From: Bacteroidales bacterium
GTDB taxonomy: Bacteria; Bacteroidota; Bacteroidia; Bacteroidales; JAAYJT01
Direction: 5' to 3'
DNA length: 64,000 nucleotides
Assembly (NCBI GenBank): GCA_014860575.1
Contig: JACZJK010000021.1
Coordinates: 1-64,000, forward strand
Every line of letters starts with the position of its first letter. Positions within the stretch are counted from its first letter, which is position 1. The translations under genes and the position numbers were made by a program. A model generated the notes under the pieces. It was not told where the DNA came from, did not search any database, and saw nothing but the letters and a program-made list of their open reading frames with translations. Shown here in pieces: positions 1 through 64,000 of this stretch.

Positions 1-3000
1 TATCTTGCTGCTTTAGACGCAGGTACCGGGGTTGCCACTTCCTGGGCGCCTAATCCCAATAGCATTGTCAACAGCATTTCCAGACATAATAATACCGTAT
101 ACGTTGGTGGACAATTCAGCATCATCAGTGGGCTCCAGCAATCAAACTTTGCCATGCTTGATGCAGGTACTGCCGAACTGGTTTCTCTGATCGGTGTGAA
201 TTCTACGGTTACAATCGTAGAGCAGGACAATGACAATATATACATTGGAGGTTCTTTCTCTGGTGCACAGGGTTTACAGGCGAGGTATGGCGCTCTCTTG
301 GGAACCGTAAGCGATGTTCCTGAGTTGAACTTTCCGGTTTTTAACTCTACTGTACATGCCAGCATACCCGATGGTGCAGGAGGTTGGTATGTTGGTGGGT
401 CTTTCACAGGTGTAGGTGGTAAGAATTACCTTATTCGCGTGCTTGCAAATAACACAGTTGATCCAACCTTCAGCCCTGCGCCAAATAGCACAGTTGTATC
501 GCTCTTTCTGCATGGCTCAACTTTATACGTGGGTGGGTGGTTTACACAGATTGGTGGGCAGCCCAGAACCTATCTTGCTGCTTTAGACGCTGGTACCGGG
601 GTTGCCACTTCCTGGGCGCCCAATCCTAATAGCATTGTCAACAGCATTACCATGCATAATAATACCGTTTATGTTGGTGGACAATACAGCATCATCAGCG
701 GGAGCCAGCAATCAAACTTTGCCATGCTTGATGCAAGCACAGCACAACTCGTTTCGCTGATCGTTGTGAATTCTACGGTTACAACCGTAGAGCAGGACAA
801 TGACAATGTATATATTGGAGGTTCTTTCGCTGGCGCACAGGGCTTGCAGGCAAGGTATGGCGCATTGCTGGGAACCGTAAGCGATGTTCCTGAGTTGAGC
901 TTTCCGGTTTTTAACTCTAATGTGAATGCCAGTATTCCCGATGGTTCCGGTGGCTGGTATATAGGTGGTTCTTTCTCAGGTGTAGGTGGTAAAAATTACC
1001 TGATTCGTGTGCTCGCCGATAACACCATTGACCCCACTTTCAGCCCGGCGCCAAATAGCATAATTCTTTCTCTTTACCTGCACGGTTCCACACTTTATGT
1101 AGGCGGTTACTTCACGCTAATTGGAGGTCAATCAAGAACTTATCTTGCTGCTTTAGACGCAGGTACCGGAGTTGCAACTTCCTGGGCGCCCAATCCCAAT
1201 AGCCTTGTCAACAGCATAACCAGGCATAATAATACCGTTTATGTTGGAGGACAATTCAGCATTATCAGCGGGCGCCAGAAATCAAACTTTGCCATGCTTG
1301 ATGAGAATACTGCTCAACTTGTTTCTCTGATGGGAGTAAATTCTACAATTCAGACAATTGAGCAGGACAACGATAATATTTACCTTGGCGGTTCATTTGC
1401 CGGCGCGCAAGGATTAGATGTTAGGTATGGCGCATTATTGGGTACCGGCGATGACAACCCGGCCCTCAACTTCCCCTCATTCAACAGCACAGTAAATGCG
1501 AGTATCCCTGACGGCGCGGGAGGCTGGTATGTGGCAGGTAGCTTTAGCGGTGTTGGCGGTAAAAATTACCTGGTACGTATTCTTGCCGACAATAGTATTG
1601 ACCCAGCCTTTTCTCCTGCGCCCAATTCATATGTTTATGCGCTGCACCTCGATGGAGGAGTTTTATACGTAAGTGGAATTTTTAGTCAGATAGGCGGACA
1701 ACCACGTCAAAACTTTGCAGCATTGAATTCCACAACCGGTGCTGCCTTAGCCTGGAATCCCGGCGGAAACAGCTATGCAAATACCATCATTACTGATAAT
1801 GATTTCATTTATGTAGGCGGGAACTTTACAACCATCGCAAACCAAGCGCGCAATTACATTGCCTCTTTTGATAAGGCTACCGGCAGTATTACCACCTGGA
1901 ACCCAAATTCAAACAGTTTGGTGTTTCGGCTTGCGCAAAGCGGCAGCATCGTATATGTTGTTGGTTCATTTTCAAACATAGGCGGCCAAAGCAGAAACCA
2001 TATCGCTGCCCTGGATAAATCAAGCGGACTGGCAACTTCCTGGAACCCAAACGCTAACTCATGGGTGTATGATATTCTACTGGATGGGGCAAATGCCTGG
2101 ATTGTTGGTAGTTTTGGCTCAGTTAATGGCCAGGCTAGAAACAGGATAGCAGAAATCAGCCTTAGCACCGGGGTTCCCACCTCATTTAACCCCGATGCGA
2201 ATAACACTGTTTATAATATTCGTAAATCCGGTACTACTCTCTTTGTAGCCGGAGAGTTTACCATCGTTGGCGGTCAGAACCGCAGCTACCTTGCTACCAT
2301 TGATGCTACAAGCGGAGCAGTCCAGAGTTGGAGTCCCATGGCCAATTCATCTGTTTACTCCATCTCATTGAGTGGTACCAAAATTTTTGCTGGTGGTAAT
2401 TTTACTTATATGAAATTTGTGAACCGAAATTTTTTACTTGCCATTTCCAAGGCAACCGGACTCATCACATCCTGGAACCCGGCTCCCAACAGCATAGTTT
2501 ATGGTATTTTACCTGATGGCAGCAATGCCTTTGTGGGAGGGAGTTTTGGGGTAATTGGCGGTCAGACACGCAACCGGATTGCACAGGTGAGCCTGACAAC
2601 GGGTAATGCAACCTCATGGAATCCGGATGCCAACAGTACCGTTTACCGACTTGCAAAGTCTGGCTCAACCATCTATGCTGGGGGCGAGTTCACCAACATT
2701 GGCGGACAGCCACGAAACTACATGGCAGCCCTGGATGCAACCGGCGGTACTGCACTTTCCTGGAACCCTATGGCCAACTCATCGGTTTATGCCCTTTCGG
2801 TTCAAAGCAACAAGTTATTTGCCGGTGGTGCTTTTACTTTCCTGAAATTTGCAAACCGAAACTATGTATTAGCGATCTCCAAAACTACCGGGCTCATCAC
2901 GTCCTGGAACCCTTCGCCCAACAGCACGGTTCACGGTATCTTTCCCGATGGCAGCAATGCCTATATTGGAGGAAGCTTTACAATGGTTGGCAGTGATTCG

Positions 3001-5895
3001 CGCAGCCGGATTGCACAGGTAAGTCTCAGTACTGGTGCAGCTACAGGCTGGAATCCGGGCGCCAATAGCACGGTTTACAAATTTGCTAAATCAGGCTCAA
3101 CAGTGTTTGCTGTGGGCGATTTTACAACCATTGCCGGAGAACCCCGCAATTACATCGCAGCCCTGGATGCTACTGTCGGTAATGCGCTATCATGGAACCC
3201 TATGGCCAACTCATCGGTTTATGCCCTTTCGGTTCAAAGCAACAAGTTATTTGCCGGTGGGGCTTTTACTTTTCTGAAATTTGCAAACCGAAACTATATC
3301 TTAGTGATCTCCAAAACTACCGGGCTCATCACATCCTGGAACCCTTCACCCAACAGCACAGTTCACGGCATTTTTCCCGATGGCAGCAATGCCTATATTG
3401 GAGGAAGCTTTACAACGGTTGGCAGTGATTCGCGCAGCCGGATTGCACAGGTAAGTCTGAGTACCGGTGCAGCTACAACATGGAATCCGGGCGCCAATAG
3501 CACGGTCTATAAATTCGATAAATCAGGTTCAACAGTTTTTGCCGTGGGTGAATTTACCGCCATTGCCGGAGAACCCCGTAATTACATCGCAGCGCTGGAT
3601 GTAGTCAGTGGCACTGCGCTTTCATGGAATCCACAACCCAATAGCTCTGTTTATACCGTTGTTGTTCAAGGCACAAAGGTGTTTGCGGGAGGAACATTTA
3701 CATACTTGAAATTTGCGAACCGGAACTTTTTGTTGGCTCTATCAAAGACTACAGGATTGATTACTTCATGGAACCCCTCAGCCAACAGTACAGTACATTC
3801 TCTCTTAACGGATGGTAGTAATATGTACGTCGGTGGAAGTTTTTCTGTTATCGGAGGCCAATCCCGAAACCGCATTGCTGAACTCAGCCTTAGTACCGGT
3901 AATGCAAGTGCGTGGAACCCGGATGCAAACAGCACAGTATATTCTATAGCTAAAAATGGCAGTACCATCTATGCCGGCGGTGCCTTTACAACCATTGGTG
4001 GGCAGCCCCGCAACTATGTAGCTGCTATTGACAACAGCGGATCAATCCTGCCGTGGAATCCAAGACCAAACAGCGTTGTTTATCAGGTTAAAATGTCGGG
4101 TAGTGATGTTATTATTGGTGGTAATTTTAGTTTCCTCAATGCAGGTTCAAGGTCTAACCTGCTGGCTTTATCAAAGACCACAGGTGAAATCACTTCCTGG
4201 AATCCTGCTCCCAATTCAACGGTTCAAACCATTGAGCTCAATGGTGGAAATGTTTACGTTGGTGGCTGGTTTACCCAGATAGGAGGGCAACCACGTAACT
4301 ACATTTCAGAAGTTAGCCTAAGTACCGGAAGCGTAACTTCATGGAATCCCAACTCAAATTCTGTGGTTCTCAGCATAGCTAAAAACGGTGGAAACGTTTA
4401 TGCAAGTGGTTATTTCACCAGCATTGGCGGCCAGCCAAGGAACTACCTGGCATCACTGGATGCTGTTACCGGCCTGGCAACACTGTGGAGTCCAAATCCG
4501 AATAATTACCCCTGGAAGTTGCATATTTCTGATGGGGTTTTATACGCTGGAGGGGATTTCACTATTATTGGAGCAGAACCCAGAAACCGGCTCGCCTCGT
4601 TCACTCTTCCCGCTGAAACGCTTACCGCCTGGGATCCTAATGCTAACAGTACCGTTAGGGATATTCACAGCACACAAACCACTTTATACATTGCTGGTAG
4701 TTTTACCCAGGTTTCAGGCGAAGACCGCGGACGCGGGGCCAGGTTCGATAAAGCCAGCGGTGTACTTCAGGAATGGAATCCGCTCTCAAACAACACCATA
4801 AACTCCATAACCAGCAAAGGTAAACTGTTTTTCATGGGTGGAAACTTCAGCAATATTGGAGGTAACCCAGCTGGAGGCTTTGCTTCAGTCAATCTGAATA
4901 CCATGGAATTTATTCCCTTTTTTCCGGTAGCCAATTCAGCTATTAATACGATTCTTCCCTCTGGCAAACAGGTTTACATTGGTGGCAGTTTCTCAATAAT
5001 AGGTGGAATTCCACTGACCGGACTTGCCACTGTTTCCTATACCAACGATCTGCTCATGCCCGATGTGGAGGATTACAATCCTAAACTTGCTGCCAATAAC
5101 GGTACAGTGGCAGTTACAATTTTAGGCAATGCATTCCTTGGTGCTGTTACCGTGAAACTCACCAAAACCGGCGAAGCCGACATCCCTATGCAAAGTATGG
5201 TGATTACCGACGGTATTAAGATTGAAGGAACTTTTAATATAAATGCTGCAGCGTTGGGATTGTGGGATATTGTAATAGAAGTGCCTGGTTTTGGTGTTGT
5301 TTCATCGTGTGCACATGGCTGTACTTTCAGGGTAATTGAAACCGGATTTCCTGTGAACTTATCCTTGCAAAACATTACTGTAAACAGTCCAAACAGCGAA
5401 TGTTACGCTGCACTGGAAACCATTACCATTGCCGGTGATGGAACCACCTTCACTGTCAATTCTGGAGCCAGCGCTGAGTTTGCCGCTTATACCAGCGTTA
5501 CTGCAAAACCCGGCGCTCATTTTAAGGCAGGGTCAAACGTTATCATGAGGATAGAAACAGTGCATTATTTCTGCTTTAACGATGAATCAATGCTTAAAAC
5601 TGATCACCTGCTTATTGACGATTTTGCTTTAAGATCTGATATTGATGGTGATAAGAATAATTTATTCCAGGTTTATCCTAATCCAACAAGCGGAAGGTTT
5701 ACGCTTGAATTATCGGAAATTGCTACTAACGTTACAGTTGAGATCTATGGCTTACTGGGCGAACAACTCCTGAGAAAGGATGTATCGGGCTTTATAACGT
5801 ATGAGTTCGACCTTTCGAGCCAGCCGCGGGGTATTTACATCATCCGTGTGCTGAATGGCAATGAAATGGGGATTCAGCGGGTGATAAGGCAATAA
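1..5895 (+). CDS. Giant secreted beta-propeller-repeat protein with T9SS type-A sorting domain (5' end outside window)
   Basis: The reading frame is open from base 1, so the start codon and signal peptide lie upstream; at least 1964 residues are present. Most of the protein is a run of roughly 45-50-residue units with recurring cores such as YVGGxFTxIGGQxRNYxAALD and TGxxxSWNPxxNSxVY, resembling DUF5122/delta-60 beta-propeller blades. The units group into longer repeats: a 570-bp period at the start (copies begin at 1, 571 and 1141) and a 432-bp period at about 2450-3900. The last 80 or so residues (VYPNPTSGRFTLEL, then GIYIIRVLNG) match the T9SS type-A C-terminal domain, so export through the T9SS to the cell surface or medium is expected from family knowledge. 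The ligand or function is unknown. A terminator follows at once. Confidence 0.9.
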   Translation, partial: YLAALDAGTGVATSWAPNPNSIVNSISRHNNTVYVGGQFSIISGLQQSNFAMLDAGTAELVSLIGVNSTVTIVEQDNDNIYIGGSFSGAQGLQARYGALLGTVSDVPELNFPVFNSTVHASIPDGAGGWYVGGSFTGVGGKNYLIRVLANNTVDPTFSPAPNSTVVSLFLHGSTLYVGGWFTQIGGQPRTYLAALDAGTGVATSWAPNPNSIVNSITMHNNTVYVGGQYSIISGSQQSNFAMLDASTAQLVSLIVVNSTVTTVEQDNDNVYIGGSFAGAQGLQARYGALLGTVSDVPELSFPVFNSNVNASIPDGSGGWYIGGSFSGVGGKNYLIRVLADNTIDPTFSPAPNSIILSLYLHGSTLYVGGYFTLIGGQSRTYLAALDAGTGVATSWAPNPNSLVNSITRHNNTVYVGGQFSIISGRQKSNFAMLDENTAQLVSLMGVNSTIQTIEQDNDNIYLGGSFAGAQGLDVRYGALLGTGDDNPALNFPSFNSTVNASIPDGAGGWYVAGSFSGVGGKNYLVRILADNSIDPAFSPAPNSYVYALHLDGGVLYVSGIFSQIGGQPRQNFAALNSTTGAALAWNPGGNSYANTIITDNDFIYVGGNFTTIANQARNYIASFDKATGSITTWNPNSNSLVFRLAQSGSIVYVVGSFSNIGGQSRNHIAALDKSSGLATSWNPNANSWVYDILLDGANAWIVGSFGSVNGQARNRIAEISLSTGVPTSFNPDANNTVYNIRKSGTTLFVAGEFTIVGGQNRSYLATIDATSGAVQSWSPMANSSVYSISLSGTKIFAGGNFTYMKFVNRNFLLAISKATGLITSWNPAPNSIVYGILPDGSNAFVGGSFGVIGGQTRNRIAQVSLTTGNATSWNPDANSTVYRLAKSGSTIYAGGEFTNIGGQPRNYMAALDATGGTALSWNPMANSSVYALSVQSNKLFAGGAFTFLKFANRNYVLAISKTTGLITSWNPSPNSTVHGIFPDGSNAYIGGSFTMVGSDSRSRIAQVSLSTGAATGWNPGANSTVYKFAKSGSTVFAVGDFTTIAGEPRNYIAALDATVGNALSWNPMANSSVYALSVQSNKLFAGGAFTFLKFANRNYILVISKTTGLITSWNPSPNSTVHGIFPDGSNAYIGGSFTTVGSDSRSRIAQVSLSTGAATTWNPGANSTVYKFDKSGSTVFAVGEFTAIAGEPRNYIAALDVVSGTALSWNPQPNSSVYTVVVQGTKVFAGGTFTYLKFANRNFLLALSKTTGLITSWNPSANSTVHSLLTDGSNMYVGGSFSVIGGQSRNRIAELSLSTGNASAWNPDANSTVYSIAKNGSTIYAGGAFTTIGGQPRNYVAAIDNSGSILPWNPRPNSVVYQVKMSGSDVIIGGNFSFLNAGSRSNLLALSKTTGEITSWNPAPNSTVQTIELNGGNVYVGGWFTQIGGQPRNYISEVSLSTGSVTSWNPNSNSVVLSIAKNGGNVYASGYFTSIGGQPRNYLASLDAVTGLATLWSPNPNNYPWKLHISDGVLYAGGDFTIIGAEPRNRLASFTLPAETLTAWDPNANSTVRDIHSTQTTLYIAGSFTQVSGEDRGRGARFDKASGVLQEWNPLSNNTINSITSKGKLFFMGGNFSNIGGNPAGGFASVNLNTMEFIPFFPVANSAINTILPSGKQVYIGGSFSIIGGIPLTGLATVSYTNDLLMPDVEDYNPKLAANNGTVAVTILGNAFLGAVTVKLTKTGEADIPMQSMVITDGIKIEGTFNINAAALGLWDIVIEVPGFGVVSSCAHGCTFRVIETGFPVNLSLQNITVNSPNSECYAALETITIAGDGTTFTVNSGASAEFAAYTSVTAKPGAHFKAGSNVIMRIETVHYFCFNDESMLKTDHLLIDDFALRSDIDGDKNNLFQVYPNPTSGRFTLELSEIATNVTVEIYGLLGEQLLRKDVSGFITYEFDLSSQPRGIYIIRVLNGNEMGIQRVIRQ

Positions 5896-5917
5896 ACCCT
5901 CATAATTACAAACCAAA

Positions 5918-5957
5918 AACCTTACCTGCGACTTTTGTTTCGGGTAAGGTTTTTTTA
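5918..5957 (+). terminator. Rho-independent terminator of the propeller gene
   Basis: AACCTTACC at 5918-5926 pairs perfectly with GGTAAGGTT at 5943-5951, with a 16-nt loop, and a run of T follows. It starts 23 bp after the stop codon. Confidence 0.85.
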
Positions 5958-5984
5958 TTTTTTAAAATGCAAATACTATCTTTG
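5950..5984 (+). promoter_or_regulatory. Bacteroidota-type promoter for the TonB-like gene
   Basis: TATCTTTG at 5977-5984 matches the -7 consensus TAnnTTTG. The T-rich stretch of the preceding terminator sits where a -33 element would be. The predicted leader is about 18 nt. Confidence 0.55.
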
Positions 5985-6005
5985 CGTGAAGCAAGAAAGT
6001 AAGCC

Positions 6006-6437
6006 ATGAACGAACACAAGAAAAAGAACTTTCTCGAACTTCCCCGCTACGGCGGAGGCAATGAAGAATTCAAGAAATTTATTGCTGCGAACCTTCGGTA
6101 TCCAAAAGCTGCTCTTGAGGCACGGATTGAAGGCAAAGTACTGGTTGAATACGAAATTGACGATAATGGTATTGTGCACAATCCACGTGTGCTGAGAAGT
6201 CTTGGTTATGGCTGCGATGAAGAGGCGATGAGGGTTGTGAGCTTGCTCAGGTTCAAGAAAGTTAAAAACCGTGGTGTGAGGGTGAGGGTAAACACTAAGA
6301 CCAACATCAATTTCAGCCTTCCGAAGACGAGCATTAGTTATACTGTAACTTCAAAGCCTGAGAATAAAAAACCAGACGAGGCTGATATTCAGAAAAAGAA
6401 CAAACCAACTACCTACGAATATACCATCAGTTTTTGA
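6006..6437 (+). CDS. TonB C-terminal domain protein without membrane anchor
   Basis: A 143-aa protein. Residues about 20-100 match the TonB/energy-transducer C-terminal domain: FKKFIAANLRYPKAALEA, then GKVLVEYEIDDNGIV and DEEAMRVVSLL, in the usual order. Typical TonB proteins begin with a transmembrane helix and a proline-rich linker. Here the N-terminus is short, charged (NEHKKKNFLE) and has no hydrophobic segment, so the protein is probably soluble and not a working energy transducer. A polar tail of about 40 residues follows the domain. It has its own promoter-like sequence just upstream and is followed closely by an acetyltransferase gene. The domain assignment is firm; the role is not known. 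Confidence 0.8.
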   Translation: MNEHKKKNFLELPRYGGGNEEFKKFIAANLRYPKAALEARIEGKVLVEYEIDDNGIVHNPRVLRSLGYGCDEEAMRVVSLLRFKKVKNRGVRVRVNTKTNINFSLPKTSISYTVTSKPENKKPDEADIQKKNKPTTYEYTISF

Positions 6438-6460
6438 TTACCACGCATAGAACAATTCTC

Positions 6461-7015
6461 ATGCATTATCCTTTACTTGAAACAAACCGGCTTATGCTGC
6501 GGCCATTTAGTGTAAGTGATGGCCCGCGTGTACAATTGCTCGCCAGCGATGAAAAAGTTGCAGCAACTACATTGAATATTCCTCATCCTTACCCTGATGG
6601 CCTCGCGGAAGAATGGATTTCAACGCATGAGAAGGAATTTGCTCAGCGTAAATCTGTGATCCTTGCAATTTGCCTAATAGAAGATGAAAAGCTCATCGGC
6701 GCTATTGGGTTGATGCTAAAATCTGAACACGACCTTGGCGAGCTGGGTTATTGGATCGGAGTACCCTATTGGAACAATGGTTATTGCACCGAAGCCTGCC
6801 AGGCGCTTATAAGTTATGGGTTCAGCACTTTGAAGCTGAATAAAATATTTGCCAACTATTTTGAAGGCAATGACGCTTCAGGAAAGGTGTTGCAAAAACT
6901 TGGCATGCAGCATGAAGCCCTTTTGCGTTCTCACGTCAAGCACTGGGGAAAATACAAAACCCTGATCAGCAATGGTTTGCTGAAGGATGAATACAGGCAG
7001 TTAATGCCGGTTTAG
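6461..7015 (+). CDS. GNAT-family N-acetyltransferase, RimJ/RimL-like
   Basis: A 184-aa protein of the Acetyltransf_3 type: LETNRLMLRPFSVSDG at the N-terminus, the acetyl-CoA-binding region LGYWIGVPYWNNGYCTEAC at about residues 103-121, and NxxSGKVLQKLGM near the end. Such enzymes transfer acetyl from acetyl-CoA to protein N-termini or small amines; the substrate cannot be told. I chose the ATG at 6461 because it begins directly at the conserved LLETxRL motif. A TTG at 6434 overlapping the previous stop would add nine unconserved residues. It ends in a 4-bp convergent overlap with the ferritin-like gene. Confidence 0.85.
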   Translation: MHYPLLETNRLMLRPFSVSDGPRVQLLASDEKVAATTLNIPHPYPDGLAEEWISTHEKEFAQRKSVILAICLIEDEKLIGAIGLMLKSEHDLGELGYWIGVPYWNNGYCTEACQALISYGFSTLKLNKIFANYFEGNDASGKVLQKLGMQHEALLRSHVKHWGKYKTLISNGLLKDEYRQLMPV

Positions 7016-7515
7016 AATGGCCAGAACTGATTGTCGTACCAGATTTTTTCCTTCAGTTCTTCGTTGAGTTCGTGCAAGATTTTGTGATGGCCTTTTTCCC
7101 AATTAGCCAGAAAATTATAAAGATCTTTTTCAACCTGATCAGATGAGTCTTTTGCCCGCTTTGAATAAACCTCGATAGCCTTGGTTTCCATATCAATGGC
7201 TGCTGAAATTGCGGCTGCCTCAAATCCTGATGCCGAAAGGCGATTGGTGATTTCAGTGCTTAGCACCATATCAGCAATTGATTCATCAGCTTTTGGAGCA
7301 ATGCTTACTACTTCGAATTTACCGGTTTTCTCGTAATTCTTATAATGTTGTGCAAGGAACTCAATATGAAGTTGCTCTTCCTTGGCCATGATAGAAAATA
7401 TTTTTCTTACATCCTCATCACCAGTTTTTTCGGCAACGGTTTCATAGAATGCCTTTCCGCGTTTTTCGAGCAGGATGGCGGTTTTTAAAATGTCAAGTGC
7501 AGTGTTTGTTTCCAT
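7012..7515 (-). CDS. Ferritin-like diiron protein of the rubrerythrin family, lacking the rubredoxin domain
   Basis: A 167-aa, largely helical protein. The first half carries E17 (LLEKRG) and E46/E47 with H50 (AKEEQLH). The second half repeats the pattern with METKAIEVY and WEKGHHKIL. This spacing fits the four-helix diiron site of rubrerythrin-like ferritin-fold proteins, commonly used for peroxide detoxification in anaerobes. The C-terminal CxxC rubredoxin domain of classical rubrerythrin is absent, so an external electron donor would be needed. It stands alone on the minus strand. The peroxide-protection role is an inference from the family. Confidence 0.8.
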   Translation of the reverse strand: METNTALDILKTAILLEKRGKAFYETVAEKTGDEDVRKIFSIMAKEEQLHIEFLAQHYKNYEKTGKFEVVSIAPKADESIADMVLSTEITNRLSASGFEAAAISAAIDMETKAIEVYSKRAKDSSDQVEKDLYNFLANWEKGHHKILHELNEELKEKIWYDNQFWPF

Positions 7516-7582
7516 GTGACAGGTTTTATGGTTATTTGGTGTTTAACTGTTTTCAGTGGGTTTTTGTTCAACGGGTGTAAAG

Positions 7583-7612
7583 TTATAAAAAAAGCCGGCT
7601 GTTAAGCCGGCT
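7583..7612 (-). terminator. Terminator of the RRM gene
   Basis: A perfect 8-bp stem (AGCCGGCT at 7593-7600 and 7605-7612) with a 4-nt loop. The A-run at 7587-7592 reads as a U-tract on the minus strand, so it terminates transcripts from the RRM gene. Confidence 0.85.
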
Positions 7613-7662
7613 AGGTTTCTTAAGGATCGGTTGGGAAAAAAAATTCCGTGTGGTACGGGATA

Positions 7663-7971
7663 TTAGTATCTCCTGTTGTATCCTCCGCCTCGGTTGTCGT
7701 CTCTTCCTCTGTTGAAACTCTTGTTTTCTTCGCGAGGTCTGGCAACTGAAACTGACATTTCACGGTCATTAAGTGCATAACCATTAAGCGCTGCAACTGC
7801 AGCTTTGCCTTCAGCTTCGTTGGCCATTTCTACAAAAGCAAAACCTTTGCTTCTTCCGGAAAGTTTGTCTGTGATGATTTTCACTGAGGTGACTTCGCCA
7901 TACTCAGCAAACAAATCTGAAAGTTGATCTTCGGTAGCTTTGAAGTCAACGTTTCCTACGTAAATGTTCAT
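7663..7971 (-). CDS. RNA-binding protein with a single RRM domain
   Basis: A 102-aa protein. RNP-2 is at residues 2-7 (IYVGNV) and RNP-1 at about residues 41-48 (KGFAFVEM), which defines a canonical RNA recognition motif. The aromatic positions that stack on RNA bases are kept. After about residue 80 comes an arginine- and glycine-rich tail (NRGRDDNRGGGYNRRY), typical of the small RRM proteins of Bacteroidota and cyanobacteria that bind RNA broadly. The gene has a promoter-like -7 box upstream and a strong terminator downstream, so it is monocistronic. The specific RNA targets are unknown. Confidence 0.93.
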   Translation of the reverse strand: MNIYVGNVDFKATEDQLSDLFAEYGEVTSVKIITDKLSGRSKGFAFVEMANEAEGKAAVAALNGYALNDREMSVSVARPREENKSFNRGRDDNRGGGYNRRY

Positions 7972-8001
7972 AACTGTAAATAAATTAAATTAAAATCCCT
8001 G

Positions 8002-8034
8002 CAAAGATAATCTTTTTCTTATCTTCCAAACAAA
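8002..8034 (-). promoter_or_regulatory. Bacteroidota-type promoter for the RRM gene
   Basis: On the minus strand TATCTTTG (8009-8002) matches the -7 consensus. TTTG elements at 8030-8027 and 8034-8031 lie 17 and 21 bp upstream, as expected for the -33 box. Confidence 0.6.
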
Positions 8035-8119
8035 ATCACGTTTTTTTTGAAAATGAGCAGATTATTTTAATCAATTGAAGTTTTTTTGATGATTGGCAAT
8101 AGGAATTGAAAAATAAACG

Positions 8120-8127
8120 TAGGTTTG
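8120..8127 (+). promoter_or_regulatory. -7 promoter box for the kinase-RapZ operon
   Basis: TAGGTTTG matches TAnnTTTG and would give a leader of about 15 nt before the ATG at 8147. No convincing -33 element was found at the right distance. Confidence 0.45.
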
Positions 8128-8146
8128 AATTGTTATTTGATCAGCT

Positions 8147-9577
8147 ATGAATATTGATTTACAATCAAGTGTTATCGCATCGTTACAAAAGCTCTTCACG
8201 ACTTACTTTGGAAAGCCTGCGGCTAATGTTGTGGCTTTGCCTGATTCTGGTTCCGACCGTAAGTACTTCCGGTTAAGCTCAGATGAAGTTTCGGTTATTG
8301 GTTCCTACAATCCAAATCAGACTGAGCACGCCACGTTCCTTTACCTTAGCGATCATTTCAAATCAAAAAAACTCCCGGTTCCTGAAGTTTTAGTTTCGGA
8401 TCAGATAGAAGGATTTTATCTTTTGCAAGACCTCGGCGATGAAAGCCTGCTTGCATGGATTGAAAGGAACCGGTCAAAAACGGACTTTAATGCGAACCTG
8501 ATCCGCAAGTACGAAAGAGTTTTGCGTGATCTATTCAACTTCCAGATCAGGGGCGATGCAGACCTGGATTACAGTCAGCTGCCTGTTCCGGTGTTTGATT
8601 CACGATCAATGCGTTGGGATCTGAACTATTTTAAATACTATTTCTTAAAACCTGCCGGGATTTTATTTGATGAGAAAGCCCTGGATGATGATTTTGAAGC
8701 CCTGGTAAATTTTCTGTCTGGCGAACCAATGCAGGGTTTTATGTACCGCGATTTCCAGGCAAGAAACATCATGCTGAAAGATGAAAAGTTCTGGTATATA
8801 GATTTTCAGGGAGGAAGGAAAGGGCCGCTGCAGTACGACCTTGTGTCTTTGCTGTTCCAGGTTAAAGCTGCGATTCCTGATGATATCAAAGAGCAACTCA
8901 CAGATTATTACATGCTGGAACTGAGCGAAATTTCAGACTTTGATAGTGCTGGCTTCAGAAAAAGATACAATGGATTTGTGCTTTTACGTTTGCTACAGGT
9001 AATGGGAGCTTACGGCTTCAGGGGTTGGTTCGAACGAAAGCAACATTTTATTGACAGCATTTTTATGCTACGACCCAACCTAGATTGGGCGCTTGGCCAT
9101 GATGCGTTGCCAGGGAAACTGCCTGAACTCAAAAGAATACTGAATGCAATTATTGAGAAAATGGATAATGATACACTGACACCACAAAACATTTTAACTG
9201 TGAGCATCAACAGCTTTTCGTACCGGCGGGGAATTCCTTACGATCCCAGCGGGCATGGGGGAGGTTTCGTGTTTGATTGCCGCATTTTGCCAAATCCCGG
9301 AAGACTTGATGAATACAAGCTGCTTAGCGGAAAAGATGAGGAGGTAATTTCTTATCTCGGCAATGAACCTGTAGTGCTTGCGTTTGTTGACAATGTACTG
9401 CAGTTGGTAAAGCAGGCAGTTTCAAGCTTTCAGAAAAATAACTACACGAATCTGCAAATCAATTTTGGTTGTACTGGTGGCAGGCACCGCTCAGTGTATT
9501 GTGCTGAAAAGCTGGCAGCGGCTTTAGGTTCCCAAAGTAATATTGCTGTCACCTTGCAGCACCGCGAATTACATTAA
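8147..9577 (+). CDS. AmgK-like amino-sugar kinase fused to a RapZ C-terminal domain
   Basis: A 476-aa two-domain protein. Residues about 1-330 are an APH-fold phosphotransferase: a nucleotide-binding region around SGSDRKYFRL, the Brenner-type catalytic loop YRDFQARNIM (about 199-208) and the metal-binding DFQGGRKGPLQYDL (about 218-231). These loops resemble AmgK, the anomeric MurNAc/GlcNAc kinase of peptidoglycan recycling. Residues about 345-476 match the RapZ C-terminal domain, including FDCRILPNPGRLDEY and GCTGGRHRSV (about 441-450). In E. coli that domain senses GlcN6P and binds the sRNA GlmZ. It heads an operon whose fourth gene is MurU-like, which supports the amino-sugar assignment. 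The fusion suggests sugar sensing attached to the kinase; this is inference. Confidence 0.85.
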   Translation: MNIDLQSSVIASLQKLFTTYFGKPAANVVALPDSGSDRKYFRLSSDEVSVIGSYNPNQTEHATFLYLSDHFKSKKLPVPEVLVSDQIEGFYLLQDLGDESLLAWIERNRSKTDFNANLIRKYERVLRDLFNFQIRGDADLDYSQLPVPVFDSRSMRWDLNYFKYYFLKPAGILFDEKALDDDFEALVNFLSGEPMQGFMYRDFQARNIMLKDEKFWYIDFQGGRKGPLQYDLVSLLFQVKAAIPDDIKEQLTDYYMLELSEISDFDSAGFRKRYNGFVLLRLLQVMGAYGFRGWFERKQHFIDSIFMLRPNLDWALGHDALPGKLPELKRILNAIIEKMDNDTLTPQNILTVSINSFSYRRGIPYDPSGHGGGFVFDCRILPNPGRLDEYKLLSGKDEEVISYLGNEPVVLAFVDNVLQLVKQAVSSFQKNNYTNLQINFGCTGGRHRSVYCAEKLAAALGSQSNIAVTLQHRELH

Positions 9578-9588
9578 TCAAACCAATA

Positions 9589-9720
9589 ATGAGTAAAACA
9601 AGTTGCGAAAAGAAAATCGCAAAATCAGATAAAGAAGCGAGATACGAATGTAAAAATTGTGGCCTGGCTGCCGCAAAGGAGAAACTGCTTTGCAAACCCA
9701 GGAAAATAAAAAAGAAATAA
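9589..9720 (+). CDS. 43-aa four-cysteine protein, putative zinc knuckle
   Basis: This small frame begins 11 bp after the kinase-RapZ stop and runs to a TAA whose last base is the first base of the next ATG (TAATG). The product is very lysine-rich, with C6, C21, C24 and C35; the C21-x2-C24 pair plus the outer cysteines could hold one zinc ion. The tight spacing on both sides, with stop/start overlap, argues that it is translated. I do not recognise the family. The basic charge would suit a nucleic-acid-binding role, but that is a guess. Confidence 0.7.
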   Translation: MSKTSCEKKIAKSDKEARYECKNCGLAAAKEKLLCKPRKIKKK

Positions 9721-10100
9721 TGCCCGAACCTACCCGCCACGACCTCGAAAAATACCATGATAACCTCGAAATTGTTCATCTTACAGCCAAACAGATAAGC
9801 AAGGATTTTGCCATGTTTGGAATGGAAATTACATTTTCGGGTAATGTAGTATTCGCCTATCCGGAACTCATGATGCAACTTACCCAACATCTGCAGTTAC
9901 TTCTGCAAACCGATCAGGAACGGCTCTTTGCTTTGATGTATCAGATTGATGTTGATCAGAAATCGGTTGGTAATTGCCTGCGTTCGCATAAAAATCCTGC
10001 CAGTGGTTTGGCCGATCTGATCATCCGCCGCGAAATGTTGAAGGTGCTTACAGTGCAATATTTCAAAAATTTAAAGAAAAATCCTGACCCGAATGTTTAA
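9720..10100 (+). CDS. Conserved-looking 126-aa protein of unknown function
   Basis: The ATG at 9720 overlaps the stop of the 43-aa gene by one base, so this start is preferred over upstream in-frame TTG-type starts that would read through the small gene out of frame. The product is soluble and probably mainly helical, with a central MxQLTQHLQLLLQTDQERLFALMYQIDVD segment split by charged turns; no signal peptide, membrane segment or metal motif is visible. Its 3' end overlaps the MurU-like gene by 8 bp, so it is part of the same transcript and translationally coupled. No family assignment can be made from the sequence. Confidence 0.8.
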   Translation: MPEPTRHDLEKYHDNLEIVHLTAKQISKDFAMFGMEITFSGNVVFAYPELMMQLTQHLQLLLQTDQERLFALMYQIDVDQKSVGNCLRSHKNPASGLADLIIRREMLKVLTVQYFKNLKKNPDPNV

Positions 10101-10800
10101 GGCCATGATCCTTGCTGCCGGACTTGGAACCCGGCTCCTGCCATTAACTTTAAATCAACCTAAAGCCCTGGTTGAAGTGGCTGGCAAACCATTGATCGAG
10201 CATGTATTGGATCGTTTCCGGCTTTTAGGCATCAGAGATATTGTTGTGAACCTTCATCATCATTCCGGGCAACTTCAGGCTTTCTTGGGTTCTGAAAAGT
10301 TTAAGGAATTTAATATAACTTTCTCTGACGAGAGCGGGCAATTGCTTGATACCGGTGGTGCAATCCGCAAAGCAAGCTGGTTTTTTGATAATGGGCAACC
10401 GTTCCTGGTTCATAATTGCGATGTAATTTCATTGGTACCGCTTAACGAACTGATGCAGGCACATAAACGCAACAGGGCAATAGCCACCCTTGCAGTGAGC
10501 GATCGCAAAACCTCCCGTCCATTGGCTTTTACACCGAATGGGAAGTTGATAGATCGCTGGAACGAAAAAACATCACATGCATCACGTCCATTGGCTTTCA
10601 GTGGAATTTATGTGCTTGATCCTGCAATTTTCTCCTTCATGCCAAATGTGGATGCTTTCTCCATTATTGATGTGTTAGTAACGGCTGCTGCAACAAGGCC
10701 GGTTTTTGCCTTTGAACACAGTCCGGAAATCTGGGTTGATGCCGGTAATGTCAATAACCTTGAAAAAGCTGAACAATTGCTTGAAAATTTCCATCTTTGA
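10093..10800 (+). CDS. MurU-like sugar-1-phosphate nucleotidyltransferase
   Basis: A 235-aa nucleotidyltransferase. It opens with MILAAGLGTRLLPLT, the signature G-x-G-T-R nucleotide loop, followed by KALVEVAGKPLIEHVL with the conserved substrate-side lysine. LLDTGGAIRKA and HNCDVIS (metal-binding Asp) follow at about residues 77 and 114, and VDAGN closes the active site. The length and short C-terminus fit the MurU/mannose-1-phosphate guanylyltransferase-like group. With an AmgK-like kinase in the same operon, the likely reaction is UTP plus MurNAc-1-P (or GlcNAc-1-P) to the UDP-sugar, as in the recycling route that bypasses de novo UDP-MurNAc synthesis. Substrate is inferred from context only. 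Confidence 0.85.
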   Translation: MFKAMILAAGLGTRLLPLTLNQPKALVEVAGKPLIEHVLDRFRLLGIRDIVVNLHHHSGQLQAFLGSEKFKEFNITFSDESGQLLDTGGAIRKASWFFDNGQPFLVHNCDVISLVPLNELMQAHKRNRAIATLAVSDRKTSRPLAFTPNGKLIDRWNEKTSHASRPLAFSGIYVLDPAIFSFMPNVDAFSIIDVLVTAAATRPVFAFEHSPEIWVDAGNVNNLEKAEQLLENFHL

Positions 10801-10802
10801 AC

Positions 10803-13670
10803 ATGGAAAATATTTCTAAATCCTTTCTTGAAAAAGTTGCCAGGAGATTGCTGCAGGATTATCCTGAAAACATGCAACAGGCCTGCGTAATTATGCCTAA
10901 CCGCCGTGCGACTGTTTTCTTAAAAAGGCACCTCAGTGCGATCCTTACGAAACCGGCCTTTGGTCCGTCAATATTCTCAATTGAAGACTTTGTTTTTGAT
11001 TCGGTTGGCTTCCATGAAGCCGATCAACTTGAGCTTTTATGGGAATTGTACGAGTGTTATTCCAAATCTGGAAACACCCACTTGTTTGAAGAATTTCTGA
11101 AATGGGGCAAAGTGCTGCTACAGGATTTTGAAGATGTGGATATGCACCTCGTTGATGCCAATTATCTATTCAATTATTTATCAGAAGCCAAAGCCATCGA
11201 GCTCTGGAACCCAGGGAAATCCACCCTGACTGAAGGCCAGCAGAGATACCTTTCCTTTTACCGCTCACTGGGAGAACTTTATACGCAATTCACTCAACGA
11301 CTGCTTGAAAAGAGGATTGCATACAAAGGCCTGGCTTTCCGGTATTTTGTGGAGTTAGTAAACAAATCTGCGGACGAATGGAAATGGAAGCATTTTTATT
11401 TTGCTGGTTTCAATGCACTTACACCCGCAGAAAAAGGGATTATTGATTCCATTGAAGCCACAAATACCTTAACCCGCCTTTTCGATGCTGATACTTATTA
11501 CGTTGACGATTCCAGACAGGAAGCAGGAAAGTACCTTAGAGAAATAGCCCGGGATATTAAACCAGGCAAATTTGAATGGGTTGGTAATAATCTGCTAGAA
11601 GGTTCTAAAAATATTAATGTTATCGGTGTGCCGCACAATACCGGGCAAGTGATTGTGGCTGCTTCACTGCTCGCTGAAATTAAGGATGCTGAAGCCGGAA
11701 ACACTGCGGTGGTGCTGAATGATGAAAGTTTGCTCATTCCTTTGCTGAATGCGATGCCGGATAATATCAGCCATTTTAATGTGACTATGGGATATCCGTT
11801 TTCGCTAACTCCGGTTTATGGATTGATGGATATTCTGCTCAATCTGCACCTTCATGCGTTTGAAAGAAAAAGGAAAAATAGCACAGCTGTAGAAGGTAGT
11901 GGAAAATTACGATACTATTTCCGCAATGTAGCCAGCCTGTTAAAGCATCCTTACATTATTGGATTCCTTGCTGTAGATGGAGATGATAAGCATGAACCTG
12001 TAATTTCATTGTTGGGTTCGGGCAAAGTGTTTTTTGAGAAGGATGAGATATTGAATCATTTCAATAATCATCTGCGGGGAATGGAATTGTTGAAAATGGT
12101 ATTTGGTGACTGGAGCAATGCGGCAAACGCCATTGAAAATCTGTTGTCAATTAACCGTTTGCTTGCCGAAGCCAAATCAGCGGATAAGGTAAAGGAAACC
12201 TCCAATATGGACGTTGAGTATCTGTATCAGTTTAATCTGATCCTGAACCGCTTAAAACTTTTAACTGACAGGGCAGGGGAGGAGCTTAGCCTGCGGGGTT
12301 TACACCAGCTTTTAAAAAATATTGCTGCTGGAACCCAGCTTCCTTTTGTAGGCGAACCCTTGAGAGGGGTTCAGATCATGGGTATGCTGGAAACACGAAC
12401 CCTGGATTTTAAGAATATTATCATGCTCAGCGTGAATGAAGGTGTGTTGCCGGCAGGAAAACATGGGAATTCATTTGTGCCTTTCGATATCCGTAAAGAA
12501 ACAGGGTTACCCGTTCACAGCGACCGTGATGCTGTATTTGCCTATCATTTTTATCGTTTGTTGCAGCGTTGCGATAATATGCACCTGATTTATAATTCAA
12601 CGCCCGGCGAACTGGGTGGCGGTGAAAAGAGCCGCTTTATCCTGCAAATTGAACATGAATTATTGAAGCTGAACAGCAGAATTAACTACTTCGACCAGGC
12701 TTATTCTCCAACTGTCAGATTTGATCAGGCTGTAAAAGAAATTTCAATCGCCAAAACAAATGATGTGCAACTCCGCCTGGCTGAAATGGCTCAATACGGT
12801 TTATCGCCAACAGCGCTCAGCACTTTCGTAAGCTGTCCGTTGAAGTTCTACTTTTCTTATGTACTCAGGATCAGTGAGGAGGATACTACGGATGATACCA
12901 TGGATGCATCCACCTTTGGTTCAGGAATTCATGATGCACTCAAAGATCTTTATGAACCTTACATGAAACAACCGCTAACGGTTGCTATTATTGATGCTAT
13001 TGCTAAAGAAGCAAATAAGGCCCTTCACCAGAATTTCTTAAAGGCTTATAAAAATAATGATCTTAATTATGGCAAGAACCTGTTGATGGTTAAAGTAGCC
13101 GAATCATTTTTGCGCCGCTTTCTTCAAATGGAAAAGGAACAAATCCATGACCTAGAGAGAACCATGAATTTGTTAACGATAACGGCGATTGAACATGAGT
13201 TTTTTAAAGAACAGCCCTGGGTTCTCAGGATTGAAATTAACGGGAACCAGAATTTTCAGGTGCGGTTGCGTGGCAAGGCCGACCGTATTGATATAGCCGG
13301 GAATGTAGTCCGGGTCATAGATTATAAGACCGGATCAGTATTACCTAAGGAACTCAAATTTGATGATTGGGATCAGCTCAGCATTGACCCTGAAAAAGGA
13401 AAATCACTGCAACTGCTGATTTACTCATATTTAAATGCCAGAGAAAATAATACAGCATTTCCTGAAGCCGGTATAATTTCGTTCAGGCATTTGAATGAAG
13501 GATTTATGGGCGTAACAATGCCTGTAGGGCCCACGCCAGTGATAGAGGAAATTGAGAACCAAATACGCAAACTGCTTCAACGTATTTTTGACCCTGCATT
13601 GCCTTTTAATCAAACTACCGATTTAAAAAATTGCGAGTACTGTCCCTTTAAAGGGATTTGCAACCGGTAG
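10803..13670 (+). CDS. AddB-like PD-(D/E)XK exonuclease, putative Fe-S type
   Basis: A 955-aa protein. The N-terminal half resembles an inactive helicase-like fold (CVIMPNRRATVFLKRHL near residues 23-39). The C-terminal third is a PD-(D/E)XK nuclease: a cysteine at about 677 (SCPLKFYFSY), the catalytic DYKTGS at about 839, and C944, C947 and C953 at the end (NCEYCPFKGIC). The four cysteines have the AddB arrangement that holds a 4Fe-4S cluster. AddB acts with AddA in RecBCD-type processing of DNA double-strand breaks. No addA gene lies in this window. I took the ATG at 10803, 2 bp after the previous stop, over a TTG at 10797. Confidence 0.87.
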   Translation: MENISKSFLEKVARRLLQDYPENMQQACVIMPNRRATVFLKRHLSAILTKPAFGPSIFSIEDFVFDSVGFHEADQLELLWELYECYSKSGNTHLFEEFLKWGKVLLQDFEDVDMHLVDANYLFNYLSEAKAIELWNPGKSTLTEGQQRYLSFYRSLGELYTQFTQRLLEKRIAYKGLAFRYFVELVNKSADEWKWKHFYFAGFNALTPAEKGIIDSIEATNTLTRLFDADTYYVDDSRQEAGKYLREIARDIKPGKFEWVGNNLLEGSKNINVIGVPHNTGQVIVAASLLAEIKDAEAGNTAVVLNDESLLIPLLNAMPDNISHFNVTMGYPFSLTPVYGLMDILLNLHLHAFERKRKNSTAVEGSGKLRYYFRNVASLLKHPYIIGFLAVDGDDKHEPVISLLGSGKVFFEKDEILNHFNNHLRGMELLKMVFGDWSNAANAIENLLSINRLLAEAKSADKVKETSNMDVEYLYQFNLILNRLKLLTDRAGEELSLRGLHQLLKNIAAGTQLPFVGEPLRGVQIMGMLETRTLDFKNIIMLSVNEGVLPAGKHGNSFVPFDIRKETGLPVHSDRDAVFAYHFYRLLQRCDNMHLIYNSTPGELGGGEKSRFILQIEHELLKLNSRINYFDQAYSPTVRFDQAVKEISIAKTNDVQLRLAEMAQYGLSPTALSTFVSCPLKFYFSYVLRISEEDTTDDTMDASTFGSGIHDALKDLYEPYMKQPLTVAIIDAIAKEANKALHQNFLKAYKNNDLNYGKNLLMVKVAESFLRRFLQMEKEQIHDLERTMNLLTITAIEHEFFKEQPWVLRIEINGNQNFQVRLRGKADRIDIAGNVVRVIDYKTGSVLPKELKFDDWDQLSIDPEKGKSLQLLIYSYLNARENNTAFPEAGIISFRHLNEGFMGVTMPVGPTPVIEEIENQIRKLLQRIFDPALPFNQTTDLKNCEYCPFKGICNR

Positions 13671-13692
13671 CTGGGAATAGGAAAAGATACTC

Positions 13693-13768
13693 GGCAGTTG
13701 GCAGTCTGCAGTTGGCAAATCCCCATCCTGCATCACTGTATTACTCCATCACCGTATTACTGCATCAC
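13693..13768. repeat. Intergenic heptad and octad micro-repeats
   Basis: Four 7-bp units (GGCAGTT, GGCAGTC, TGCAGTT, GGCAAAT) fill 13693-13720. Five 8-bp units alternating between TGCATCAC-like and TGTATTAC-like sequences fill 13729-13768. The array lies between two convergent genes; the rest of the 203-bp gap shows nothing I recognise. Confidence 0.8.
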
Positions 13769-13873
13769 AATAAAGGCGACAACGATGTTGGTTAGTTTTG
13801 CAAATTAATCGCCAGGAGCACTATGAAATACTAAGTGTGTCTTAGTGAACATCGTGCCTCAGTGGTAAACAAA

Positions 13874-14542
13874 CTAATCCGTTGCTTTGGTCCAATCCAA
13901 ATGAAACCTGCCGTTGCTGAGAATAATTGTGTCAGTCTTCTTTTCCTGCTTTGTGTTGGGATGATAATGCGGATCGCCATGCACCGCCATGCCTGCTCCG
14001 GCCTGGGTCAGGATTTTGCGTTCAATATTGCTTTGAATACCTGATCCGCTCATCGCTGCCAGCGCCTTCTTCTTATAATAAACACCTTTCAATATTACAT
14101 CAAATGTACCTGAAACAGAAGTTGGGCTTACCGATTCAATGGTAATTGTGCCCGACATAGACTCCCCGTCATGAAACCCATGGCCAAGTTTGGTTGTTTC
14201 TTCAGTGTAATCAATGAGTACCATGACCGGATCTACATCTTTCTTTTTCTTCGCCGATTTATTAAAATACTCTTCTGACACAACCTGGTAGGTTCCTGGC
14301 TGGAGCTGATCTTTAAAAGAAAATATCCTGATCCAAACTTGAACGTCAGGATTTACTTTAAAGGCGGCAATAGCAAGGTAATCCACATTTTTAAACGGAA
14401 GTTTCAATCGTTGTGCTTTTGCATGGTATTCCTTTCCGTCCACCTGGCATGAGATATAATTTTCATAATCCTGTGCTTGTAATTGTAAAGCAAAAACAGG
14501 AATTAAGGCTAAAAGGATAAATCGGGATTTTAAGAATTTCAT
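13874..14542 (-). CDS. Exported hypothetical protein
   Basis: A 222-aa product from the ATG at 14542, which starts a clear signal peptide (KFLKSRFILLALIPVFALQL followed by QAQ). An ATG 42 bp upstream would bury this signal, so it was rejected. The mature part begins with ISCQVDGKEYHAKA and continues with beta-strand-like alternation, including FSFKDQLQPGTYQV and GTITIESV...SGTFDV. This layout resembles DUF6252-type periplasmic proteins of Bacteroidota, but the match is by eye only. There is no lipobox and no C-terminal sorting domain. It lies downstream of the T9SS giant on the same strand with a 121-bp gap. Function unknown. Confidence 0.8.
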   Translation of the reverse strand: MKFLKSRFILLALIPVFALQLQAQDYENYISCQVDGKEYHAKAQRLKLPFKNVDYLAIAAFKVNPDVQVWIRIFSFKDQLQPGTYQVVSEEYFNKSAKKKKDVDPVMVLIDYTEETTKLGHGFHDGESMSGTITIESVSPTSVSGTFDVILKGVYYKKKALAAMSGSGIQSNIERKILTQAGAGMAVHGDPHYHPNTKQEKKTDTIILSNGRFHLDWTKATD

Positions 14543-14663
14543 GTTATTGGAGTTTATTGATAATTTAAATAATGTAATAGCCAAACACCCGGAGTGCAGG
14601 AATGTTGAATTTTTGACACTAATTTAATAAGCCAGCAGCAATATCACTTCAATCAAAATGCCT

Positions 14664-17600
14664 CTAATTTCTAATAATCCGCTTAACGTCTATTAGATTT
14701 CCTTTCAGCACTTTTACAAGATAAATACCTTGTGGGCTGGAAGTCAGATCAAAGTTGTATTGGCTCTGACCTGCCAGTTCTGCCTGCAGTAGCCTTTCGC
14801 CAATCATACTGTAAACTTCTACTACAACGGAAGCTAACTCTTCGGTTTCTGCAAGTTTCAAAGTGAATTTACCTTTCGTTGGGTTCGGATACAGACTGAA
14901 GAAACTGTCGGCATTGTCATGTTTGTCATTCAATAAATCAGAAGAACTCTCTTCTTCATCATCGGCTGCAATAAAAGCCTCGGGCTGCTGGCAATAGTAC
15001 CCGGATTCGTCAATGAATGCGTGAAGATAAGCTCCGTTCTCTACAGCACTTGCAGGGTTGATAGTTATTCTTTTTCCGGCAATCAGTAAAACCTTACTTG
15101 ATTCATTATTAAGAAACAAATTATCAACAATGATATCCTGAACTGCATCAAAACAAGTATCTGCAATCAAATTGTATCCATGAACAAATCTTCGTATGGG
15201 TACGCGGCTGGCTAGTTGCAAGTTAAAGGAGTAGCTGTATTTCGTCACGGTTACTGTGTCATAAAGAATAAAGAACCCATCTTTTAATGCCGTAACTGCA
15301 TATTGTCCATAAAATACACCGGGTAGCAGTAAAAGACCAGTTGTATTTGTGGTTCGATTGAACTGCTGGCTGTAAACAGTGTCAAGTCCAATCATTTCAA
15401 AAGCAATACCATTGTAATTTGTTCTTCCTTCCAGACTAAGAAGCATGTTAACATTTACGAACCTCTCAAGAACTACTGGTGAGGCAAAAATGAGATCGCT
15501 GCTACCGTTTTCATAAACAGCCTGGATCGCATATTGATATGTGCCGTCAGGGAAATCTTTCAGGTCATCAACAAATTCAGTTTGGGTCACACCTGATTGA
15601 AGCAGCGATAATGCCCCCTGGTTTATTTTTCTAAAAATTTTATAGCTCTTGAATGCAGAGTTTTGTCCGCCGGGCAAAGGGCCACCCCAATTCAAGGCTA
15701 TTTTGTAAACATCTTCAACACCTGCACTCAGATTTACAGGATTTAGCATGCAAGGCAATGCCGGGCTGTTACTTAATGCTCCCCGGTTTTGTGCTTCATC
15801 CTCTGCTTTGATTGAGAAGTATATATTTCCAAAGTATGCAATGCTGTCGAGGTTCATCAGGTTTATGATTAACGAATCCTGCAGTCCCGCCAATGATGGA
15901 TAAGGATAGCTGAATATCCTGTGCGCTATTAAATAGGCGTCTTCCGAGTTTATTGGTGTGTAAGCATAGCGGATATCATACCGGTACGCTTTGCCAATTT
16001 CGACATCGTTTCCGGTAGCTGTCCATTTAAGTTTAACCATGTTCTCCGGCATTCGCTCTGTTGTCAGGTCAGCAATTGTTCCGGGTGCAATCTTATCAGT
16101 AGCCTGTGCTGTACTGTCGTAATAGGCATATGCATAAAACTCATCACCCAGGTAAATGTACTTTGCTTCAATGGTATCGCCATTTGCCACGGCTATTTCA
16201 CTTTTTTTAATAAACGAAAGGCCAAACTGACCGATGTAATCAAAATCATTTACCCTGCGCGTTTCTATGTTTACCAGTTCCTGGGTGCGGGTATTTCGTA
16301 AAGTCACCTGCTGATAAAAATCCTCACAGAGGAAATTCCTGATTTTTACGAACATGTTATCATCTTCGTAAAGATTTACTGAGCTGAAAGAAAGGTCTAC
16401 GTCCACCTGATGCTTCGGATGAACTGCAAGTTGTTGCCAGGTCGTATCAATATCGGAACCGTCTGTTACTGTAATCATCAGTTCGTAAATATCCCTGAGA
16501 CCAAACCCTGGTGTCCAGATGAGCGTGTCATTTGAAAGAGTAATACCCAGGGTGTCGTTTGGAATATTAAATAATAAAGCATCTCCATCAGCATCTTTAG
16601 CGCTCAGTTTATATCTCCATTCCTGTTCTTCCACGAACACAAATATACTGTCGGGATTGAGCGTGAAATAGGGCGGGTTATTCCTGTCGCTGCTAGTGAA
16701 AATTACATTGGTGTCCTGGCTGGGTTGGCTGAAAGAGCCATATTCATCAATAAAACATGCCCATAGTTTATATTCCTGTCCGGGTTTTAGCCCTGTAATC
16801 TCAATTGAGTTTTCTCCAAATACAGATTCATCTTCAGTTCGGCCGCTTGAAATGTTCCTGTAATAAACTGTGGCAGCTATGATACTGCCCGAAACAGGCT
16901 CATCCCAGTTCACTTGCAAGATATCGTCTGCCTGAACCACTTTCAGATTTTGCGGTAATTCCATCCAGGCCTCATTTTCGACCCAGATCGAACCTGGCGC
17001 AAATTGCAACACAGGCTCATTGTAACCGTCGTCAATGCGGCTGTAAATGAAGTATTCTCCATTGGGTACATCATCGTTTTGCCAAGTAAAATCAAGGCTT
17101 CCGTTGTTGATAATTGTAAATTCATTAATCATTGTTCCGTTGAAGTACTTGTTGCTGTTAGAGTAATACACCTGCACGTTTAGCGTGTCGGAATAATCGT
17201 TAAAGCTCAGCGATATCTGGTTCGACCGGGTTCGCCTTTCTGAAGGATCAGAAACGAGCAATGTGGGTTCCTGATCGGTTGAGGCAATAAAAACCTCAAT
17301 TTCGCCAGCATATTCTGTAAAAAATGTCCATTCGCCTTTCATTGGGCTCAGAACCGACATGATTGTTTGCTGTTCTATTGAGTCCACTTTATAGTGGTAT
17401 GCATTATCCTGGTTGTAAACCACACCGGTGGAATCGTGTTGAAGGGTGAAGTGAAAAGTAGCCGGGTTGAGCGTATCCATTGCCACAACCAGGAGTTGTC
17501 TTGCGTTCTCAGCAACCAAAAAGGTAATGGCTTGTTTGCCATCTTTTTGACCCTTCCAGATTTTATGCAGGTGGCCCAGATTACGGCCAATATAGTAATT

Positions 17601-19358
17601 AAACCAGGGGAAACCAGTTTTGCCAAATTTGAGTTTTTGGGCAAGCTTAAGCCAACCAATCCTGATACTGCTTTGGAAATATTGGTTATTCAGATCTGCC
17701 GTTGCAGTTCCAATTTTCCTGTTGCGCGCCCATCTCAGAAACCAGGGCAGGTTGCCGGGCGTTTGTATTGATAATAATCCTGAACCATTTACATGTCCGC
17801 CTACCAGGCTCATATAGGTCCTGCCTTTCAGAAGCCCTCCGTATAAATTCAGATTGCATTCGGCGGACAAGGAGTTCAAAGGCCGGTTGTATTCGATGTA
17901 TCCGTTTGACACTTCATAATTAAAGACTTTGAATGAACCGCCACCCCTGAAAGTTTGCCAGGGTTGGATCAGAACACCGAAATTTTCGAGTTTTACTGGT
18001 GAGCCAAGGACTGGAACTTCGTATCCAAGTTCAATGTCAACATTAGCGATGATTTTCCAATTTCCGGTGGCAAGGTCGTCAATTCCACCGGTAACCTTTG
18101 TCAGAAACAACCCGGTTGCACCAATGGGAACCTTAGTGCCAATAAAAAGGATGATTTTATTGATTGCCCCCTCTACAAATTCTACTTCGGCTCCGAAACT
18201 TAGGAGTGCAAATCCACCGGAACGGTAAACCTCAATGAATTCGTTGAACGTGAGACTGTCAACCAGATTGCCATTTTCATCGCGGATCTCTACAGGAAGT
18301 TGGCCAGTTTCAATGTCAAGCAAAGTTGAATCCGGCTCAATCCGCTTATCTGGCAAACCTCCGGGAATATTTAATGTAAATCCCCCACCAAACGTTTGTG
18401 TGTAAGTGTTGTAATAAAGACTAACATCTTCAAGAGATACAATGCCGATATTTACACTGAGTCCACTGATATCCATTGCAGTTTGAACACCATCAGTTTT
18501 TGATAAAATATGGCTCCCCGACATTTGTTCTACAAACATTGGCAGTTCTAGTTCATAAAGACCAAGGAGATAATCTTTCACCTTATTGATCGGAAAGGGC
18601 ATCTCAACAATACTCTTTATCTCAACATAGTCCCCCTCTGGGTCAATAATAATTTCACCTATCGTAATATTAAATCCGCCGATAAAAAACGCCCCGCCAA
18701 TGAGAAAATCTACTGATAACGGAACAAGCCGGTCATCTATGACCAGGTACTCAAACTGGTTGTTATTTTCCTTTACCCAGTAATCTGTATCAGCTATGCC
18801 ATCTGCAAACAACTTGCAATTGCCTTTTAACACCGGGTGCACAAGGTTTGGCCGCTTATCAATCTTAATGTCACCATCAAAATGAAGGATATTATTGATA
18901 TGCACATTGCCGGTCAGGGTAAAAAAGTTGGGCGGGTCTTCAACAATATCATCGGCGAAGGCAGTAAGCGAATTATTGATGATTAATGACTCATCTCCGT
19001 ATGGGATCAGGCTTATATCAATAATTTGTGTTGTATCTCCGGTAATAAATACCTCCTGATTCAATAAATAGTAGCCTGTTCTAGTGGCTGAAAGCATATA
19101 GTTGCCCATAGGAACCGAGTCAATGCTATATGACCCGTCAATGCCGCTGGTTGTTTCATAGCTATTAAACGTGTTCATAAGTAAGATAACTGCACCTTCA
19201 ATAGCTGTTCCCTCATTACTGACAGTTCCCTGCAAATGGGTAACCCTCGCATCGAAGTTGAAAGGAGGTGAATAGCCTGTAATTTCCTGTGCCTGTATAT
19301 TCCATGCTGCAAAAACAAGGATGAGCAGCATTGCGTGTATGTTGATTTTTGATTTCAT
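14664..19358 (-). CDS. Giant secreted multidomain protein with T9SS type-A sorting domain
   Basis: A 1564-aa protein with a signal peptide (MLLILVFAAWNIQAQ). Residues about 40-115 form a carboxypeptidase-regulatory-like beta-sandwich (EGAVILLMNTF...GIDGSYSIDSVPMGNY). A long beta-rich region of unknown type follows to about residue 700. Near 800-890 is a fibronectin-III-like segment (DILQVNWDEPVSG...ITGLKPGQEYKLWA), then a cadherin/Ig-like segment (YKLSAKDADGDALLF). Two more fibronectin-like segments occur at about 1090-1290. The end (LYPNPTKGKFTLKL...GIYLVKVLKGN) is a T9SS type-A sorting domain, closely similar to that of the protein at the start of the window. Surface or secreted location is well supported; the molecular function is not known. 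Confidence 0.9.
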   Translation of the reverse strand: MKSKINIHAMLLILVFAAWNIQAQEITGYSPPFNFDARVTHLQGTVSNEGTAIEGAVILLMNTFNSYETTSGIDGSYSIDSVPMGNYMLSATRTGYYLLNQEVFITGDTTQIIDISLIPYGDESLIINNSLTAFADDIVEDPPNFFTLTGNVHINNILHFDGDIKIDKRPNLVHPVLKGNCKLFADGIADTDYWVKENNNQFEYLVIDDRLVPLSVDFLIGGAFFIGGFNITIGEIIIDPEGDYVEIKSIVEMPFPINKVKDYLLGLYELELPMFVEQMSGSHILSKTDGVQTAMDISGLSVNIGIVSLEDVSLYYNTYTQTFGGGFTLNIPGGLPDKRIEPDSTLLDIETGQLPVEIRDENGNLVDSLTFNEFIEVYRSGGFALLSFGAEVEFVEGAINKIILFIGTKVPIGATGLFLTKVTGGIDDLATGNWKIIANVDIELGYEVPVLGSPVKLENFGVLIQPWQTFRGGGSFKVFNYEVSNGYIEYNRPLNSLSAECNLNLYGGLLKGRTYMSLVGGHVNGSGLLSIQTPGNLPWFLRWARNRKIGTATADLNNQYFQSSIRIGWLKLAQKLKFGKTGFPWFNYYIGRNLGHLHKIWKGQKDGKQAITFLVAENARQLLVVAMDTLNPATFHFTLQHDSTGVVYNQDNAYHYKVDSIEQQTIMSVLSPMKGEWTFFTEYAGEIEVFIASTDQEPTLLVSDPSERRTRSNQISLSFNDYSDTLNVQVYYSNSNKYFNGTMINEFTIINNGSLDFTWQNDDVPNGEYFIYSRIDDGYNEPVLQFAPGSIWVENEAWMELPQNLKVVQADDILQVNWDEPVSGSIIAATVYYRNISSGRTEDESVFGENSIEITGLKPGQEYKLWACFIDEYGSFSQPSQDTNVIFTSSDRNNPPYFTLNPDSIFVFVEEQEWRYKLSAKDADGDALLFNIPNDTLGITLSNDTLIWTPGFGLRDIYELMITVTDGSDIDTTWQQLAVHPKHQVDVDLSFSSVNLYEDDNMFVKIRNFLCEDFYQQVTLRNTRTQELVNIETRRVNDFDYIGQFGLSFIKKSEIAVANGDTIEAKYIYLGDEFYAYAYYDSTAQATDKIAPGTIADLTTERMPENMVKLKWTATGNDVEIGKAYRYDIRYAYTPINSEDAYLIAHRIFSYPYPSLAGLQDSLIINLMNLDSIAYFGNIYFSIKAEDEAQNRGALSNSPALPCMLNPVNLSAGVEDVYKIALNWGGPLPGGQNSAFKSYKIFRKINQGALSLLQSGVTQTEFVDDLKDFPDGTYQYAIQAVYENGSSDLIFASPVVLERFVNVNMLLSLEGRTNYNGIAFEMIGLDTVYSQQFNRTTNTTGLLLLPGVFYGQYAVTALKDGFFILYDTVTVTKYSYSFNLQLASRVPIRRFVHGYNLIADTCFDAVQDIIVDNLFLNNESSKVLLIAGKRITINPASAVENGAYLHAFIDESGYYCQQPEAFIAADDEEESSSDLLNDKHDNADSFFSLYPNPTKGKFTLKLAETEELASVVVEVYSMIGERLLQAELAGQSQYNFDLTSSPQGIYLVKVLKGNLIDVKRIIRN

Positions 19359-19438
19359 GATATTGGGGATTTTATTGTTTTTGTGTTTGGTTCGGTATGA
19401 CAGTACTGATGTATTTCAGTAAGCTGACAGTATTAAGC

Positions 19439-22400
19439 CTAATCTTTAAGGCAGCGCACCGGCCTTCCAATTGTATAAGAGTCCCACAACCGGTAAGAAC
19501 CATCCTGAGTAGTCAAGTATCTGGTCATTAGGCCAAACGAATACAAACTCGATGACCACCAGCCTCCACTGCCACCAAGACCATCATATGTCCCAGTTGT
19601 GTAGCGACGGCCTGTAGGCAAAGCACTGAATCCATAAAGGTCCGTTCCTACGCCACCGTACCATCCGGTTGTGGATTTAAGGTTTTTGCCAACATCAAAG
19701 CCCCTCAATCCATGACTGTTCCAGATAGTATCTCCAACGACATAATCGCTATCCGCAGTACCCTCCAATATTTTACATTCATCATCTGTAGGAATATGCC
19801 ATCCTGCTGGACATAAGCTATTTGCGTTGCATACTGCATATCCATTATACAAGGCGCCATAGATGTCCTTATAAGTACTATCATTGTTATACCATGCATA
19901 TGCGCCCGTCGTATTGTATTCCCATGCAGTGTTGCTGCTGCCGGGATATTCAATGGGGGTACCATTCTGGTATTGCGTGGTTTTGAGATTTTCTTTCATC
20001 CAGCACTGGTTGCCAATTTGCACGGTATTGTAAACATTGCCGTCGTTATCTATTACGAAGGAACCGGTAGTAAAATTGAGTTGGATTCCGTATGCTGTTC
20101 CAGTGGCGTTGCTGGCGTAAGCCCTCAAATAATAAGTGGTTGCAGGGTCAAGGCCGGTTAGGTTGCTAGTGAACTCACCTAAGCCGAAACCATCGGCAGT
20201 AATGCCCAGGTTGCTAGCCGTTGTTGGGTTTGCCTGTGTGCTCCAAACTACCCCACGGTCGGTAACAGGGGAACCACCGGCATGGATTACCTGCCCTCCT
20301 GATATTGCAGAAATTTCGGTTATAACGGTTGCCGGAGTGGTTGAAAGATAAGGCAGTGTGGAAATTTCGTTGTAGAGTGCCAAGACTTCAGTATCAGATA
20401 GGGCGCTTCCGTAAATGCGGATGTCATCCATCTTTCCGAAAACAACTGTTGGTCCTGTCCTGGAATCCCGTCCAATAAAGAATGGCCCGGCAGGGGCAAT
20501 ATTGGATCCTACATCGGGGAAGGTTTCTATTAGCTGGCCATTTAAATAAATATGGAATGAATCAGTAATGACATCTCTGATGAAGGTTACAAAATACCAG
20601 GAATGTGCCGAAACCACACCAGGAGGCGTATATAAATCTCTTTCGCCATTATTCCAGTAAATGCGAAGCCTGTAATCGGTATGTTTCTCGAAGTTAACAT
20701 TATAGGCAGTATTGTAACTGCCAAATAAGATGCCACGGCTGTCGTCATTAAAATACATCCAGCATGAAAAGGTCAAACTTCCACTAAAAACAGGGGGGTA
20801 TCCACTGTTTAACATCACACCAGAGTTGCTGCCGTTGAATGACAAGGCTTTGCCTGGGATTCCAAATCTGTCTGTTGTCCAGGTTGTACCCATGTTCACA
20901 CCATGATAGTTGTTACCCGAGTAATCAAAGAAATTACCATCAAAAGGGAACCAGGCCTCATGTATTTCAATGTAGGGTAATACAGAAATATAGTCAGTCC
21001 TGGTTTTGGTATTGCTTACACCACCGCTTGAAGTGGTAAGTGTGACTGAATAAGTGCCAGGTGTATAATAAGTATGAGAAGGGTTCTGCGCTGATGAACT
21101 ATTTCCATCGCCAAAATCCCATAGCCAACTACTTGGATTGTTAGTTGAAAGGTCATTGAAGTTTACGTTTAGTGGTGCTAAGCCGCTGGTTGGGCCTCCG
21201 GTAAAGTTGGCGTCATTCTTCACACAACGAACGCTATGGCCATTAGCTTTATTAATATTGTTACGGTAAACTGTACTTTTCATGTTACCTAAATCTCTGT
21301 ACCATGCCAGGGTGGTGGATACCTCGGTGGATGACCAAAGGTAACCGTAGGTGCCAAAATTGTTGTATGAGCCGTTTGCACCGCGGGAGCCGGCGGGCAG
21401 GAATGAAAAACCCAATGCGTCAGTTCCGTAATGTGTAGCATGAGCTTCCCATCGCGGATGTATTGATGTGTTGCAATCCCCGCCCAATGGAGAATTTATC
21501 TGCCTGCAGGATTTTAAAATATTTCCAACATTGATGTCATTAATAAAATCAGTGAGCTGAGTTAATTCCTGATCTGATGGAGCGCGCCATCCTGCCGGGC
21601 AAAGTTCATTGACATTCGTTACTGCATATCCATTGTATAATGCTCCGTAATTGTCCTTCCACGACATATCATTGCCATGCCATGCATAGGCTCCGATAGT
21701 ATTATTTTGCCAGGCAGTGTTATCAGAACCCGGGTAAACAATGGATTCGCCATTGCGGTACATTGTTGTCTTCAGGTTCTCTTTCATCCAGCACTGGTCG
21801 CCAATTTGTACGGTATTGTATGTGTTGCCATCAATATCATACAAAACTGAGGTTTCACATATAAATTCACCGCTGGTAAACTGTACCTGGTTTCCATATC
21901 CTGTACCGGCACTATTGGTGCCATAAGCCCTCACATAATAAGTCGTCTGGGCAATAAGTCCGGTTATTTCACTGCTGAATTCACCTGTGCCTTCTCCATC
22001 GGTGGTAAAGCCATCATTGCTTTCAAGGCTTGGGCTCACAGAAGTGCTCCAGACAACACCGCGGGCTGTGATTTCAGCACCGCCATCACCGGCAATATTT
22101 CCACCTGAAGTAGCTGTGGTGGCTGTTATATTGGTCACAGGGTTTGTTATCACAGTTGGCAAATCCACCATAGGTCCACTCCTGATGCATCGGACGGAAA
22201 AGCCCACTTCCTGATAATTGTCAGAATGCATTTCTGTACTGCCATAACTGAAGTACAGATAGAAGCCGATTCCGAGATCGTAATATTCAGTGGAGCTCCA
22301 CCAGTAGCCCCCTTCACCAATGCTCTCATAAGGGCCAAAACTACGGTTGCCACCTGGCAACGCTGAGAAACCAAAAACATCAAAACCATGATGTGTGCTA

Positions 22401-23191
22401 TGCGCATTCCAGCGCGGATGTTCGGTTGTATTACAATCTCCGCCCAAAGGTGAATTTACCTGCCGGCATGATTTCAGGGCATTGCCTGCACCGTTCGGAT
22501 TGTCCCACTGGTCAGGATAGCCCTGGTCAACAAGATAATCAACCAATTGGATCCATTCATCAGAACTGGGAATATGCCATCCTGCAGGGCATAAACCCTT
22601 AGAATTTGAAGTTGCAGGCCAGTTATAAAGCGCGCCATAAGCGTCCTTCATTGCAATATCATTATCATACCAGGCATAAGCGCCGTTTATATTACTACTC
22701 CAGGCTTCGTTGTCGCTGCCCGGATATTCAATGGATGATCCATTGCGGTATTTTGTGGTTTTAAGGTTTTCTTTCATCCAGCACTGCTCGCCTATCTGAA
22801 CCGTGTTGTATATGTTATCATCAACGTCTGTGATGGTTTCAGGGCAAGGTTCAGTTTCAACCGCAATCAATTTCAGTTTTGCATCAGGGCTGTAGGTTCC
22901 CGGGAAACTGCCCAGGCCATCCCAGACAAGGGATCTGCTTCCGGGAGTGATACCCATATAACTACCTGTTAGAAACTCTTCAGGAATTGGTATGTATGCA
23001 CTATCGCTGTGAAAGCGCACCTCAAGGCTAAGGTCGTAGGCAGCTCCTGGACCACTCAGGGTAAAATAAACATCAACAAAGCCGCTGCCATCGGTTCGCT
23101 GGCTAACCGTAATGTTGCTGAATGAGCCGCTTTGTGCCATACAAAGCGTTGCTGTTAGGAGGCAAATCGTGGTAGAAATCAGTTTTCTCAT
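19439..23191 (-). CDS. Exported protein with three FISUMP domains, PKD and LamG-like domains
   Basis: A 1250-aa protein with a signal peptide (KLISTTICLLTATLCMAQ). Three FISUMP (Fibrobacter succinogenes major paralogous) domains lie at about 113-340, 444-658 and 1043-1250. Each opens with YNTVQIGxQCWMKENLKTT and contains GALYN and CPAGWxxP. Between them are two bacterial fibronectin-like segments (TTYYVRAYxxNxxGTxYG), a PKD domain at about 660-740 (WLWDFGDGNSSSAQNPSHTY) and a LamG/concanavalin-like domain at about 755-940 (LSFNGSNSGVML). Unlike its neighbour it ends in the third FISUMP domain with no visible T9SS sorting domain, so its route past the outer membrane is unclear. A role in adhesion or glycan binding is an inference from the domains. 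Confidence 0.9.
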   Translation of the reverse strand: MRKLISTTICLLTATLCMAQSGSFSNITVSQRTDGSGFVDVYFTLSGPGAAYDLSLEVRFHSDSAYIPIPEEFLTGSYMGITPGSRSLVWDGLGSFPGTYSPDAKLKLIAVETEPCPETITDVDDNIYNTVQIGEQCWMKENLKTTKYRNGSSIEYPGSDNEAWSSNINGAYAWYDNDIAMKDAYGALYNWPATSNSKGLCPAGWHIPSSDEWIQLVDYLVDQGYPDQWDNPNGAGNALKSCRQVNSPLGGDCNTTEHPRWNAHSTHHGFDVFGFSALPGGNRSFGPYESIGEGGYWWSSTEYYDLGIGFYLYFSYGSTEMHSDNYQEVGFSVRCIRSGPMVDLPTVITNPVTNITATTATSGGNIAGDGGAEITARGVVWSTSVSPSLESNDGFTTDGEGTGEFSSEITGLIAQTTYYVRAYGTNSAGTGYGNQVQFTSGEFICETSVLYDIDGNTYNTVQIGDQCWMKENLKTTMYRNGESIVYPGSDNTAWQNNTIGAYAWHGNDMSWKDNYGALYNGYAVTNVNELCPAGWRAPSDQELTQLTDFINDINVGNILKSCRQINSPLGGDCNTSIHPRWEAHATHYGTDALGFSFLPAGSRGANGSYNNFGTYGYLWSSTEVSTTLAWYRDLGNMKSTVYRNNINKANGHSVRCVKNDANFTGGPTSGLAPLNVNFNDLSTNNPSSWLWDFGDGNSSSAQNPSHTYYTPGTYSVTLTTSSGGVSNTKTRTDYISVLPYIEIHEAWFPFDGNFFDYSGNNYHGVNMGTTWTTDRFGIPGKALSFNGSNSGVMLNSGYPPVFSGSLTFSCWMYFNDDSRGILFGSYNTAYNVNFEKHTDYRLRIYWNNGERDLYTPPGVVSAHSWYFVTFIRDVITDSFHIYLNGQLIETFPDVGSNIAPAGPFFIGRDSRTGPTVVFGKMDDIRIYGSALSDTEVLALYNEISTLPYLSTTPATVITEISAISGGQVIHAGGSPVTDRGVVWSTQANPTTASNLGITADGFGLGEFTSNLTGLDPATTYYLRAYASNATGTAYGIQLNFTTGSFVIDNDGNVYNTVQIGNQCWMKENLKTTQYQNGTPIEYPGSSNTAWEYNTTGAYAWYNNDSTYKDIYGALYNGYAVCNANSLCPAGWHIPTDDECKILEGTADSDYVVGDTIWNSHGLRGFDVGKNLKSTTGWYGGVGTDLYGFSALPTGRRYTTGTYDGLGGSGGWWSSSLYSFGLMTRYLTTQDGSYRLWDSYTIGRPVRCLKD

Positions 23192-23248
23192 GGGTAGGGG
23201 TTTTGGTCATAAATGGTTATGATGGTTTGGTGTTATTTTAAGAAGTCT

Positions 23249-23280
23249 TAAAGATACGACATTAAATACCCCAAAGTCAA
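23249..23280 (-). promoter_or_regulatory. Possible promoter of the FISUMP gene
   Basis: TATCTTTA (23256-23249, one mismatch to the -7 consensus) with TTGA at 23280-23277, 20 bp upstream. It sits in a 321-bp gap (23192-23512) in which I see nothing else. Confidence 0.4.
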
Positions 23281-23512
23281 TTAATTAGGTTATGATAATG
23301 CGGCAACCACGGCTATAAATAATGATTCTAGATAGGGTGGATGAAAAGCTAGGTACTGGAATATGTAAAAAGCAATAGAGATGCAAACTAACTTGAGGCC
23401 TGCACTTAAAACATCATATAGGTTTTTTTCACTTCCTTGAATTGCCTTGTGTTAAAGCGAAACGAAACTGCAACTCAGTTAAGGAAAATGAATAGAATTG
23501 CTTATTAATATT

Positions 23513-24370
23513 TTACCAAACGGATGTTGGCTTATCTGATTCGAGCTTATTTTGATAATAAGGAGTGAAATCGGAAAAGAAATTGAGATTCGTTAATGCT
23601 TCAATTTCATCTATGCTGATGATGAGCGATTCATCTAATTTCTGGTTGCGGAGAACATTTTGCGGTATTAAAAAGGATAAATAATGATCTATTACCGGCG
23701 TTGTCCAGGGATTGCTATCGGGTCTTGATAAAATACAGAAGAAAGATTCAGGTACTGGTACCTTCAGTCCATTTTTTCGATGAAGTGTATCGGGTGTTTG
23801 TGAGAAAACCGGTCCGACGATCACCCAAACATGAGGAAAGCTATTGCTTCGGCTGCAATATCTTCCAGGAATCTCAGCTTCCAGTTTTTGCCAGACTCCC
23901 TGGTTGAGTTCTGCCTTCTGAGGAGAGATGTTGCTCATCAGGAAGGTTTCCATTTGGGAGGTTTTGCCATATTGTTTATTAATGGCAGAGTTGGGTACCA
24001 GATGACCCCTGTCATAACCACCACCAAAGGTCTCAGTTCCAATTTGATGAGCTAGCGGAAGCCTGACATCATCAGCAAAGAATGGAAATCGTTCATAATC
24101 CACTTCTTTTCTGGATTTGGATACCTGGTAGGCAGCCCAAAGAGGTTGGTTGTACTTTTTTGAGAACCCAAGGCAATAACCATTATTAACAAGAATGATT
24201 AATGTATCATCAAGATTCTGGTGTTGAGGCACTCCATTAATCGTAAACAATCTCAGTAAATGCTCATTGTGTTTACAGGATTCGTGTACATAAGACAGGT
24301 CGAACAAGGCATCTTGTGAGGAAAGAACGAATGCATTGAAAATGAAGAAGAGTGTGAATATTTGTTTCAT
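23513..24370 (-). CDS. Exported DNA/RNA non-specific endonuclease
   Basis: A 285-aa protein with a signal peptide (KQIFTLFFIFNAFVLSSQ). The NUC1/Serratia-nuclease family signature is clear: GYDRGHLVPNSAI at about residues 118-130 carries the catalytic DRGH histidine, and SNISPQKAELNQGVWQKLE at about 147-165 carries the metal-binding asparagine and conserved glutamate. VGPVF and GLKVPVPESFFCI, later in the protein, also fit the fold. The family is a beta-beta-alpha metal nuclease that degrades both DNA and RNA, and an exported copy is usually nutritional or involved in biofilm DNA turnover. No adjacent immunity-type gene is seen, which fits export rather than a toxin role. Confidence 0.9.
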   Translation of the reverse strand: MKQIFTLFFIFNAFVLSSQDALFDLSYVHESCKHNEHLLRLFTINGVPQHQNLDDTLIILVNNGYCLGFSKKYNQPLWAAYQVSKSRKEVDYERFPFFADDVRLPLAHQIGTETFGGGYDRGHLVPNSAINKQYGKTSQMETFLMSNISPQKAELNQGVWQKLEAEIPGRYCSRSNSFPHVWVIVGPVFSQTPDTLHRKNGLKVPVPESFFCILSRPDSNPWTTPVIDHYLSFLIPQNVLRNQKLDESLIISIDEIEALTNLNFFSDFTPYYQNKLESDKPTSVW

Positions 24371-24825
24371 TGCAGTTTAATTATTTCTTAACTAAATCAC
24401 ATTTATTTGAAAGTTTTCATTTTAGGCTTTTCTGAACACAACTGTAACTTGAAATAGCAGAACAAACTGACCATTTCAATAGTGAGTAGCTCAAATGAAA
24501 AGGCTGTTGCTAATGCAATGTAGTACGCCGATATCAGGAAGTTACAACATCGCAAAAATACGATAAATGAAAAATGAAGTCAACACATAACAGTAACCAA
24601 TTGATGGTTCACATAAATAATAATCCTTAGCCGGGCTGACCAGATGTTAGGGAATTGTATTTATTATAGATGCTAGAGTGTTAGTTTGGAATAATTAGCA
24701 TCTAAAACCTGGAGGATTTATGAGGCTGTTCCTTTAAGGAAGGTTGGATAGTTGCAAACGAGCTGATGTTCCTATAGGAATCGGTTGACCGGTATGCTGT
24801 TGTAATAGGGCAGGAACTGAGGCAA

Positions 24826-24859
24826 ATAAAAAAACGCTAACTACTTGATAATTAGCGTT
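24826..24859 (-). terminator. Terminator of the tRNA-Asp transcript
   Basis: AACGCTAA (24833-24840) pairs with TTAGCGTT (24852-24859). The A-run at 24828-24834 is a U-tract on the minus strand, 27 bp after the tRNA 3' end. Confidence 0.85.
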
Positions 24860-24885
24860 AATTGAAAGGATTGTAATTTTAGGAG

Positions 24886-24959
24886 CGGACCGGACGGGAC
24901 TCGAACCCGCGACCCCGTGCGTGACAGGCACGTATTCTAACCAACTGAACTACCGATCC
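24886..24959 (-). tRNA. tRNA-Asp (anticodon GTC)
   Basis: Read on the minus strand it folds as a standard cloverleaf of 74 nt. The acceptor stem is GGATCGG with CCGGTCC (one T-G wobble), the D-arm contains AGTTCAGTTGGTTAGAAT, the anticodon loop is CTGTCAC, and the T-arm is GCGGGTTCGAGTCCCGT-like. The discriminator base is G, and the CCA end is not encoded (CTC follows). It is flanked by a strong promoter and a terminator, so it is an independent single-gene unit. Confidence 0.97.
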
Positions 24960-24981
24960 AACATTCCCTTAAAAAGGTGTG

Positions 24982-25011
24982 CAAATATACGATATTTTTT
25001 ATTCGGGCAAA
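24982..25011 (-). promoter_or_regulatory. Promoter of tRNA-Asp
   Basis: On the minus strand TTTG (25011-25008), an 18-bp spacer and TATATTTG (24989-24982) form a near-perfect Bacteroidota housekeeping promoter. Predicted transcription starts about 20 nt before the mature tRNA. Confidence 0.8.
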
Positions 25012-25100
25012 GAAAGTCATTGTTTTTTATCTCATAAATTCATTCTACTTTAGACGCTCCTAACTATTGAGCCTGCAATTTAAATAAACGATTAACTGCC

Positions 25101-26942
25101 ATGATTTTACAAACGATTGACTGGATTATCATTTTGGGTTTCTTTCTGGTTCTGCTTTCTATTGGCTTCATTTCCTCAAGGAATGCTGGTAACAATACTA
25201 CCAATTTCTTTCTTTCGGGTCGGAATATGCCGTGGTGGCTGCTGGGTGTTTCTATGGTAGCCACAACTTTTTCGGCCGATACACCCAACCTGGTTACTGA
25301 TATGGTTCGAACCGGTGGTGTGGCCAGTAATTGGCTATGGTGGGCTTTTTTGCTCACCGGTATGCTTACTGTTTTTGTGTATGCAAAACTCTGGAACCGT
25401 TCACAAGTAATGACAGATCTTGAATTTTACGAATTGCGCTACAGCGGGAAAACGGCTGCTTTTTTGAGAGGCTTCAGGGCTGTTTACCTGGGATTCTTTT
25501 TCAATGTCATGGTAATTGCCAGTGTATCGTTGGCGTTCATTAAGATTGCGGCAGTAATGCTAGGTTTACAACCTGCACCAGCACTTATTATCGCTTCTGT
25601 AGTTGTGGTGATTTACAGCGGAATTGGCGGTTTGAAATCAATATTATGGACCGATTTGTTTCAGTTCAGTTTTGCCATGCTCGGTGCTGTAATTGCTGCG
25701 GTGTATGTGACCCGGTCGCCTGAGGTAGGCGGGCTTACTGCGTTGTTTTCCCATCCTGCTGTAAGTGATAAACTGAGCCTGTTGCCAAGCATCTCTCAGC
25801 CAGAGTTGTTTTTAAGTATTTTTCTGATCCCGATTGCCATCCAATGGTGGGCGGCCTGGTATCCGGGTGCTGAGCCAGGCGGCGGAGGCTATGTGGCCCA
25901 ACGTATGCTTTCTGCTAAAAACGAAACCCATGCCGTGAGTGCCACATTGCTTTTCAACTTTTTCCATTACGCATTGCGTCCGTGGCCATGGATCATTGTC
26001 GGATTGGGATCGCTCATAATTTTCCCGGATATCCAGTCAATGATTGATGCTTTTCCGGAAGTTTCGACCCAATACATTAAAAATGATTTCGCTTACCCGG
26101 CCATGCTGCGCGAATTCCTTCCTGCCGGATTATTGGGACTTGTGGTTGCCTCACTCATCGCCGCTTTTATGTCAACAGTAGCTTCGCAACTAAACTGGGG
26201 CTCGTCATATCTTGTAAATGATTTCTATGGCAGATTCTATAACCCCAAAGCATCAGAACGGCAAAAGGTACGATTTGGACGGATCAGCACCGTTGTATTG
26301 ATGTTTTTTTCAGTCTTGCTTGCGTTGGTATTACAAAACGCACTTCAGGCATTCCAGTACTTACTGATGATTGGCGCCGGTACTGGTTTGATTTATATCT
26401 TAAGGTGGTTCTGGTGGCGGATAAACGCATATTCTGAACTCTCGGCTATGGCAGCAGCCGGAGTTTTCTCCCTCGTTTTTATTCTTGTTGAAAATTTTGT
26501 GCTCCAATCAACAGGCGAGGGCAGGGTTGAAGTTTTTGGAATTGCTGCTTCTGAAACTTATTGGAATATCTTCAAATTTACAGGTGTAGTAACGCTTACA
26601 ACTTTGTCGTGGATAATAGTTACTTTCCTCACGCATCCGGTAAACGATGACACATTGAGGAATTTTTACCGTAAAATCAGGCCGGGCGGGCCTGGCTGGA
26701 AGGCAGTTGTGGATAAAGCTAAAGCCGAAAATATCAACCTTATCAAGGAAAGCGATTTGCGCTGGGATGTTCCAACCGGTCTTTTGTGCATGATGCTCGG
26801 ATGTGTGATGATATACAGCACATTATTTACCATTGGGAATTTATTGTATGCGAACCATACGGCGACGCTGGTATTCGCAGGACTTGCCATTTCTTCAGGC
26901 ATATTGCTGACCCGGTTCTGGAAAAGATTACGCATGTCTTAA
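25101..26942 (+). CDS. Sodium:solute symporter (SSF family)
   Basis: A 613-aa, strongly hydrophobic protein with about 13-15 membrane helices. The N-terminus (DWIIILGFFLVLLSIGF followed by SSRNAGNNTTNFFLSGRNMP) and the sequence GVSMVATTFSADTPN match the sodium-binding first helices of the SSF/LeuT-fold symporters. GIGGLKSILWTDLFQF is also typical. SSF members import sugars, amino acids, organic acids or nucleosides with Na+; the substrate here is unknown. The tryptophan-rich loop WWAAWYPGAEPGGGG is characteristic of a Bacteroidota subgroup. It is followed 70 bp later by a DUF493 gene. Confidence 0.9.
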   Translation: MILQTIDWIIILGFFLVLLSIGFISSRNAGNNTTNFFLSGRNMPWWLLGVSMVATTFSADTPNLVTDMVRTGGVASNWLWWAFLLTGMLTVFVYAKLWNRSQVMTDLEFYELRYSGKTAAFLRGFRAVYLGFFFNVMVIASVSLAFIKIAAVMLGLQPAPALIIASVVVVIYSGIGGLKSILWTDLFQFSFAMLGAVIAAVYVTRSPEVGGLTALFSHPAVSDKLSLLPSISQPELFLSIFLIPIAIQWWAAWYPGAEPGGGGYVAQRMLSAKNETHAVSATLLFNFFHYALRPWPWIIVGLGSLIIFPDIQSMIDAFPEVSTQYIKNDFAYPAMLREFLPAGLLGLVVASLIAAFMSTVASQLNWGSSYLVNDFYGRFYNPKASERQKVRFGRISTVVLMFFSVLLALVLQNALQAFQYLLMIGAGTGLIYILRWFWWRINAYSELSAMAAAGVFSLVFILVENFVLQSTGEGRVEVFGIAASETYWNIFKFTGVVTLTTLSWIIVTFLTHPVNDDTLRNFYRKIRPGGPGWKAVVDKAKAENINLIKESDLRWDVPTGLLCMMLGCVMIYSTLFTIGNLLYANHTATLVFAGLAISSGILLTRFWKRLRMS

Positions 26943-27012
26943 CACTTTTCCAACTCCATTCTGTTCATTTAAGTAATCCCTTTCTTGAACTTTAATCGTT
27001 ACACGGGGTTGA

Positions 27013-27318
27013 ATGTTTATGAATGATTTAATCCCTGATCCATTGATGAACAACGATTTTTATACGAACCTCCATGCACGGCTGAAGACCAATACTTCAT
27101 GGCCTTCGGTATACATGTTTAAGTTTATTTTGCCAAACGACAACCGTAAAATGGCCCTTTTGCGACAGATATTTGAACAGGACTCAAGGTTCTTTGAAAA
27201 AACAAGTAATAAAGGGAATTATATCAGCGTTACGGTGAAAATTGTAATGCTAAATCCCGATGAGGTTATTTCCCGCTACCGGCAGGTTGCTGAGATCGAA
27301 GGGGTGATGATGCTGTGA
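27013..27318 (+). CDS. DUF493 (YbeD-like) family protein
   Basis: A 101-aa protein. After a variable N-terminus, WPSVYMFKFILPNDNRKMALLRQIFEQ begins the ferredoxin-like alpha-beta fold of DUF493, and KGNYISVTVKIVMLNPDEVISRYRQV covers the second half with the terminal IEGVMML strand. E. coli YbeD is the structural prototype, and its fold resembles an ACT-like regulatory domain; the role is undefined. Two in-frame ATGs (27013 and 27019) are both possible starts. The downstream gap to rny is full of repeats. Confidence 0.85.
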   Translation: MFMNDLIPDPLMNNDFYTNLHARLKTNTSWPSVYMFKFILPNDNRKMALLRQIFEQDSRFFEKTSNKGNYISVTVKIVMLNPDEVISRYRQVAEIEGVMML

Positions 27319-27330
27319 AGACATGAGAGG

Positions 27331-27450
27331 CAAGACCCAAATTCCAAGCCCCAAATCCCAAGAAAAGACACAAGAATCAAGATACAAGAGACAAGAATCA
27401 AGACAGAAGTATCAAGACACAAGAAACAAGAGACAAGAATCAAGAAACAT
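27331..27450. repeat. CAAGNNN heptad array
   Basis: Units starting with CAAG or a near variant recur every 7 bp. From 27371 to 27444 eleven consecutive units keep exact 7-bp phase (CAAG at 27371, 27378, 27385, 27392, 27399, then GAAG at 27406, and CAAG again to 27441). A second in-phase block runs from 27331 to about 27365, offset by 5 bp. It lies between convergent genes. Confidence 0.85.
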
Positions 27451-27491
27451 GGAACTTGAAACCAGAAAAAAGCAACCCGGAGCTTTGAACC

Positions 27492-27635
27492 TTGAGTCCA
27501 CTCCGAAAAGTCACAAGTTGCTGATTTTTGTCATTTTTAACCCCTGACCCCTAAAGGGGAAACGCTAAAAATCAGCAATTTGTCAAAGTCCCCTTTAGGG
27601 GATTTAGGGGCAAATTGACTTTTCAGAGTGGACTC
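27492..27635. repeat. Dispersed palindromic intergenic element, copy A
   Basis: The ends are 19-bp inverted repeats with one mismatch (GAGTCCACTCCGAAAAGTC at about 27492 and its complement ending at 27635). Inside are a second inverted pair (TTGCTGATTTTT and AAAAATCAGCAA) and CCCTAAAGGGG palindromes. The reverse complement of its right half is clearly related to the element at 40852-40960. Confidence 0.75.
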
Positions 27636-27637
27636 AA

Positions 27638-27754
27638 CCTTGAACCTTGAACCCGCAACTTTGAACTCCATATGCCGAATGCTGAAACCGAGAAGGTGAG
27701 AAAATGAGAATACGAGCGCATGGAAATCCCAGTTTCTCAGTTTCTCAGTTTCTC
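27638..27754. repeat. CCTTGAA heptads and AGTTTCTC octads
   Basis: Seven 7-bp units (CCTTGAA twice, then CCCGCAA, CTTTGAA, CTCCATA, TGCCGAA, TGCTGAA) occupy 27638-27686. Three exact 8-bp AGTTTCTC copies occupy 27731-27754, 21 bp before the rny stop. Confidence 0.8.
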
Positions 27755-27774
27755 ATCTTACCATATTTAAGAGA

Positions 27775-29319
27775 CTACTTCGCGTAATTGATTGCCCTGG
27801 TTTCCCTGATCACGGTAATCTTGATCTGGCCGGGATAACTCATTTCGTCCTGTATCTTTCGTGAAAGATCATACGAGAGCTGCGCAGCTTCGGTATCATT
27901 CACCTTTTCGGCTCCAACGATTACGCGTAGTTCACGGCCTGCCTGAATCGCATACGTTTTAACAACTCCAGGGTAGGAGAGGGCAAGGTCTTCGAGGTTC
28001 TTTAACCGCTGGATATAGGCTTCCACCACTTCCCGTCTGGCACCTGGTCTCGCTCCTGAAATAGCATCACACACCTGCACGATTGGAGCAATAAGGGTTT
28101 CCATTTCCACTTCGTCGTGGTGGGCGCCAATAGCATTGCAGATGTCTTCCTTTTCCTTGAACTTTTCGGCAAGTTTCATCCCGAGGACAGCATGTGGAAG
28201 ATCGGACTCGTTATCCGGAACTTTTCCGATGTCATGCAGCAACCCGGCACGTTTGGCTTTTTTGGGGCTCAGACCAAGTTCAGCAGCCATTGTTGCCGAT
28301 AGCAAAGCTACTTCTTTGCTATGCTCCAATAGGTTCTGACCATACGATGAACGGTATTTCATCTTTCCGATAAGCCTGATAAGCTCATGGTGCATATTAT
28401 GGATGCCAAGATCAATGGTAGTGCGTTTGCCTATTTCGATGATTTCCTGTTCGATTTGCTTTTTTGTCTTGGCAACCACCTCCTCAATTCTGGCTGGATG
28501 AATCCGGCCATCGGTTACAAGTTTATGTAGCGAAAGTCTTGCAATTTCCCTGCGAACCGGATCAAAAGCAGAAAGAAGAATGGCATCCGGAGAATCGTCA
28601 ATGATAATCTCAACGCCGGTAAGGGCTTCAAGTGCACGGATATTACGTCCTTCGCGACCAATTATGCGGCCTTTGATTTCGTCACTTTCAATGTTAAAAA
28701 CCGACACAGTGTTTTCAATGGTGTGTTCTGCAGCTGTGCGTTGAATGGTTTCGATAATGATTTTTTTGGCTTCAGAATTTGCAGAAAGCTTGGCTTCATC
28801 CATGATCTCCTTGATTTGGATCATGGCTTCTGATTTGGCTTCTTCTTTCAGTGATTCAATAAGTTGTTCTTTTGCTTCTGCTGCCGACATGCCTGAGAGG
28901 GACTCAAGTAGTTCAGTTTGTCTGCTATGCTCTTTTTCGAGGTCTGTTTGTTTCTTGTTGATAATTTCAAGTTGCGACGAAAGATTGGCTTTGATGGTTG
29001 CTACTTCTTTTTGTTTACGCTGAGTTTCTTCCATCTTTTGTGAGAGAGCCGTTTCTTTTTGTTTGTATCGGTTTTCTGCTCTTTGTAATTCCAGGTTCCT
29101 TTCTTGTACTTCTTTGTCGTGTTCTGCTTTAAGTTGTAAAAACTTTTCTTTGGCCTGCAGGATTTTATCTCTTTTTAAAATCTCTGCTTTTTCTTCGGCT
29201 TCTTTTAAAAGATGCCTGCTCTTCCTGTTGATGGCTTTCTTGCCCACTGTGCTTGCAATAAGCAAGCCCAGGCCAAGTCCGGCAACAACCCCAAGCGCTA
29301 TTAACAATACTGTTTCCAT
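27775..29319 (-). CDS. rny: Ribonuclease Y
   Basis: A 514-aa endoribonuclease with the full RNase Y layout: an N-terminal membrane helix ([18 protein letters not shown]), a long coiled coil at about 25-190 rich in Glu, Lys and Gln, a KH RNA-binding domain at about 200-270 with the [15 protein letters not shown] loop, and an HD domain with LLHDIGK near residue 362. It initiates mRNA decay at the inner membrane, cutting single-stranded A/U-rich sites. Length and order are normal for the family. It is the last gene of a minus-strand block with the coiled-coil protein, zapA and the 6S RNA. Confidence 0.95.
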
Positions 29320-29409
29320 ATGAGTAAAATGTTAGTAAAGGGTGAATAAATTGGTGTGGAAAAGCTGGAGTTGCAATTCTTTAAACCTGTGCTTTTTACA
29401 AGCGAACAG

Positions 29410-29612
29410 GAAAAAAGAAAAAGCCCGCAATTAATTCATCGTTTAGGAAACCCCAAACGAAATGGATAGAGCTGCCAAGTCTGTCGAACGTCCACTGTCT
29501 CAGAATCTGAGAATCCCACCGGGGTGGGATTGAGGCCTGTTCTTGAAACTATAGAGCTATGCTCTAAAGTAAATAATGTTGAGTTTCCAAACAGTATGAA
29601 TTAATGCGGGCC
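29410..29612 (-). ncRNA. ssrS: 6S RNA candidate
   Basis: On the minus strand the ends form a long closing stem: ATGAATTAATGCGGGC (29596-29611) pairs with GCCCGCAATTAATTCAT (29423-29439) with one bulged A. A U-tract follows (29410-29422 reads as TTTTTCTTTTTT), so the stem plus tail also works as a terminator on this strand only. An open central region contains a small TAGAGC/GCTCTA hairpin, and the distal arm ends in AATCCCACC/GGTGGGATT. Total length is about 190 nt. Closing stem, central bubble and apical stem-loop are the 6S RNA design that mimics an open promoter and binds RNA polymerase holoenzyme. It sits between zapA and rny, and 6S RNA is next to zapA in many bacteria. No covariance search was run. 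Confidence 0.8.
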
Positions 29613-29656
29613 TGTCTTAAATGTTTTTCAAAGAACGCTGTATATCAATCTCTTTT

Positions 29657-29944
29657 TTAATTCAATGCTTCAGTAATCAGATTGTCAATCTCTATAAGTC
29701 TGTTCTTAAGCTGATGATCCCTGAAATCAGAGTCTTCTTCAAAGTTTCGTGTTGAGGTAGCAAACTGCAACGATACCATAGCCAACAAATCCTGCTGATC
29801 CTTAAATGCATAATTATTAGCATAATCCTTCATCTTTGATTCTATCAGTGTTGCTGCGCTTCGTACCAATTCTTCATCCTTTTTATTTATGGTCAACCTG
29901 TATGGCCTCCCTGCTATTACCACTGTGATGGCCAGTTTATCCAT
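29657..29944 (-). CDS. zapA: Cell division protein ZapA
   Basis: A 95-aa protein with the ZapA N-terminal beta-alpha unit (LAITVVIAGRPYRLTINKKDEELVRSAA) followed by a coiled-coil helix region (LVRSAATLIESKMKDY and the DQQDLLAMVSLQFA segment). ZapA binds and bundles FtsZ at the division ring. Length and layout are normal. It lies 22 bp downstream of a second 95-aa coiled-coil gene and directly upstream of the 6S RNA candidate. Confidence 0.85.
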   Translation of the reverse strand: MDKLAITVVIAGRPYRLTINKKDEELVRSAATLIESKMKDYANNYAFKDQQDLLAMVSLQFATSTRNFEEDSDFRDHQLKNRLIEIDNLITEALN

Positions 29945-29966
29945 TATTGTTGTTCCTTAACTGAAT

Positions 29967-30254
29967 CTATTTATTTAAAAGATCAATACACTTATCAATT
30001 TCCCGCACCATGTCTCCAATTTTTCTTTTGGCATCAGATATTTCAGAACGCGATGCCAGCGTTTTTGCTATGCTTACAGTCTTGATTTTTTCCTGTAGTT
30101 CGTTTATAAGTTGTTTTTGATGGTTTATAATTTGTTCCTGTAATTCTGTCTTTTCAATCAACGTTGCGTATTCCTGCCGAATCAGCTTGTGTTCCTTTGC
30201 CAGCTTCCTGAGCTTAAAGTCAATACCCGAGATTAAAACACTCACATCTTCCAT
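29967..30254 (-). CDS. Coiled-coil protein upstream of zapA
   Basis: A 95-aa protein that is almost wholly one predicted coiled coil (KLRKLAKEHKLIRQEYATLI, then LQEQIINHQKQLINELQEKI), rich in Glu, Lys, Gln and Ile. It has no membrane segment. Its placement as first gene before zapA, with 22 bp between, suggests a part in cell division, perhaps as a ZapB-like partner, but that is inference from position. A Bacteroidota promoter lies just upstream. Confidence 0.75.
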   Translation of the reverse strand: MEDVSVLISGIDFKLRKLAKEHKLIRQEYATLIEKTELQEQIINHQKQLINELQEKIKTVSIAKTLASRSEISDAKRKIGDMVREIDKCIDLLNK

Positions 30255-30289
30255 TTCTCTTCAACTCGTTTTGCAGGCTAAATGTTGCG

Positions 30290-30320
30290 CAAAAATAGCA
30301 AATATTTCGCTTTGCTACAA
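30290..30320 (-). promoter_or_regulatory. Promoter of the coiled-coil/zapA unit
   Basis: On the minus strand TTG (30320-30318), a 20-bp spacer and TATTTTTG (30297-30290) match the Bacteroidota consensus. The predicted leader is about 32 nt. Confidence 0.6.
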
Positions 30321-30431
30321 TTGCTTCACCATTTAATGCTACATGGGCACAAGCTGCAAAATAGTTTCCCAAATATAGGCATATATTGCGCACATCCGGT
30401 AAAATTTATTTATTTTCACAAAAAAAATCAG

Positions 30432-31700
30432 ATGAAGGAAGAATTCCTGCATTTCCTTTGGAAATATCGTTTGTTCATCTCTCCGCTAACTACCACGCTT
30501 AACGAACCCATTGAAGTGATCAAACCAGGGGTTCAAAACACGGATGCCGGCCCTGATTTTGTTGATGCCCGGTTACGTATTAGTGATACACTTTGGGCTG
30601 GAAATGTGGAAGCCCATATTCAAGCTTCATCGTGGTACGATCACAACCATGATAAGGACAGCAGTTATGACAATGTTATCCTTCATTTGGTTCTGAACAA
30701 CGATAAGCCGGCTAAACGCACAAACGGACAGGTAATTCCCTGCCTGGAATGTGATAAGATCATTCCCCTTGCAATTTACGAGACTTACAAAGATTTGATG
30801 AGCTCAAAGCTTTGGATCCCATGTGCCCGGATTATCAAATCATGCCCTGAAATTGTCATCGGTTCATGGATCGAGACCCAATTAGTGGAAAGATTGGCTG
30901 CCAAAACTGCCGCAATTGAAATGATACTAAAGGCAAACGGAAATGACTGGGAAGAAACATTTTACCGTTTGCTGGCCCGTTCATTCGGATTGAAGATCAA
31001 TACCCTCCCATTTGAAATGCTGGCAGCATCGCTACCTTATAAGATATTGGCCCGACATTACGATCAGCCGGTACAAATTGATGCTTTAATTTTTGGCCAG
31101 GCCGGATTTTTGGCTCACGATAACATTGATGGATATCCTGCATTGCTTAAAAAGGAATATGAATTCTTGAAGAATAAATATTCTTTGCAACCAATGGATG
31201 TATCGGTTTGGAAGTTTCTCCGGCTTCGCCCGGTAGCTTTTCCAACAATCAGGCTGGCCCAGTTTTCTGCGCTTATGCAAAGCACTGACTCACTTTTTTC
31301 GCGTGTGCTCGAAACCAAAGAAATAGATCAGCTTAGATCATTGTTCAAATTAAAAGCTTCGGAATACTGGGATACGCATTATCGATTCGATAAGCCGTCC
31401 AATGATCAGGCTCCCAAGTTACTCGGCGAACAGGGAATAGATCTTTTATTGATCAATGCTGTGGTTCCCATGTTGTTTTGTTATGGAAGACTCCATCAGT
31501 CAGATGAATTCAAGAACAGGGCATTTGACTTTCTGGAAGCATTGCCTGCTGAACAAAATGCTACCATAAATAAATGGAAATCTTTAGGCATTCCGGTCAA
31601 AGATGCATTTGCATCACAGGCATTGCTGAACCTGAAAATGTCATATTGCGATCACAAAAAGTGTTTGTATTGCCGGATTGGTAATGAGTTGCTTAGATAA
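30432..31700 (+). CDS. DUF2851 family protein
   Basis: A 422-aa protein starting MKEEFLHFLWKYRLF, the usual N-terminus of the family. An ATG 150 bp upstream was rejected because the added 50 residues are unlike the family. NTDAGPDFVDARLRI and GNVEAHIQASSWYDHNHD with VILHLVLNNDKPA are the family signature, which resembles nuclease-like folds with conserved Asp and His. The C-terminus contains CDHKKCLYCRIG, a C-x4-C-x2-C cluster that may bind metal. DUF2851 is largely confined to Bacteroidota and has no established function. Confidence 0.88.
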   Translation: MKEEFLHFLWKYRLFISPLTTTLNEPIEVIKPGVQNTDAGPDFVDARLRISDTLWAGNVEAHIQASSWYDHNHDKDSSYDNVILHLVLNNDKPAKRTNGQVIPCLECDKIIPLAIYETYKDLMSSKLWIPCARIIKSCPEIVIGSWIETQLVERLAAKTAAIEMILKANGNDWEETFYRLLARSFGLKINTLPFEMLAASLPYKILARHYDQPVQIDALIFGQAGFLAHDNIDGYPALLKKEYEFLKNKYSLQPMDVSVWKFLRLRPVAFPTIRLAQFSALMQSTDSLFSRVLETKEIDQLRSLFKLKASEYWDTHYRFDKPSNDQAPKLLGEQGIDLLLINAVVPMLFCYGRLHQSDEFKNRAFDFLEALPAEQNATINKWKSLGIPVKDAFASQALLNLKMSYCDHKKCLYCRIGNELLR

Positions 31701-31836
31701 AGAAAAGAACAATTTTTGCTTGTGGTTGAGAAAAATCTCAAATAATCCACAATTTGCTTTCAGGTTCCCATCATTTTGTTGATTTTTGTTTCTTGAAAAA
31801 CTGTTCATTTCTCAACTTCTCACTAACCCGTTGCTT

Positions 31837-33504
31837 ATGAAACGTATTTTGCCTTTGCTCATCTGCCTGGTTCTAAGTTTTCCTGCAATTTTACAATCAC
31901 AAACCACTATTCAGTCATCAGATACCACTGAGCAGAGGGATCAACCTGCTGCAACCGATATTAACACTGAGGATCTTACACTTAGTGAGCGTGTAAATTC
32001 ATTCTTCGAACCCATTGTAGAAGGAATTGGCAGTGTGCTTTTTTACGATCCATTTGCAGCCCTGGGGCTTTACGACCCGGTTGTTTATGATGAAGCAGGC
32101 GTGCCAATTCTTGATGAAAATGGCGATCCTGTGCGAAAGCCCATAGCCCTTGTGGTAGTCTGGCTTATACTTGGCGCTGTTTTCTTCACAGTATATCTCA
32201 AGTTTGTTAATATTACCGGTTTCATTCATTCAATCCAGGTAGTCAGGGGCAAATACGATAATCCTGACGATTCAGGTGAAGTCAGCCATTTTCAGGCGCT
32301 GGCAACAGCGCTGTCAGCTACCGTTGGATTAGGTAACATTGCCGGCGTTGCCATTGCCATTATTATCGGTGGGCCAGGGGCAACCTTTTGGATGATCGTT
32401 GCCGGCTTGCTGGGTATGACTTCCAAGTTTGTTGAATGTACTTTAGGGGTGAAATATCGTAACATTAATCCTGACGGCTCAGTATCTGGCGGGCCAATGT
32501 ACTACCTGAGCAAGGGACTTAAAAAGCGAAACCTCGGAACTCTGGGAAAGGTTTTGGCAGTCATTTTTTCAATCCTCGTAATCGGCGGTTCATTTGGTGG
32601 CGGAAATATGTTTCAGGCCAACCAATCATTTTCGCAGTTCACTTATGTAATCCCTTCTATTTCAGGGTATGGATTCTGGTATGGGGTCATACTTGCCATA
32701 CTTGTTGGCGCTGTAATAATTGGCGGGATTAAAAGTATAGCCAGTGTTACAAGCAAGATTGTGCCTTTCATGGCCATTCTTTATGTTGCTACAGCGCTTG
32801 TAATTATACTTATCAATTATAAGGATGCACCTTCGGCTTTCTATTTGATCTGGGAAGGAGCATTTAATCCTGAAGCTATAAAAGGTGGGATTATAGGCGT
32901 GCTGATTGTTGGTTTTCAACGTGCAGCATTTTCGAATGAAGCCGGGGTCGGTTCCGCGCCGATTGCTCATTCGGCTGTTAAAACCGAAGAACCTGTCTCA
33001 GAGGGTTTTGTAGCTCTCCTTGAGCCGTTTATTGATACTGTGGTTATTTGCACCATGACTGCGTTGGTAATCATCTTCACCGAGATGCATAACAACCCAC
33101 TTGGCCTTGAAGGTTCGGCGCTAACTTCCGAAGCATTTAGCACTGTGTTCTCATGGTTCCCTTATGTACTTATGCTGGCTGTTTTCCTTTTTGCAATTTC
33201 AACAATGATTTCATGGTCGTATTATGGCATCAAGGGTTTCGACTTTCTTTTTGGGAGATACTCAGAGAAATTATTTGGCAGCCGTAAAGTATCTGATACC
33301 GTTTACAGGGTGCTGTTCCTGGCATGCATCATCGTTGGCTCATCCTCGGGTTTAAGCGCTGTTGTTGATTTTTCTGATATGATGATCCTATCAATGGCTT
33401 TTCCAAATATTCTCGGTCTTCTTATCATGGCACCGGAAGTAAGGCGTGATGTCAAGTCTTATCTTAGTCGCATTAAATCGGGTGAGATTAAAAAGTACCG
33501 ATAA
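31837..33504 (+). CDS. Alanine/glycine:cation symporter family (AGCS) protein with N-terminal signal peptide
   Basis: A 555-aa membrane protein. The core from about residue 115 has around ten helices and the family signature [20 protein letters not shown], plus [12 protein letters not shown] and [18 protein letters not shown] transporters take up alanine or glycine with Na+. The ATG at 31837 opens a signal-peptide-like segment ([18 protein letters not shown]) followed by about 80 extracytoplasmic residues containing [12 protein letters not shown] before the first core helix. This extension is longer than in the textbook AgcS. An upstream ATG at 31786 would disrupt the signal. Confidence 0.9.
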
Positions 33505-33592
33505 TTTTTTGACCTGGCAACCTGGCTAGTATTGATGGCTTAAAGTTAATTTCATATTTTTACGACGCATTAATCCCATCATAGCGTTAAGA

Positions 33593-34546
33593 ATGTGGCA
33601 AGCACTGAAAGATTTCTTTTCATTTTCCCGCAAGGACCTGAGGGGCATTTATGTCTTGCTGGTTATTCTTTCCTTATTGTTGCTTTTCAGGATATTTTCC
33701 CCGTTTTATTTTACGAACCCTGAGCCGGATTTTACAGAATTTGACCGAATGGTGCTGGCGCTTGAAAAAGCAGAACGCGCAGTTAGGGAAAAAGAAATGG
33801 CCGAAGCAAAGGCTGCTGTTCCTGCATTTAACCGTCCCGATAGGGAAATTGCAGAGATCAAGCTCAATCCTTTTCCGTTTGATCCCAATCAGATGACCGA
33901 AGAATCATGGTTGAAACTGGGATTGAATATGCGGCAAATCAGGAATATTCAAAACTTTACCGGAAGTGGTGGGAGCTTCAGAAAGCCAGAGGATTTTAAA
34001 CGCATGTACTCAATCAGCGATGAAGAGTATTCAATTTTAGAACCCTTTATTGTTATAGCGGAAAGTGAAAAATATTCTGAAAAAAAAGAGTATAAGAAAA
34101 GTGCTTACAAACCCTATGATTCACTGGCGCCTCCTGCTAAATCGAATATCATTGTTAACATAAACACTGCTGATTCTGTTGAGCTGATAAAAGTCAGGGG
34201 CATAGGCCCGGTGTTCGCAAGGCGTATACTAAAGTATCGGGAGTTATTGGGAGGGTTTCATAGCCCGGGCCAGTTGCTTGAGGTGTATGGCCTCGACAGC
34301 GCCAGGTACGAAATGATTGTGAATAGCTTCATTTTTGATCAATCATCATTACGTACGATTGATGTGAATACGGCTGAAGTCAAAGACCTGACCGCCCACC
34401 CGTATATTGATTTTTACCTTGCAAAATCAATCGTTGACCAGCGGGTGAAAAAAGGTGTTTATCAATCAGATGCTGAACTGTATGCCATTCCCTTGATGCA
34501 TGATGCTTTGTACCAGAAAGTTGTCCCGTATTTCAAATTTAATTGA
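33593..34546 (+). CDS. Membrane-anchored helix-hairpin-helix (ComEA-like) protein
   Basis: A 317-aa protein with one N-terminal membrane helix (IYVLLVILSLLLLFRIF at about 20-36) and several helix-hairpin-helix modules. The clearest is VNINTADSVELIKVRGIGPVFARRILKYRE at about 184-213, followed by DVNTAEVKDLTAHPYI, and an earlier degenerate module around residue 105. HhH modules of the ComEA type bind DNA backbone without sequence preference, so a role in DNA uptake or periplasmic DNA binding is possible. The topology puts the HhH part outside the inner membrane. It is followed 7 bp later by a TPR protein gene. Confidence 0.85.
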   Translation: MWQALKDFFSFSRKDLRGIYVLLVILSLLLLFRIFSPFYFTNPEPDFTEFDRMVLALEKAERAVREKEMAEAKAAVPAFNRPDREIAEIKLNPFPFDPNQMTEESWLKLGLNMRQIRNIQNFTGSGGSFRKPEDFKRMYSISDEEYSILEPFIVIAESEKYSEKKEYKKSAYKPYDSLAPPAKSNIIVNINTADSVELIKVRGIGPVFARRILKYRELLGGFHSPGQLLEVYGLDSARYEMIVNSFIFDQSSLRTIDVNTAEVKDLTAHPYIDFYLAKSIVDQRVKKGVYQSDAELYAIPLMHDALYQKVVPYFKFN

Positions 34547-34553
34547 AGTTGAA

Positions 34554-35900
34554 ATGGATAAACCGGGCCATAAATATTATTATTCATTCATCCTGATGGC
34601 TTTCATTTTGCTGTCGTGTTGCAGAGCATCAATTGCGCAGGATATACTTATTGCTCATGATTACTGTGAAACTGCAAAGCAACTAAATCTGGAATCTGAG
34701 AACATCAGGAATTCCGACCGGCAGCTTGCCCTTGAAAAAGCTGAACAGGCGCTTGTTTTAGCGCAAAAACATGCGTGTGGCAGTATGGAAGCCCTTGCGC
34801 ACAGAAATATTGGGATCATTTACTTCTTTAAAGGTTCTTATCCTGAAGCTGAAGATTCCTTCTCAAAAGCTTTGCAAATTTATAGTTCAATTGCTGATAG
34901 TTTGGGTGTTTCCAACGTTTTGAACAATATGGCGTTTGTATTTATTAAAACGGGACAATATAAAAAAGCTCATGATTTTCTTTCGCGGGCGCAGCACATG
35001 TTCATAATCTTAGGTGATAGCATAGGTGAGGCTAAAACCTGGCTCAACCTGATGCAGGTATATTTCTACCAGGGAATGTTCGCGGAGGCACTTGCCAGTA
35101 TTCGCAAAGCTTTGGCAATTCACGAAGAGCGTGGCGATGTCTCGAATATTCTTTTATGCCAGAACAACCTTGCTGCTATTTATGAAACTCAGGGTCTTTA
35201 CGATGAGGCGTTGGATATTTTTGAACAGGCGCTTCAAACTTCAATAGACCTTGAGGATGATGCTTCAAGATCAATGATCCTGAATAATATGGGAATGATC
35301 CATTATGAGCTGGAAGAATATCAGAATGCCATTGATCTTTATACGAACTCGTTGCTGCTAAAGGTTGAGCTGGATGATAAAGCCGGTATTTCACTCTGTC
35401 TTTCAAACCTTGGTTCGACACTACGAATGCTTGGGCGCATTGATGAATCAAATGCACATTTTACACAGGCCTTAAAAATTGACCAGGACCTGGGCAACCA
35501 GTTGGGTATTGCGATCCAACTTGCGCAAATTGCCGGAAATTTGCTTCATAAGAATGAACCCTTAAATGCAATCAGTTATTACCAGCAAAGTAATGAAATT
35601 GCCTACGACATAAATGCCAGGCATTTGCTAAAGGAAAACTTCATGTACCTTGTAAAAGCGTACATTGCCGCAAATAATTATGATCAGGCTTATGACTATA
35701 TGGTGAAATACATCACCTTCAGGGATGATATGATCATTCCTCCTGAAGAGCTTGAAGGTTATGGGTATGAAAGAAAAGAGCCGGGCAAGGTTTCACGGTT
35801 TTTCCGAACGCCAGGCTGTTTTGGTTTTTTTGATCTGGTTTTGGTGCTGAGTATCTTATTGAACCTGTTTTTGCTCTTTAGGATAATGAGAAAGCATTGA
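34554..35900 (+). CDS. Exported TPR-repeat protein with C-terminal membrane helix
   Basis: A 448-aa protein. The ATG at 34554, 7 bp after the previous stop, opens a signal-like segment (YYYSFILMAFILLSCCRASIAQ); an earlier ATG at 34500 overlaps the HhH gene and is less likely. Residues about 60-390 hold roughly eight tetratricopeptide repeats (EALAHRNIGIIYFFKGSYPE, ILLCQNNLAAIYETQGLYDE, MILNNMGMIHYELEEYQNA). A final helix (LVLVLSILLNLFLLFRIM) would anchor the C-terminus in the membrane. The layout resembles sensor kinases that have lost their kinase part. TPRs mediate protein contacts; the partner is unknown. Confidence 0.85.
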   Translation: MDKPGHKYYYSFILMAFILLSCCRASIAQDILIAHDYCETAKQLNLESENIRNSDRQLALEKAEQALVLAQKHACGSMEALAHRNIGIIYFFKGSYPEAEDSFSKALQIYSSIADSLGVSNVLNNMAFVFIKTGQYKKAHDFLSRAQHMFIILGDSIGEAKTWLNLMQVYFYQGMFAEALASIRKALAIHEERGDVSNILLCQNNLAAIYETQGLYDEALDIFEQALQTSIDLEDDASRSMILNNMGMIHYELEEYQNAIDLYTNSLLLKVELDDKAGISLCLSNLGSTLRMLGRIDESNAHFTQALKIDQDLGNQLGIAIQLAQIAGNLLHKNEPLNAISYYQQSNEIAYDINARHLLKENFMYLVKAYIAANNYDQAYDYMVKYITFRDDMIIPPEELEGYGYERKEPGKVSRFFRTPGCFGFFDLVLVLSILLNLFLLFRIMRKH

Positions 35901-35992
35901 CAAAGATTACAGTCGCATTTCTGAAACGTTAATACAGGTTTTTATTTGAACCTATTGCTTACCGGGTAAATGATTCTATGTCTTTATTTGTG

Positions 35993-36016
35993 AAACCTCT
36001 ACGAGGTTTTTGTTTT
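35993..36016 (+). terminator. Terminator of the HhH/TPR unit
   Basis: AAACCTC (35993-35999) pairs with GAGGTTT (36003-36009) across a 3-nt loop and is followed by T-rich sequence. It lies about 90 bp after the TPR stop codon. Confidence 0.7.
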
Positions 36017-36020
36017 ATTT

Positions 36021-36407
36021 GGGTAACATTTTGCTACAATAATATATCGCCTACAGCGATCAAGCCTTACAACGATACGATTTCCGCACAGCTAATTAAG
36101 CTTAGAGGATATGTATTGTTGAATAAGATGTGTAACTTCTACAAATAATTAATTTTCTTGGTTGTCATTTTGCTACAATGCTATTTAGCCTAAAGCGATT
36201 TCCTGCAAAAATAATACGAATTCCACAAAGCGAATTCCGCGTAGCGGATACACTATTGTAGCATATGCATGTGATCTTGTATTCTAATTCCACATAGTGG
36301 ATTCACAAATGAAGTTGGACCAAAGTATTTGAATCCATGTTCTATTAGGGTAATATTTTGCTTCAATACTGTTTATAGCAAATTTTGCCTAGCAGATACA
36401 GTATTGT
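36021..36407. repeat. Cluster of three inverted-repeat-bounded modules
   Basis: Three related units start with TTTTGCTACAAT or TTTTGCTTCAAT (about 36029, 36168 and 36356), followed by GCCTACAGCGAT-like sequence. The second unit has a partner CACTATTGTAGCA at about 36251, and the third has perfect 9-bp arms (CAATACTGT at 36364-36372, ACAGTATTG at 36398-36406). Between them lie palindromes of the form TCCRCNWAGYGGA (36218-36249, 36286-36304). The 517-bp gap between convergent genes holds no other visible gene. Confidence 0.7.
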
Positions 36408-36417
36408 AGAACAAGAT

Positions 36418-38523
36418 TTACTTCGGATATACCTCTATCTGTCTGAAATCCTGAATCCTGTAGATGGAAAGCCCTTTGTTTTCAAATCCATTTCGGCCCA
36501 ATGGTTCGAACGAGAAAGGAATCTGCATGCCCCGGTAACGGTAGGAGGGAAGGCATTCTTCAAAAGCCGCCCCATATTTCATCATGGCGCTCACAAAATA
36601 CCAGGTAATATCAAAAGCTTCAAATGCAAAGCGGTTTGGCAATGGCTCAGTATTATATGTATTTCTGAATAAGCGTATATAGTTTTTTACTGGTTCGGCA
36701 TTATAATCAATATAACTATGAGAGGGAAGGTGCAGGCGCAGGTTGACAATGTGTTCGGTATCAATCTCAAACTCTTCCCACTCTTGCATCCCGAAACAGG
36801 TGATATCATAATCAGCCCTGATGTCATTGAGTTTCCTGATAAAGTCCATGATGAAGACTTTATCTGTTGAAAGCCCGACAATGATGTTTTCGCGAGTTTT
36901 ACTGAGGCTTCTTCTTACCCCATCCAGGCTGTCGCGGATATAAATGACTTCGTTTAATCCTGCTTCTCCGAATTCCTTGCGGAAGATTTCTGAGGTTTCG
37001 TTTTCGCTGAAGGAAAACTGCCTGACCACAATGATATTTTTTCCTGCAAAGTTGTTCTTGATAAATGATGCCAGCACATGCACCTGATCTTTTGAGGATG
37101 ACTGGGCTTTAATGCTGTATGGATTGTTCAGCAGGAATTCGGTTCGTGTAGAAAGCGGATTAACGATATTGATTTTGTTGCTGGCGGCAAAACGTGCCAT
37201 CTTGTCGAAATTACCTGAAAACAGTGGCCCTATAATAAGATCCATGTTGCTCAATTCTGATCTTGCAAGTACCTTGTCCACACTTTCAGGTGTGTTATCA
37301 ACATCATATACATGCACTGTTGCATTGAGACCAAGTTTACCAAGGCTGTCAATGGCAAGCATAGCGCCATAATAGAATTGCATGAACTCATACGATTTAT
37401 TTAGACTTTGCTCTTCACCTGTGAGAGAATCGGATGTCGGAAATTCTACCTTAGCATCCAGGAAAAATGGAAGCATAAGGGCAATATTGTAGGTTTTTCC
37501 ATGCTCAACGAGAGGGTGGCAATCTTCCGGTATGCCAGGTCCAGGGATTTCCGGAACCTCTTCTTCAACTGGAGGTTTGATTTCTTGTAAAACCTTTTTG
37601 GTCGTGATATTATACACCGGAATTTGCAATACCTGTTTCGGTTGAAGGCCTTCAGCAGCGTGAGGATTATGTTTTATCAATTCATCCGCGCTCACTCCAT
37701 ATCGTTTTCCGATCCTGAACAGGGTTTCGCCCCGTCGCACCCGGTGATAGGTGTAGGTTACAGTGGTGTCCTGAATAGTCTTGTATTGCGGTTCCTGAGT
37801 GCCGTGAAAATTTTTTAACCGGATGGTTTGTCCAGCTTTCAAACCGTCTGTTAGTCCGGGGTTCAGGTTGTTGATTTCTTCCACTGTCATGTTAAACCTG
37901 CGCGAAATGGAGAAGAGTGTTTCTCCGGCCTGCACGGTATAGGTTTCAGGGATCGAACCTGGTTTTGGCTGTTCAGCTTGTTTTTCTTCCGGTTTAGATT
38001 GAACAATAACCTCTGAACCTTTTTCTGGTATTACGAGAACCTGCCCGGGCTGCAGCTCAGTGATGCCGGGATTGGCAGCCCTTAACTCAGGAACAGTAAT
38101 GCTGTATTGCCTGGCAATGCCGAAAAAGGTTTCCTGAGCAGTAACGGTGTGAGAGTTTGCTTTTGGAGTGGCTGGAGTTTTTGACGGAACCGGAATGGTC
38201 TGCGGTTTCTGATCAGAAGTAGCTTCTGCCTTTGGTGAGTTTTCAGCAGAACCGATTGCGCCCATGTCTTTGGGTATCTTCATCACATCGCCGGTGGTAA
38301 TAATTCCTTTAAGTCTCGGATTTTCCCGGTTTATATCAGCAACACTTAGCTGATAGGCAGCGGCGATGCTTTCCATGGTTTGACCCTGGCGCACCAGGTG
38401 AATATAATATTCCTTGCCATCCATCATTTCAATGACTTCTGAGCGTTGTACCGCACCTGGTTGCTGAGCACATACTACTGCTGAAGCATAAAACAGAAGA
38501 AACACGATAAGAAATCTTTTCAC
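36418..38523 (-). CDS. LysM-repeat protein fused to a type-1 periplasmic-binding (LpoA-like) domain
   Basis: A 701-aa protein with a signal peptide (KRFLIVFLLFYASAVVCAQQ). Four LysM domains follow at about 38-83, 123-168, 193-238 and 255-300, with cores such as TVTAQETFFGIARQYSI and RVRRGETLFRIGKRYGV, joined by proline- and lysine-rich linkers. From about residue 340 a Leu/Ile/Val-binding-protein fold begins (IALMLPFFLDAKVEF, DLIIGPLFSGNFDKMA, and an FEAFDITWYFVSAMM helix). LysM binds GlcNAc-containing peptidoglycan; the second part resembles LpoA/YraM-like domains that regulate wall synthases. A peptidoglycan-bound regulator in the periplasm is a reasonable inference. Confidence 0.88.
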   Translation of the reverse strand: MKRFLIVFLLFYASAVVCAQQPGAVQRSEVIEMMDGKEYYIHLVRQGQTMESIAAAYQLSVADINRENPRLKGIITTGDVMKIPKDMGAIGSAENSPKAEATSDQKPQTIPVPSKTPATPKANSHTVTAQETFFGIARQYSITVPELRAANPGITELQPGQVLVIPEKGSEVIVQSKPEEKQAEQPKPGSIPETYTVQAGETLFSISRRFNMTVEEINNLNPGLTDGLKAGQTIRLKNFHGTQEPQYKTIQDTTVTYTYHRVRRGETLFRIGKRYGVSADELIKHNPHAAEGLQPKQVLQIPVYNITTKKVLQEIKPPVEEEVPEIPGPGIPEDCHPLVEHGKTYNIALMLPFFLDAKVEFPTSDSLTGEEQSLNKSYEFMQFYYGAMLAIDSLGKLGLNATVHVYDVDNTPESVDKVLARSELSNMDLIIGPLFSGNFDKMARFAASNKINIVNPLSTRTEFLLNNPYSIKAQSSSKDQVHVLASFIKNNFAGKNIIVVRQFSFSENETSEIFRKEFGEAGLNEVIYIRDSLDGVRRSLSKTRENIIVGLSTDKVFIMDFIRKLNDIRADYDITCFGMQEWEEFEIDTEHIVNLRLHLPSHSYIDYNAEPVKNYIRLFRNTYNTEPLPNRFAFEAFDITWYFVSAMMKYGAAFEECLPSYRYRGMQIPFSFEPLGRNGFENKGLSIYRIQDFRQIEVYPK

Positions 38524-38620
38524 TTTATTATATCTTTAATTATTATCAACGCTGTTTTTTGTAAAACATTCTGTTGAGCAATCCTTCAAGGTTCAAATCC
38601 TATCTTTACAAAAATCAATT

Positions 38621-39091
38621 TCATTTTGTCTTTGTCGTCGGGTTGTGCCTTACAGGAAAATTGACAGAGTTCGCATTAAAGCACAGCTTATTTGCTTTTT
38701 TATGTAATTCATTTGCTTTATCAATCATGGAATTCTCTTTCACAACTACTATGGGATTAAGTGTTACTTCGGTGAATTGCCCCCCGCCGTTAGAAGTTTC
38801 AACCATAATTCCTGTTGCATTGTCGGTGTAATCCAAAACAATTACGCCTTTTTCTGAACACAAATGCAAGAACCAAAGCATGTGGCAAGAGGACAATGAG
38901 GCTACTAATAAATCTTCTGGATTATGTCTTGACTTATCGCCACGAAATGCCGGGTCAGACGATCCAAGGATATCGGGCTTGTTTTCTATGCTTATTCGAT
39001 GACTTCTTTCGTAATTCCTGAAATTATCCGTTCCTGTGCCTAGGTTCCCCGTCCACTTTATTGTTGCATTGTAGCGATGTTGTCCATGCAT
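38621..39091 (-). CDS. OsmC/Ohr family protein
   Basis: A 156-aa protein. NPEDLLVASLSSCHMLWFLHL carries the first redox-active cysteine in the position typical of OsmC (DLLxxxxxxC), and KANKLCFNANSVNFPV carries the second (LC near the C-terminus). Together they form the peroxidatic and resolving pair that reduces organic hydroperoxides. The N-terminal YNATIKWTGNLGTGT strand matches the OsmC domain. The intact cysteine pair argues for an active enzyme. It lies 97 bp upstream of the LysM gene on the same strand. Confidence 0.9.
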   Translation of the reverse strand: MHGQHRYNATIKWTGNLGTGTDNFRNYERSHRISIENKPDILGSSDPAFRGDKSRHNPEDLLVASLSSCHMLWFLHLCSEKGVIVLDYTDNATGIMVETSNGGGQFTEVTLNPIVVVKENSMIDKANELHKKANKLCFNANSVNFPVRHNPTTKTK

Positions 39092-39167
39092 AATTATTCA
39101 TCTATTATTTTCATTCTTTCTGTCTGAACCCGTTTCTGTGAACTGGCTAAAACAATCCAGACCCATT

Positions 39168-39230
39168 ACTCCATCACTCCATCCCGATAGCCATCGGGAC
39201 TCCATCGCTCCATCTCCCCAACTCTCCGTC
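39168..39230. repeat. ACTCCATC octad array with embedded hairpin
   Basis: Units of 8 bp (ACTCCATC at 39168, 39176 and 39199, GCTCCATC at 39207, then TCCCCAAC and TCTCCGTC) surround a CCCGAT-AGCC-ATCGGG hairpin at 39183-39198. It abuts the guaA stop codon. Confidence 0.75.
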
Positions 39231-39237
39231 TCTAAAA

Positions 39238-40767
39238 CTACTCCCATTCAATCGTTGCCGGAGGTTTTGAGCTGATATCGTAAACCACGCGGTTCACACC
39301 TTTCACTTTGTTGATGATGCGGTTCGAAACCTCGGCAAGAAATTCATAAGGCAGGTGAATCCAGTCGGCGGTCATGCCATCGGTTGAACCAACGGCACGC
39401 AATGCCACCACAAAATCGTAGGTGCGTTCGTCACCCATAACGCCCACCGAGCGCACAGGCAACAACATAACGCCGGCTTGCCAAACTTTATCGTACCAGT
39501 CGTATTCTTTCAAGGCTTCAATAAAAATAAAATCAGCTTCCTGTGCGATCCTTATCTTTTCAGCGCTGATACTGCCCAGGATTCTGATTCCTAAACCCGG
39601 CCCGGGAAAAGGATGTCGGTTCACAAGCAAAGGACTGATGCCTAATTCCCTGCCTACCTTGCGCACTTCATCTTTAAAGAGCGATTTTAAAGGCTCAATG
39701 ATTTTAAGTTTCATATAGTCGGGAAGGCCGCCAACATTATGATGCGATTTGATAGTTGCCGATGGCCCATTCACCGAAATGGATTCAATGACATCGGGGT
39801 AAATGGTGCCTTGTGCGAGCCATGTTGCATTAGGGATGGCATGGGCGGCATCGTCGAAAACCTCGATAAAGGTTTTTCCGATGGCTTTGCGTTTCAGTTC
39901 CGGATCAGTAACGTCCTGCAAGGCATCAAGAAATCTTGGGCCCGCGTCAATGCCCCGGATGTTGAGGCCCATGTCCTGGTAGGTATGCAATACAGTTTCG
40001 AATTCGTTTTTACGCAGCAGTCCGTTGTCAACAAAAATGCAATGCAACTGCTTGCCAATTGCCTGATGCATCAGCACCGCAGCCACAGAAGAATCAACGC
40101 CACCCGAAAGTCCAAGAACAACATTGTCAGAACCAACAGTTTGCCTGATTTCTTTGATGGTCATATCAATAAAAGAAGCCGGCGTCCAGGTGGGTTCACA
40201 GCCACAAATGTCATAAACGAAATTTTTCAACAGGGTCATTCCTTCGGTGGTGTGATACACTTCGGGGTGAAACTGAATGCCATAAACCTGGTTGTTCAGG
40301 ATTTGGAATCCTGCCACTTCCACATCTTTGGTGCTGGTAATGATTTCAAAAACTTCGGGGTTTGACTTGATTGTATCACCATGCGACATCCACACCTGGC
40401 ATCCGGTATTCATGCCTTTCATCAAAGCATTTTCTTCGTGTATAAACGAAAGGTTCGCACGACCATACTCCCTTATTTTTGCTGGCAGAATCTTGGTTCC
40501 CCTTAAATTTGCAAGGTATTGCGCCCCGTAACAAACACCCAATACAGGAATTTTATCACCCAATGGGCTTAAATCAGGAAATGGTGCATTTGGATCATGC
40601 GTGGATGCCGGGCTTCCTGAAAGGATCACACCTTTAAAACCTTCATGCAATTCCGGGATATGTGTGCAGGGGTGTATTTCGCAGTAAACATTGAGTTCAC
40701 GTATCCTGCGGGCTATCAGTTGGGTATATTGCGACCCAAAGTCAATGATAAGTATAGCTTGTTCCAT
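39238..40767 (-). CDS. guaA: GMP synthase (glutamine-hydrolysing)
   Basis: A 509-aa enzyme that converts XMP, ATP and glutamine to GMP. The class-I amidotransferase part (1-190) has [17 protein letters not shown], the nucleophile cysteine in [10 protein letters not shown] and the catalytic HPEVYHT. The ATP-pyrophosphatase part begins about residue 200 with the PP-loop [15 protein letters not shown], and the dimerisation domain ends with [18 protein letters not shown], the universal C-terminus. Full length, no gaps. A TATCTTTG promoter box lies only 4 bp before the start codon, so the transcript may be leaderless. Confidence 0.97.
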
Positions 40768-40771
40768 TTCG

Positions 40772-40779
40772 CAAAGATA
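40772..40779 (-). promoter_or_regulatory. -7 promoter box almost touching the guaA start codon
   Basis: On the minus strand TATCTTTG (40779-40772) matches TAnnTTTG exactly. With the start codon at 40767, the leader would be 0-3 nt. No good -33 element was seen. Confidence 0.5.
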
Positions 40780-40851
40780 GGAAGTTCGGGAATTTGTTTG
40801 TTGATAAATTTGTTTGATGATGGTAGGGTAGGAGTTATGAATTATGAATGT

Positions 40852-40960
40852 TGAGCCTCCTCCGAAAAGTCAATATGCCCCTAAATTACTCACTTCGTTC
40901 GTGAGATCGCTTCGCTAAGTTCCCTAAAGGGGACTTCCACAAACTGCTGATTTTTATCGG
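40852..40960. repeat. Dispersed intergenic element, copy B, with internal insertion
   Basis: GAAAAGTCAATATGCCCCTAAAT and CCCTAAAGGGGACTT, then TGCTGATTTTTA, follow the reverse complement of the element at 27.5 kb. Relative to that copy it has an extra 35 bp at about 40887-40921, which itself contains a CTCAC/GTGAG hairpin and CTTCGTTC/CGCTTCGC motifs. Confidence 0.75.
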
Positions 40961-41098
40961 TTCTGCGCTGTGGAAGATCTGGGACTAAAAAGCAGATTAT
41001 GACCTTTCGTAGCAAACTCAAAATTAAATGTTGTATTTTGAATCTTGAACCCGTCACTTCGACCCCAAACGCTACTTCGACAAACTCAGTGACCGGCA

Positions 41099-41196
41099 TT
41101 TTGAATATTGAATTTTGAATCTGGAATCTTAAACGTCGAACGTCGAACAGCGAACATGAAACTTTGAACTTCGAACCCGAAACGCCCAAACGCCAA
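41099..41196. repeat. NNNNGAA heptad array
   Basis: Fourteen consecutive 7-bp units, most ending in GAA or AAA (TTTTGAA, TATTGAA, TTTTGAA, TCTGGAA, TCTTAAA, CGTCGAA twice, CAGCGAA, CATGAAA, CTTTGAA, CTTCGAA, CCCGAAA, CGCCCAA, ACGCCAA). It ends 3 bp before the M23 peptidase stop. Confidence 0.85.
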
Positions 41197-41198
41197 AC

Positions 41199-42920
41199 TT
41201 ACCTCACGAGCGTAGCTTCGTAAACCGCCTGGTTTCCGACCTGGTCTTCAACAACAAGTTTGAATTTATTGCTGCCTTTCTGGGTTCTGTCGTCCATTTC
41301 ATACACGAGCAGATCATTTTTGGCGTCGTAGTCCATGAGAATCCATTTGCCGTTCATGGTGCCACGGTAGGATTTAATTCCTGAAAGATCATCGCTGATT
41401 TTAATCCGGATATCCTGCTGTTGCGAAATGTTTTTATTGATTACGACATTTAAAGGCTTTATTTGCGGGGCAAGTGTGTCAGCCATTAGGCTATACACTC
41501 CGAAACTGCGAACCGAAGCGGTTACAAAACCGTCTTTGAAAGATCCTCCGGCCGCACTCCATTTTCCGTTATCGTCCTTTCTTACAATTACTACCTTGTT
41601 TTTAAGTTTTTGATCAAACATAACAGGTTTCATAGCGATAGTGAAATTGCTATGCACAGGCGTATATTTATTATGAACATGAAATTGTTTGGCAAGTGTT
41701 CCTTTGACCATTGCTTCTTCATCAAATTCAAACCAAACATCTTCATACAGCGCATTGGCGGGCATTTCCAGTACAAAATCATTGTTTTGAAAGCGGTTGA
41801 TCCGATCGTACCGGAAAAATGTTTTATTGTCAGTGTTAGTTGCCAACAATGGCGCCGCCGAAGGTTGCGTTCCGGCAACCCTGAATTGCAACTTTGCAGT
41901 ATTTCCAGCAGCATCCTTCACCTCAATTTTTACAACATGGTTTTTCTGCTCAGCAAATAAAAAAGTGCCTCCGTTATTGTTGATGGGATAAATCCTTAGA
42001 GGATTATTTGGCAGCAACCTGGTTTGGATGAACCTGCGCTTACTGCGCATTAATTCCTCATAATCAATAACCGCGTTCACATAGCGGGTTTCAGAAAAAG
42101 CAAATTCGTTAACACGATAGGCGAAAACCAGTTTATCATCAATGGAAATGTCTATAATTGAAATTCCATTCTTCAGGTTGCTGTGGTTATGCACATCGTA
42201 TGCCTGTATGCCGAAGGCTACCTCGCCGGCAATGCGGATAGGCTGGTCCTGATTGAGCCAGTAATTGCCATTGGCTCCTTTAAGCTCGAATGTGAGTGCT
42301 TCTTCCTTTCCATTTATGGTGGAATATTCACCGGTAGGATAAATCTTCAATGCCTGTATAACAGGATGAATATTATCAAGGATATTTAGCCCGAAAAGTT
42401 TTGGATTTATAGGTTGCTGATTATGCGTATGCCTGATTTCAAAATGCAGGTGAGGCCCGCCTGAACTCCCGCTGTTGCCACTCCAGGCAATCACTTCCCC
42501 TTTTTTAACCTGTATGCTTTTTGGTTCGGGATAAAGATCAACATCAAAGGATTCCTGCTTGTATTGTTCACTGCGAATGTATTGTGTGATGCCGGGAGCG
42601 AAGTTTCTTACATGTGCATAAACCGTGCTGAAACCGTTAGGATGCTCAAGATAAATGGCTTTTCCAAAACCACCCGGAGAAATCCGTATTCTGGAAACAA
42701 AGCCATCAGCAGCGGCATATAAGGGCTTCCCTTCCACTCCGCCGGTTCTGTAATCAAGGCCTGAATGAAAATGATTGGATCGAATTTCAGCAAAAGTGCC
42801 GGATAAAGAAGGCGTAAAATCTATTGGAAAGCGAAAATAACCCTGAGGATAATCTTCCTGGCTCCAAAGCGGGGAAACAGAAAACGAAAAAATCAGTAAA
42901 AATGAAACAGCAAGCAGCAT
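41199..42920 (-). CDS. M23 (LytM/lysostaphin-type) metallopeptidase, exported
   Basis: A 573-aa protein. The ATG at 42920 opens a signal peptide (LLAVSFLLIFSFSVSPLW then SQ); an upstream ATG at 43058 would put 46 residues before it. The peptidase domain comes early, at about 35-150: NHFHSGLDYRTG holds the first zinc His and Asp, and GGPHLHFEIRH holds the HxH pair, so all metal ligands are present. The remaining 400 or so residues are beta-rich with no domain I recognise. Such enzymes cut peptide cross-links in peptidoglycan, or act as activators if inactive. Divergent from the BNR-repeat gene. Confidence 0.88.
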   Translation of the reverse strand: MLLAVSFLLIFSFSVSPLWSQEDYPQGYFRFPIDFTPSLSGTFAEIRSNHFHSGLDYRTGGVEGKPLYAAADGFVSRIRISPGGFGKAIYLEHPNGFSTVYAHVRNFAPGITQYIRSEQYKQESFDVDLYPEPKSIQVKKGEVIAWSGNSGSSGGPHLHFEIRHTHNQQPINPKLFGLNILDNIHPVIQALKIYPTGEYSTINGKEEALTFELKGANGNYWLNQDQPIRIAGEVAFGIQAYDVHNHSNLKNGISIIDISIDDKLVFAYRVNEFAFSETRYVNAVIDYEELMRSKRRFIQTRLLPNNPLRIYPINNNGGTFLFAEQKNHVVKIEVKDAAGNTAKLQFRVAGTQPSAAPLLATNTDNKTFFRYDRINRFQNNDFVLEMPANALYEDVWFEFDEEAMVKGTLAKQFHVHNKYTPVHSNFTIAMKPVMFDQKLKNKVVIVRKDDNGKWSAAGGSFKDGFVTASVRSFGVYSLMADTLAPQIKPLNVVINKNISQQQDIRIKISDDLSGIKSYRGTMNGKWILMDYDAKNDLLVYEMDDRTQKGSNKFKLVVEDQVGNQAVYEATLVR

Positions 42921-42965
42921 ATTGCCAGGGATCGTGTTAAAATGGAATCGTAAATATTCAAACGG

Positions 42966-42973
42966 CAAAAGTA
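42966..42973 (-). promoter_or_regulatory. -7 promoter box for the M23 peptidase
   Basis: TACTTTTG on the minus strand (42973-42966) matches TAnnTTTG and would give a leader of about 42 nt. No clear -33 element. Confidence 0.45.
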
Positions 42974-43083
42974 GGGTAATAATATTTCCCGGGTTTTCGG
43001 TTCGGAAAACCTTATTAATACCATTTTGTACATTTTGTTGAAAAATCTGGATGTTCACATGATTTATGTATTTGATAATCCTC

Positions 43084-43091
43084 TATTTTTG
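43084..43091 (+). promoter_or_regulatory. -7 promoter box for the BNR-repeat gene
   Basis: TATTTTTG matches TAnnTTTG, 32 bp before the chosen ATG at 43123. No clear -33 element. Confidence 0.45.
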
Positions 43092-43122
43092 TTCGTCAAT
43101 ACATTCACCACAAAATAATACC

Positions 43123-46100
43123 ATGCAGAAGAATAATTATTCATTTATGAGCCGCCTGTCAGTCCTGTTGATTTCAGTTATAATTGCTTTGCCGCAAGCA
43201 GGAGCGCAGAAAGGCAAAAAGACGCAGCCCGAATTGGATACGATCAAATCAGAGTTATTCAAAGGTTTAAAATGGCGTAGCATCGGACCGGCGTTCACCT
43301 CAGGCCGTATTTCTGACCTTGCTATCAATCCTTGCAACCCGAGCGAATATTATGTGGGTTCTGCTTCTGGCCACGTTTGGAAAACCGTAAACAATGGTAC
43401 AACGTTCTCACCCATATTTGAGAATTATGGCACTTATGCCGTCGGCTCAATTATGATTGACCCGAACAATCCCCATGTTGTTTGGTTGGGAACCGGTGAA
43501 AATACACACCAGCGTGCCCTAGGCTATGGCAATGGCGTTTATAAATCGGAGGACGGCGGTAAAAGCTGGAAAAATATGGGGCTGAAAGAATCCCGCCAAA
43601 TCGGGAAGATATTGATTGACCCAAGTAATTCCAATGTAGTTTATGTAGCAGCCGAAGGATCCGTTTGGGGTCCGGGTGGCGAACGCGGGCTTTATAAAAC
43701 CACTGATGGTGGAAAGACCTGGGAAAAGGTTCTTGATATCAGCGAGAACACCGGCATCAACCACATCACCATGGATCCGCGCGATCCGGATGTGATCTAT
43801 GCCATGTCGGAACAGCGTCGCCGGCATTTTTTCACCAAAATTGGTGGTGGGCCTGAAACCGGTATACATAAAACCACCGATGGCGGCAAAACCTGGCAAA
43901 AACTCAGCAGTGGTTTGCCTTCCGGCCATGTTGGTGGCGGCTGTATTGAAGTTTCTCCTGTGAACCCTGACTATGTTTATCTGATTATCGAAGCTGGCGA
44001 AGGCAAGGGCGGGTTTTTTCGATCCACTGACCGTGGTGCATCCTGGAACAAAATGAGCGACTATCATAGCAGCGGGCAGTATTTCAATATGATTGTCTGC
44101 GACCCGGTGGATGCAAACAAAGTGTATTCATTGGAGGTGGTATCAAAAGTTACCACCGATGGCGGCAAAACCTGGAACAATATCGGCCTTACAAAACGAC
44201 ATGTTGATGACCATTGTATGTGGATCAACCCCAAAAATACCGACCATTGGATGATTGGCGGTGATGGTGGATTATATGAAACCTATGATGCGGGCGATCA
44301 TTACATACACAAAACAAATCTGCCGGTAACGCAATTTTATCGTGTGAATGTTGATGATACTGAACCCTTTTACTGGGTTTATGGCGGCACACAGGACAAC
44401 AACAGCCTGGGCGGTCCATCGCGCAATATCAACCGCGATGGTGTGAGCAGCGGTGAGTGGATCACTACCCTCGGAGGCGATGGATTCTGGCAAGCCATAG
44501 AGCCGGGTAATCCGAATATTGTTTACTCCGCCTATCAGTATGGCAATATATTCCGCTATGACAAAAGCTCCGGCGAAAGGATCAAAATAAGGCCTGAACC
44601 GCGAGCCGACGAATTGCATTACCGGTGGAACTGGGATTCACCGTTCATTCTCAGCCCGCATTCAAAAACAAGACTTTACATGGGTGCCAACAAACTTTTC
44701 AAGAGCGATGACCGCGGCAATACTTGGGAAGTGATCAGCGATGATCTGACCCGCGATGAAGACCGCAACCAGTTCAAAGTGATGGGGAAATACTGGCCTT
44801 CCGATGCGGTTTCAAAGGACGTTTCCACTTCACAATGGGGAACCATAGTGGCATTGGCCGAATCAAAGCTCAAAGAAGGATTGATTTATGTGGGAACCGA
44901 TGACGGACTTATCCAGGTGACTGAGGACGATGGCAAAACATGGCGAAAAATAAGCAGTTTCCCTGACGTTCCAGATTATACCTGGGTAAGGGATATTTTG
45001 CCTTCCAGATTTGATGAAAATATTGTGTTCGCAACTTTTAACAACCTTAAAAATGACGATTTCAAACCTTATGTGCTGAAAAGCACCGACAAAGGCCGAA
45101 CATGGATTTCCATAGCTGCTAACTTACCAAATGAAACAGTACATTCCATTGCACAGGATTTTGTCAATCCCGATTTGCTTTTCGTGGGAACTGAGTTCAG
45201 CTTTTACGTAAGTTTTGATGGTGGAAGATACTGGGTGAAGTTCAATGCAGGTTTGCCGGATATTCAGATACCACAGATTGCCATACAAGAGCGGGAGCAT
45301 GACCTTGTGATCGCGACTTTTGGCCGTGGATTTTATATTCTGGATGATTACAGTCCTTTGCGCCTCGTTAATGCAGAAAAGCTGAAGAGCGAACAAGCCT
45401 TGCTTTTCCCGATGAAGGATGCCTTGATGTATATCGAAGAGGGCGGCCGTTACGGAACAGGCTCAACGTATTATCTTGCACCGAATCCTCCTTTTGGCGC
45501 CACTTTCACGTACTTTCTCAAAGAGGTTCCCGAAACGCTTAAACAGCAGCGCTTGAAAAAGGAAAAAGATCTTTTTGAAAAGAGTGAGCCTATTCCGCAA
45601 CCAACAAGGGAAATACTCGTTGCCGAAGAAAATGAGATAGCGCCTTATCTTATCTTTACGATCCGTGATGCTGAGGGTGCTGTGGTTCGCAGGTTATACG
45701 AAACGCCGAAAAAGGGAATTAATCGCGTGAACTGGCGATTGCGCTATGATAACATCTCAGCCCAGGCCAATGCAAAAGCCGAATTCAAGCCCGACAAAAA
45801 TAACGCTGATGGCATGATGATTTTGCCCGGAACCTACACTGTAAGCCTTGAAATGGATCATAACGGTGAAATTACACCCTTATCCGATGCCTTAAAATTT
45901 GAAGCAAAGGTTCTTGAGAATACAAGCTTGCCAGCTACGAACCGTAAGGAATTGGTAGATTTCCATAAATTGGTGGCCGAGCTAAGGCGGGTTTCTGATG
46001 GTGCGCAACGGTTCGCAGGAGAGTTGAACACTAAAAATGAAAACATCCGGCAGGCATTGCACTACATACCTGAAGTTCCGCAGGATTTGGCTGAGAAGCT

Positions 46101-46413
46101 AAGGTCAATCAACCAACAGCTTAAAGATATAGAATTTCGGTTTGAAGGGACCAAGCCAAAGGCAAGCTCTGAAGAAGTGCCACCTGAAGCTGTATCAATC
46201 AATCATCGCATGGGCGCAATCCTGGCTGCCACCTGGTCAAGTACAGGAAGTCCTACACAGACCATGCGCAGCAACTACGAAATTGTTAGGGGAGTATTGC
46301 CTGAAATACTTGAACAACTCAGAAACATCGAAGGCGAGATCAAAACGGTTGAAACCCGCCTCGATGCAATGAAGGCTCCTTATACGCCAGGTAGATTGCC
46401 AGAACTGAGGTAG
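43123..46413 (+). CDS. Exported BNR/Asp-box (sortilin/VPS10-like) beta-propeller protein
   Basis: A 1096-aa protein with a signal peptide (LSVLLISVIIALPQAGAQ). At least six Asp-box motifs are visible (SEDGGKSW, TTDGGKTW, STDRGASW, SDDRGNTW, TEDDGKTW, STDKGRTW) at regular spacing over residues about 60-700, giving a seven-to-ten-bladed propeller as in sialidase/sortilin-type glycoside-hydrolase-like proteins. RSIGPAFTSGRISDLAINP at the N-terminus and GINRVNWRLRYDN further on mark the large Bacteroidota group often annotated as VPS10/glycosyl-hydrolase-like. Catalytic residues for a sialidase are not evident. ATGs at 43123 and 43147 both keep the signal peptide. Confidence 0.88.
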   Translation: MQKNNYSFMSRLSVLLISVIIALPQAGAQKGKKTQPELDTIKSELFKGLKWRSIGPAFTSGRISDLAINPCNPSEYYVGSASGHVWKTVNNGTTFSPIFENYGTYAVGSIMIDPNNPHVVWLGTGENTHQRALGYGNGVYKSEDGGKSWKNMGLKESRQIGKILIDPSNSNVVYVAAEGSVWGPGGERGLYKTTDGGKTWEKVLDISENTGINHITMDPRDPDVIYAMSEQRRRHFFTKIGGGPETGIHKTTDGGKTWQKLSSGLPSGHVGGGCIEVSPVNPDYVYLIIEAGEGKGGFFRSTDRGASWNKMSDYHSSGQYFNMIVCDPVDANKVYSLEVVSKVTTDGGKTWNNIGLTKRHVDDHCMWINPKNTDHWMIGGDGGLYETYDAGDHYIHKTNLPVTQFYRVNVDDTEPFYWVYGGTQDNNSLGGPSRNINRDGVSSGEWITTLGGDGFWQAIEPGNPNIVYSAYQYGNIFRYDKSSGERIKIRPEPRADELHYRWNWDSPFILSPHSKTRLYMGANKLFKSDDRGNTWEVISDDLTRDEDRNQFKVMGKYWPSDAVSKDVSTSQWGTIVALAESKLKEGLIYVGTDDGLIQVTEDDGKTWRKISSFPDVPDYTWVRDILPSRFDENIVFATFNNLKNDDFKPYVLKSTDKGRTWISIAANLPNETVHSIAQDFVNPDLLFVGTEFSFYVSFDGGRYWVKFNAGLPDIQIPQIAIQEREHDLVIATFGRGFYILDDYSPLRLVNAEKLKSEQALLFPMKDALMYIEEGGRYGTGSTYYLAPNPPFGATFTYFLKEVPETLKQQRLKKEKDLFEKSEPIPQPTREILVAEENEIAPYLIFTIRDAEGAVVRRLYETPKKGINRVNWRLRYDNISAQANAKAEFKPDKNNADGMMILPGTYTVSLEMDHNGEITPLSDALKFEAKVLENTSLPATNRKELVDFHKLVAELRRVSDGAQRFAGELNTKNENIRQALHYIPEVPQDLAEKLRSINQQLKDIEFRFEGTKPKASSEEVPPEAVSINHRMGAILAATWSSTGSPTQTMRSNYEIVRGVLPEILEQLRNIEGEIKTVETRLDAMKAPYTPGRLPELR

Positions 46414-46504
46414 AGCGAGAGGCGCGTTGCCAATAATGCTGTCATGCGAAATATTTGCAAACTTATTTGCAACTGAATCGTTATAACCTCAAAATATCCC
46501 GATC

Positions 46505-47374
46505 ATGAATTTTCCACAGCAAGGCCTCGGCTGGTTATTTGCAAAACGGTTTCTTGGTAAACTATTCATCGGCGCTTTAATTACTGGATTATTGGTTTAC
46601 ATCATCACATCGCCCCGGTTCATCAAACCTTTGTATCAATCGGAAGCGCTCATTTATGTGCCGCTAACAGTGCTTAGCAAGCAACTTGAGCAACAAGGAA
46701 TTGGTTTTGCCAATGATGTTGAAATTGATGGGCATATTCAGATCCTACAGTCGGCACGCATTCGTGACAGCCTGCTTGCCCGCTTCAACTTTGACGAGGA
46801 AGACAGGATTGATAAAAATGCTCTTGGCGGTAGAAGCAAACTCTATGAATTGATTAGCAAGCGCGTTGAATTTCAGAAAACACGTTACAATTCTGTATCC
46901 ATAAAGGCGCGTGATCATGATCCAGAGCGGGCGGCAGCTATTGCCAACGCCCTTGTTGAGCTTGGTGATATCATCAAAGGGGATATTCTTCATGCCAATC
47001 GCAAGGAAGTATTTATTCATGCCCGAACCCACTTTGAGAACAAAGAAAAAAGCGTTTTTGAACTCGAGAATAAACTCGACTCGCTTGAAAACGCTTTGCT
47101 CACAGCCCAGAACAAGCAACGCATCAACAACGAGCTCTTCAAATTAAGAACGCTCTATTCCATTGAACTGCAAGAACTGGCCGGACGAAAAAACCACCTC
47201 GAAACTATTCAGCGGGGCTTTGAAACTGCACTTCCCAGCGCGTATGTCATTTCAAAAGCCTTGCCTGAAGTAAACCCGGTTTGGCCAAAACGTCTGCTAT
47301 GGACGATCCTGGCTGTGTTTGCTTATGTTTTGATTGCGTTGGTTGTTGAGGTAATCAAACGGGATGTCAGGTAG
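46505..47374 (+). CDS. Wzz-like polysaccharide chain-length regulator
   Basis: A 289-aa protein with two membrane helices: residues about 20-37 (LFIGALITGLLVYIIT) and 265-283 (LLWTILAVFAYVLIALVVEV). A large periplasmic region between them includes a coiled coil at about 170-235. This is the polysaccharide co-polymerase layout of Wzz/Wzc N-terminal domains, which set O-antigen or capsule length. YQSEALIYVPLTV after the first helix and the SVSIKARDHDPERAAAIANALV segment fit the Wzz family. It has no cytoplasmic kinase domain. It overlaps the ligase/polymerase gene by 11 bp. Confidence 0.82.
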   Translation: MNFPQQGLGWLFAKRFLGKLFIGALITGLLVYIITSPRFIKPLYQSEALIYVPLTVLSKQLEQQGIGFANDVEIDGHIQILQSARIRDSLLARFNFDEEDRIDKNALGGRSKLYELISKRVEFQKTRYNSVSIKARDHDPERAAAIANALVELGDIIKGDILHANRKEVFIHARTHFENKEKSVFELENKLDSLENALLTAQNKQRINNELFKLRTLYSIELQELAGRKNHLETIQRGFETALPSAYVISKALPEVNPVWPKRLLWTILAVFAYVLIALVVEVIKRDVR

Positions 47375-48833
47375 GATCGCAATATGGTTCGAAAGCTTTT
47401 GGCTTTTGTTATTATTGCCACTGATGACCGGTGCAGCATTGCTGTCTTTCATTTATAAACCCATTCTCTTTTTACCTTTTGCATTATCGCTTGCTTTGAC
47501 CACAGCCTGGCTGATTTCACGCTTTAAACTGCAAGTTCCGCTCATGACGTCTATTGCTTTTTTTCTGCCTTTTTCTTTTGAAACTGCAGTTGCCGGCGAT
47601 TTTATAGTTTTTATTCCTACCGAGCCTTTGATCGGAATAGCTTTACTGTCAGTGATGATGGATGTTTTGCGCTATCCCGGATTTTTGAAAGACTTTATAA
47701 GCCGCGAACTGAGATGGAGTCTGCCTTTGCTGGGAATTTTTCTAATAACAATACCTTTTTCAGTAATGCCAATGGTATCAGTGAAATTCGCCATTGTTAA
47801 CATCACCTATTTACTGGTATTTCTTTTTCTGTTGAATTATTTGTTCCGTCAGCATCCTGGCTTATTTCCAAGACTCATGGTTGTTTACAGCACCGGATTG
47901 TTGATTGTTCTGGTTTTTGCCTTATTTCGCTATTCCGGTTTTGATTGGAATATTACAGTTGTGAAAGGAATTTTCCTTCCCTTTTATAAGGATCACACCA
48001 TCATGGGAGCGACAGCCACCATCGTTGCTTCCTTTTGGCTCATGTATACAGGTACGCAAAAAAAAACATCATTTAAAATCCTGGCATTCTTAACTGGTTT
48101 CTTGTTTGTTTTTGCCGTGATCCTGAGTGGGAGCAGGGCTGCTATACTCAGCCTGGGATTCTTTCTGTCTGTTGTGTTGCTTCTATCCCTTAGAGCAAGG
48201 ATCAGTCATCTGATTGTTTTATCGCTTGTAACAGCAACGTTCATGTTCATTTTCCGTCACCAGATTGTGGATACGATTTATCGCAACCCTTACGTTTCAC
48301 GTTCGCACTATACTGAATGGACAGGCAAACTGAAATCGGCCGGGAACATTACAACCGATGTTTCAAATATTGAGCGCATGAACCGCTGGTATTCCGGAGT
48401 GAAAATGTTTGCCGAAAAACCGCTCACAGGTTTTGGTCCAGGCACTTACCAGTTTGTTTATATTCCTTATCAGAAAAAGGAATTAATGAACCGGCTTACA
48501 GTTAAAAATCACTGGAATATTCCTGAGAACTCCGGTGGGACAGCGCATTCGGAATACATACTTGCATTAAGTGAAATGGGGATATTCGGTTTCCTGGCTT
48601 TGATTTTAGTTCTTTTTCGATTGTTCTGGATCACCTTTGTGAAAGCGCGCTTTCATCCGCATCGCGGATTGATTGTTGTGGCTTTTGCAGCGCTTTCTAC
48701 TTATCTCTTTCATGCGTTATTCAATAATTTCCTGAACTCCGATAAATTTGCGTTTTTATTCTGGGGTATGGCTGCATGGCTCATGGCTACTTACGAAAAC
48801 AATAAGGATGAAAGAGTATTATACAGCGGTTGA
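47364..48833 (+). CDS. O-antigen ligase/polymerase family membrane protein
   Basis: A 489-aa integral membrane protein with about 11-12 helices and one larger external loop near residues 310-400 containing the Wzy_C/WaaL motif region (FAEKPLTGFGPGTYQFVY, then GGTAHSEYILALSEMGI). The histidine and glutamate in AHSEY and the GxGPG motif are typical of this family, which joins O-antigen chains to lipid A-core or polymerises repeat units. Together with the Wzz-like protein it suggests a late step of surface polysaccharide assembly. Ligase and polymerase cannot be separated by sequence alone. Confidence 0.85.
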   Translation: MSGRIAIWFESFWLLLLLPLMTGAALLSFIYKPILFLPFALSLALTTAWLISRFKLQVPLMTSIAFFLPFSFETAVAGDFIVFIPTEPLIGIALLSVMMDVLRYPGFLKDFISRELRWSLPLLGIFLITIPFSVMPMVSVKFAIVNITYLLVFLFLLNYLFRQHPGLFPRLMVVYSTGLLIVLVFALFRYSGFDWNITVVKGIFLPFYKDHTIMGATATIVASFWLMYTGTQKKTSFKILAFLTGFLFVFAVILSGSRAAILSLGFFLSVVLLLSLRARISHLIVLSLVTATFMFIFRHQIVDTIYRNPYVSRSHYTEWTGKLKSAGNITTDVSNIERMNRWYSGVKMFAEKPLTGFGPGTYQFVYIPYQKKELMNRLTVKNHWNIPENSGGTAHSEYILALSEMGIFGFLALILVLFRLFWITFVKARFHPHRGLIVVAFAALSTYLFHALFNNFLNSDKFAFLFWGMAAWLMATYENNKDERVLYSG

Positions 48834-49602
48834 ATCATATTACGACTTCGATGCAGGTGATTTCGACAAGCGTTATTGGGAAAATCTTGTGCTTCAGAAA
48901 ATGCGTCAGTCTTTTCGTGAGGAAGTAAAAAGACATCCTTTTACCACCATCCTTGAGATAGGCTACGGAACCGGGCTTGATATGCTTCATTTTGCTGTGA
49001 CCCATCCCGATGCCAGGGTTTTCGGAATTGACATATCCGCCGAAATGTGCAAGCTGGCGCAAGACCGGGTCAAAGCCAAAGGCTTGCTAAATGTGATACC
49101 GGAAAAAGGAAGCGTCGAAGATATTGAGTCGCTTTTCCCAGGCCAGCAATTTGATATGATCTATGTTTTTTTCGGCGCCCTGAATACCGTTGAGGATCTC
49201 AGAAAAGCATCCCTGATACTTCAGCGCTTGCTGCTTCCGGGCGGAATTATGGTGCTCACGTTTGTAAACAAATATTATCTCGCGGGGATGATACTTGAGA
49301 TGATGAAACTGCGATTTTCAAATGCTTTTGCCCGTTTGAGGAAATTCTGGGGAGGCTATTCCCCGGTTAAAAAGCTTCCAAGTCGTTGTTATACACCGGG
49401 TCAGATCACAGCCGCTTTCAGTGAAATGAAATTGCTGAGGAAGCGCGGATACTGCATCAAACATCCGGCATGGTTCTATCATGGCCTGAACCAAAAGTTA
49501 AGGCGTTTCAGCCCAATGCTGTGGAAATTTGATTCATGGCTCAATCACACACCTTTCTGGAAATTTGGTGAATACACCTTATTTGTCTTTCAGAAGGTTT
49601 AG
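48808..49602 (+). CDS. Class I SAM-dependent methyltransferase
   Basis: A 264-aa protein starting at the ATG at 48808, which overlaps the ligase gene by 26 bp. An ATG at 48748 would overlap by 86 bp and add unconserved residues. Motif I is ILEIGYGTGLD at about 48-58, followed by the acidic end of strand 2 (VFGIDISAEM) and DMIYVFFGALNTVEDL as motif II. These define a Rossmann-fold methyltransferase that uses S-adenosylmethionine. The acceptor is unknown; position next to polysaccharide genes suggests a sugar or lipid, by inference only. The 3' end overlaps the convergent epimerase-like gene by 24 bp. Confidence 0.88.
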   Translation: MKEYYTAVESYYDFDAGDFDKRYWENLVLQKMRQSFREEVKRHPFTTILEIGYGTGLDMLHFAVTHPDARVFGIDISAEMCKLAQDRVKAKGLLNVIPEKGSVEDIESLFPGQQFDMIYVFFGALNTVEDLRKASLILQRLLLPGGIMVLTFVNKYYLAGMILEMMKLRFSNAFARLRKFWGGYSPVKKLPSRCYTPGQITAAFSEMKLLRKRGYCIKHPAWFYHGLNQKLRRFSPMLWKFDSWLNHTPFWKFGEYTLFVFQKV

Positions 49603-50511
49603 TGCTTTGTCAATCATGGCATCAGCATCTGGATAAAGGATTCCTGACTGCTTGTGATGATCAGGATATAAAGTGGCGAGCGGAATAGAAGAAAGCAGTG
49701 CCGAAGCTACCGTCGGTCCGAACCTTCGTTGTAATTCTACTTTTGAAATTTGATGGATGCTGGTATTTAGTTTTCTTGCTATGGCATTGCTGAAGCCTGA
49801 TTGTGTTATCGGATCACCACTAAAAATATTCAGGTTCTGGCTTTTACTGCCTGTCAGACTAAGCTGGTTTATCATCCTGGAACAATCCTCAAGCTGCACA
49901 AGCGACATCAGTTGCGTTCCCTCGCCGAAGCAAGGGATTTTTCCGGTTTGTTTGTAATAGTTCCAGTAAAACTCCCTGAACCACGAAGCAGGGCCGAGAA
50001 TCCAGGCAGGGCGTGCAAAACGAATATCCAGACTGCCTTCCTTTTGTGTATTGATCCAGGGCATTTCTCCAACAATATAATGCTTTGCATAGGAAGTTGG
50101 ATTAATTGCCGTGTTTTCAAAAGCAAGATTATCAGGTTCCTGTGGCCCGTACATCAGCGAACCGGAAACATAAATCACCACGGGTTTATGTGGAAGGTTA
50201 TCAATAATATTGATCAGCCTTTCGTTGGCTTTGGCTGCTTTTCTTGCTGCCAATGTCCTGATGATATAGAATGAACCTGCAGGCCTTGCAAGGTGGAAAA
50301 TCACATCAGGCGGATATTTGTTAAACCATTGCGGGTCAAAATCTGAAATACTACCGGAGAAAATATTCAGGTCTTCCAGCATGCGGTAAGGCACTCTTTT
50401 ATGAACCAGCAAATGAAGCCTGTTGGTTGGATCGGAGCGAAGGTGGGCAAGCAATGCCTGCCCTATGAATCCCGTGCCACCAAAAATCCATACGTTTCTT
50501 TTTGAAGTCAT
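49579..50511 (-). CDS. NAD-dependent epimerase/dehydratase-like protein with atypical active site
   Basis: A 310-aa extended-SDR protein. The cofactor loop WIFGGTGFIGQALLAHL (about 9-25) is intact, and VIYVSGSLMYGPQ at about 121-133 fits the family's central strand with a catalytic-type Ser. The usual YxxxK is not present: the segment is SYAKHYIVGE, where the position four after the Tyr is again Tyr. It may use a different proton relay or serve as a non-catalytic NAD-binding protein. It follows the nucleotidyltransferase gene by 5 bp and should be co-transcribed with it. Confidence 0.85.
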   Translation of the reverse strand: MTSKRNVWIFGGTGFIGQALLAHLRSDPTNRLHLLVHKRVPYRMLEDLNIFSGSISDFDPQWFNKYPPDVIFHLARPAGSFYIIRTLAARKAAKANERLINIIDNLPHKPVVIYVSGSLMYGPQEPDNLAFENTAINPTSYAKHYIVGEMPWINTQKEGSLDIRFARPAWILGPASWFREFYWNYYKQTGKIPCFGEGTQLMSLVQLEDCSRMINQLSLTGSKSQNLNIFSGDPITQSGFSNAIARKLNTSIHQISKVELQRRFGPTVASALLSSIPLATLYPDHHKQSGILYPDADAMIDKALNLLKDK

Positions 50512-50516
50512 TGCAC

Positions 50517-51563
50517 TTAGTTGGATTCAGCGCCGGATTCCTTGTTGATAAGTAAGCCTGTGGCAGTTTCAAATTCCCGGATTTTGCGGTAATATACATC
50601 GAGTATCCGAAATTGTTGCCGTTGTGGATGATATCTTGAGATGCCCCGGGCCGACTTCAGATTCCGTTCAAAAAGAGTTTTGTCCATTTCTTTGTGCTTT
50701 TTTTTCCAGAACCTGACAGAGAGCTTGTAGAAATAATTTTCGAGCTTATCACCCAAGGCGTTGTCCAGCATTTTTTCTGCCAACCTTTTTAAAAGTGGAA
50801 TTCGTGGTTCAGTGCGTTGTTGGGGTAGAGAATAATTTGGGTAATATTCGCGGAACCACAGATTGGCTTCAAGAAAATCATTGAAAAGCTTATGATTGTA
50901 CATTGGCAGCAGCAAAACAGTTTCAGTAGCTGCATAAACATTCCGTTCGGGGATCGCAAGATTATCGGTGTCAATAACATAATTGATGCAGAAGTTTCTG
51001 TTTGAATTAAACAGGAAAAGCCTTTTGAAAAGCACCAGCAAGGTTCGGTTCAGCCATAAACGACCTGGCTTCGTGATAATAAAATAGTCAATATCACTTT
51101 CTTTATCCATGTAATTCTTTGACAATGAACCGGAAATATATACGCCTCGTGTGAACGGGAACATTGCAATGATCCTGGAATAAAACCTGGCATCGCGCAT
51201 TCGCTTTGCTGCAAGCTTATTGCCTTCAACACGTCGTTTGATCTTAGAATTATCGTTGCCGAGGTAATAAAATCCTGAATCAAGATTCAGGTAATTGGTG
51301 GTTGTAAGCCGGTGCAAAATCTTCCGGGCAAGATTGATATCCGTTATTTTGTGATCGCAATACGCGAAAATTTCCTTTTCATTTAGTGGGTAGTCGAAAA
51401 CATCAAAATAGATTACTGTCCTTAAGAACGATAACGCGAGAGGATGATTTTTAATTGGCAGGAAATTGCTGGCAGCTTCGGTAGTAGTAGCTTTTTGAAC
51501 CGTGGCAATTTCAAAAGCAAGTTGGTTTTGAACCGCTTGTATTTTGATAGCTGGCGAAGCCAT
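50517..51563 (-). CDS. Nucleotidyltransferase-fold protein (Pol-beta superfamily)
   Basis: A 348-aa protein. GVYISGSLSKNYMDKESDIDYFIIT at about 140-164 carries the GS...DxD signature of the Pol-beta nucleotidyltransferase superfamily, with both metal-binding aspartates. A helical N-terminal part (residues about 38-130) looks like a winged or helical bundle, and the C-terminal third is basic and helical. The substrate is not known; family members transfer NMP groups to antibiotics, proteins or RNA. It is the first gene of the minus-strand pair with the epimerase-like gene. Confidence 0.8.
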   Translation of the reverse strand: MASPAIKIQAVQNQLAFEIATVQKATTTEAASNFLPIKNHPLALSFLRTVIYFDVFDYPLNEKEIFAYCDHKITDINLARKILHRLTTTNYLNLDSGFYYLGNDNSKIKRRVEGNKLAAKRMRDARFYSRIIAMFPFTRGVYISGSLSKNYMDKESDIDYFIITKPGRLWLNRTLLVLFKRLFLFNSNRNFCINYVIDTDNLAIPERNVYAATETVLLLPMYNHKLFNDFLEANLWFREYYPNYSLPQQRTEPRIPLLKRLAEKMLDNALGDKLENYFYKLSVRFWKKKHKEMDKTLFERNLKSARGISRYHPQRQQFRILDVYYRKIREFETATGLLINKESGAESN

Positions 51564-51718
51564 GAAATGTTAATGCGTGAAGGGATTATACATGCTAATT
51601 TTCGAACCGGAAAAACCGGTTTAAGAGAAACAACAGCCAAAGCCTGCTATTGTTTGGCCTTAGGGCAATGTTAGACGCCAGATTACGATTCTAAGAGAAT
51701 ATTTTGAAAGGAAATATT

Positions 51719-53899
51719 TTATTTTGCCGGAAGGGTTACACAGAATGTGCTTCCTTTACCAACTTCGCTGAATATGGAAATTCTACCCCCAATGAGCTGC
51801 ATGAATTCATGAACCATGATGAGGCCAAGTCCGGTACCCGGTTCCTGGTTAGTGCCAGGTTGTTTGAAATTAGAGTCAAGTCGGAACAGATCTTTTATTC
51901 TGTTTTCGGGGATACCAATGCCGTTATCAATCACGCAGATTTTCACATCATTCTCTGTAGGTAAAACCGATATCCTTATGATGTTATCGGGCATTGAATA
52001 TTTAATTGCATTGTTGATCAGGTTGATGAGAATGCTTTGCAATAGATGTGGATCGGCAAAAGCATAGAGAAAGTCAGGAATTTCGATGATGAGGTTAAGT
52101 TTTTTCTGTCTGGCCCTGCTTTCAAGCAAATCAATCACTTTCTGAGTTGCTGCGTGCAATTCAATCCTCACTGGTTTATTTTCAATCATACCGGTTTGGG
52201 TTCGCGACCAATCAAGAAGATTTATGAGGAGGTTAAAAGTATTGGTACTGCTCTCGTGAAGCAGATGGATGACTTGCCTTTTTTCATCATCATTCATCTG
52301 GTCGTACTCCTCTTCCAGGATTTGCAGCAGGCTTACCAAAGCAGAAAACGGCCCACGCAGATCGTGCGAAACAATTGAAAAGAATTTATCCTTGGTACTG
52401 TTTAATTCCAGCAGTTTGAAATTTTGATTGTTGATTTCATCTTTTTGCTTTACGATCTCTGCGTTTTTAATTAAAATTTTCTTTTTGATCCAGCGTTCGC
52501 GAAATAGAATAATTATGGTTAGAACCAAAATAGAAATACTCAATATTATAAGGAGTTTTTGGTTTCTGATCACCTTTTGGTTTAGCTTGTTCTGCTCATC
52601 CAATAACTGGTTAGCGTTTTCCCTCTGATCAGTTTCATAAATGATTTCCAATTCAGAAATGCGATTTCTATTTTCGACATTCCACATACTATCTCTCAAT
52701 GCACCGGCTTTTTGAAAATAGTCGAGAGATGATCTGTAATTGCCTGCTGTGCTGTCAGCTAAATGCAATATATTTAAAGCCTCGCTTTGCCGTTTAATTG
52801 CCTTGCTTGCTTCTGAAATTCCAAGCGATTTATTGCCGTAAAATTTCGCTGAGTCAATGTTCCCGAGCATCAGGTGCGTTTTGGCCAAAGTAAGGTATAA
52901 ACCATCAAGTTCTTTTGGCGACTTTTCTTTTAAGCTATAAGAAAGGGCAGTCTTTAGCTCATCAAGGCTTTTTTCAGGCTGATCAACAGAAAGATATGCT
53001 GCTGCAATATTACAATGGAGAATACTAATTAGGGTATTGTCATTCTTCCCGATGGCTTCTTTTAAGCCTCTAGAAGCATACATGATGGCATTTTCAAACT
53101 CTTCGGGCTTGTCACAAAGATTAGCAGCGATATTGTTATAGAATTGAGCCGCCATAGAAGTGGGTTCGTAAAGGCTATCAAGTTCAATGGCTTTAAGATA
53201 TTTTTCCAGCGCCTTGTCATCCTTTTTTAACGAAGAGTAAATATTACCAAGCACATTGTAGCCATGGATCAGGCGTAGAGTGTCATTTTGTTCCTCATTA
53301 ACTTTTATTGATTCGAGTTGGTACCTTAATGACAACTCAAATTTTCCAAGGCGGTAATACATGATACTCAGATCATGCTGGGTTTTTGCAACCCCTGGTT
53401 TATTGCCTCTTTCGCTATCAATACGAAGCGCTTCTGTAAGATATTTTCTGGCGCTGTCGGGCTGTTGTAGGCGGTTATACATGGCTCCAATATTGTTATT
53501 GGCGCGCGCCAGCCGCATGAGCAATTGTGGTGATTCAGTTAAACAGATGATTGGCTTAAAAGCCTGAATTGCACTATCAAATTCACCTTTATACCAATAA
53601 TAAACTCCCAATGTGTTGTAGTAATCGGCTTTTTCTATTTCTGAATCCGCATGTTTTAGTTCTGAAGCAGCCGCTATAAGGTTATATGCCGAGTCCATCT
53701 CCTTTGGGATCAACTCTGCTGCGAGCAGGACCCTGGCATGTAAGCGTTGTGTTTCTTCATTAGCGGTATGAATTGCTTTCCGGAGGCTATCGCGCATTGT
53801 TTGCTGACTTAAGGCTGATTGCGTGCTAACAAATGATAGGATCGCTGTTAAAAGCAATATGCAAAGTTGCAACCTTACTGAATGTTGATGTTGCTGCAT
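51719..53899 (-). CDS. TPR-containing membrane sensor histidine kinase
   Basis: A 726-aa protein. It has a signal peptide (LQLCILLLTAILSFVSTQ), about seven TPR repeats in the periplasm at residues 60-400, a membrane helix at about 450-470 (LLIILSISILVLTIIILF) and a short coiled coil. The kinase core follows: H-box FFSIVSHDLRGPFSAL at about 512, N-box LINLINNAIKYS, G1 VIDNGIGIP and G2 GTGLGLIMVHEF. No receiver domain is attached and no response regulator lies in the window. This TPR-type hybrid layout is common in Bacteroidota. A promoter with correct spacing is directly upstream. Confidence 0.93.
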   Translation of the reverse strand: MQQHQHSVRLQLCILLLTAILSFVSTQSALSQQTMRDSLRKAIHTANEETQRLHARVLLAAELIPKEMDSAYNLIAAASELKHADSEIEKADYYNTLGVYYWYKGEFDSAIQAFKPIICLTESPQLLMRLARANNNIGAMYNRLQQPDSARKYLTEALRIDSERGNKPGVAKTQHDLSIMYYRLGKFELSLRYQLESIKVNEEQNDTLRLIHGYNVLGNIYSSLKKDDKALEKYLKAIELDSLYEPTSMAAQFYNNIAANLCDKPEEFENAIMYASRGLKEAIGKNDNTLISILHCNIAAAYLSVDQPEKSLDELKTALSYSLKEKSPKELDGLYLTLAKTHLMLGNIDSAKFYGNKSLGISEASKAIKRQSEALNILHLADSTAGNYRSSLDYFQKAGALRDSMWNVENRNRISELEIIYETDQRENANQLLDEQNKLNQKVIRNQKLLIILSISILVLTIIILFRERWIKKKILIKNAEIVKQKDEINNQNFKLLELNSTKDKFFSIVSHDLRGPFSALVSLLQILEEEYDQMNDDEKRQVIHLLHESSTNTFNLLINLLDWSRTQTGMIENKPVRIELHAATQKVIDLLESRARQKKLNLIIEIPDFLYAFADPHLLQSILINLINNAIKYSMPDNIIRISVLPTENDVKICVIDNGIGIPENRIKDLFRLDSNFKQPGTNQEPGTGLGLIMVHEFMQLIGGRISIFSEVGKGSTFCVTLPAK

Positions 53900-53936
53900 T
53901 GAATCCAGGTATATCTTTGTAATCTCCAGAGAGGGT

Positions 53937-53966
53937 CAAAGATATCAAAATATTGAACACGGCCAA
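53937..53966 (-). promoter_or_regulatory. Promoter of the histidine kinase
   Basis: TTG (53966-53964), a 19-bp spacer and TATCTTTG (53944-53937) on the minus strand match the Bacteroidota consensus exactly. Confidence 0.7.
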
Positions 53967-54101
53967 GAGTCAAGAAAAAAACGACATTTCTGCAAATACA
54001 ATTATATACCTGGATTTACGGAAGTGTTAGTGAACTATAACTTACAAAATGTCATCAACTCCGGCACTGCTTGAGTTGATTTGCCGAAGATATATACTTG
54101 A

Positions 54102-54821
54102 TTACTTCAGCCTTTTTACATTACCGGCGCCTGAAACCTTTGAATGAACCCTGGGATCACCAATGTAACGGATATTTCCAGCTCCTGATATATTTGCAAC
54201 CAGTTCATCCTCTACTCTTACATTGGCTGACCCGGCTCCACTAATATTAATATCCATTTTTTCAACGTACAAAGATTCAGCGTTTAACTTGGATGCGCCA
54301 GACAAGCGTATTATTGTTTTTTCAACCTCACCATCAATATGAGTTTTACCGGCCCCACTTACCTTAAGTTCCAGCCTTTCTCCATATAATTCCAGGTCAA
54401 TATCAGAAGCCCCGCTTGTAGAAATCAGCAAACGCCCGAATTCTAATGATGTTTCACCTGTAATTTTAACAGCGCCGCTAGCCCTGATCTCATCAAGATC
54501 ACGGAATGTAATATATGCCTTTAAAGTCGGGTTTCGAAAACTGAAAGCTCGCGGTTCGATATAAAGCCTGCCACCCCTAACACCTGATTCAATGTACTGC
54601 AAAAGGTTGTCATCGGCTTCGATCACCAGGCTTTCATTATTTCCCTGAATAAGGTAAACATGAAATGCACCTGAGATTTCAATGGCATCAAACGATGATA
54701 CTTCACGGGTTTCGCTGCTTATCCGACCGCTCCCGGATATCATTTCATCACAGCCGGTTAAAAATACTGAAACGCAAATTAGTAAAGTTGTTGCAATCGC
54801 AATGGTTGATTTGGTTTTCAT
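54102..54821 (-). CDS. GIN-domain (DUF2807) lipoprotein
   Basis: A 239-aa protein with a lipoprotein signal ending in LTGC (Cys at about residue 24), so it is lipid-anchored. From about residue 40 it is a beta-solenoid-like series: FDAIEISGAFHVYLIQG is the usual start of the head-GIN domain, and repeated LxISGAGxxxV elements (KLNAESLYVEKMDINISGAG, ANISGAGNIRYIGD) form the right-handed beta-helix seen in DUF2807. No enzymatic residues are recognised. It stands alone downstream of the kinase gene with its own promoter-like box. Confidence 0.88.
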   Translation of the reverse strand: MKTKSTIAIATTLLICVSVFLTGCDEMISGSGRISSETREVSSFDAIEISGAFHVYLIQGNNESLVIEADDNLLQYIESGVRGGRLYIEPRAFSFRNPTLKAYITFRDLDEIRASGAVKITGETSLEFGRLLISTSGASDIDLELYGERLELKVSGAGKTHIDGEVEKTIIRLSGASKLNAESLYVEKMDINISGAGSANVRVEDELVANISGAGNIRYIGDPRVHSKVSGAGNVKRLK

Positions 54822-54859
54822 ACGTTTTTTGTTTGTTTGCGAATGTAGGACGCTGTCTG

Positions 54860-54867
54860 CAAAGATA
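54860..54867 (-). promoter_or_regulatory. -7 promoter box for the GIN lipoprotein
   Basis: TATCTTTG on the minus strand (54867-54860), about 38 bp before the start codon. No -33 element at proper spacing. Confidence 0.45.
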
Positions 54868-54901
54868 AGGTTACATGTTCAAAATAATTGCATGCAAAAA
54901 T

Positions 54902-55022
54902 AGAAGCAGACTGTCTCAAATTTTGTAGGGTTATGGTAAGTTGTTATTCTGAGCGAAGCGAAGAATCTAACTTACAGGCAGGTAAAGATCCTTCACTTCG
55001 TTCAGGATGACAAGATTCGACC
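54902..55022. repeat. GCGAAGCGAAG-type dispersed intergenic repeat
   Basis: TTATTCTGAGCGAAGCGAAG followed by AATCT, and about 35 bp later GATCCTTCACTTCGTTCAGG followed by ATGACA, are inverted relatives of each other. This sequence type is widespread in bacterial intergenic DNA (established knowledge). The gap holds no gene. Confidence 0.75.
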
Positions 55023-55064
55023 TATGAGATAACCACCCTTGTACATCACAAACTATGCAGTGAA

Positions 55065-56066
55065 TCAGCTACCCAGTGTAGCCACCATCACAGCTTTGAT
55101 TGTGTGCAAACGATTTTCTGCCTGATCGAAAACTACTGATGATGGCGATTCAAAAACCTCGTCGGTTACTTCCATACCGTTAAGAGCAAATTTTTGAAAG
55201 ATATCTTCTCCAATGGTGGTTTCCCTGTTATGGAAAGCTGGCAGACAATGAAGGAATTTTACTTTCGGATTGCCAGTTAATTCTACCAACTCCTTATTTA
55301 CCTGGTAAGGTTTAAGCAGTTCAATACGTTCTTTCCATACATGTTCAGGTTCACCCATTGATACCCATACATCGGTGTAAAGGAAATCAACGCCTTTTAC
55401 AGCTTCGGCAACATCTTCGGTAAGAGTGATCCTTGCACCTGTTTCTTTTGCGATCTCACGGCATTGTTTAACAAGATCTTCGTTTGGCAGCAATGATTTT
55501 GGAGCCGCTGAGCGGAAATCCATACCCATTTTGGCTGCCCCAACCATCAGGGAATTTCCCATATTGTTGCGTGCATCACCGAGGTAACAGAACGAAACCT
55601 GGTGCAGGGGCTTGTCGCTGTGTTCCATCATTGTTAGAAAATCAGCGAGTACCTGTGTAGGGTGGAACTCATTGGTAAGCCCGTTCCAAACCGGAACACC
55701 GGCATATGCGCCCAGCTCTTCAACGATTTTTTGGCCATATCCACGATATTCAATGCCATCATACATACGTCCAAGCACGCGTGCAGTATCCTTCATGGAT
55801 TCTTTTTTTCCAATTTGCGAACCGGAAGGCCCGAGGTATGTTACCCTTGCTCCCTGGTCAAAAGCTGCAACTTCAAAGGCGCAACGTGTGCGGGTAGAGT
55901 CTTTTTCGAAAATTAGCGCGATGTTCTTGTTTTGTAGTTTTTGCTGCTCTGTGCCTGCATACTTTGCCTTTTTAAGGTCCTGTGATAGGCTGAGCAAGAA
56001 ATTGATTTCCTGTGGTGTGAAATCCAGCAGTTTTAAAAAGTTGCGGTTTCTTAGATTAAAAGCCAT
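55065..56066 (-). CDS. argF: Ornithine carbamoyltransferase
   Basis: A 333-aa transcarbamylase: carbamoyl-phosphate plus ornithine to citrulline, reversible in fermentation. The carbamoyl-phosphate-binding motif is STRTRCAFE at about 56-64, with [15 protein letters not shown] in the middle and the ornithine-binding [13 protein letters not shown] near residue 268. These are intact and distinguish it from aspartate or acetylornithine enzymes. It lies downstream of carbamate kinase on the same strand, an arrangement typical of a catabolic (ArcB) enzyme, in which citrulline is split and carbamoyl-P yields ATP. Sequence alone cannot decide between ArgF and ArcB. Confidence 0.95.
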
Positions 56067-56159
56067 GTTATTAGTATTTAAGTGTTTATGTGTTATGCTA
56101 AGTTAAAGCTGAAAGCACATTTCAATGCTTCTATTTGTTCTATAACTGAATCAGGAATA

Positions 56160-57104
56160 TTAAACAACCGAAACCCGTGTTCCACCATTATCAACGCCAA
56201 GCATTTCTGTGCTTGTGATAATGGCATCTTTACCGGTGTGCGTTGCGAAATGAACGGCAGCCTTTACTTTTGGCCCCATACTGCCTTCAGCAAAATGTCC
56301 TTCTTCAATATATTGGCGGGCTTCTTTCACACTCATCTGGTCAATTGTTTTTTGCTGAGGTGTATTATAATGAAGGCATACTTTGGGCACATCAGTGAGG
56401 ATGAAAAATTTGTCGGCATTGATGCCAACTGCCAGCAAAGCCGATGCAAGGTCTTTATCAATCACTGCATCTATTCCCTGAACCTTGTTCTCAGCAGCAA
56501 AGAAAACGGGGATTCCTCCGCCGCCTACTGCGATCACAATCTCATGTGCGCGTGCAAGTTTAGCAATTGACTTTTGGTTCAGAATTGCCAATGGCTGTGG
56601 AGAAGCAACTACCTTACGGAAACCTCTTCCTCGTGGATCGGCTTTGAAAATAGCGCCGGTTTCCGTTGCGATCCTATCAGATTCTTCTTTGGAATAGTAA
56701 GGTCCTACGGGCTTGGTGGGGTTTTTGAAAGCCTGATCTTCCTTGTCAACCAGAACTTGTGTGATGATGGTGATAATATCACGTTCAAGGTCATTTGCCT
56801 TCAGCACGTTTCTCAATTGTTGCTCAATAATATAACCGATAAAACCCTGAGAATATGCAACGCTCACATCCATAGGCATATCAGGAAGTCCGTGCAATGT
56901 TGCACCGGCAGTATTTGCAAGCAGAATGTTACCAACCTGGGGACCGTTGCCGTGAGTAATGACAAGATCATAGTCTTTTTTGATAAGTGTCAGCAGGCGC
57001 TGACTTGTTGAAAGGGCGTTGGCTTCCTGTTCATCAATGGTTCCTCTTTGATCGCCGCGAAGCAATGCATTTCCACCAAAAGCCACAACAGCTAGTTTGC
57101 TCAT
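56160..57104 (-). CDS. arcC: Carbamate kinase
   Basis: A 314-aa amino-acid-kinase-fold enzyme that makes ATP and carbamate from carbamoyl phosphate and ADP. VVAFGGNALLRGDQRG at the N-terminus holds the phosphate-binding GGNA, THGNGPQVGNILLA is the family signature, and VIAVGGGGIPVFFA and DKDLASALLAVGINAD complete the site; the end is GVDNGGTRVSVV. Full length. Arginine deiminase (arcA) is not in the window. The pair with ornithine carbamoyltransferase suggests energy gain from citrulline. A long leader with a hairpin precedes it. Confidence 0.95.
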   Translation of the reverse strand: MSKLAVVAFGGNALLRGDQRGTIDEQEANALSTSQRLLTLIKKDYDLVITHGNGPQVGNILLANTAGATLHGLPDMPMDVSVAYSQGFIGYIIEQQLRNVLKANDLERDIITIITQVLVDKEDQAFKNPTKPVGPYYSKEESDRIATETGAIFKADPRGRGFRKVVASPQPLAILNQKSIAKLARAHEIVIAVGGGGIPVFFAAENKVQGIDAVIDKDLASALLAVGINADKFFILTDVPKVCLHYNTPQQKTIDQMSVKEARQYIEEGHFAEGSMGPKVKAAVHFATHTGKDAIITSTEMLGVDNGGTRVSVV

Positions 57105-57135
57105 AAAAATTAGAATTAATTAGGGTTTCTATAAA

Positions 57136-57161
57136 AATCAACCGGCTGTTGGCCGGCGGTT
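57136..57161 (-). promoter_or_regulatory. Hairpin plus U-rich run in the arcC leader
   Basis: On the minus strand a GC-rich stem (CCGGC paired with GCCGG, 57142-57156) is followed by GATTTTTAT, about 32 bp before the arcC start. It could be an attenuator or the terminator of an upstream transcript. Confidence 0.45.
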
Positions 57162-57266
57162 CAATATCTGTTATTTATATTCTGATCTCATCTGCAACAA
57201 ACAAATGCTGTTTTCAATGATGGTTCGAAATTTATTGAAAATTATACAGTTGACTCAATCACTGTG

Positions 57267-57297
57267 CAAAGATAGGAAAGATTCCTGAATTGCCAAA
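57267..57297 (-). promoter_or_regulatory. Promoter of the arcC/argF unit
   Basis: TTTG (57297-57294), a 19-bp spacer and TATCTTTG (57274-57267) on the minus strand match the Bacteroidota consensus exactly. The predicted leader is about 160 nt. Confidence 0.7.
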
Positions 57298-57304
57298 TGG
57301 CTTA

Positions 57305-57523
57305 TTATGGGATACTGACAGGGCATAAAACAAGAATGGGAAGCTGTTCTGGCCGAGCAACCTCCCATTCAATCTGGTAAGAACCGTAGTTTTTTACCGG
57401 ATTCCAAGTTACTGTTATTATGACAGGATCATAGATTGGGTGCCTGTCTCCAGGCGTTTCTGGAATTATTCTAATTCGGTGCATTGGAATTACCCGTTGC
57501 TTACCGTGTTTCGCACATTCCAA
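57305..57523 (-). CDS. Possible short ORF of unknown function
   Basis: A 72-aa frame (DPVIITVTWNPVKNYGSYQI near the middle) without a recognised domain, signal peptide or clear promoter. It may be real or a remnant. The rest of the gap 57105-57797 contains the arcC promoter and, at 57541-57797, a visibly GC-richer stretch with overlapping weak frames on both strands, none of which I can assign. Confidence 0.25.
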   Translation of the reverse strand: MECAKHGKQRVIPMHRIRIIPETPGDRHPIYDPVIITVTWNPVKNYGSYQIEWEVARPEQLPILVLCPVSIP

Positions 57524-57797
57524 AACCCATTGTTCTGAACATACATGCTATGGTTTCACGCCTTGCGTTGTGTTGCCGCTGCTAGTATCTACCTGATTGT
57601 TTCCGTTGGCGCTTTCCGAAGAATTTGCCGCTGGTTTCGAGGTTCCCTTGCTTTCACTCTCGATCGGGCCGGGCTGTTATCCGCGTTCAGGTGGCTGCCT
57701 TTTATCCCTGGCTTGGTCGAACAAAGGTATGTCAAACAGGGTAGGGCTGTCAAGACTTTTTTGCCTGCAAAAGCGCACAACTTTCAAACGGCTGTTA

Positions 57798-58334
57798 TTA
57801 ACAATTGTTAAGAACTTCTATTTCCTTTAGAATCAATACTCCTTTGCGAGTGCCGACAAATATTGCGCTGATTAATGCCCCAGCCTGGGCTGCTTGACGT
57901 GTGTCTATCGTGGCAATGCTTTCCTCTTGACTTGGTCCGACTGCAATAAACCTTGTAATACTGCGTCCTTTTCGGTCAGTGAATTGTTCACTTCCAATCA
58001 CGTGAAATAAGTATCTATTCCCGGCTTCGTAATAAGGATGCGCTGGTTCGAGGTAAATTTTTCCTGAGCAATTGATTTTGTCAACAAGGCATTTTATGGT
58101 AGTCCCAGGAATAATACCATAGCCGTCATAATATTTTGCAGTCATTAGTATTCGGTTCCCCTGCAGACTTTCCAGCAAATAGTACACGTTCTCTCCTGGT
58201 ATTTGCATTAGCTTCAGTACTTTGAAGCTGTGCCACTCACCTTCGGAAAATGTTTCAGTGAAAATATGTATGCTGCGGGCATTGCGTTTCCCTGAAGGTA
58301 ATTGTTGAGTTTGATCCATTTTAATATTCAGCAT
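57798..58334 (-). CDS. Unknown protein translationally coupled to the RSH gene, possible OB-fold
   Basis: A 178-aa protein. Its ATG at 58334 shares a base with the RSH stop codon (TGATG), so coupling is strong; a GTG 3 bp upstream is the alternative. The product is soluble, with no signal or membrane helix. The stretches GIIPGTTIKCLVDKINCSG, KIYLEPAHPYYEAGNRYLFH and LISAIFVGTRKGVLILKEIE read like small beta-barrel (S1/OB-type) segments that bind nucleic acid or nucleotide, but this is pattern inference. I do not recognise the family. Its position suggests a role linked to (p)ppGpp metabolism or its regulation. Confidence 0.78.
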   Translation of the reverse strand: MLNIKMDQTQQLPSGKRNARSIHIFTETFSEGEWHSFKVLKLMQIPGENVYYLLESLQGNRILMTAKYYDGYGIIPGTTIKCLVDKINCSGKIYLEPAHPYYEAGNRYLFHVIGSEQFTDRKGRSITRFIAVGPSQEESIATIDTRQAAQAGALISAIFVGTRKGVLILKEIEVLNNC

Positions 58335-60526
58335 CACAATGCAACTGCTTTAAGAACTCCTTTAACCTTGGCAATACGGTGCAATAATGAATCGAGGTGT
58401 TTCTTATCGCCGACAAAAACCTTGATTACACCTTCAAAATTGCCGCCTTTCGAGTCAAGCGAAACGGATCGCATATTTACTTTCAGGTCATCGCTGATGA
58501 TGCGGGTAATATCGTTGAGAATACCAAGACGATCGGTTCCCGATATATGGAGTTCAGATACTTTTCCTGATGATTCTTCGCGTTTGACCCATTCTGCTTT
58601 TACGATGCGGTAACTGTATTTTTCGCGCATCTGTAATGCATTAGGGCAATGAATGCTATGAATTTTTATGCCTTCGCTCACTGTAACAAAACCAAAAATA
58701 TTTTCCCCTACAACAGGCATACAGCATTTGGCTAATTTGTAATCCGCAAAGCCCGGGCTTCCTTCAATTAACATTGCATACTGGTGAACTGCTTCGGAGC
58801 TTATCTTTTTAGCGATTTTTTCCTTGATCTTGTCGCGTAATTCAAAATCAGGTTTTGGTTGTGACCCCAGCAATACAATTTTGATATCGGCCACATCAAT
58901 TTTATCTTCAGCGATCCATTGATATAATTCGAGGGGCTCATTTGTAGTGAAGTGCGACATGAGTTTATTGAGCACCTCATCGTTGAACGGCAGATCAAGC
59001 TGGCCTAATTTCCTTCGCAAAATATCCTTGCCCTCCTCGCTTCGATTGAAGCGGGCTTCGCGCAGGTAGCGTTTGATTTTGTTCTTTGCACGGCTGGTTA
59101 CGACCCAACTCAGCCAGTCGAGATTTGGTTTCTGATTACGCGAAGTAATAATCTCTACCTGGTCTCCATTTTTGAGAATATGCCTGATTTGAACCTGCTG
59201 GTTATTTACACGGCCACCTGCACATTTTTCGCCTAATCCGGTATGAACCTCAAACGCAAAATCCAGCACGGTAGAATCACGCCGCAGTTTTTTCAGGTCG
59301 CCTTGAGGAGTAAACACAAATATATGCTCTGCCGCTTCCTTATCAGTTGATGATGCTGGCTGCGAACTCACTTCATCAGGTGGTTTCTCAAGCATCAACC
59401 GAAGGTGGTTGAGCCATTCATCTGTTTTGTTTTGTTTTGACGAACCTTTATACATCCAATGCGAAGCATGGCCTTGTTCGGCATTTTCGTCCATGCGCTG
59501 GGTTCGGATCTGTACTTCAACAAAGCGTTTTAACGGGCCAATCACTGTGGTATGCAGTGATTCATAACCATTTTCCTTGGGTGTGGTCACCCAGTCGCGC
59601 AAGCGTTTCGGATCAGGTTGGTAAAGGTTCGAAACCAGGGAGTAAACTTTCCAGCAATCCGATTTTTCGTTTTCGAGTGTGTTATTAAGAATAATGCGTA
59701 CGGCAAAAAGATCAAAAACCTCTTCGAATTCCACGCCCTGATTTTTCATTTTGGTCCAGATAGAAAAAATGGATTTGGTTCGCCCTTTAATAGAAAACTT
59801 AAATCCATTTTCAAGCAAGATGCGACGGAGTGGCAAGGTGAAACCATTCAGGTATTCTTTGTGTTCTTTTTCTGTTTCTTTCAGTTTGTGGGCAATGGAT
59901 TGATAAATGGCTGGCTCAGCATAACGCATTGAAAGCTCTTCAAGCTCGGTTTTTATTTTGTATAGACCCAGGCGATGAGCCAAAGGAGAATACAGGATTG
60001 AGGTTTCTGCTGATAGGCGGGCTTTGTCATCGGCATGCAACACTTCAAGATTTCGCATATAGTGGAGGCGGTCAGCCAGCCGGATCATGATCACGCTTAC
60101 ATCATCAGTAATGGTAAGCAGCAGGCGGATAAAATTTTCGGCATGTAATGAAACCTTGTCGGTTCGCAGCCTGGCTATTTTACTGAGTGTTTCAAGCATT
60201 TGCCTGATTGCCGGGTTAAACGTTTTCTCAATTTGTCCGGGTTTTATATCGGTATCGTTAAGTACATCCTGAAGCAATGCGCCGATAATGGATCTGATGC
60301 CAAGGCCAAATTCAGAAGATACAATTTTAGCGACCTCAATGGAATGTATAAAGAAAGGCTCACCGGTTTCACGCCTGAAATCTTTATGAGCATCAAGCAA
60401 AAGTTCAAAGGCCTTTCTCAATTGTTTTACATCACCCTGTTGAAGATAAGGCTGGGTGATGTATAGCAACTCCTTGTATTTGCTGATAATCTGAGGAGTG
60501 TATGTTGGTTCAGATTGTTGTTCCAT
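58334..60526 (-). CDS. Long RelA/SpoT homologue with degenerate hydrolase site
   Basis: About 730 aa in the full RSH order: HD-type domain (about 40-190), synthetase (about 230-370), TGS (about 395-460) and C-terminal ACT (about 660-735). The synthetase looks intact (GRTKSIFSIWTKM, FDLFAVRIIL, TTPKENGYESLHTT, and HASHWMYKG). In the hydrolase part, the family's HD...ED is replaced: ALLQDVLNDTD has Gln for the metal-binding His and Asn for the Glu, and ADRLHYMRNL has Tyr where Asn is normal. It is therefore probably a (p)ppGpp synthetase without hydrolase, like E. coli RelA. Start is at 60526 or 60541; a -7 box at 60544-60551 makes 60526 more likely. Confidence 0.92.
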   Translation of the reverse strand: MEQQSEPTYTPQIISKYKELLYITQPYLQQGDVKQLRKAFELLLDAHKDFRRETGEPFFIHSIEVAKIVSSEFGLGIRSIIGALLQDVLNDTDIKPGQIEKTFNPAIRQMLETLSKIARLRTDKVSLHAENFIRLLLTITDDVSVIMIRLADRLHYMRNLEVLHADDKARLSAETSILYSPLAHRLGLYKIKTELEELSMRYAEPAIYQSIAHKLKETEKEHKEYLNGFTLPLRRILLENGFKFSIKGRTKSIFSIWTKMKNQGVEFEEVFDLFAVRIILNNTLENEKSDCWKVYSLVSNLYQPDPKRLRDWVTTPKENGYESLHTTVIGPLKRFVEVQIRTQRMDENAEQGHASHWMYKGSSKQNKTDEWLNHLRLMLEKPPDEVSSQPASSTDKEAAEHIFVFTPQGDLKKLRRDSTVLDFAFEVHTGLGEKCAGGRVNNQQVQIRHILKNGDQVEIITSRNQKPNLDWLSWVVTSRAKNKIKRYLREARFNRSEEGKDILRRKLGQLDLPFNDEVLNKLMSHFTTNEPLELYQWIAEDKIDVADIKIVLLGSQPKPDFELRDKIKEKIAKKISSEAVHQYAMLIEGSPGFADYKLAKCCMPVVGENIFGFVTVSEGIKIHSIHCPNALQMREKYSYRIVKAEWVKREESSGKVSELHISGTDRLGILNDITRIISDDLKVNMRSVSLDSKGGNFEGVIKVFVGDKKHLDSLLHRIAKVKGVLKAVAL

Positions 60527-60543
60527 AGCCTGTTTATACAATG

Positions 60544-60551
60544 CAAAGGTA
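60544..60551 (-). promoter_or_regulatory. -7 promoter box for the RSH gene
   Basis: TACCTTTG on the minus strand (60551-60544) matches TAnnTTTG. The transcript would start at about 60538-60541, leaving no leader for the upstream ATG and about 15 nt for the ATG at 60526. Confidence 0.5.
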
Positions 60552-60634
60552 GGACATTTGGGAGGCTATTGCGTTCGGCCGGATACGGTTTGAGTAATCA
60601 AAACAGAATTCGCATCAAGTATACCCTTAATACA

Positions 60635-60672
60635 CAAAAAAGATGAAGGGTCAGCATTGATGCAGACCCTTC
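60635..60672 (-). terminator. Terminator of the nfeD/floA unit
   Basis: GAAGGGTC (60645-60652) pairs with GACCCTTC (60665-60672) across a 12-nt loop. On the minus strand a U-rich ATCTTTTTTGTG follows, 50 bp after the floA stop. Confidence 0.85.
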
Positions 60673-60721
60673 GCGCCATGAAAACACAAAATAAGCCATC
60701 AGGCTTATAAAGTGCCTTTAA

Positions 60722-61732
60722 TTACTTTTTGTTGTTGTTGTCGTCTTTCAGCTTTGCTCCGGTTGTGGGGGGTTCTGAAATTGACTCACGCATTTTTGTA
60801 TCGGCCTGGATGTTCTGGAATTTATAATAATCCATGATTCCGAGATTTCCGCTACGGAAAGATTCTGCGATAGCCAGTGGAATTTCAGCTTCAGCAAGAA
60901 TAACTTTTGCACGGGCATCCTGTGCTTTAGCTTTCATTTCCTGTTCTACGGCAACAGCCATTGCACGGCGTTCTTCCGCTTTGGCCTGGGCAATGTTTTT
61001 ATCGGCATTGGCCTGATCCATCTGGAGATAAGCGCCTATATTCTTGCCAACATCAATATCGGCAATATCAATGGATAGAATCTCAAATGCAGTACCGCTA
61101 TCGAGTCCTTTTGCCAACACAGCTTTTGAAATGATATCGGGGTTCTCAAGCACTCTTTTATGCGAATCGGCCGAACCAATTGAGGAAACAACACCTTCGC
61201 CAACACGGGCGAGAATTGTTTCTTCGCCGGCGCCACCAACAAGTTGTTTGATATTTGCGCGCACTGTGACCCTGGCAGTGGCAATTAACTGGATTCCATC
61301 CTTTGCCACAGCAGCTACCTTTGGAGTTGTAATAACCTTTGGGTTAACTGACATCTGAACAGCTTCGAACACATCACGTCCTGCGAGGTCAATAGCGGTT
61401 GCCATTTTAAAACTCAGGTCAATATTGGCTTTATCGGCTGAGATCAGTGCGTTGATCACCTGTTTAAGCCGGCCACCGGCAAGAAAGTGGGCTTCGAGGT
61501 CGTCGCGGTAAACGGTAAGCCCGGCTTTTGTGGCAGCAATCATGCTGTTGACGATAACGGTAGGAGGAATCTTTCTCCAGCGCATGAGCACAAGTTGCAA
61601 TAAAGAAATGCGCACACCGGAAACCAGGGCTGAGAACCAAAGACCCACCGGAATGAAATAAAAAATTATCCACAGGCCAAACAGTGCGGCCACGCCAATA
61701 GCAATAATGATCAGGAAATTAGGATCGTCCAT
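60722..61732 (-). CDS. floA: Flotillin-like protein FloA
   Basis: A 336-aa protein of the FloA (UPF0365) type. A membrane hairpin at about 5-45 ([20 protein letters not shown]) is followed by [22 protein letters not shown], the SPFH-like region ([20 protein letters not shown]), and a Glu/Ala-rich coiled coil ([20 protein letters not shown]). FloA organises membrane microdomains for signalling and secretion complexes. Length and order are normal. It is 6 bp downstream of an NfeD gene, the usual partner. Confidence 0.95.
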
Positions 61733-61738
61733 GTTTAA

Positions 61739-62206
61739 TCAGGTTTTAGGTTTTACAATTATTTTACTATGATCTACGCTGATAACCACGATTTTTGTTT
61801 GTGGTTCAATATATTCTCCAAGAGAATCAACTTCGTAAAATTCACCATTAATGATCGCTTTTCCCACCGGGGCAAGCCTGGAAACTGTTGTTCCCTCATC
61901 TCCGGCCATTACTTTGTCCAATTCGATAGTATTTACTCTTGAATTTACTTCAGTGCTGAGCATTACTTTATTCCATGTTTTTGACTTTAAAGCCAGAACC
62001 AAAAGCAATATCGTGAACAATATTGCACCGAGCAGGAAGTAATGACCTTCAGGTGTACCGTGGCTAGCATAGGCCTGCCATACACTCACACCAATTGCTA
62101 CGAATCCAAGTATTCCAAATACGGTAACTCCCGGAACTACAAGGATTTCAAGCAGCATAAACAATAGGCCGGCGAGAAGGAAAATGATGATTAGAGTCCA
62201 GGACAT
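61739..62206 (-). CDS. NfeD-like membrane protein
   Basis: A 155-aa protein with three hydrophobic segments (LIIIFLLAGLLFMLLEIL, ILGFVAIGVSVW, and LLGAILFTILLLVLAL) and a C-terminal OB-fold of about 60 residues (GDEGTTVSRLAPVGKAIINGEFYEVDS). This is the short NfeD class without the ClpP-like protease domain, which partners flotillins in microdomain assembly. The GKAIINGEFYEV strand is typical of the NfeD OB-fold. Upstream lies the long heptad repeat array. Confidence 0.9.
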   Translation of the reverse strand: MSWTLIIIFLLAGLLFMLLEILVVPGVTVFGILGFVAIGVSVWQAYASHGTPEGHYFLLGAILFTILLLVLALKSKTWNKVMLSTEVNSRVNTIELDKVMAGDEGTTVSRLAPVGKAIINGEFYEVDSLGEYIEPQTKIVVISVDHSKIIVKPKT

Positions 62207-62223
62207 GGGGGAGGTTGTTCAAA

Positions 62224-62377
62224 GTTCAAGGTTCAAGGTTCAAGGTTCAAGGTTCAAGGTTCGGAGTTCAGGATTCAAGATTCATAATTGGTAATTGGTA
62301 ATTGGTAATTCGTAATTCGTAATTCGTAATTCGTAATTCGTAATTCGTAATTCGTAATTCGTAATTCGTAATTGGGT
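62224..62377. repeat. 22-unit heptad array with changing unit sequence
   Basis: Exactly 154 bp in 7-bp phase: five GTTCAAG units, then GTTCGGA, GTTCAGG, ATTCAAG and ATTCATA, three ATTGGTA, nine ATTCGTA and a final ATTGGGT. The phase is unbroken although the unit changes in blocks. It lies between the nfeD start and the M48 stop. Confidence 0.9.
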
Positions 62378-62423
62378 TACTTGGTTGAGGAAACAAATGT
62401 ACGTTATTAATCACTTCAAAAGT

Positions 62424-63224
62424 CTAGTTGGGTTTTTTATAATATTTCATAGCTTCGGGCAGAAATTCCTGAATAGCTTTCACTCGGTCTTCACTGCCTG
62501 GGTGAGTGCTTAAAAATGTGGGTGGTGTGGGCCCGCTAATTTTGGCCATTTCCTGCCAGAACTCTAAAGTTCGTTCGGGATTATAGCCTGCCATTGCCAT
62601 GAATATCATTCCTAACTTATCAGCTTCATATTCATGCTGACGCGAGTAAGCAAGGGTTCCTAACGTGCCGCCGATTCCGTATGCCAGCATAAATATATCC
62701 TTGGTTTCCTGCGGTTTTTCACTCAGTGCGACATCAAGTGTGACTGCTCCCAGCATCAATGCCATTTGCTGGCTCATACGTTCGTTGCCATGATTGGCAA
62801 CTGCATGGGCAATTTCATGGGCCATCACAACGGCAATACCTGCTTCATCTTTGGTGTAAGGGAAAATCCCGGTATAGAATACTATTTTACCTCCCGGCAT
62901 GCACCAGGCATTTACTTCATCGTTTAGAACCGTGTTAAATTCAAAGTCAAAAACGCGGTTTTGAATTTTTGAATCCTTGATATAGGTGATTACTGCATCT
63001 GCAACCCGGTCACCAACCTTATTCACAAGCATGGCATTTGGATTGTCAGGAGGTAAAACCGGGTTTTCGGCTAAGAACTCACTGTACGAAGTCAAACTCA
63101 TATTAATGAGCATGTTTTCCGGAAGCAATTTTAACTGACGCCGGCCACTTAATGGCACAGTGGAACAAGAGGCAATAAAAAGTGTTACCAACAGAAATGC
63201 AATTTTCTTATGAACCATTACCAT
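62424..63224 (-). CDS. M48-family metallopeptidase lipoprotein
   Basis: A 266-aa protein with a lipoprotein signal (AFLLVTLFIASC, Cys at about residue 20). VVMAHEIAHAVANHGNERMS holds the zinc HExxH at about 135-139, and HEYEADKLGMIFM holds the third ligand Glu. This matches the periplasmic BepA/LoiP-type M48C group, which degrades or matures misassembled outer-membrane proteins. Its C-terminal TPR seen in BepA is missing, so it is closer to LoiP/YggG. ATGs at 63224 and 63218 are both possible. It lies 15 bp downstream of clpS. Confidence 0.92.
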   Translation of the reverse strand: MVMVHKKIAFLLVTLFIASCSTVPLSGRRQLKLLPENMLINMSLTSYSEFLAENPVLPPDNPNAMLVNKVGDRVADAVITYIKDSKIQNRVFDFEFNTVLNDEVNAWCMPGGKIVFYTGIFPYTKDEAGIAVVMAHEIAHAVANHGNERMSQQMALMLGAVTLDVALSEKPQETKDIFMLAYGIGGTLGTLAYSRQHEYEADKLGMIFMAMAGYNPERTLEFWQEMAKISGPTPPTFLSTHPGSEDRVKAIQEFLPEAMKYYKKPN

Positions 63225-63239
63225 AGTATTTTCAATTTG

Positions 63240-63518
63240 TTAGGTGATGGAAACAGTTAGCCCACGCAGTGAAAGTTGATCGTGCTGAGGCTTCAATTCG
63301 TACCAGGTTCCCATACTGATAGTGCATTTTCCTTTCAGGTGTGTGATGAGTGCACATTGTTCAGCCTGTTCCGCATCGTGACGACAGATGTCAACCAGAC
63401 TTTTAATGACAAAGTCAAAGGTATTATGATCATCATTAAACAAGATCAGATCCTTCTGATCAGATTTAATTTCTTTAGTCTGCCCGGTATGCTGCGGATT
63501 CTCGGAAGACATTTTCAT
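63240..63518 (-). CDS. clpS: ATP-dependent Clp protease adaptor ClpS
   Basis: A 92-aa protein from the ATG at 63518; an upstream frame to 63599 would give an unusual extension. The conserved part starts LILFNDDHNTFDFVIKSLVDIC, where NDDHNTFDFV forms the N-degron-binding pocket with its Asn and Asp, and ends LKGKCTISMGTWYELKPQH with the family's GxCxIxxG. ClpS delivers N-end-rule substrates to ClpAP. The typical binding His (as in ALxxHxxG) appears as THLKGK. Start and length are normal for the family. Confidence 0.88.
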   Translation of the reverse strand: MKMSSENPQHTGQTKEIKSDQKDLILFNDDHNTFDFVIKSLVDICRHDAEQAEQCALITHLKGKCTISMGTWYELKPQHDQLSLRGLTVSIT

Positions 63519-63722
63519 AAGATTTGGTTTCTTTGAGAGTGTAAAAATATATAATTTCCATTCAACATAAACGCGGGTGTCATAATTTTTTAGCTTCATA
63601 GTATGGCTTTGTTAAGGTGTGTTGATTTACTCTTTTCAATGACTTAAAAAAGCCTTAAATTCCCAGGTTCAAGTGCCTTTATCTTTCCATTAACTTTATC
63701 TTCGCAAACTTGTTGATTGTTT

Positions 63723-64000
63723 ATGGAACTTAAAAAACTTGGTTTAGTTCTAAAGAAACGATTGGAAAACTCCTTGCCAGGACAGGATTCGCATTGGAAA
63801 ATGCTGCCGATTGAGCGCAGGCCGGCAATGAAGTATATTGATGGAAATCCGGTCCCCAGGCCCAGTAGCATACTGATCCTGCTTTATCCAATGGGTAATT
63901 ATTTTGGAACAATTCTGATCAGACGAACCCAGGATCTGAGTGTACATAGCGGACAAATCAGTTTTCCCGGTGGGAAACAGGATCCAACCGATCTATCACC
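63723..64000 (+). CDS. CoA pyrophosphatase-type Nudix hydrolase (3' end outside window)
   Basis: The first 92 codons are present. The segment LIRRTQDLSVHSGQISFPGGKQDP at the window end carries the UPF0035 motif (RT...HxGQISFPGG) that precedes the Nudix box in CoA/acyl-CoA pyrophosphatases of the NudL/PCD1 type. The Nudix box itself (GX5EX7REUXEEXGU) lies beyond the window. PSSILILLYPMGN starts the family's first strand. It is divergent from clpS, separated by 204 bp. Confidence 0.85.
   Translation, partial: MELKKLGLVLKKRLENSLPGQDSHWKMLPIERRPAMKYIDGNPVPRPSSILILLYPMGNYFGTILIRRTQDLSVHSGQISFPGGKQDPTDLS

What the first reader, a model, noticed from the sequence alone, without database searches (positions are those of the whole stretch)
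62224..62377. Intergenic array of 22 heptads in unbroken 7-bp phase with block-wise changing unit
The gap upstream of nfeD is filled by 154 bp of strict 7-bp units. The unit moves from GTTCAAG through ATTCATA and ATTGGTA to nine ATTCGTA without losing register, so phase is conserved more than sequence. Similar arrays occur at 13.7, 27.3, 27.6 and 41.1 kb. The nearest known parallel is the STRR heptanucleotide repeats of filamentous cyanobacteria. A slippage or templated-copy process that measures 7 bp is an inference.
Basis: partly seen in the sequence, partly recalled or inferred. Interest (0 to 1): 0.75.

Follow-up and report, generated by a model that had tools for sequence, protein, structure and literature searches.

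The report
Dispersed composite intergenic 7/8-bp repeat arrays
The gap before a bacterial gene is filled by 7-letter DNA repeats that belong to a genome-wide set of 7- and 8-letter repeat blocks, often strung together in the same order at many separate places, a known kind of DNA repeat in an unusually organised form.

Summary
The array is real: 23 heptads in one register at 62217-62377, between nfeD and an M48 peptidase gene; lag-7 identity reaches 49/49. Two same-genus genomes have the same gene pair with a shorter gap and no array. It is one case of a wider pattern: 786,693 sampled bases (18% of the genome) hold 33 heptad and 34 octad arrays, mostly intergenic.

The new point is organisation. 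At 33 separate loci anchored on the octad TCCATYAC, same-strand CAAR heptads lie upstream at 16 and downstream at 0, TTCAA heptads at 12 and 0, TGCATCAC octads at 1 and 13. An exact 22-base core stands between heptads and octads at 11 of its 12 places. So many arrays are parts of a dispersed, polar composite repeat, which locus-by-locus slippage does not explain.

Most likely: blocks grow by slippage in 7- or 8-bp steps (inferred), and composite segments were copied between intergenic sites by an unknown route. A templated-copy machine is not supported: the only reverse transcriptases found are DRT3 beside a (CA)n stretch. The word ATTCGTA itself recurs in many phyla. Known kind (heptanucleotide repeats), new variant.

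The parts
62217..62258 (+). Block 1: GTTCAAA then five GTTCAAG heptads (type T7)
   Evidence: Read directly. The pattern (GTTCAAR)2GTTCAA occurs 38 times in this genome, 3 in congener G002, 36 in G048, 4 in G014, 0 in the other 56 of 59 relatives; the reversed control is non-zero only in G042, 7 matches.
62259..62286 (+). Transitional heptads GTTCGGA, GTTCAGG, ATTCAAG, ATTCATA bridging the two main blocks in register
62287..62307 (+). Block 2: three ATTGGTA heptads
   Evidence: the same ATTGGTA-to-ATTCGTA junction is in an Ignavibacteriales record (L038)
62308..62370 (+). Block 3: nine ATTCGTA heptads
   Evidence: the only (ATTCGTA)3 in this genome, but found in at least 116 stretches of named genomes of many phyla
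62371..62377 (+). Last, degenerate heptad ATTGGGT
61739..62206 (-). nfeD, reading away from the array; the array lies just upstream of its start
   Evidence: Pfam NfeD; orthologues in G001 and G002
62424..63224 (-). M48 peptidase gene, upstream neighbour in the same direction
   Evidence: Pfam Peptidase_M48; same neighbour in G001 and G002 without an array
27360..27476 (+). Heptad array of CAAG type (CAAGAAT, CAAGACA, CAAGAGA ...)
27485..27644 (.). Dispersed palindromic element (arms 27485-27513 / 27616-27644) sitting inside GTTCAAG-type heptads
27730..27755 (+). Short octad array CAGTTTCT x3.2
   Evidence: TRF
41094..41183 (+). Heptad array (TTGAATA ... TCGAACG ... TTGAACT), overlapped by an ORF that is probably spurious
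13693..13768 (+). Short heptad run followed by a 16-bp (two-octad) unit CATCACCGTATTACTC resembling the TGCATCAC octads
   Evidence: TRF

Best explanation
The array is a block of non-coding tandem repeats made of two heptad modules (GTTCAAR and ATTCGTA) joined in register. It belongs to a genome-wide set of intergenic composites built from 7-bp and 8-bp modules. Each module grows and shrinks by replication slippage in whole-unit steps, and point changes are spread locally; this gives blocks that change word but keep phase (inferred). Segments of composites have been copied between separate intergenic sites, so module order, strand and in some copies a non-periodic core are shared (shown by shared letters for other composites of this genome; inferred for the nfeD array, which lacks the core). 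The copying route is unknown; ectopic recombination between arrays or passive co-mobilisation are the simplest (inferred). No gene-directed function is needed.
For: Period 7 and 8 enriched, mostly intergenic, none in shuffles. Lineage-specific: G001 and G002 keep the M48-nfeD pair with shorter gaps and no array. Order at 33 TCCATYAC loci: CAAR heptads same strand upstream 16 vs downstream 0, opposite strand 1; TTCAA heptads 12 vs 0; TGCATCAC octads upstream 1 vs downstream 13. An exact 22-mer core has 12 copies in the genome, control 0; read by eye, 12 of 12 have heptads upstream and 11 of 12 TCCA-type octads downstream, one of these (L397) with only two units. The 123-bp stretch around one copy matches over 83-123 bases at 14 places of this genome (14 of 161 candidates were scored), and only in pieces of 26-41 bases in 9 of 59 relatives, where also at most 14 candidates were scored. 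One-seed slippage simulations reach the observed block gradient in 0-1% of runs, or 4-9% if changes too are confined to the growing end; two-seed in 59-95%. No RNA structure: z +0.65 and +0.36. No bias to gene direction: 10 (+,+) vs 9 (-,-) among 28 classifiable composites, 21 vs 24 for ATTCGTA in tandem gaps of named genomes.
Against: No direct evidence of slippage: no strain pair differing in copy number was available. The copying agent was not found; the one Y1 transposase match carries a stop. The core is absent at the nfeD array, so its membership rests on GTTCAAR followed by ATTCGTA, seen at only one other of six ATTCGTN loci (L378; the reversed control of that pattern had 2 matches). 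Heptad-heptad order is less regular than heptad-octad order: CAAG and TTCAA heptads lie on the same strand in 6 and on opposite strands in 4 of 10 pairs (L413 is such a case). GTTCAAR arrays of G048 and G014 that I could read (two loci each) are short and plain, without octads, so that word at least also makes ordinary arrays. ATTCGTA is favoured in unrelated phyla (41 viral stretches vs 3, 6, 1 and 0 for controls), which neutral slippage does not predict. In tandem gaps of this genome the amino-rich strand of 35 arrays was sense in 21, antisense in 9, neutral in 5, and viral ATTCGTA arrays were 6 sense and 15 antisense, weak hints of a gene-direction bias. The simulations depend on my choice of rates, and the two-seed model was built to have two blocks.
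Confidence: 0.57

Rival explanations
1. Ordinary independent slippage at each locus (heptanucleotide long simple sequence repeats), with shared words arising because some units slip more easily.
For: Heptamers are the commonest category of long SSR in most genomes and a polymerase-contact length of 7 nt has been proposed (Mrazek 2007 as told in PMC4679880). Same word in unrelated phyla. G026 and G314 have arrays with other words. GTTCAAR arrays in G048 and G014 read so far are plain.
Against: Module order and strand shared at 33 loci and an exact 22-base non-tandem core at 12 places need common descent for those composites. One-seed simulations mostly miss the gradient.
Confidence: 0.17
2. Selected regulatory DNA: arrays of binding sites or untranslated-region elements controlling nearby genes.
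For: Intergenic placement; a translational role was proposed for TAACTGA arrays (PMC4679880).
Against: Absent at the orthologous gap in two congeners. No clear orientation bias. No stable RNA fold. Only 1 of 36 array-bearing gaps is divergent although 59 of 380 gaps are.
Confidence: 0.12
3. A non-autonomous mobile element (MITE- or REP-like) whose body happens to consist of 7- and 8-bp repeats, moved by a transposase.
For: Dispersed conserved core with a 9-pair inverted repeat kept in 9-11 of 11 aligned copies per pair; lineage-specific burst; a palindromic element sits in or beside heptads at several places.
Against: No constant ends seen in the alignment of 12 copies. No compensatory changes in the 12 predicted pairs. 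No match of the core stretch in plasmids or phages; the exact 22-mer is in no viral contig.
Confidence: 0.1
4. RNA-templated repeat addition by a telomerase-like reverse transcriptase (DRT10 type) whose products were captured in the chromosome.
For: DRT10 makes tandem repeats from an A-B-A' RNA template with variable unit length (PMC12632851). This genome has a Drt3a, which also matches the UG17 (DRT10) model at lower score.
Against: Only two RVT_1 matches in the genome, Drt3a and Drt3b, followed by a CACACACACA stretch; DRT3 is reported to make poly(TG) and poly(CA) (PMC13174585 abstract). Many words of two lengths would need many templates.
Confidence: 0.03

Closest known systems
Heptanucleotide repeats of cyanobacteria (STRR; recalled, Mazel 1990) and heptameric long simple sequence repeats (Mrazek 2007, via PMC4679880)
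   Same: 7-bp tandem units, intergenic, many loci per genome, sporadic among lineages
   Different: Here as many 8-bp arrays, words that change in blocks within one array, and composites with a preferred order and strand
TAACTGA direct repeats of Beggiatoaceae, cyanobacteria and some Bacteroidetes (PMC4679880)
   Same: Intergenic heptamers; long mixed heptamer assemblages reported in Gramella, Aequorivita and Elizabethkingia; for several Gramella and Aequorivita arrays the closest relative has a shorter gap without obvious repeats; indels mostly in 7-nt steps between two Cyanothece strains
   Different: The TAACTGA dimer is absent from my 786,693-base sample; octads and a shared core are not described in the sections I read
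GGGAATC / GGGGA(C/T)T heptads of Xanthomonas and Nostoc (PMC4692102, passages)
   Same: Intergenic heptads with a degenerate unit
   Different: G-quadruplex-forming words; their dimers are absent in my sample
Satellite families in prokaryotes (PMC6749651, passages)
   Same: Heptamer-derived families reported, said to have arisen locally; another group of short repeats said to have been transposed within species
   Different: No polar composite of 7- and 8-bp modules in the passages read

Membership tests
Heptanucleotide long simple sequence repeat (STRR-like, broad sense) | Head-to-tail 7-bp units beyond chance | tested here: met
Heptanucleotide long simple sequence repeat (STRR-like, broad sense) | Mainly intergenic and at many loci of the genome | tested here: met
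   28 of 33 heptad arrays mostly intergenic while 90% of the sample is coding by my ORF caller
Heptanucleotide long simple sequence repeat (STRR-like, broad sense) | Copy number changes by whole units between strains | not testable with these tools
   No strain of the same species was among the genomes listed; the two same-genus genomes share only 69% and 56% identity in NfeD
TAACTGA repeats | Unit TAACTGA | tested here: not met
   0 dimers in 786,693 bases
REP/BIME elements with RAYT transposase (definition recalled) | Palindromic unit plus an intact Y1 transposase in the genome | tested here: inconclusive
   One Y1_Tnp match with an in-frame stop; core has a 9-pair inverted repeat without covariation; the nfeD array folds no better than shuffles
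DRT10 / telomerase-like repeat products | A UG17-type RT with an A-B-A' RNA template of the repeat word in the genome | tested here: not met
   RVT_1 search found only Drt3a and Drt3b, template-like stretch (CA)n; no separate search with a UG17 model was run
CRISPR array (definition recalled) | Repeats of about 23-45 bp with unique spacers | tested here: not met
   Contiguous 7-bp units without spacers

The most novel reading that the evidence does not exclude
A directional repeat-writing or repeat-moving process lays down 7-bp modules first and 8-bp modules after them on one strand (TTCAA and CAAR heptads, then CCAATTAA, TCCATYAC and TGCATCAC octads), so that intergenic DNA of this lineage is written in an ordered vocabulary, and favoured words such as ATTCGTA and TCCATYAC reappear in other phyla or classes because the same process works there.
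Probability: 0.12. Interest if true: 0.85.

Novelty: new variant of a known kind. Interest (0 to 1): 0.55.

Why it matters
Heptamer arrays are long known (recalled, and PMC4679880), without an agreed origin. A genome in which they are modules of a polar composite with a shared core separates two steps that are usually lumped together, local growth in 7- or 8-bp steps and movement between sites, and gives loci where both can be tested. The arrays also mark contig ends (4 of 19 sampled contig starts), so they matter for assembly.

Tried and rejected
Telomerase-like RT origin: rejected for this genome. Structured RNA: no Rfam match in the window but a tRNA, no fold better than shuffles, no covariation in the shared core. 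Replication-strand bias: I first thought modules were concordant within contigs; the GC-skew test shows that skew follows gene direction and gives no usable replichore signal, so I dropped it. Phage or plasmid vehicle: the core stretch has no match in the plasmid or phage records and its 22-mer none in viral contigs, although octad and heptad words are in viral contigs. Insertion into a coding gene: an octad array lies in frame in a xanthine dehydrogenase gene of G314 (L339); the best PDB match lacks about 7 residues there, suggestive only. Single-seed slippage, uniform or end-directed: reaches the observed gradient in 0-9% of runs depending on the model. Literature searches for such composites listed no description of them; these cover open-licence PMC papers only, and I read four of the listed papers in part and one in abstract.

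Rows dropped: L019 (all N); L318 left out of the gap listing but kept; L403 left out of the alignment (short flank); five genomes chosen for holding (ATTCGTA)3 left out of the unselected count. Of 75 TCCATYAC matches the tool listed 66, which reduce to the 33 loci examined (two neighbouring ones on C55 held as one).

Full report
What is there. Positions 62217-62377 hold 23 heptads in one register: GTTCAAA, five GTTCAAG, GTTCGGA, GTTCAGG, ATTCAAG, ATTCATA, three ATTGGTA, nine ATTCGTA, ATTGGGT. The flanking genes are nfeD (61739-62206, minus; Pfam NfeD) and an M48 peptidase gene (62424-63224, minus), with floA downstream (NCBIfam PRK13665). The array takes 161 of the 217 bp of the gap.

Chance. 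Only lags 7, 14 and 21 pass the threshold in the window among lags 2-24. In 786,693 sampled bases (window plus 39 stretches, L019 dropped as all N) there are 33 arrays at lag 7 and 34 at lag 8, against at most 6 at any other lag up to 30 that is not a multiple of 7 or 8. Of these, 28 and 32 are mostly intergenic although 90% of the sample is coding by my simple ORF caller. In the first 388,736 bases, shuffles gave none apart from the all-N contig. Of the 19 readable stretches, all beginning at a contig start, 4 hold an array within their first 300 bases (L017, L021, L033, L034), so assemblies seem to break there and the count is probably a lower bound.

Lineage. The same gene pair stands in the two same-genus genomes (NfeD 69% and 56% identical), where the gap is shorter and holds no array. 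G001 has no lag-7 or lag-8 array in 99,727 bases (2,478 of them N); G002 has three at lag 7 and none at lag 8 in 101,400, one at a contig end with GGTTCAA units. In 540 kb from 12 other genomes of the order, not chosen for arrays, there are 6 heptad and no octad arrays, all in G026, with other words. Five further genomes in that call had been chosen because they hold (ATTCGTA)3 and are left out of the count.

Composite order. Reading the arrays side by side showed the same sequence of modules at separate loci. I anchored on the octad pattern ACTCCATNACTCCATNACTCCA: 75 matches in this genome, 0 in 59 relatives, 3 of 394 other genomes of the phylum, reversed control 0. The octad pattern CACTGCATCACTGCATCAC likewise has 6 matches here and 0 in 59 relatives. 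Of the 75 matches 66 were listed; they reduce to 33 loci, all examined within 400 bp each side, which can reach into genes. On the same strand, CAARNNN heptads lie upstream at 16 loci and downstream at 0; TTCAA heptads 12 and 0; TGCATCAC octads 1 and 13; CCAATTAA octads 5 and 7. On the opposite strand there are one CAARNNN and one TCCA octad upstream, both at L318, two GGTTRCT heptads downstream, and a short palindromic motif counted on both strands. Several composites fill the gap from gene to gene. Pair counts in the 786,693-base sample agree for heptads against octads: CAAG heptads before TCCATCAC in 7 of 8 pairs, TCCATCAC before TGCATCAC in 6 of 7, CCAATTAA on the same strand as TCCATCAC in 9 of 9 with either order. 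Heptads against heptads are less regular: CAAG and TTCAA on the same strand in 6 and on opposite strands in 4 of 10 pairs, CAAG and GGTTRCT on opposite strands in 4 of 5.

Shared core. The exact 22-mer CTTAAATCTGGAATTTTGAATT has 12 copies in the genome, control 0. Read by eye, all 12 have heptads upstream (L403 only three units before the contig starts); 11 of 12 have TCCA-type octads downstream, L397 with two units only, L396 being the exception. A 123-bp query around one copy gives 14 matches in this genome over 83-123 bases, the 14 being all that the tool scored of 161 candidates; in 59 relatives only pieces of 26-41 bases match, in 9 genomes, again with at most 14 candidates scored each. 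The shared letters mean common descent of dispersed copies, not parallel slippage. A 9-pair inverted repeat spans the core, with no compensatory change.

The nfeD array within this. It joins GTTCAAR heptads to ATTCGTA heptads. ATTCGTNATTCGT occurs at six loci of the genome, reversed control 2 matches; GTTCAA-type heptads stand upstream on the same strand at two of them, here and at L378, where the order runs GTTCAA-type, ATTCGTC/A, TCCATYAC, CCAATTAA, TGCATCAC. The 22-mer core is absent here. Unit distance and unit difference correlate at r = 0.61; none of 5,000 random orders of the same units reaches this. One-seed slippage reaches it in at most 0.3% of runs with uniform growth, at most 1% with growth at one end and 4-9% if changes too are confined to the growing end; two joined blocks reach it in 59-95%. 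The two-seed model was built with two blocks, so this shows consistency, not proof.

The same word elsewhere. GTTCAAR arrays occur in G002, G014 and G048. Of the loci held, the two of G048 and two of G014 are short plain arrays (3 to 8 units), one of them followed by other heptads, none by octads; in G002 one GTTCAAR array is followed by a palindrome beginning GAGTCCAC and ending GGAGTGG, and then TTCAAG. So this word makes ordinary arrays in other families, and the ordered composite is so far seen only in this genome. In G314 and G183, outside the class, heptad-like units stand upstream of TCCATYAC arrays at some loci (by eye).

Function. No RNA fold beyond shuffles on either strand, no Rfam family at the array. 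Around 28 composites with both neighbours classified, 10 lie between (+,+), 9 between (-,-), 6 convergent and 3 divergent genes in the frame of the composite (my count on the output, 32 loci; 4 more were at contig edges). For (ATTCGTA)3 in 116 stretches of named genomes, 82 are intergenic, 14 coding, 20 at edges, with 21 sense and 24 antisense in tandem gaps. Viral stretches gave 6 sense and 15 antisense, and arrays of this genome 21 amino-rich sense, 9 antisense, 5 neutral in tandem gaps; these are weak signs of a bias. Only 1 of 36 array-bearing gaps is divergent, while 59 of 380 gaps are, as expected if arrays are tolerated where they do least harm.

Word preference across phyla. The genome-contig scan stopped at its limit with 116 stretches; the record titles include Nostocales and other cyanobacteria, Bacteroidota, Ignavibacteria, Acidobacteria, Anaerolineae, Planctomycetota, KSB1, Akkermansia, Vibrio and candidate phyla; many are metagenome bins, whose labels can be wrong. 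In viral contigs (ATTCGTA)3 is found in 41 stretches of 36 contigs against 3 stretches for its reversal and 6, 1 and 0 for three words of the same composition. In relatives 5 of 59 have it, reversed control 1 of 59. So the word is favoured, for a reason I cannot give.

Templated synthesis. DRT10 makes tandem repeats from an RNA template (PMC12632851, passages). The only RVT_1 matches in this genome are adjacent Drt3a and Drt3b, followed by GGCACACACACAAG, and DRT3 is reported to make poly(TG) and poly(CA) (PMC13174585, abstract and outline). This gives no source for heptads.

Known background. [quoted passage not shown] PMC4692102 and PMC6749651 were read in passages. STRR is recalled. So the kind is known; a polar composite of 7- and 8-bp modules with a shared core was not found in the listings.

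Verdict. Observation confirmed and extended; heptanucleotide repeat in the broad sense; a new variant because of composite order, octads and shared core. Slippage is inferred, copying between loci is shown for composites with the core, its route is unknown.

Noticed in passing
window 27485-27644 and 40844-40991; L017:4982-5153, L032:17443-17601, L029:19788-19968, L026:17019-17231; L369, L397, L399; L406 (genome G002): Dispersed palindromic element of about 160 bp (GAGTCCACTC..GAGTGGACTC at 27 kb; the copy at 40.9 kb shows no inverted arms). It sits inside or directly beside GTTCAAG or CAAA-type heptads at 27.5 kb, in L369, L397 and L399, and a palindrome with like ends sits in GTTCAAR heptads of the congener G002. 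It may use heptads as target.
   Followed up: partly
G000 contig C58, about 20481-22534 (L376, L377): A DRT3 system: Drt3a and Drt3b side by side, with a CACACACACA stretch just after Drt3b that looks like its RNA template.
   Followed up: partly
L356, L365, L368, L369, L372, L374: Another dispersed piece, AATCCCCCTAACCC(C/A)CTT..(C)AAGGGGG..GCTCTTCGCAAACTTA or similar, nested in the octad composites (by eye).
   Followed up: no
L017:1277-1322, 7077-7131 and 8451-8504 (the last is also in L303); similar motif in L311 (three times) and L366: A further dispersed motif with an inverted repeat, GGATGC..CCC...GGG..GCATCC, beside heptads.
   Followed up: no
L339 about 1500-1535 (genome G314): Octad array CACTCCAT in frame inside a xanthine dehydrogenase gene, where the best PDB match lacks about 7 residues.
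   Followed up: partly
genome G048 (36 matches of the GTTCAAR pattern): A different family of the order nearly as rich in GTTCAAR heptads as this genome, without the TCCATYAC octads; two loci read are plain arrays.
   Followed up: partly
L144 (Trichormus sp. NMC-1 scaffold4): A run of 89 perfect ATTCGTA copies in a cyanobacterial record.
   Followed up: no
window 1-5895: Long protein with a T9SS sorting domain and large internal repeats with spacings of 432 and 570 bp.
   Followed up: no
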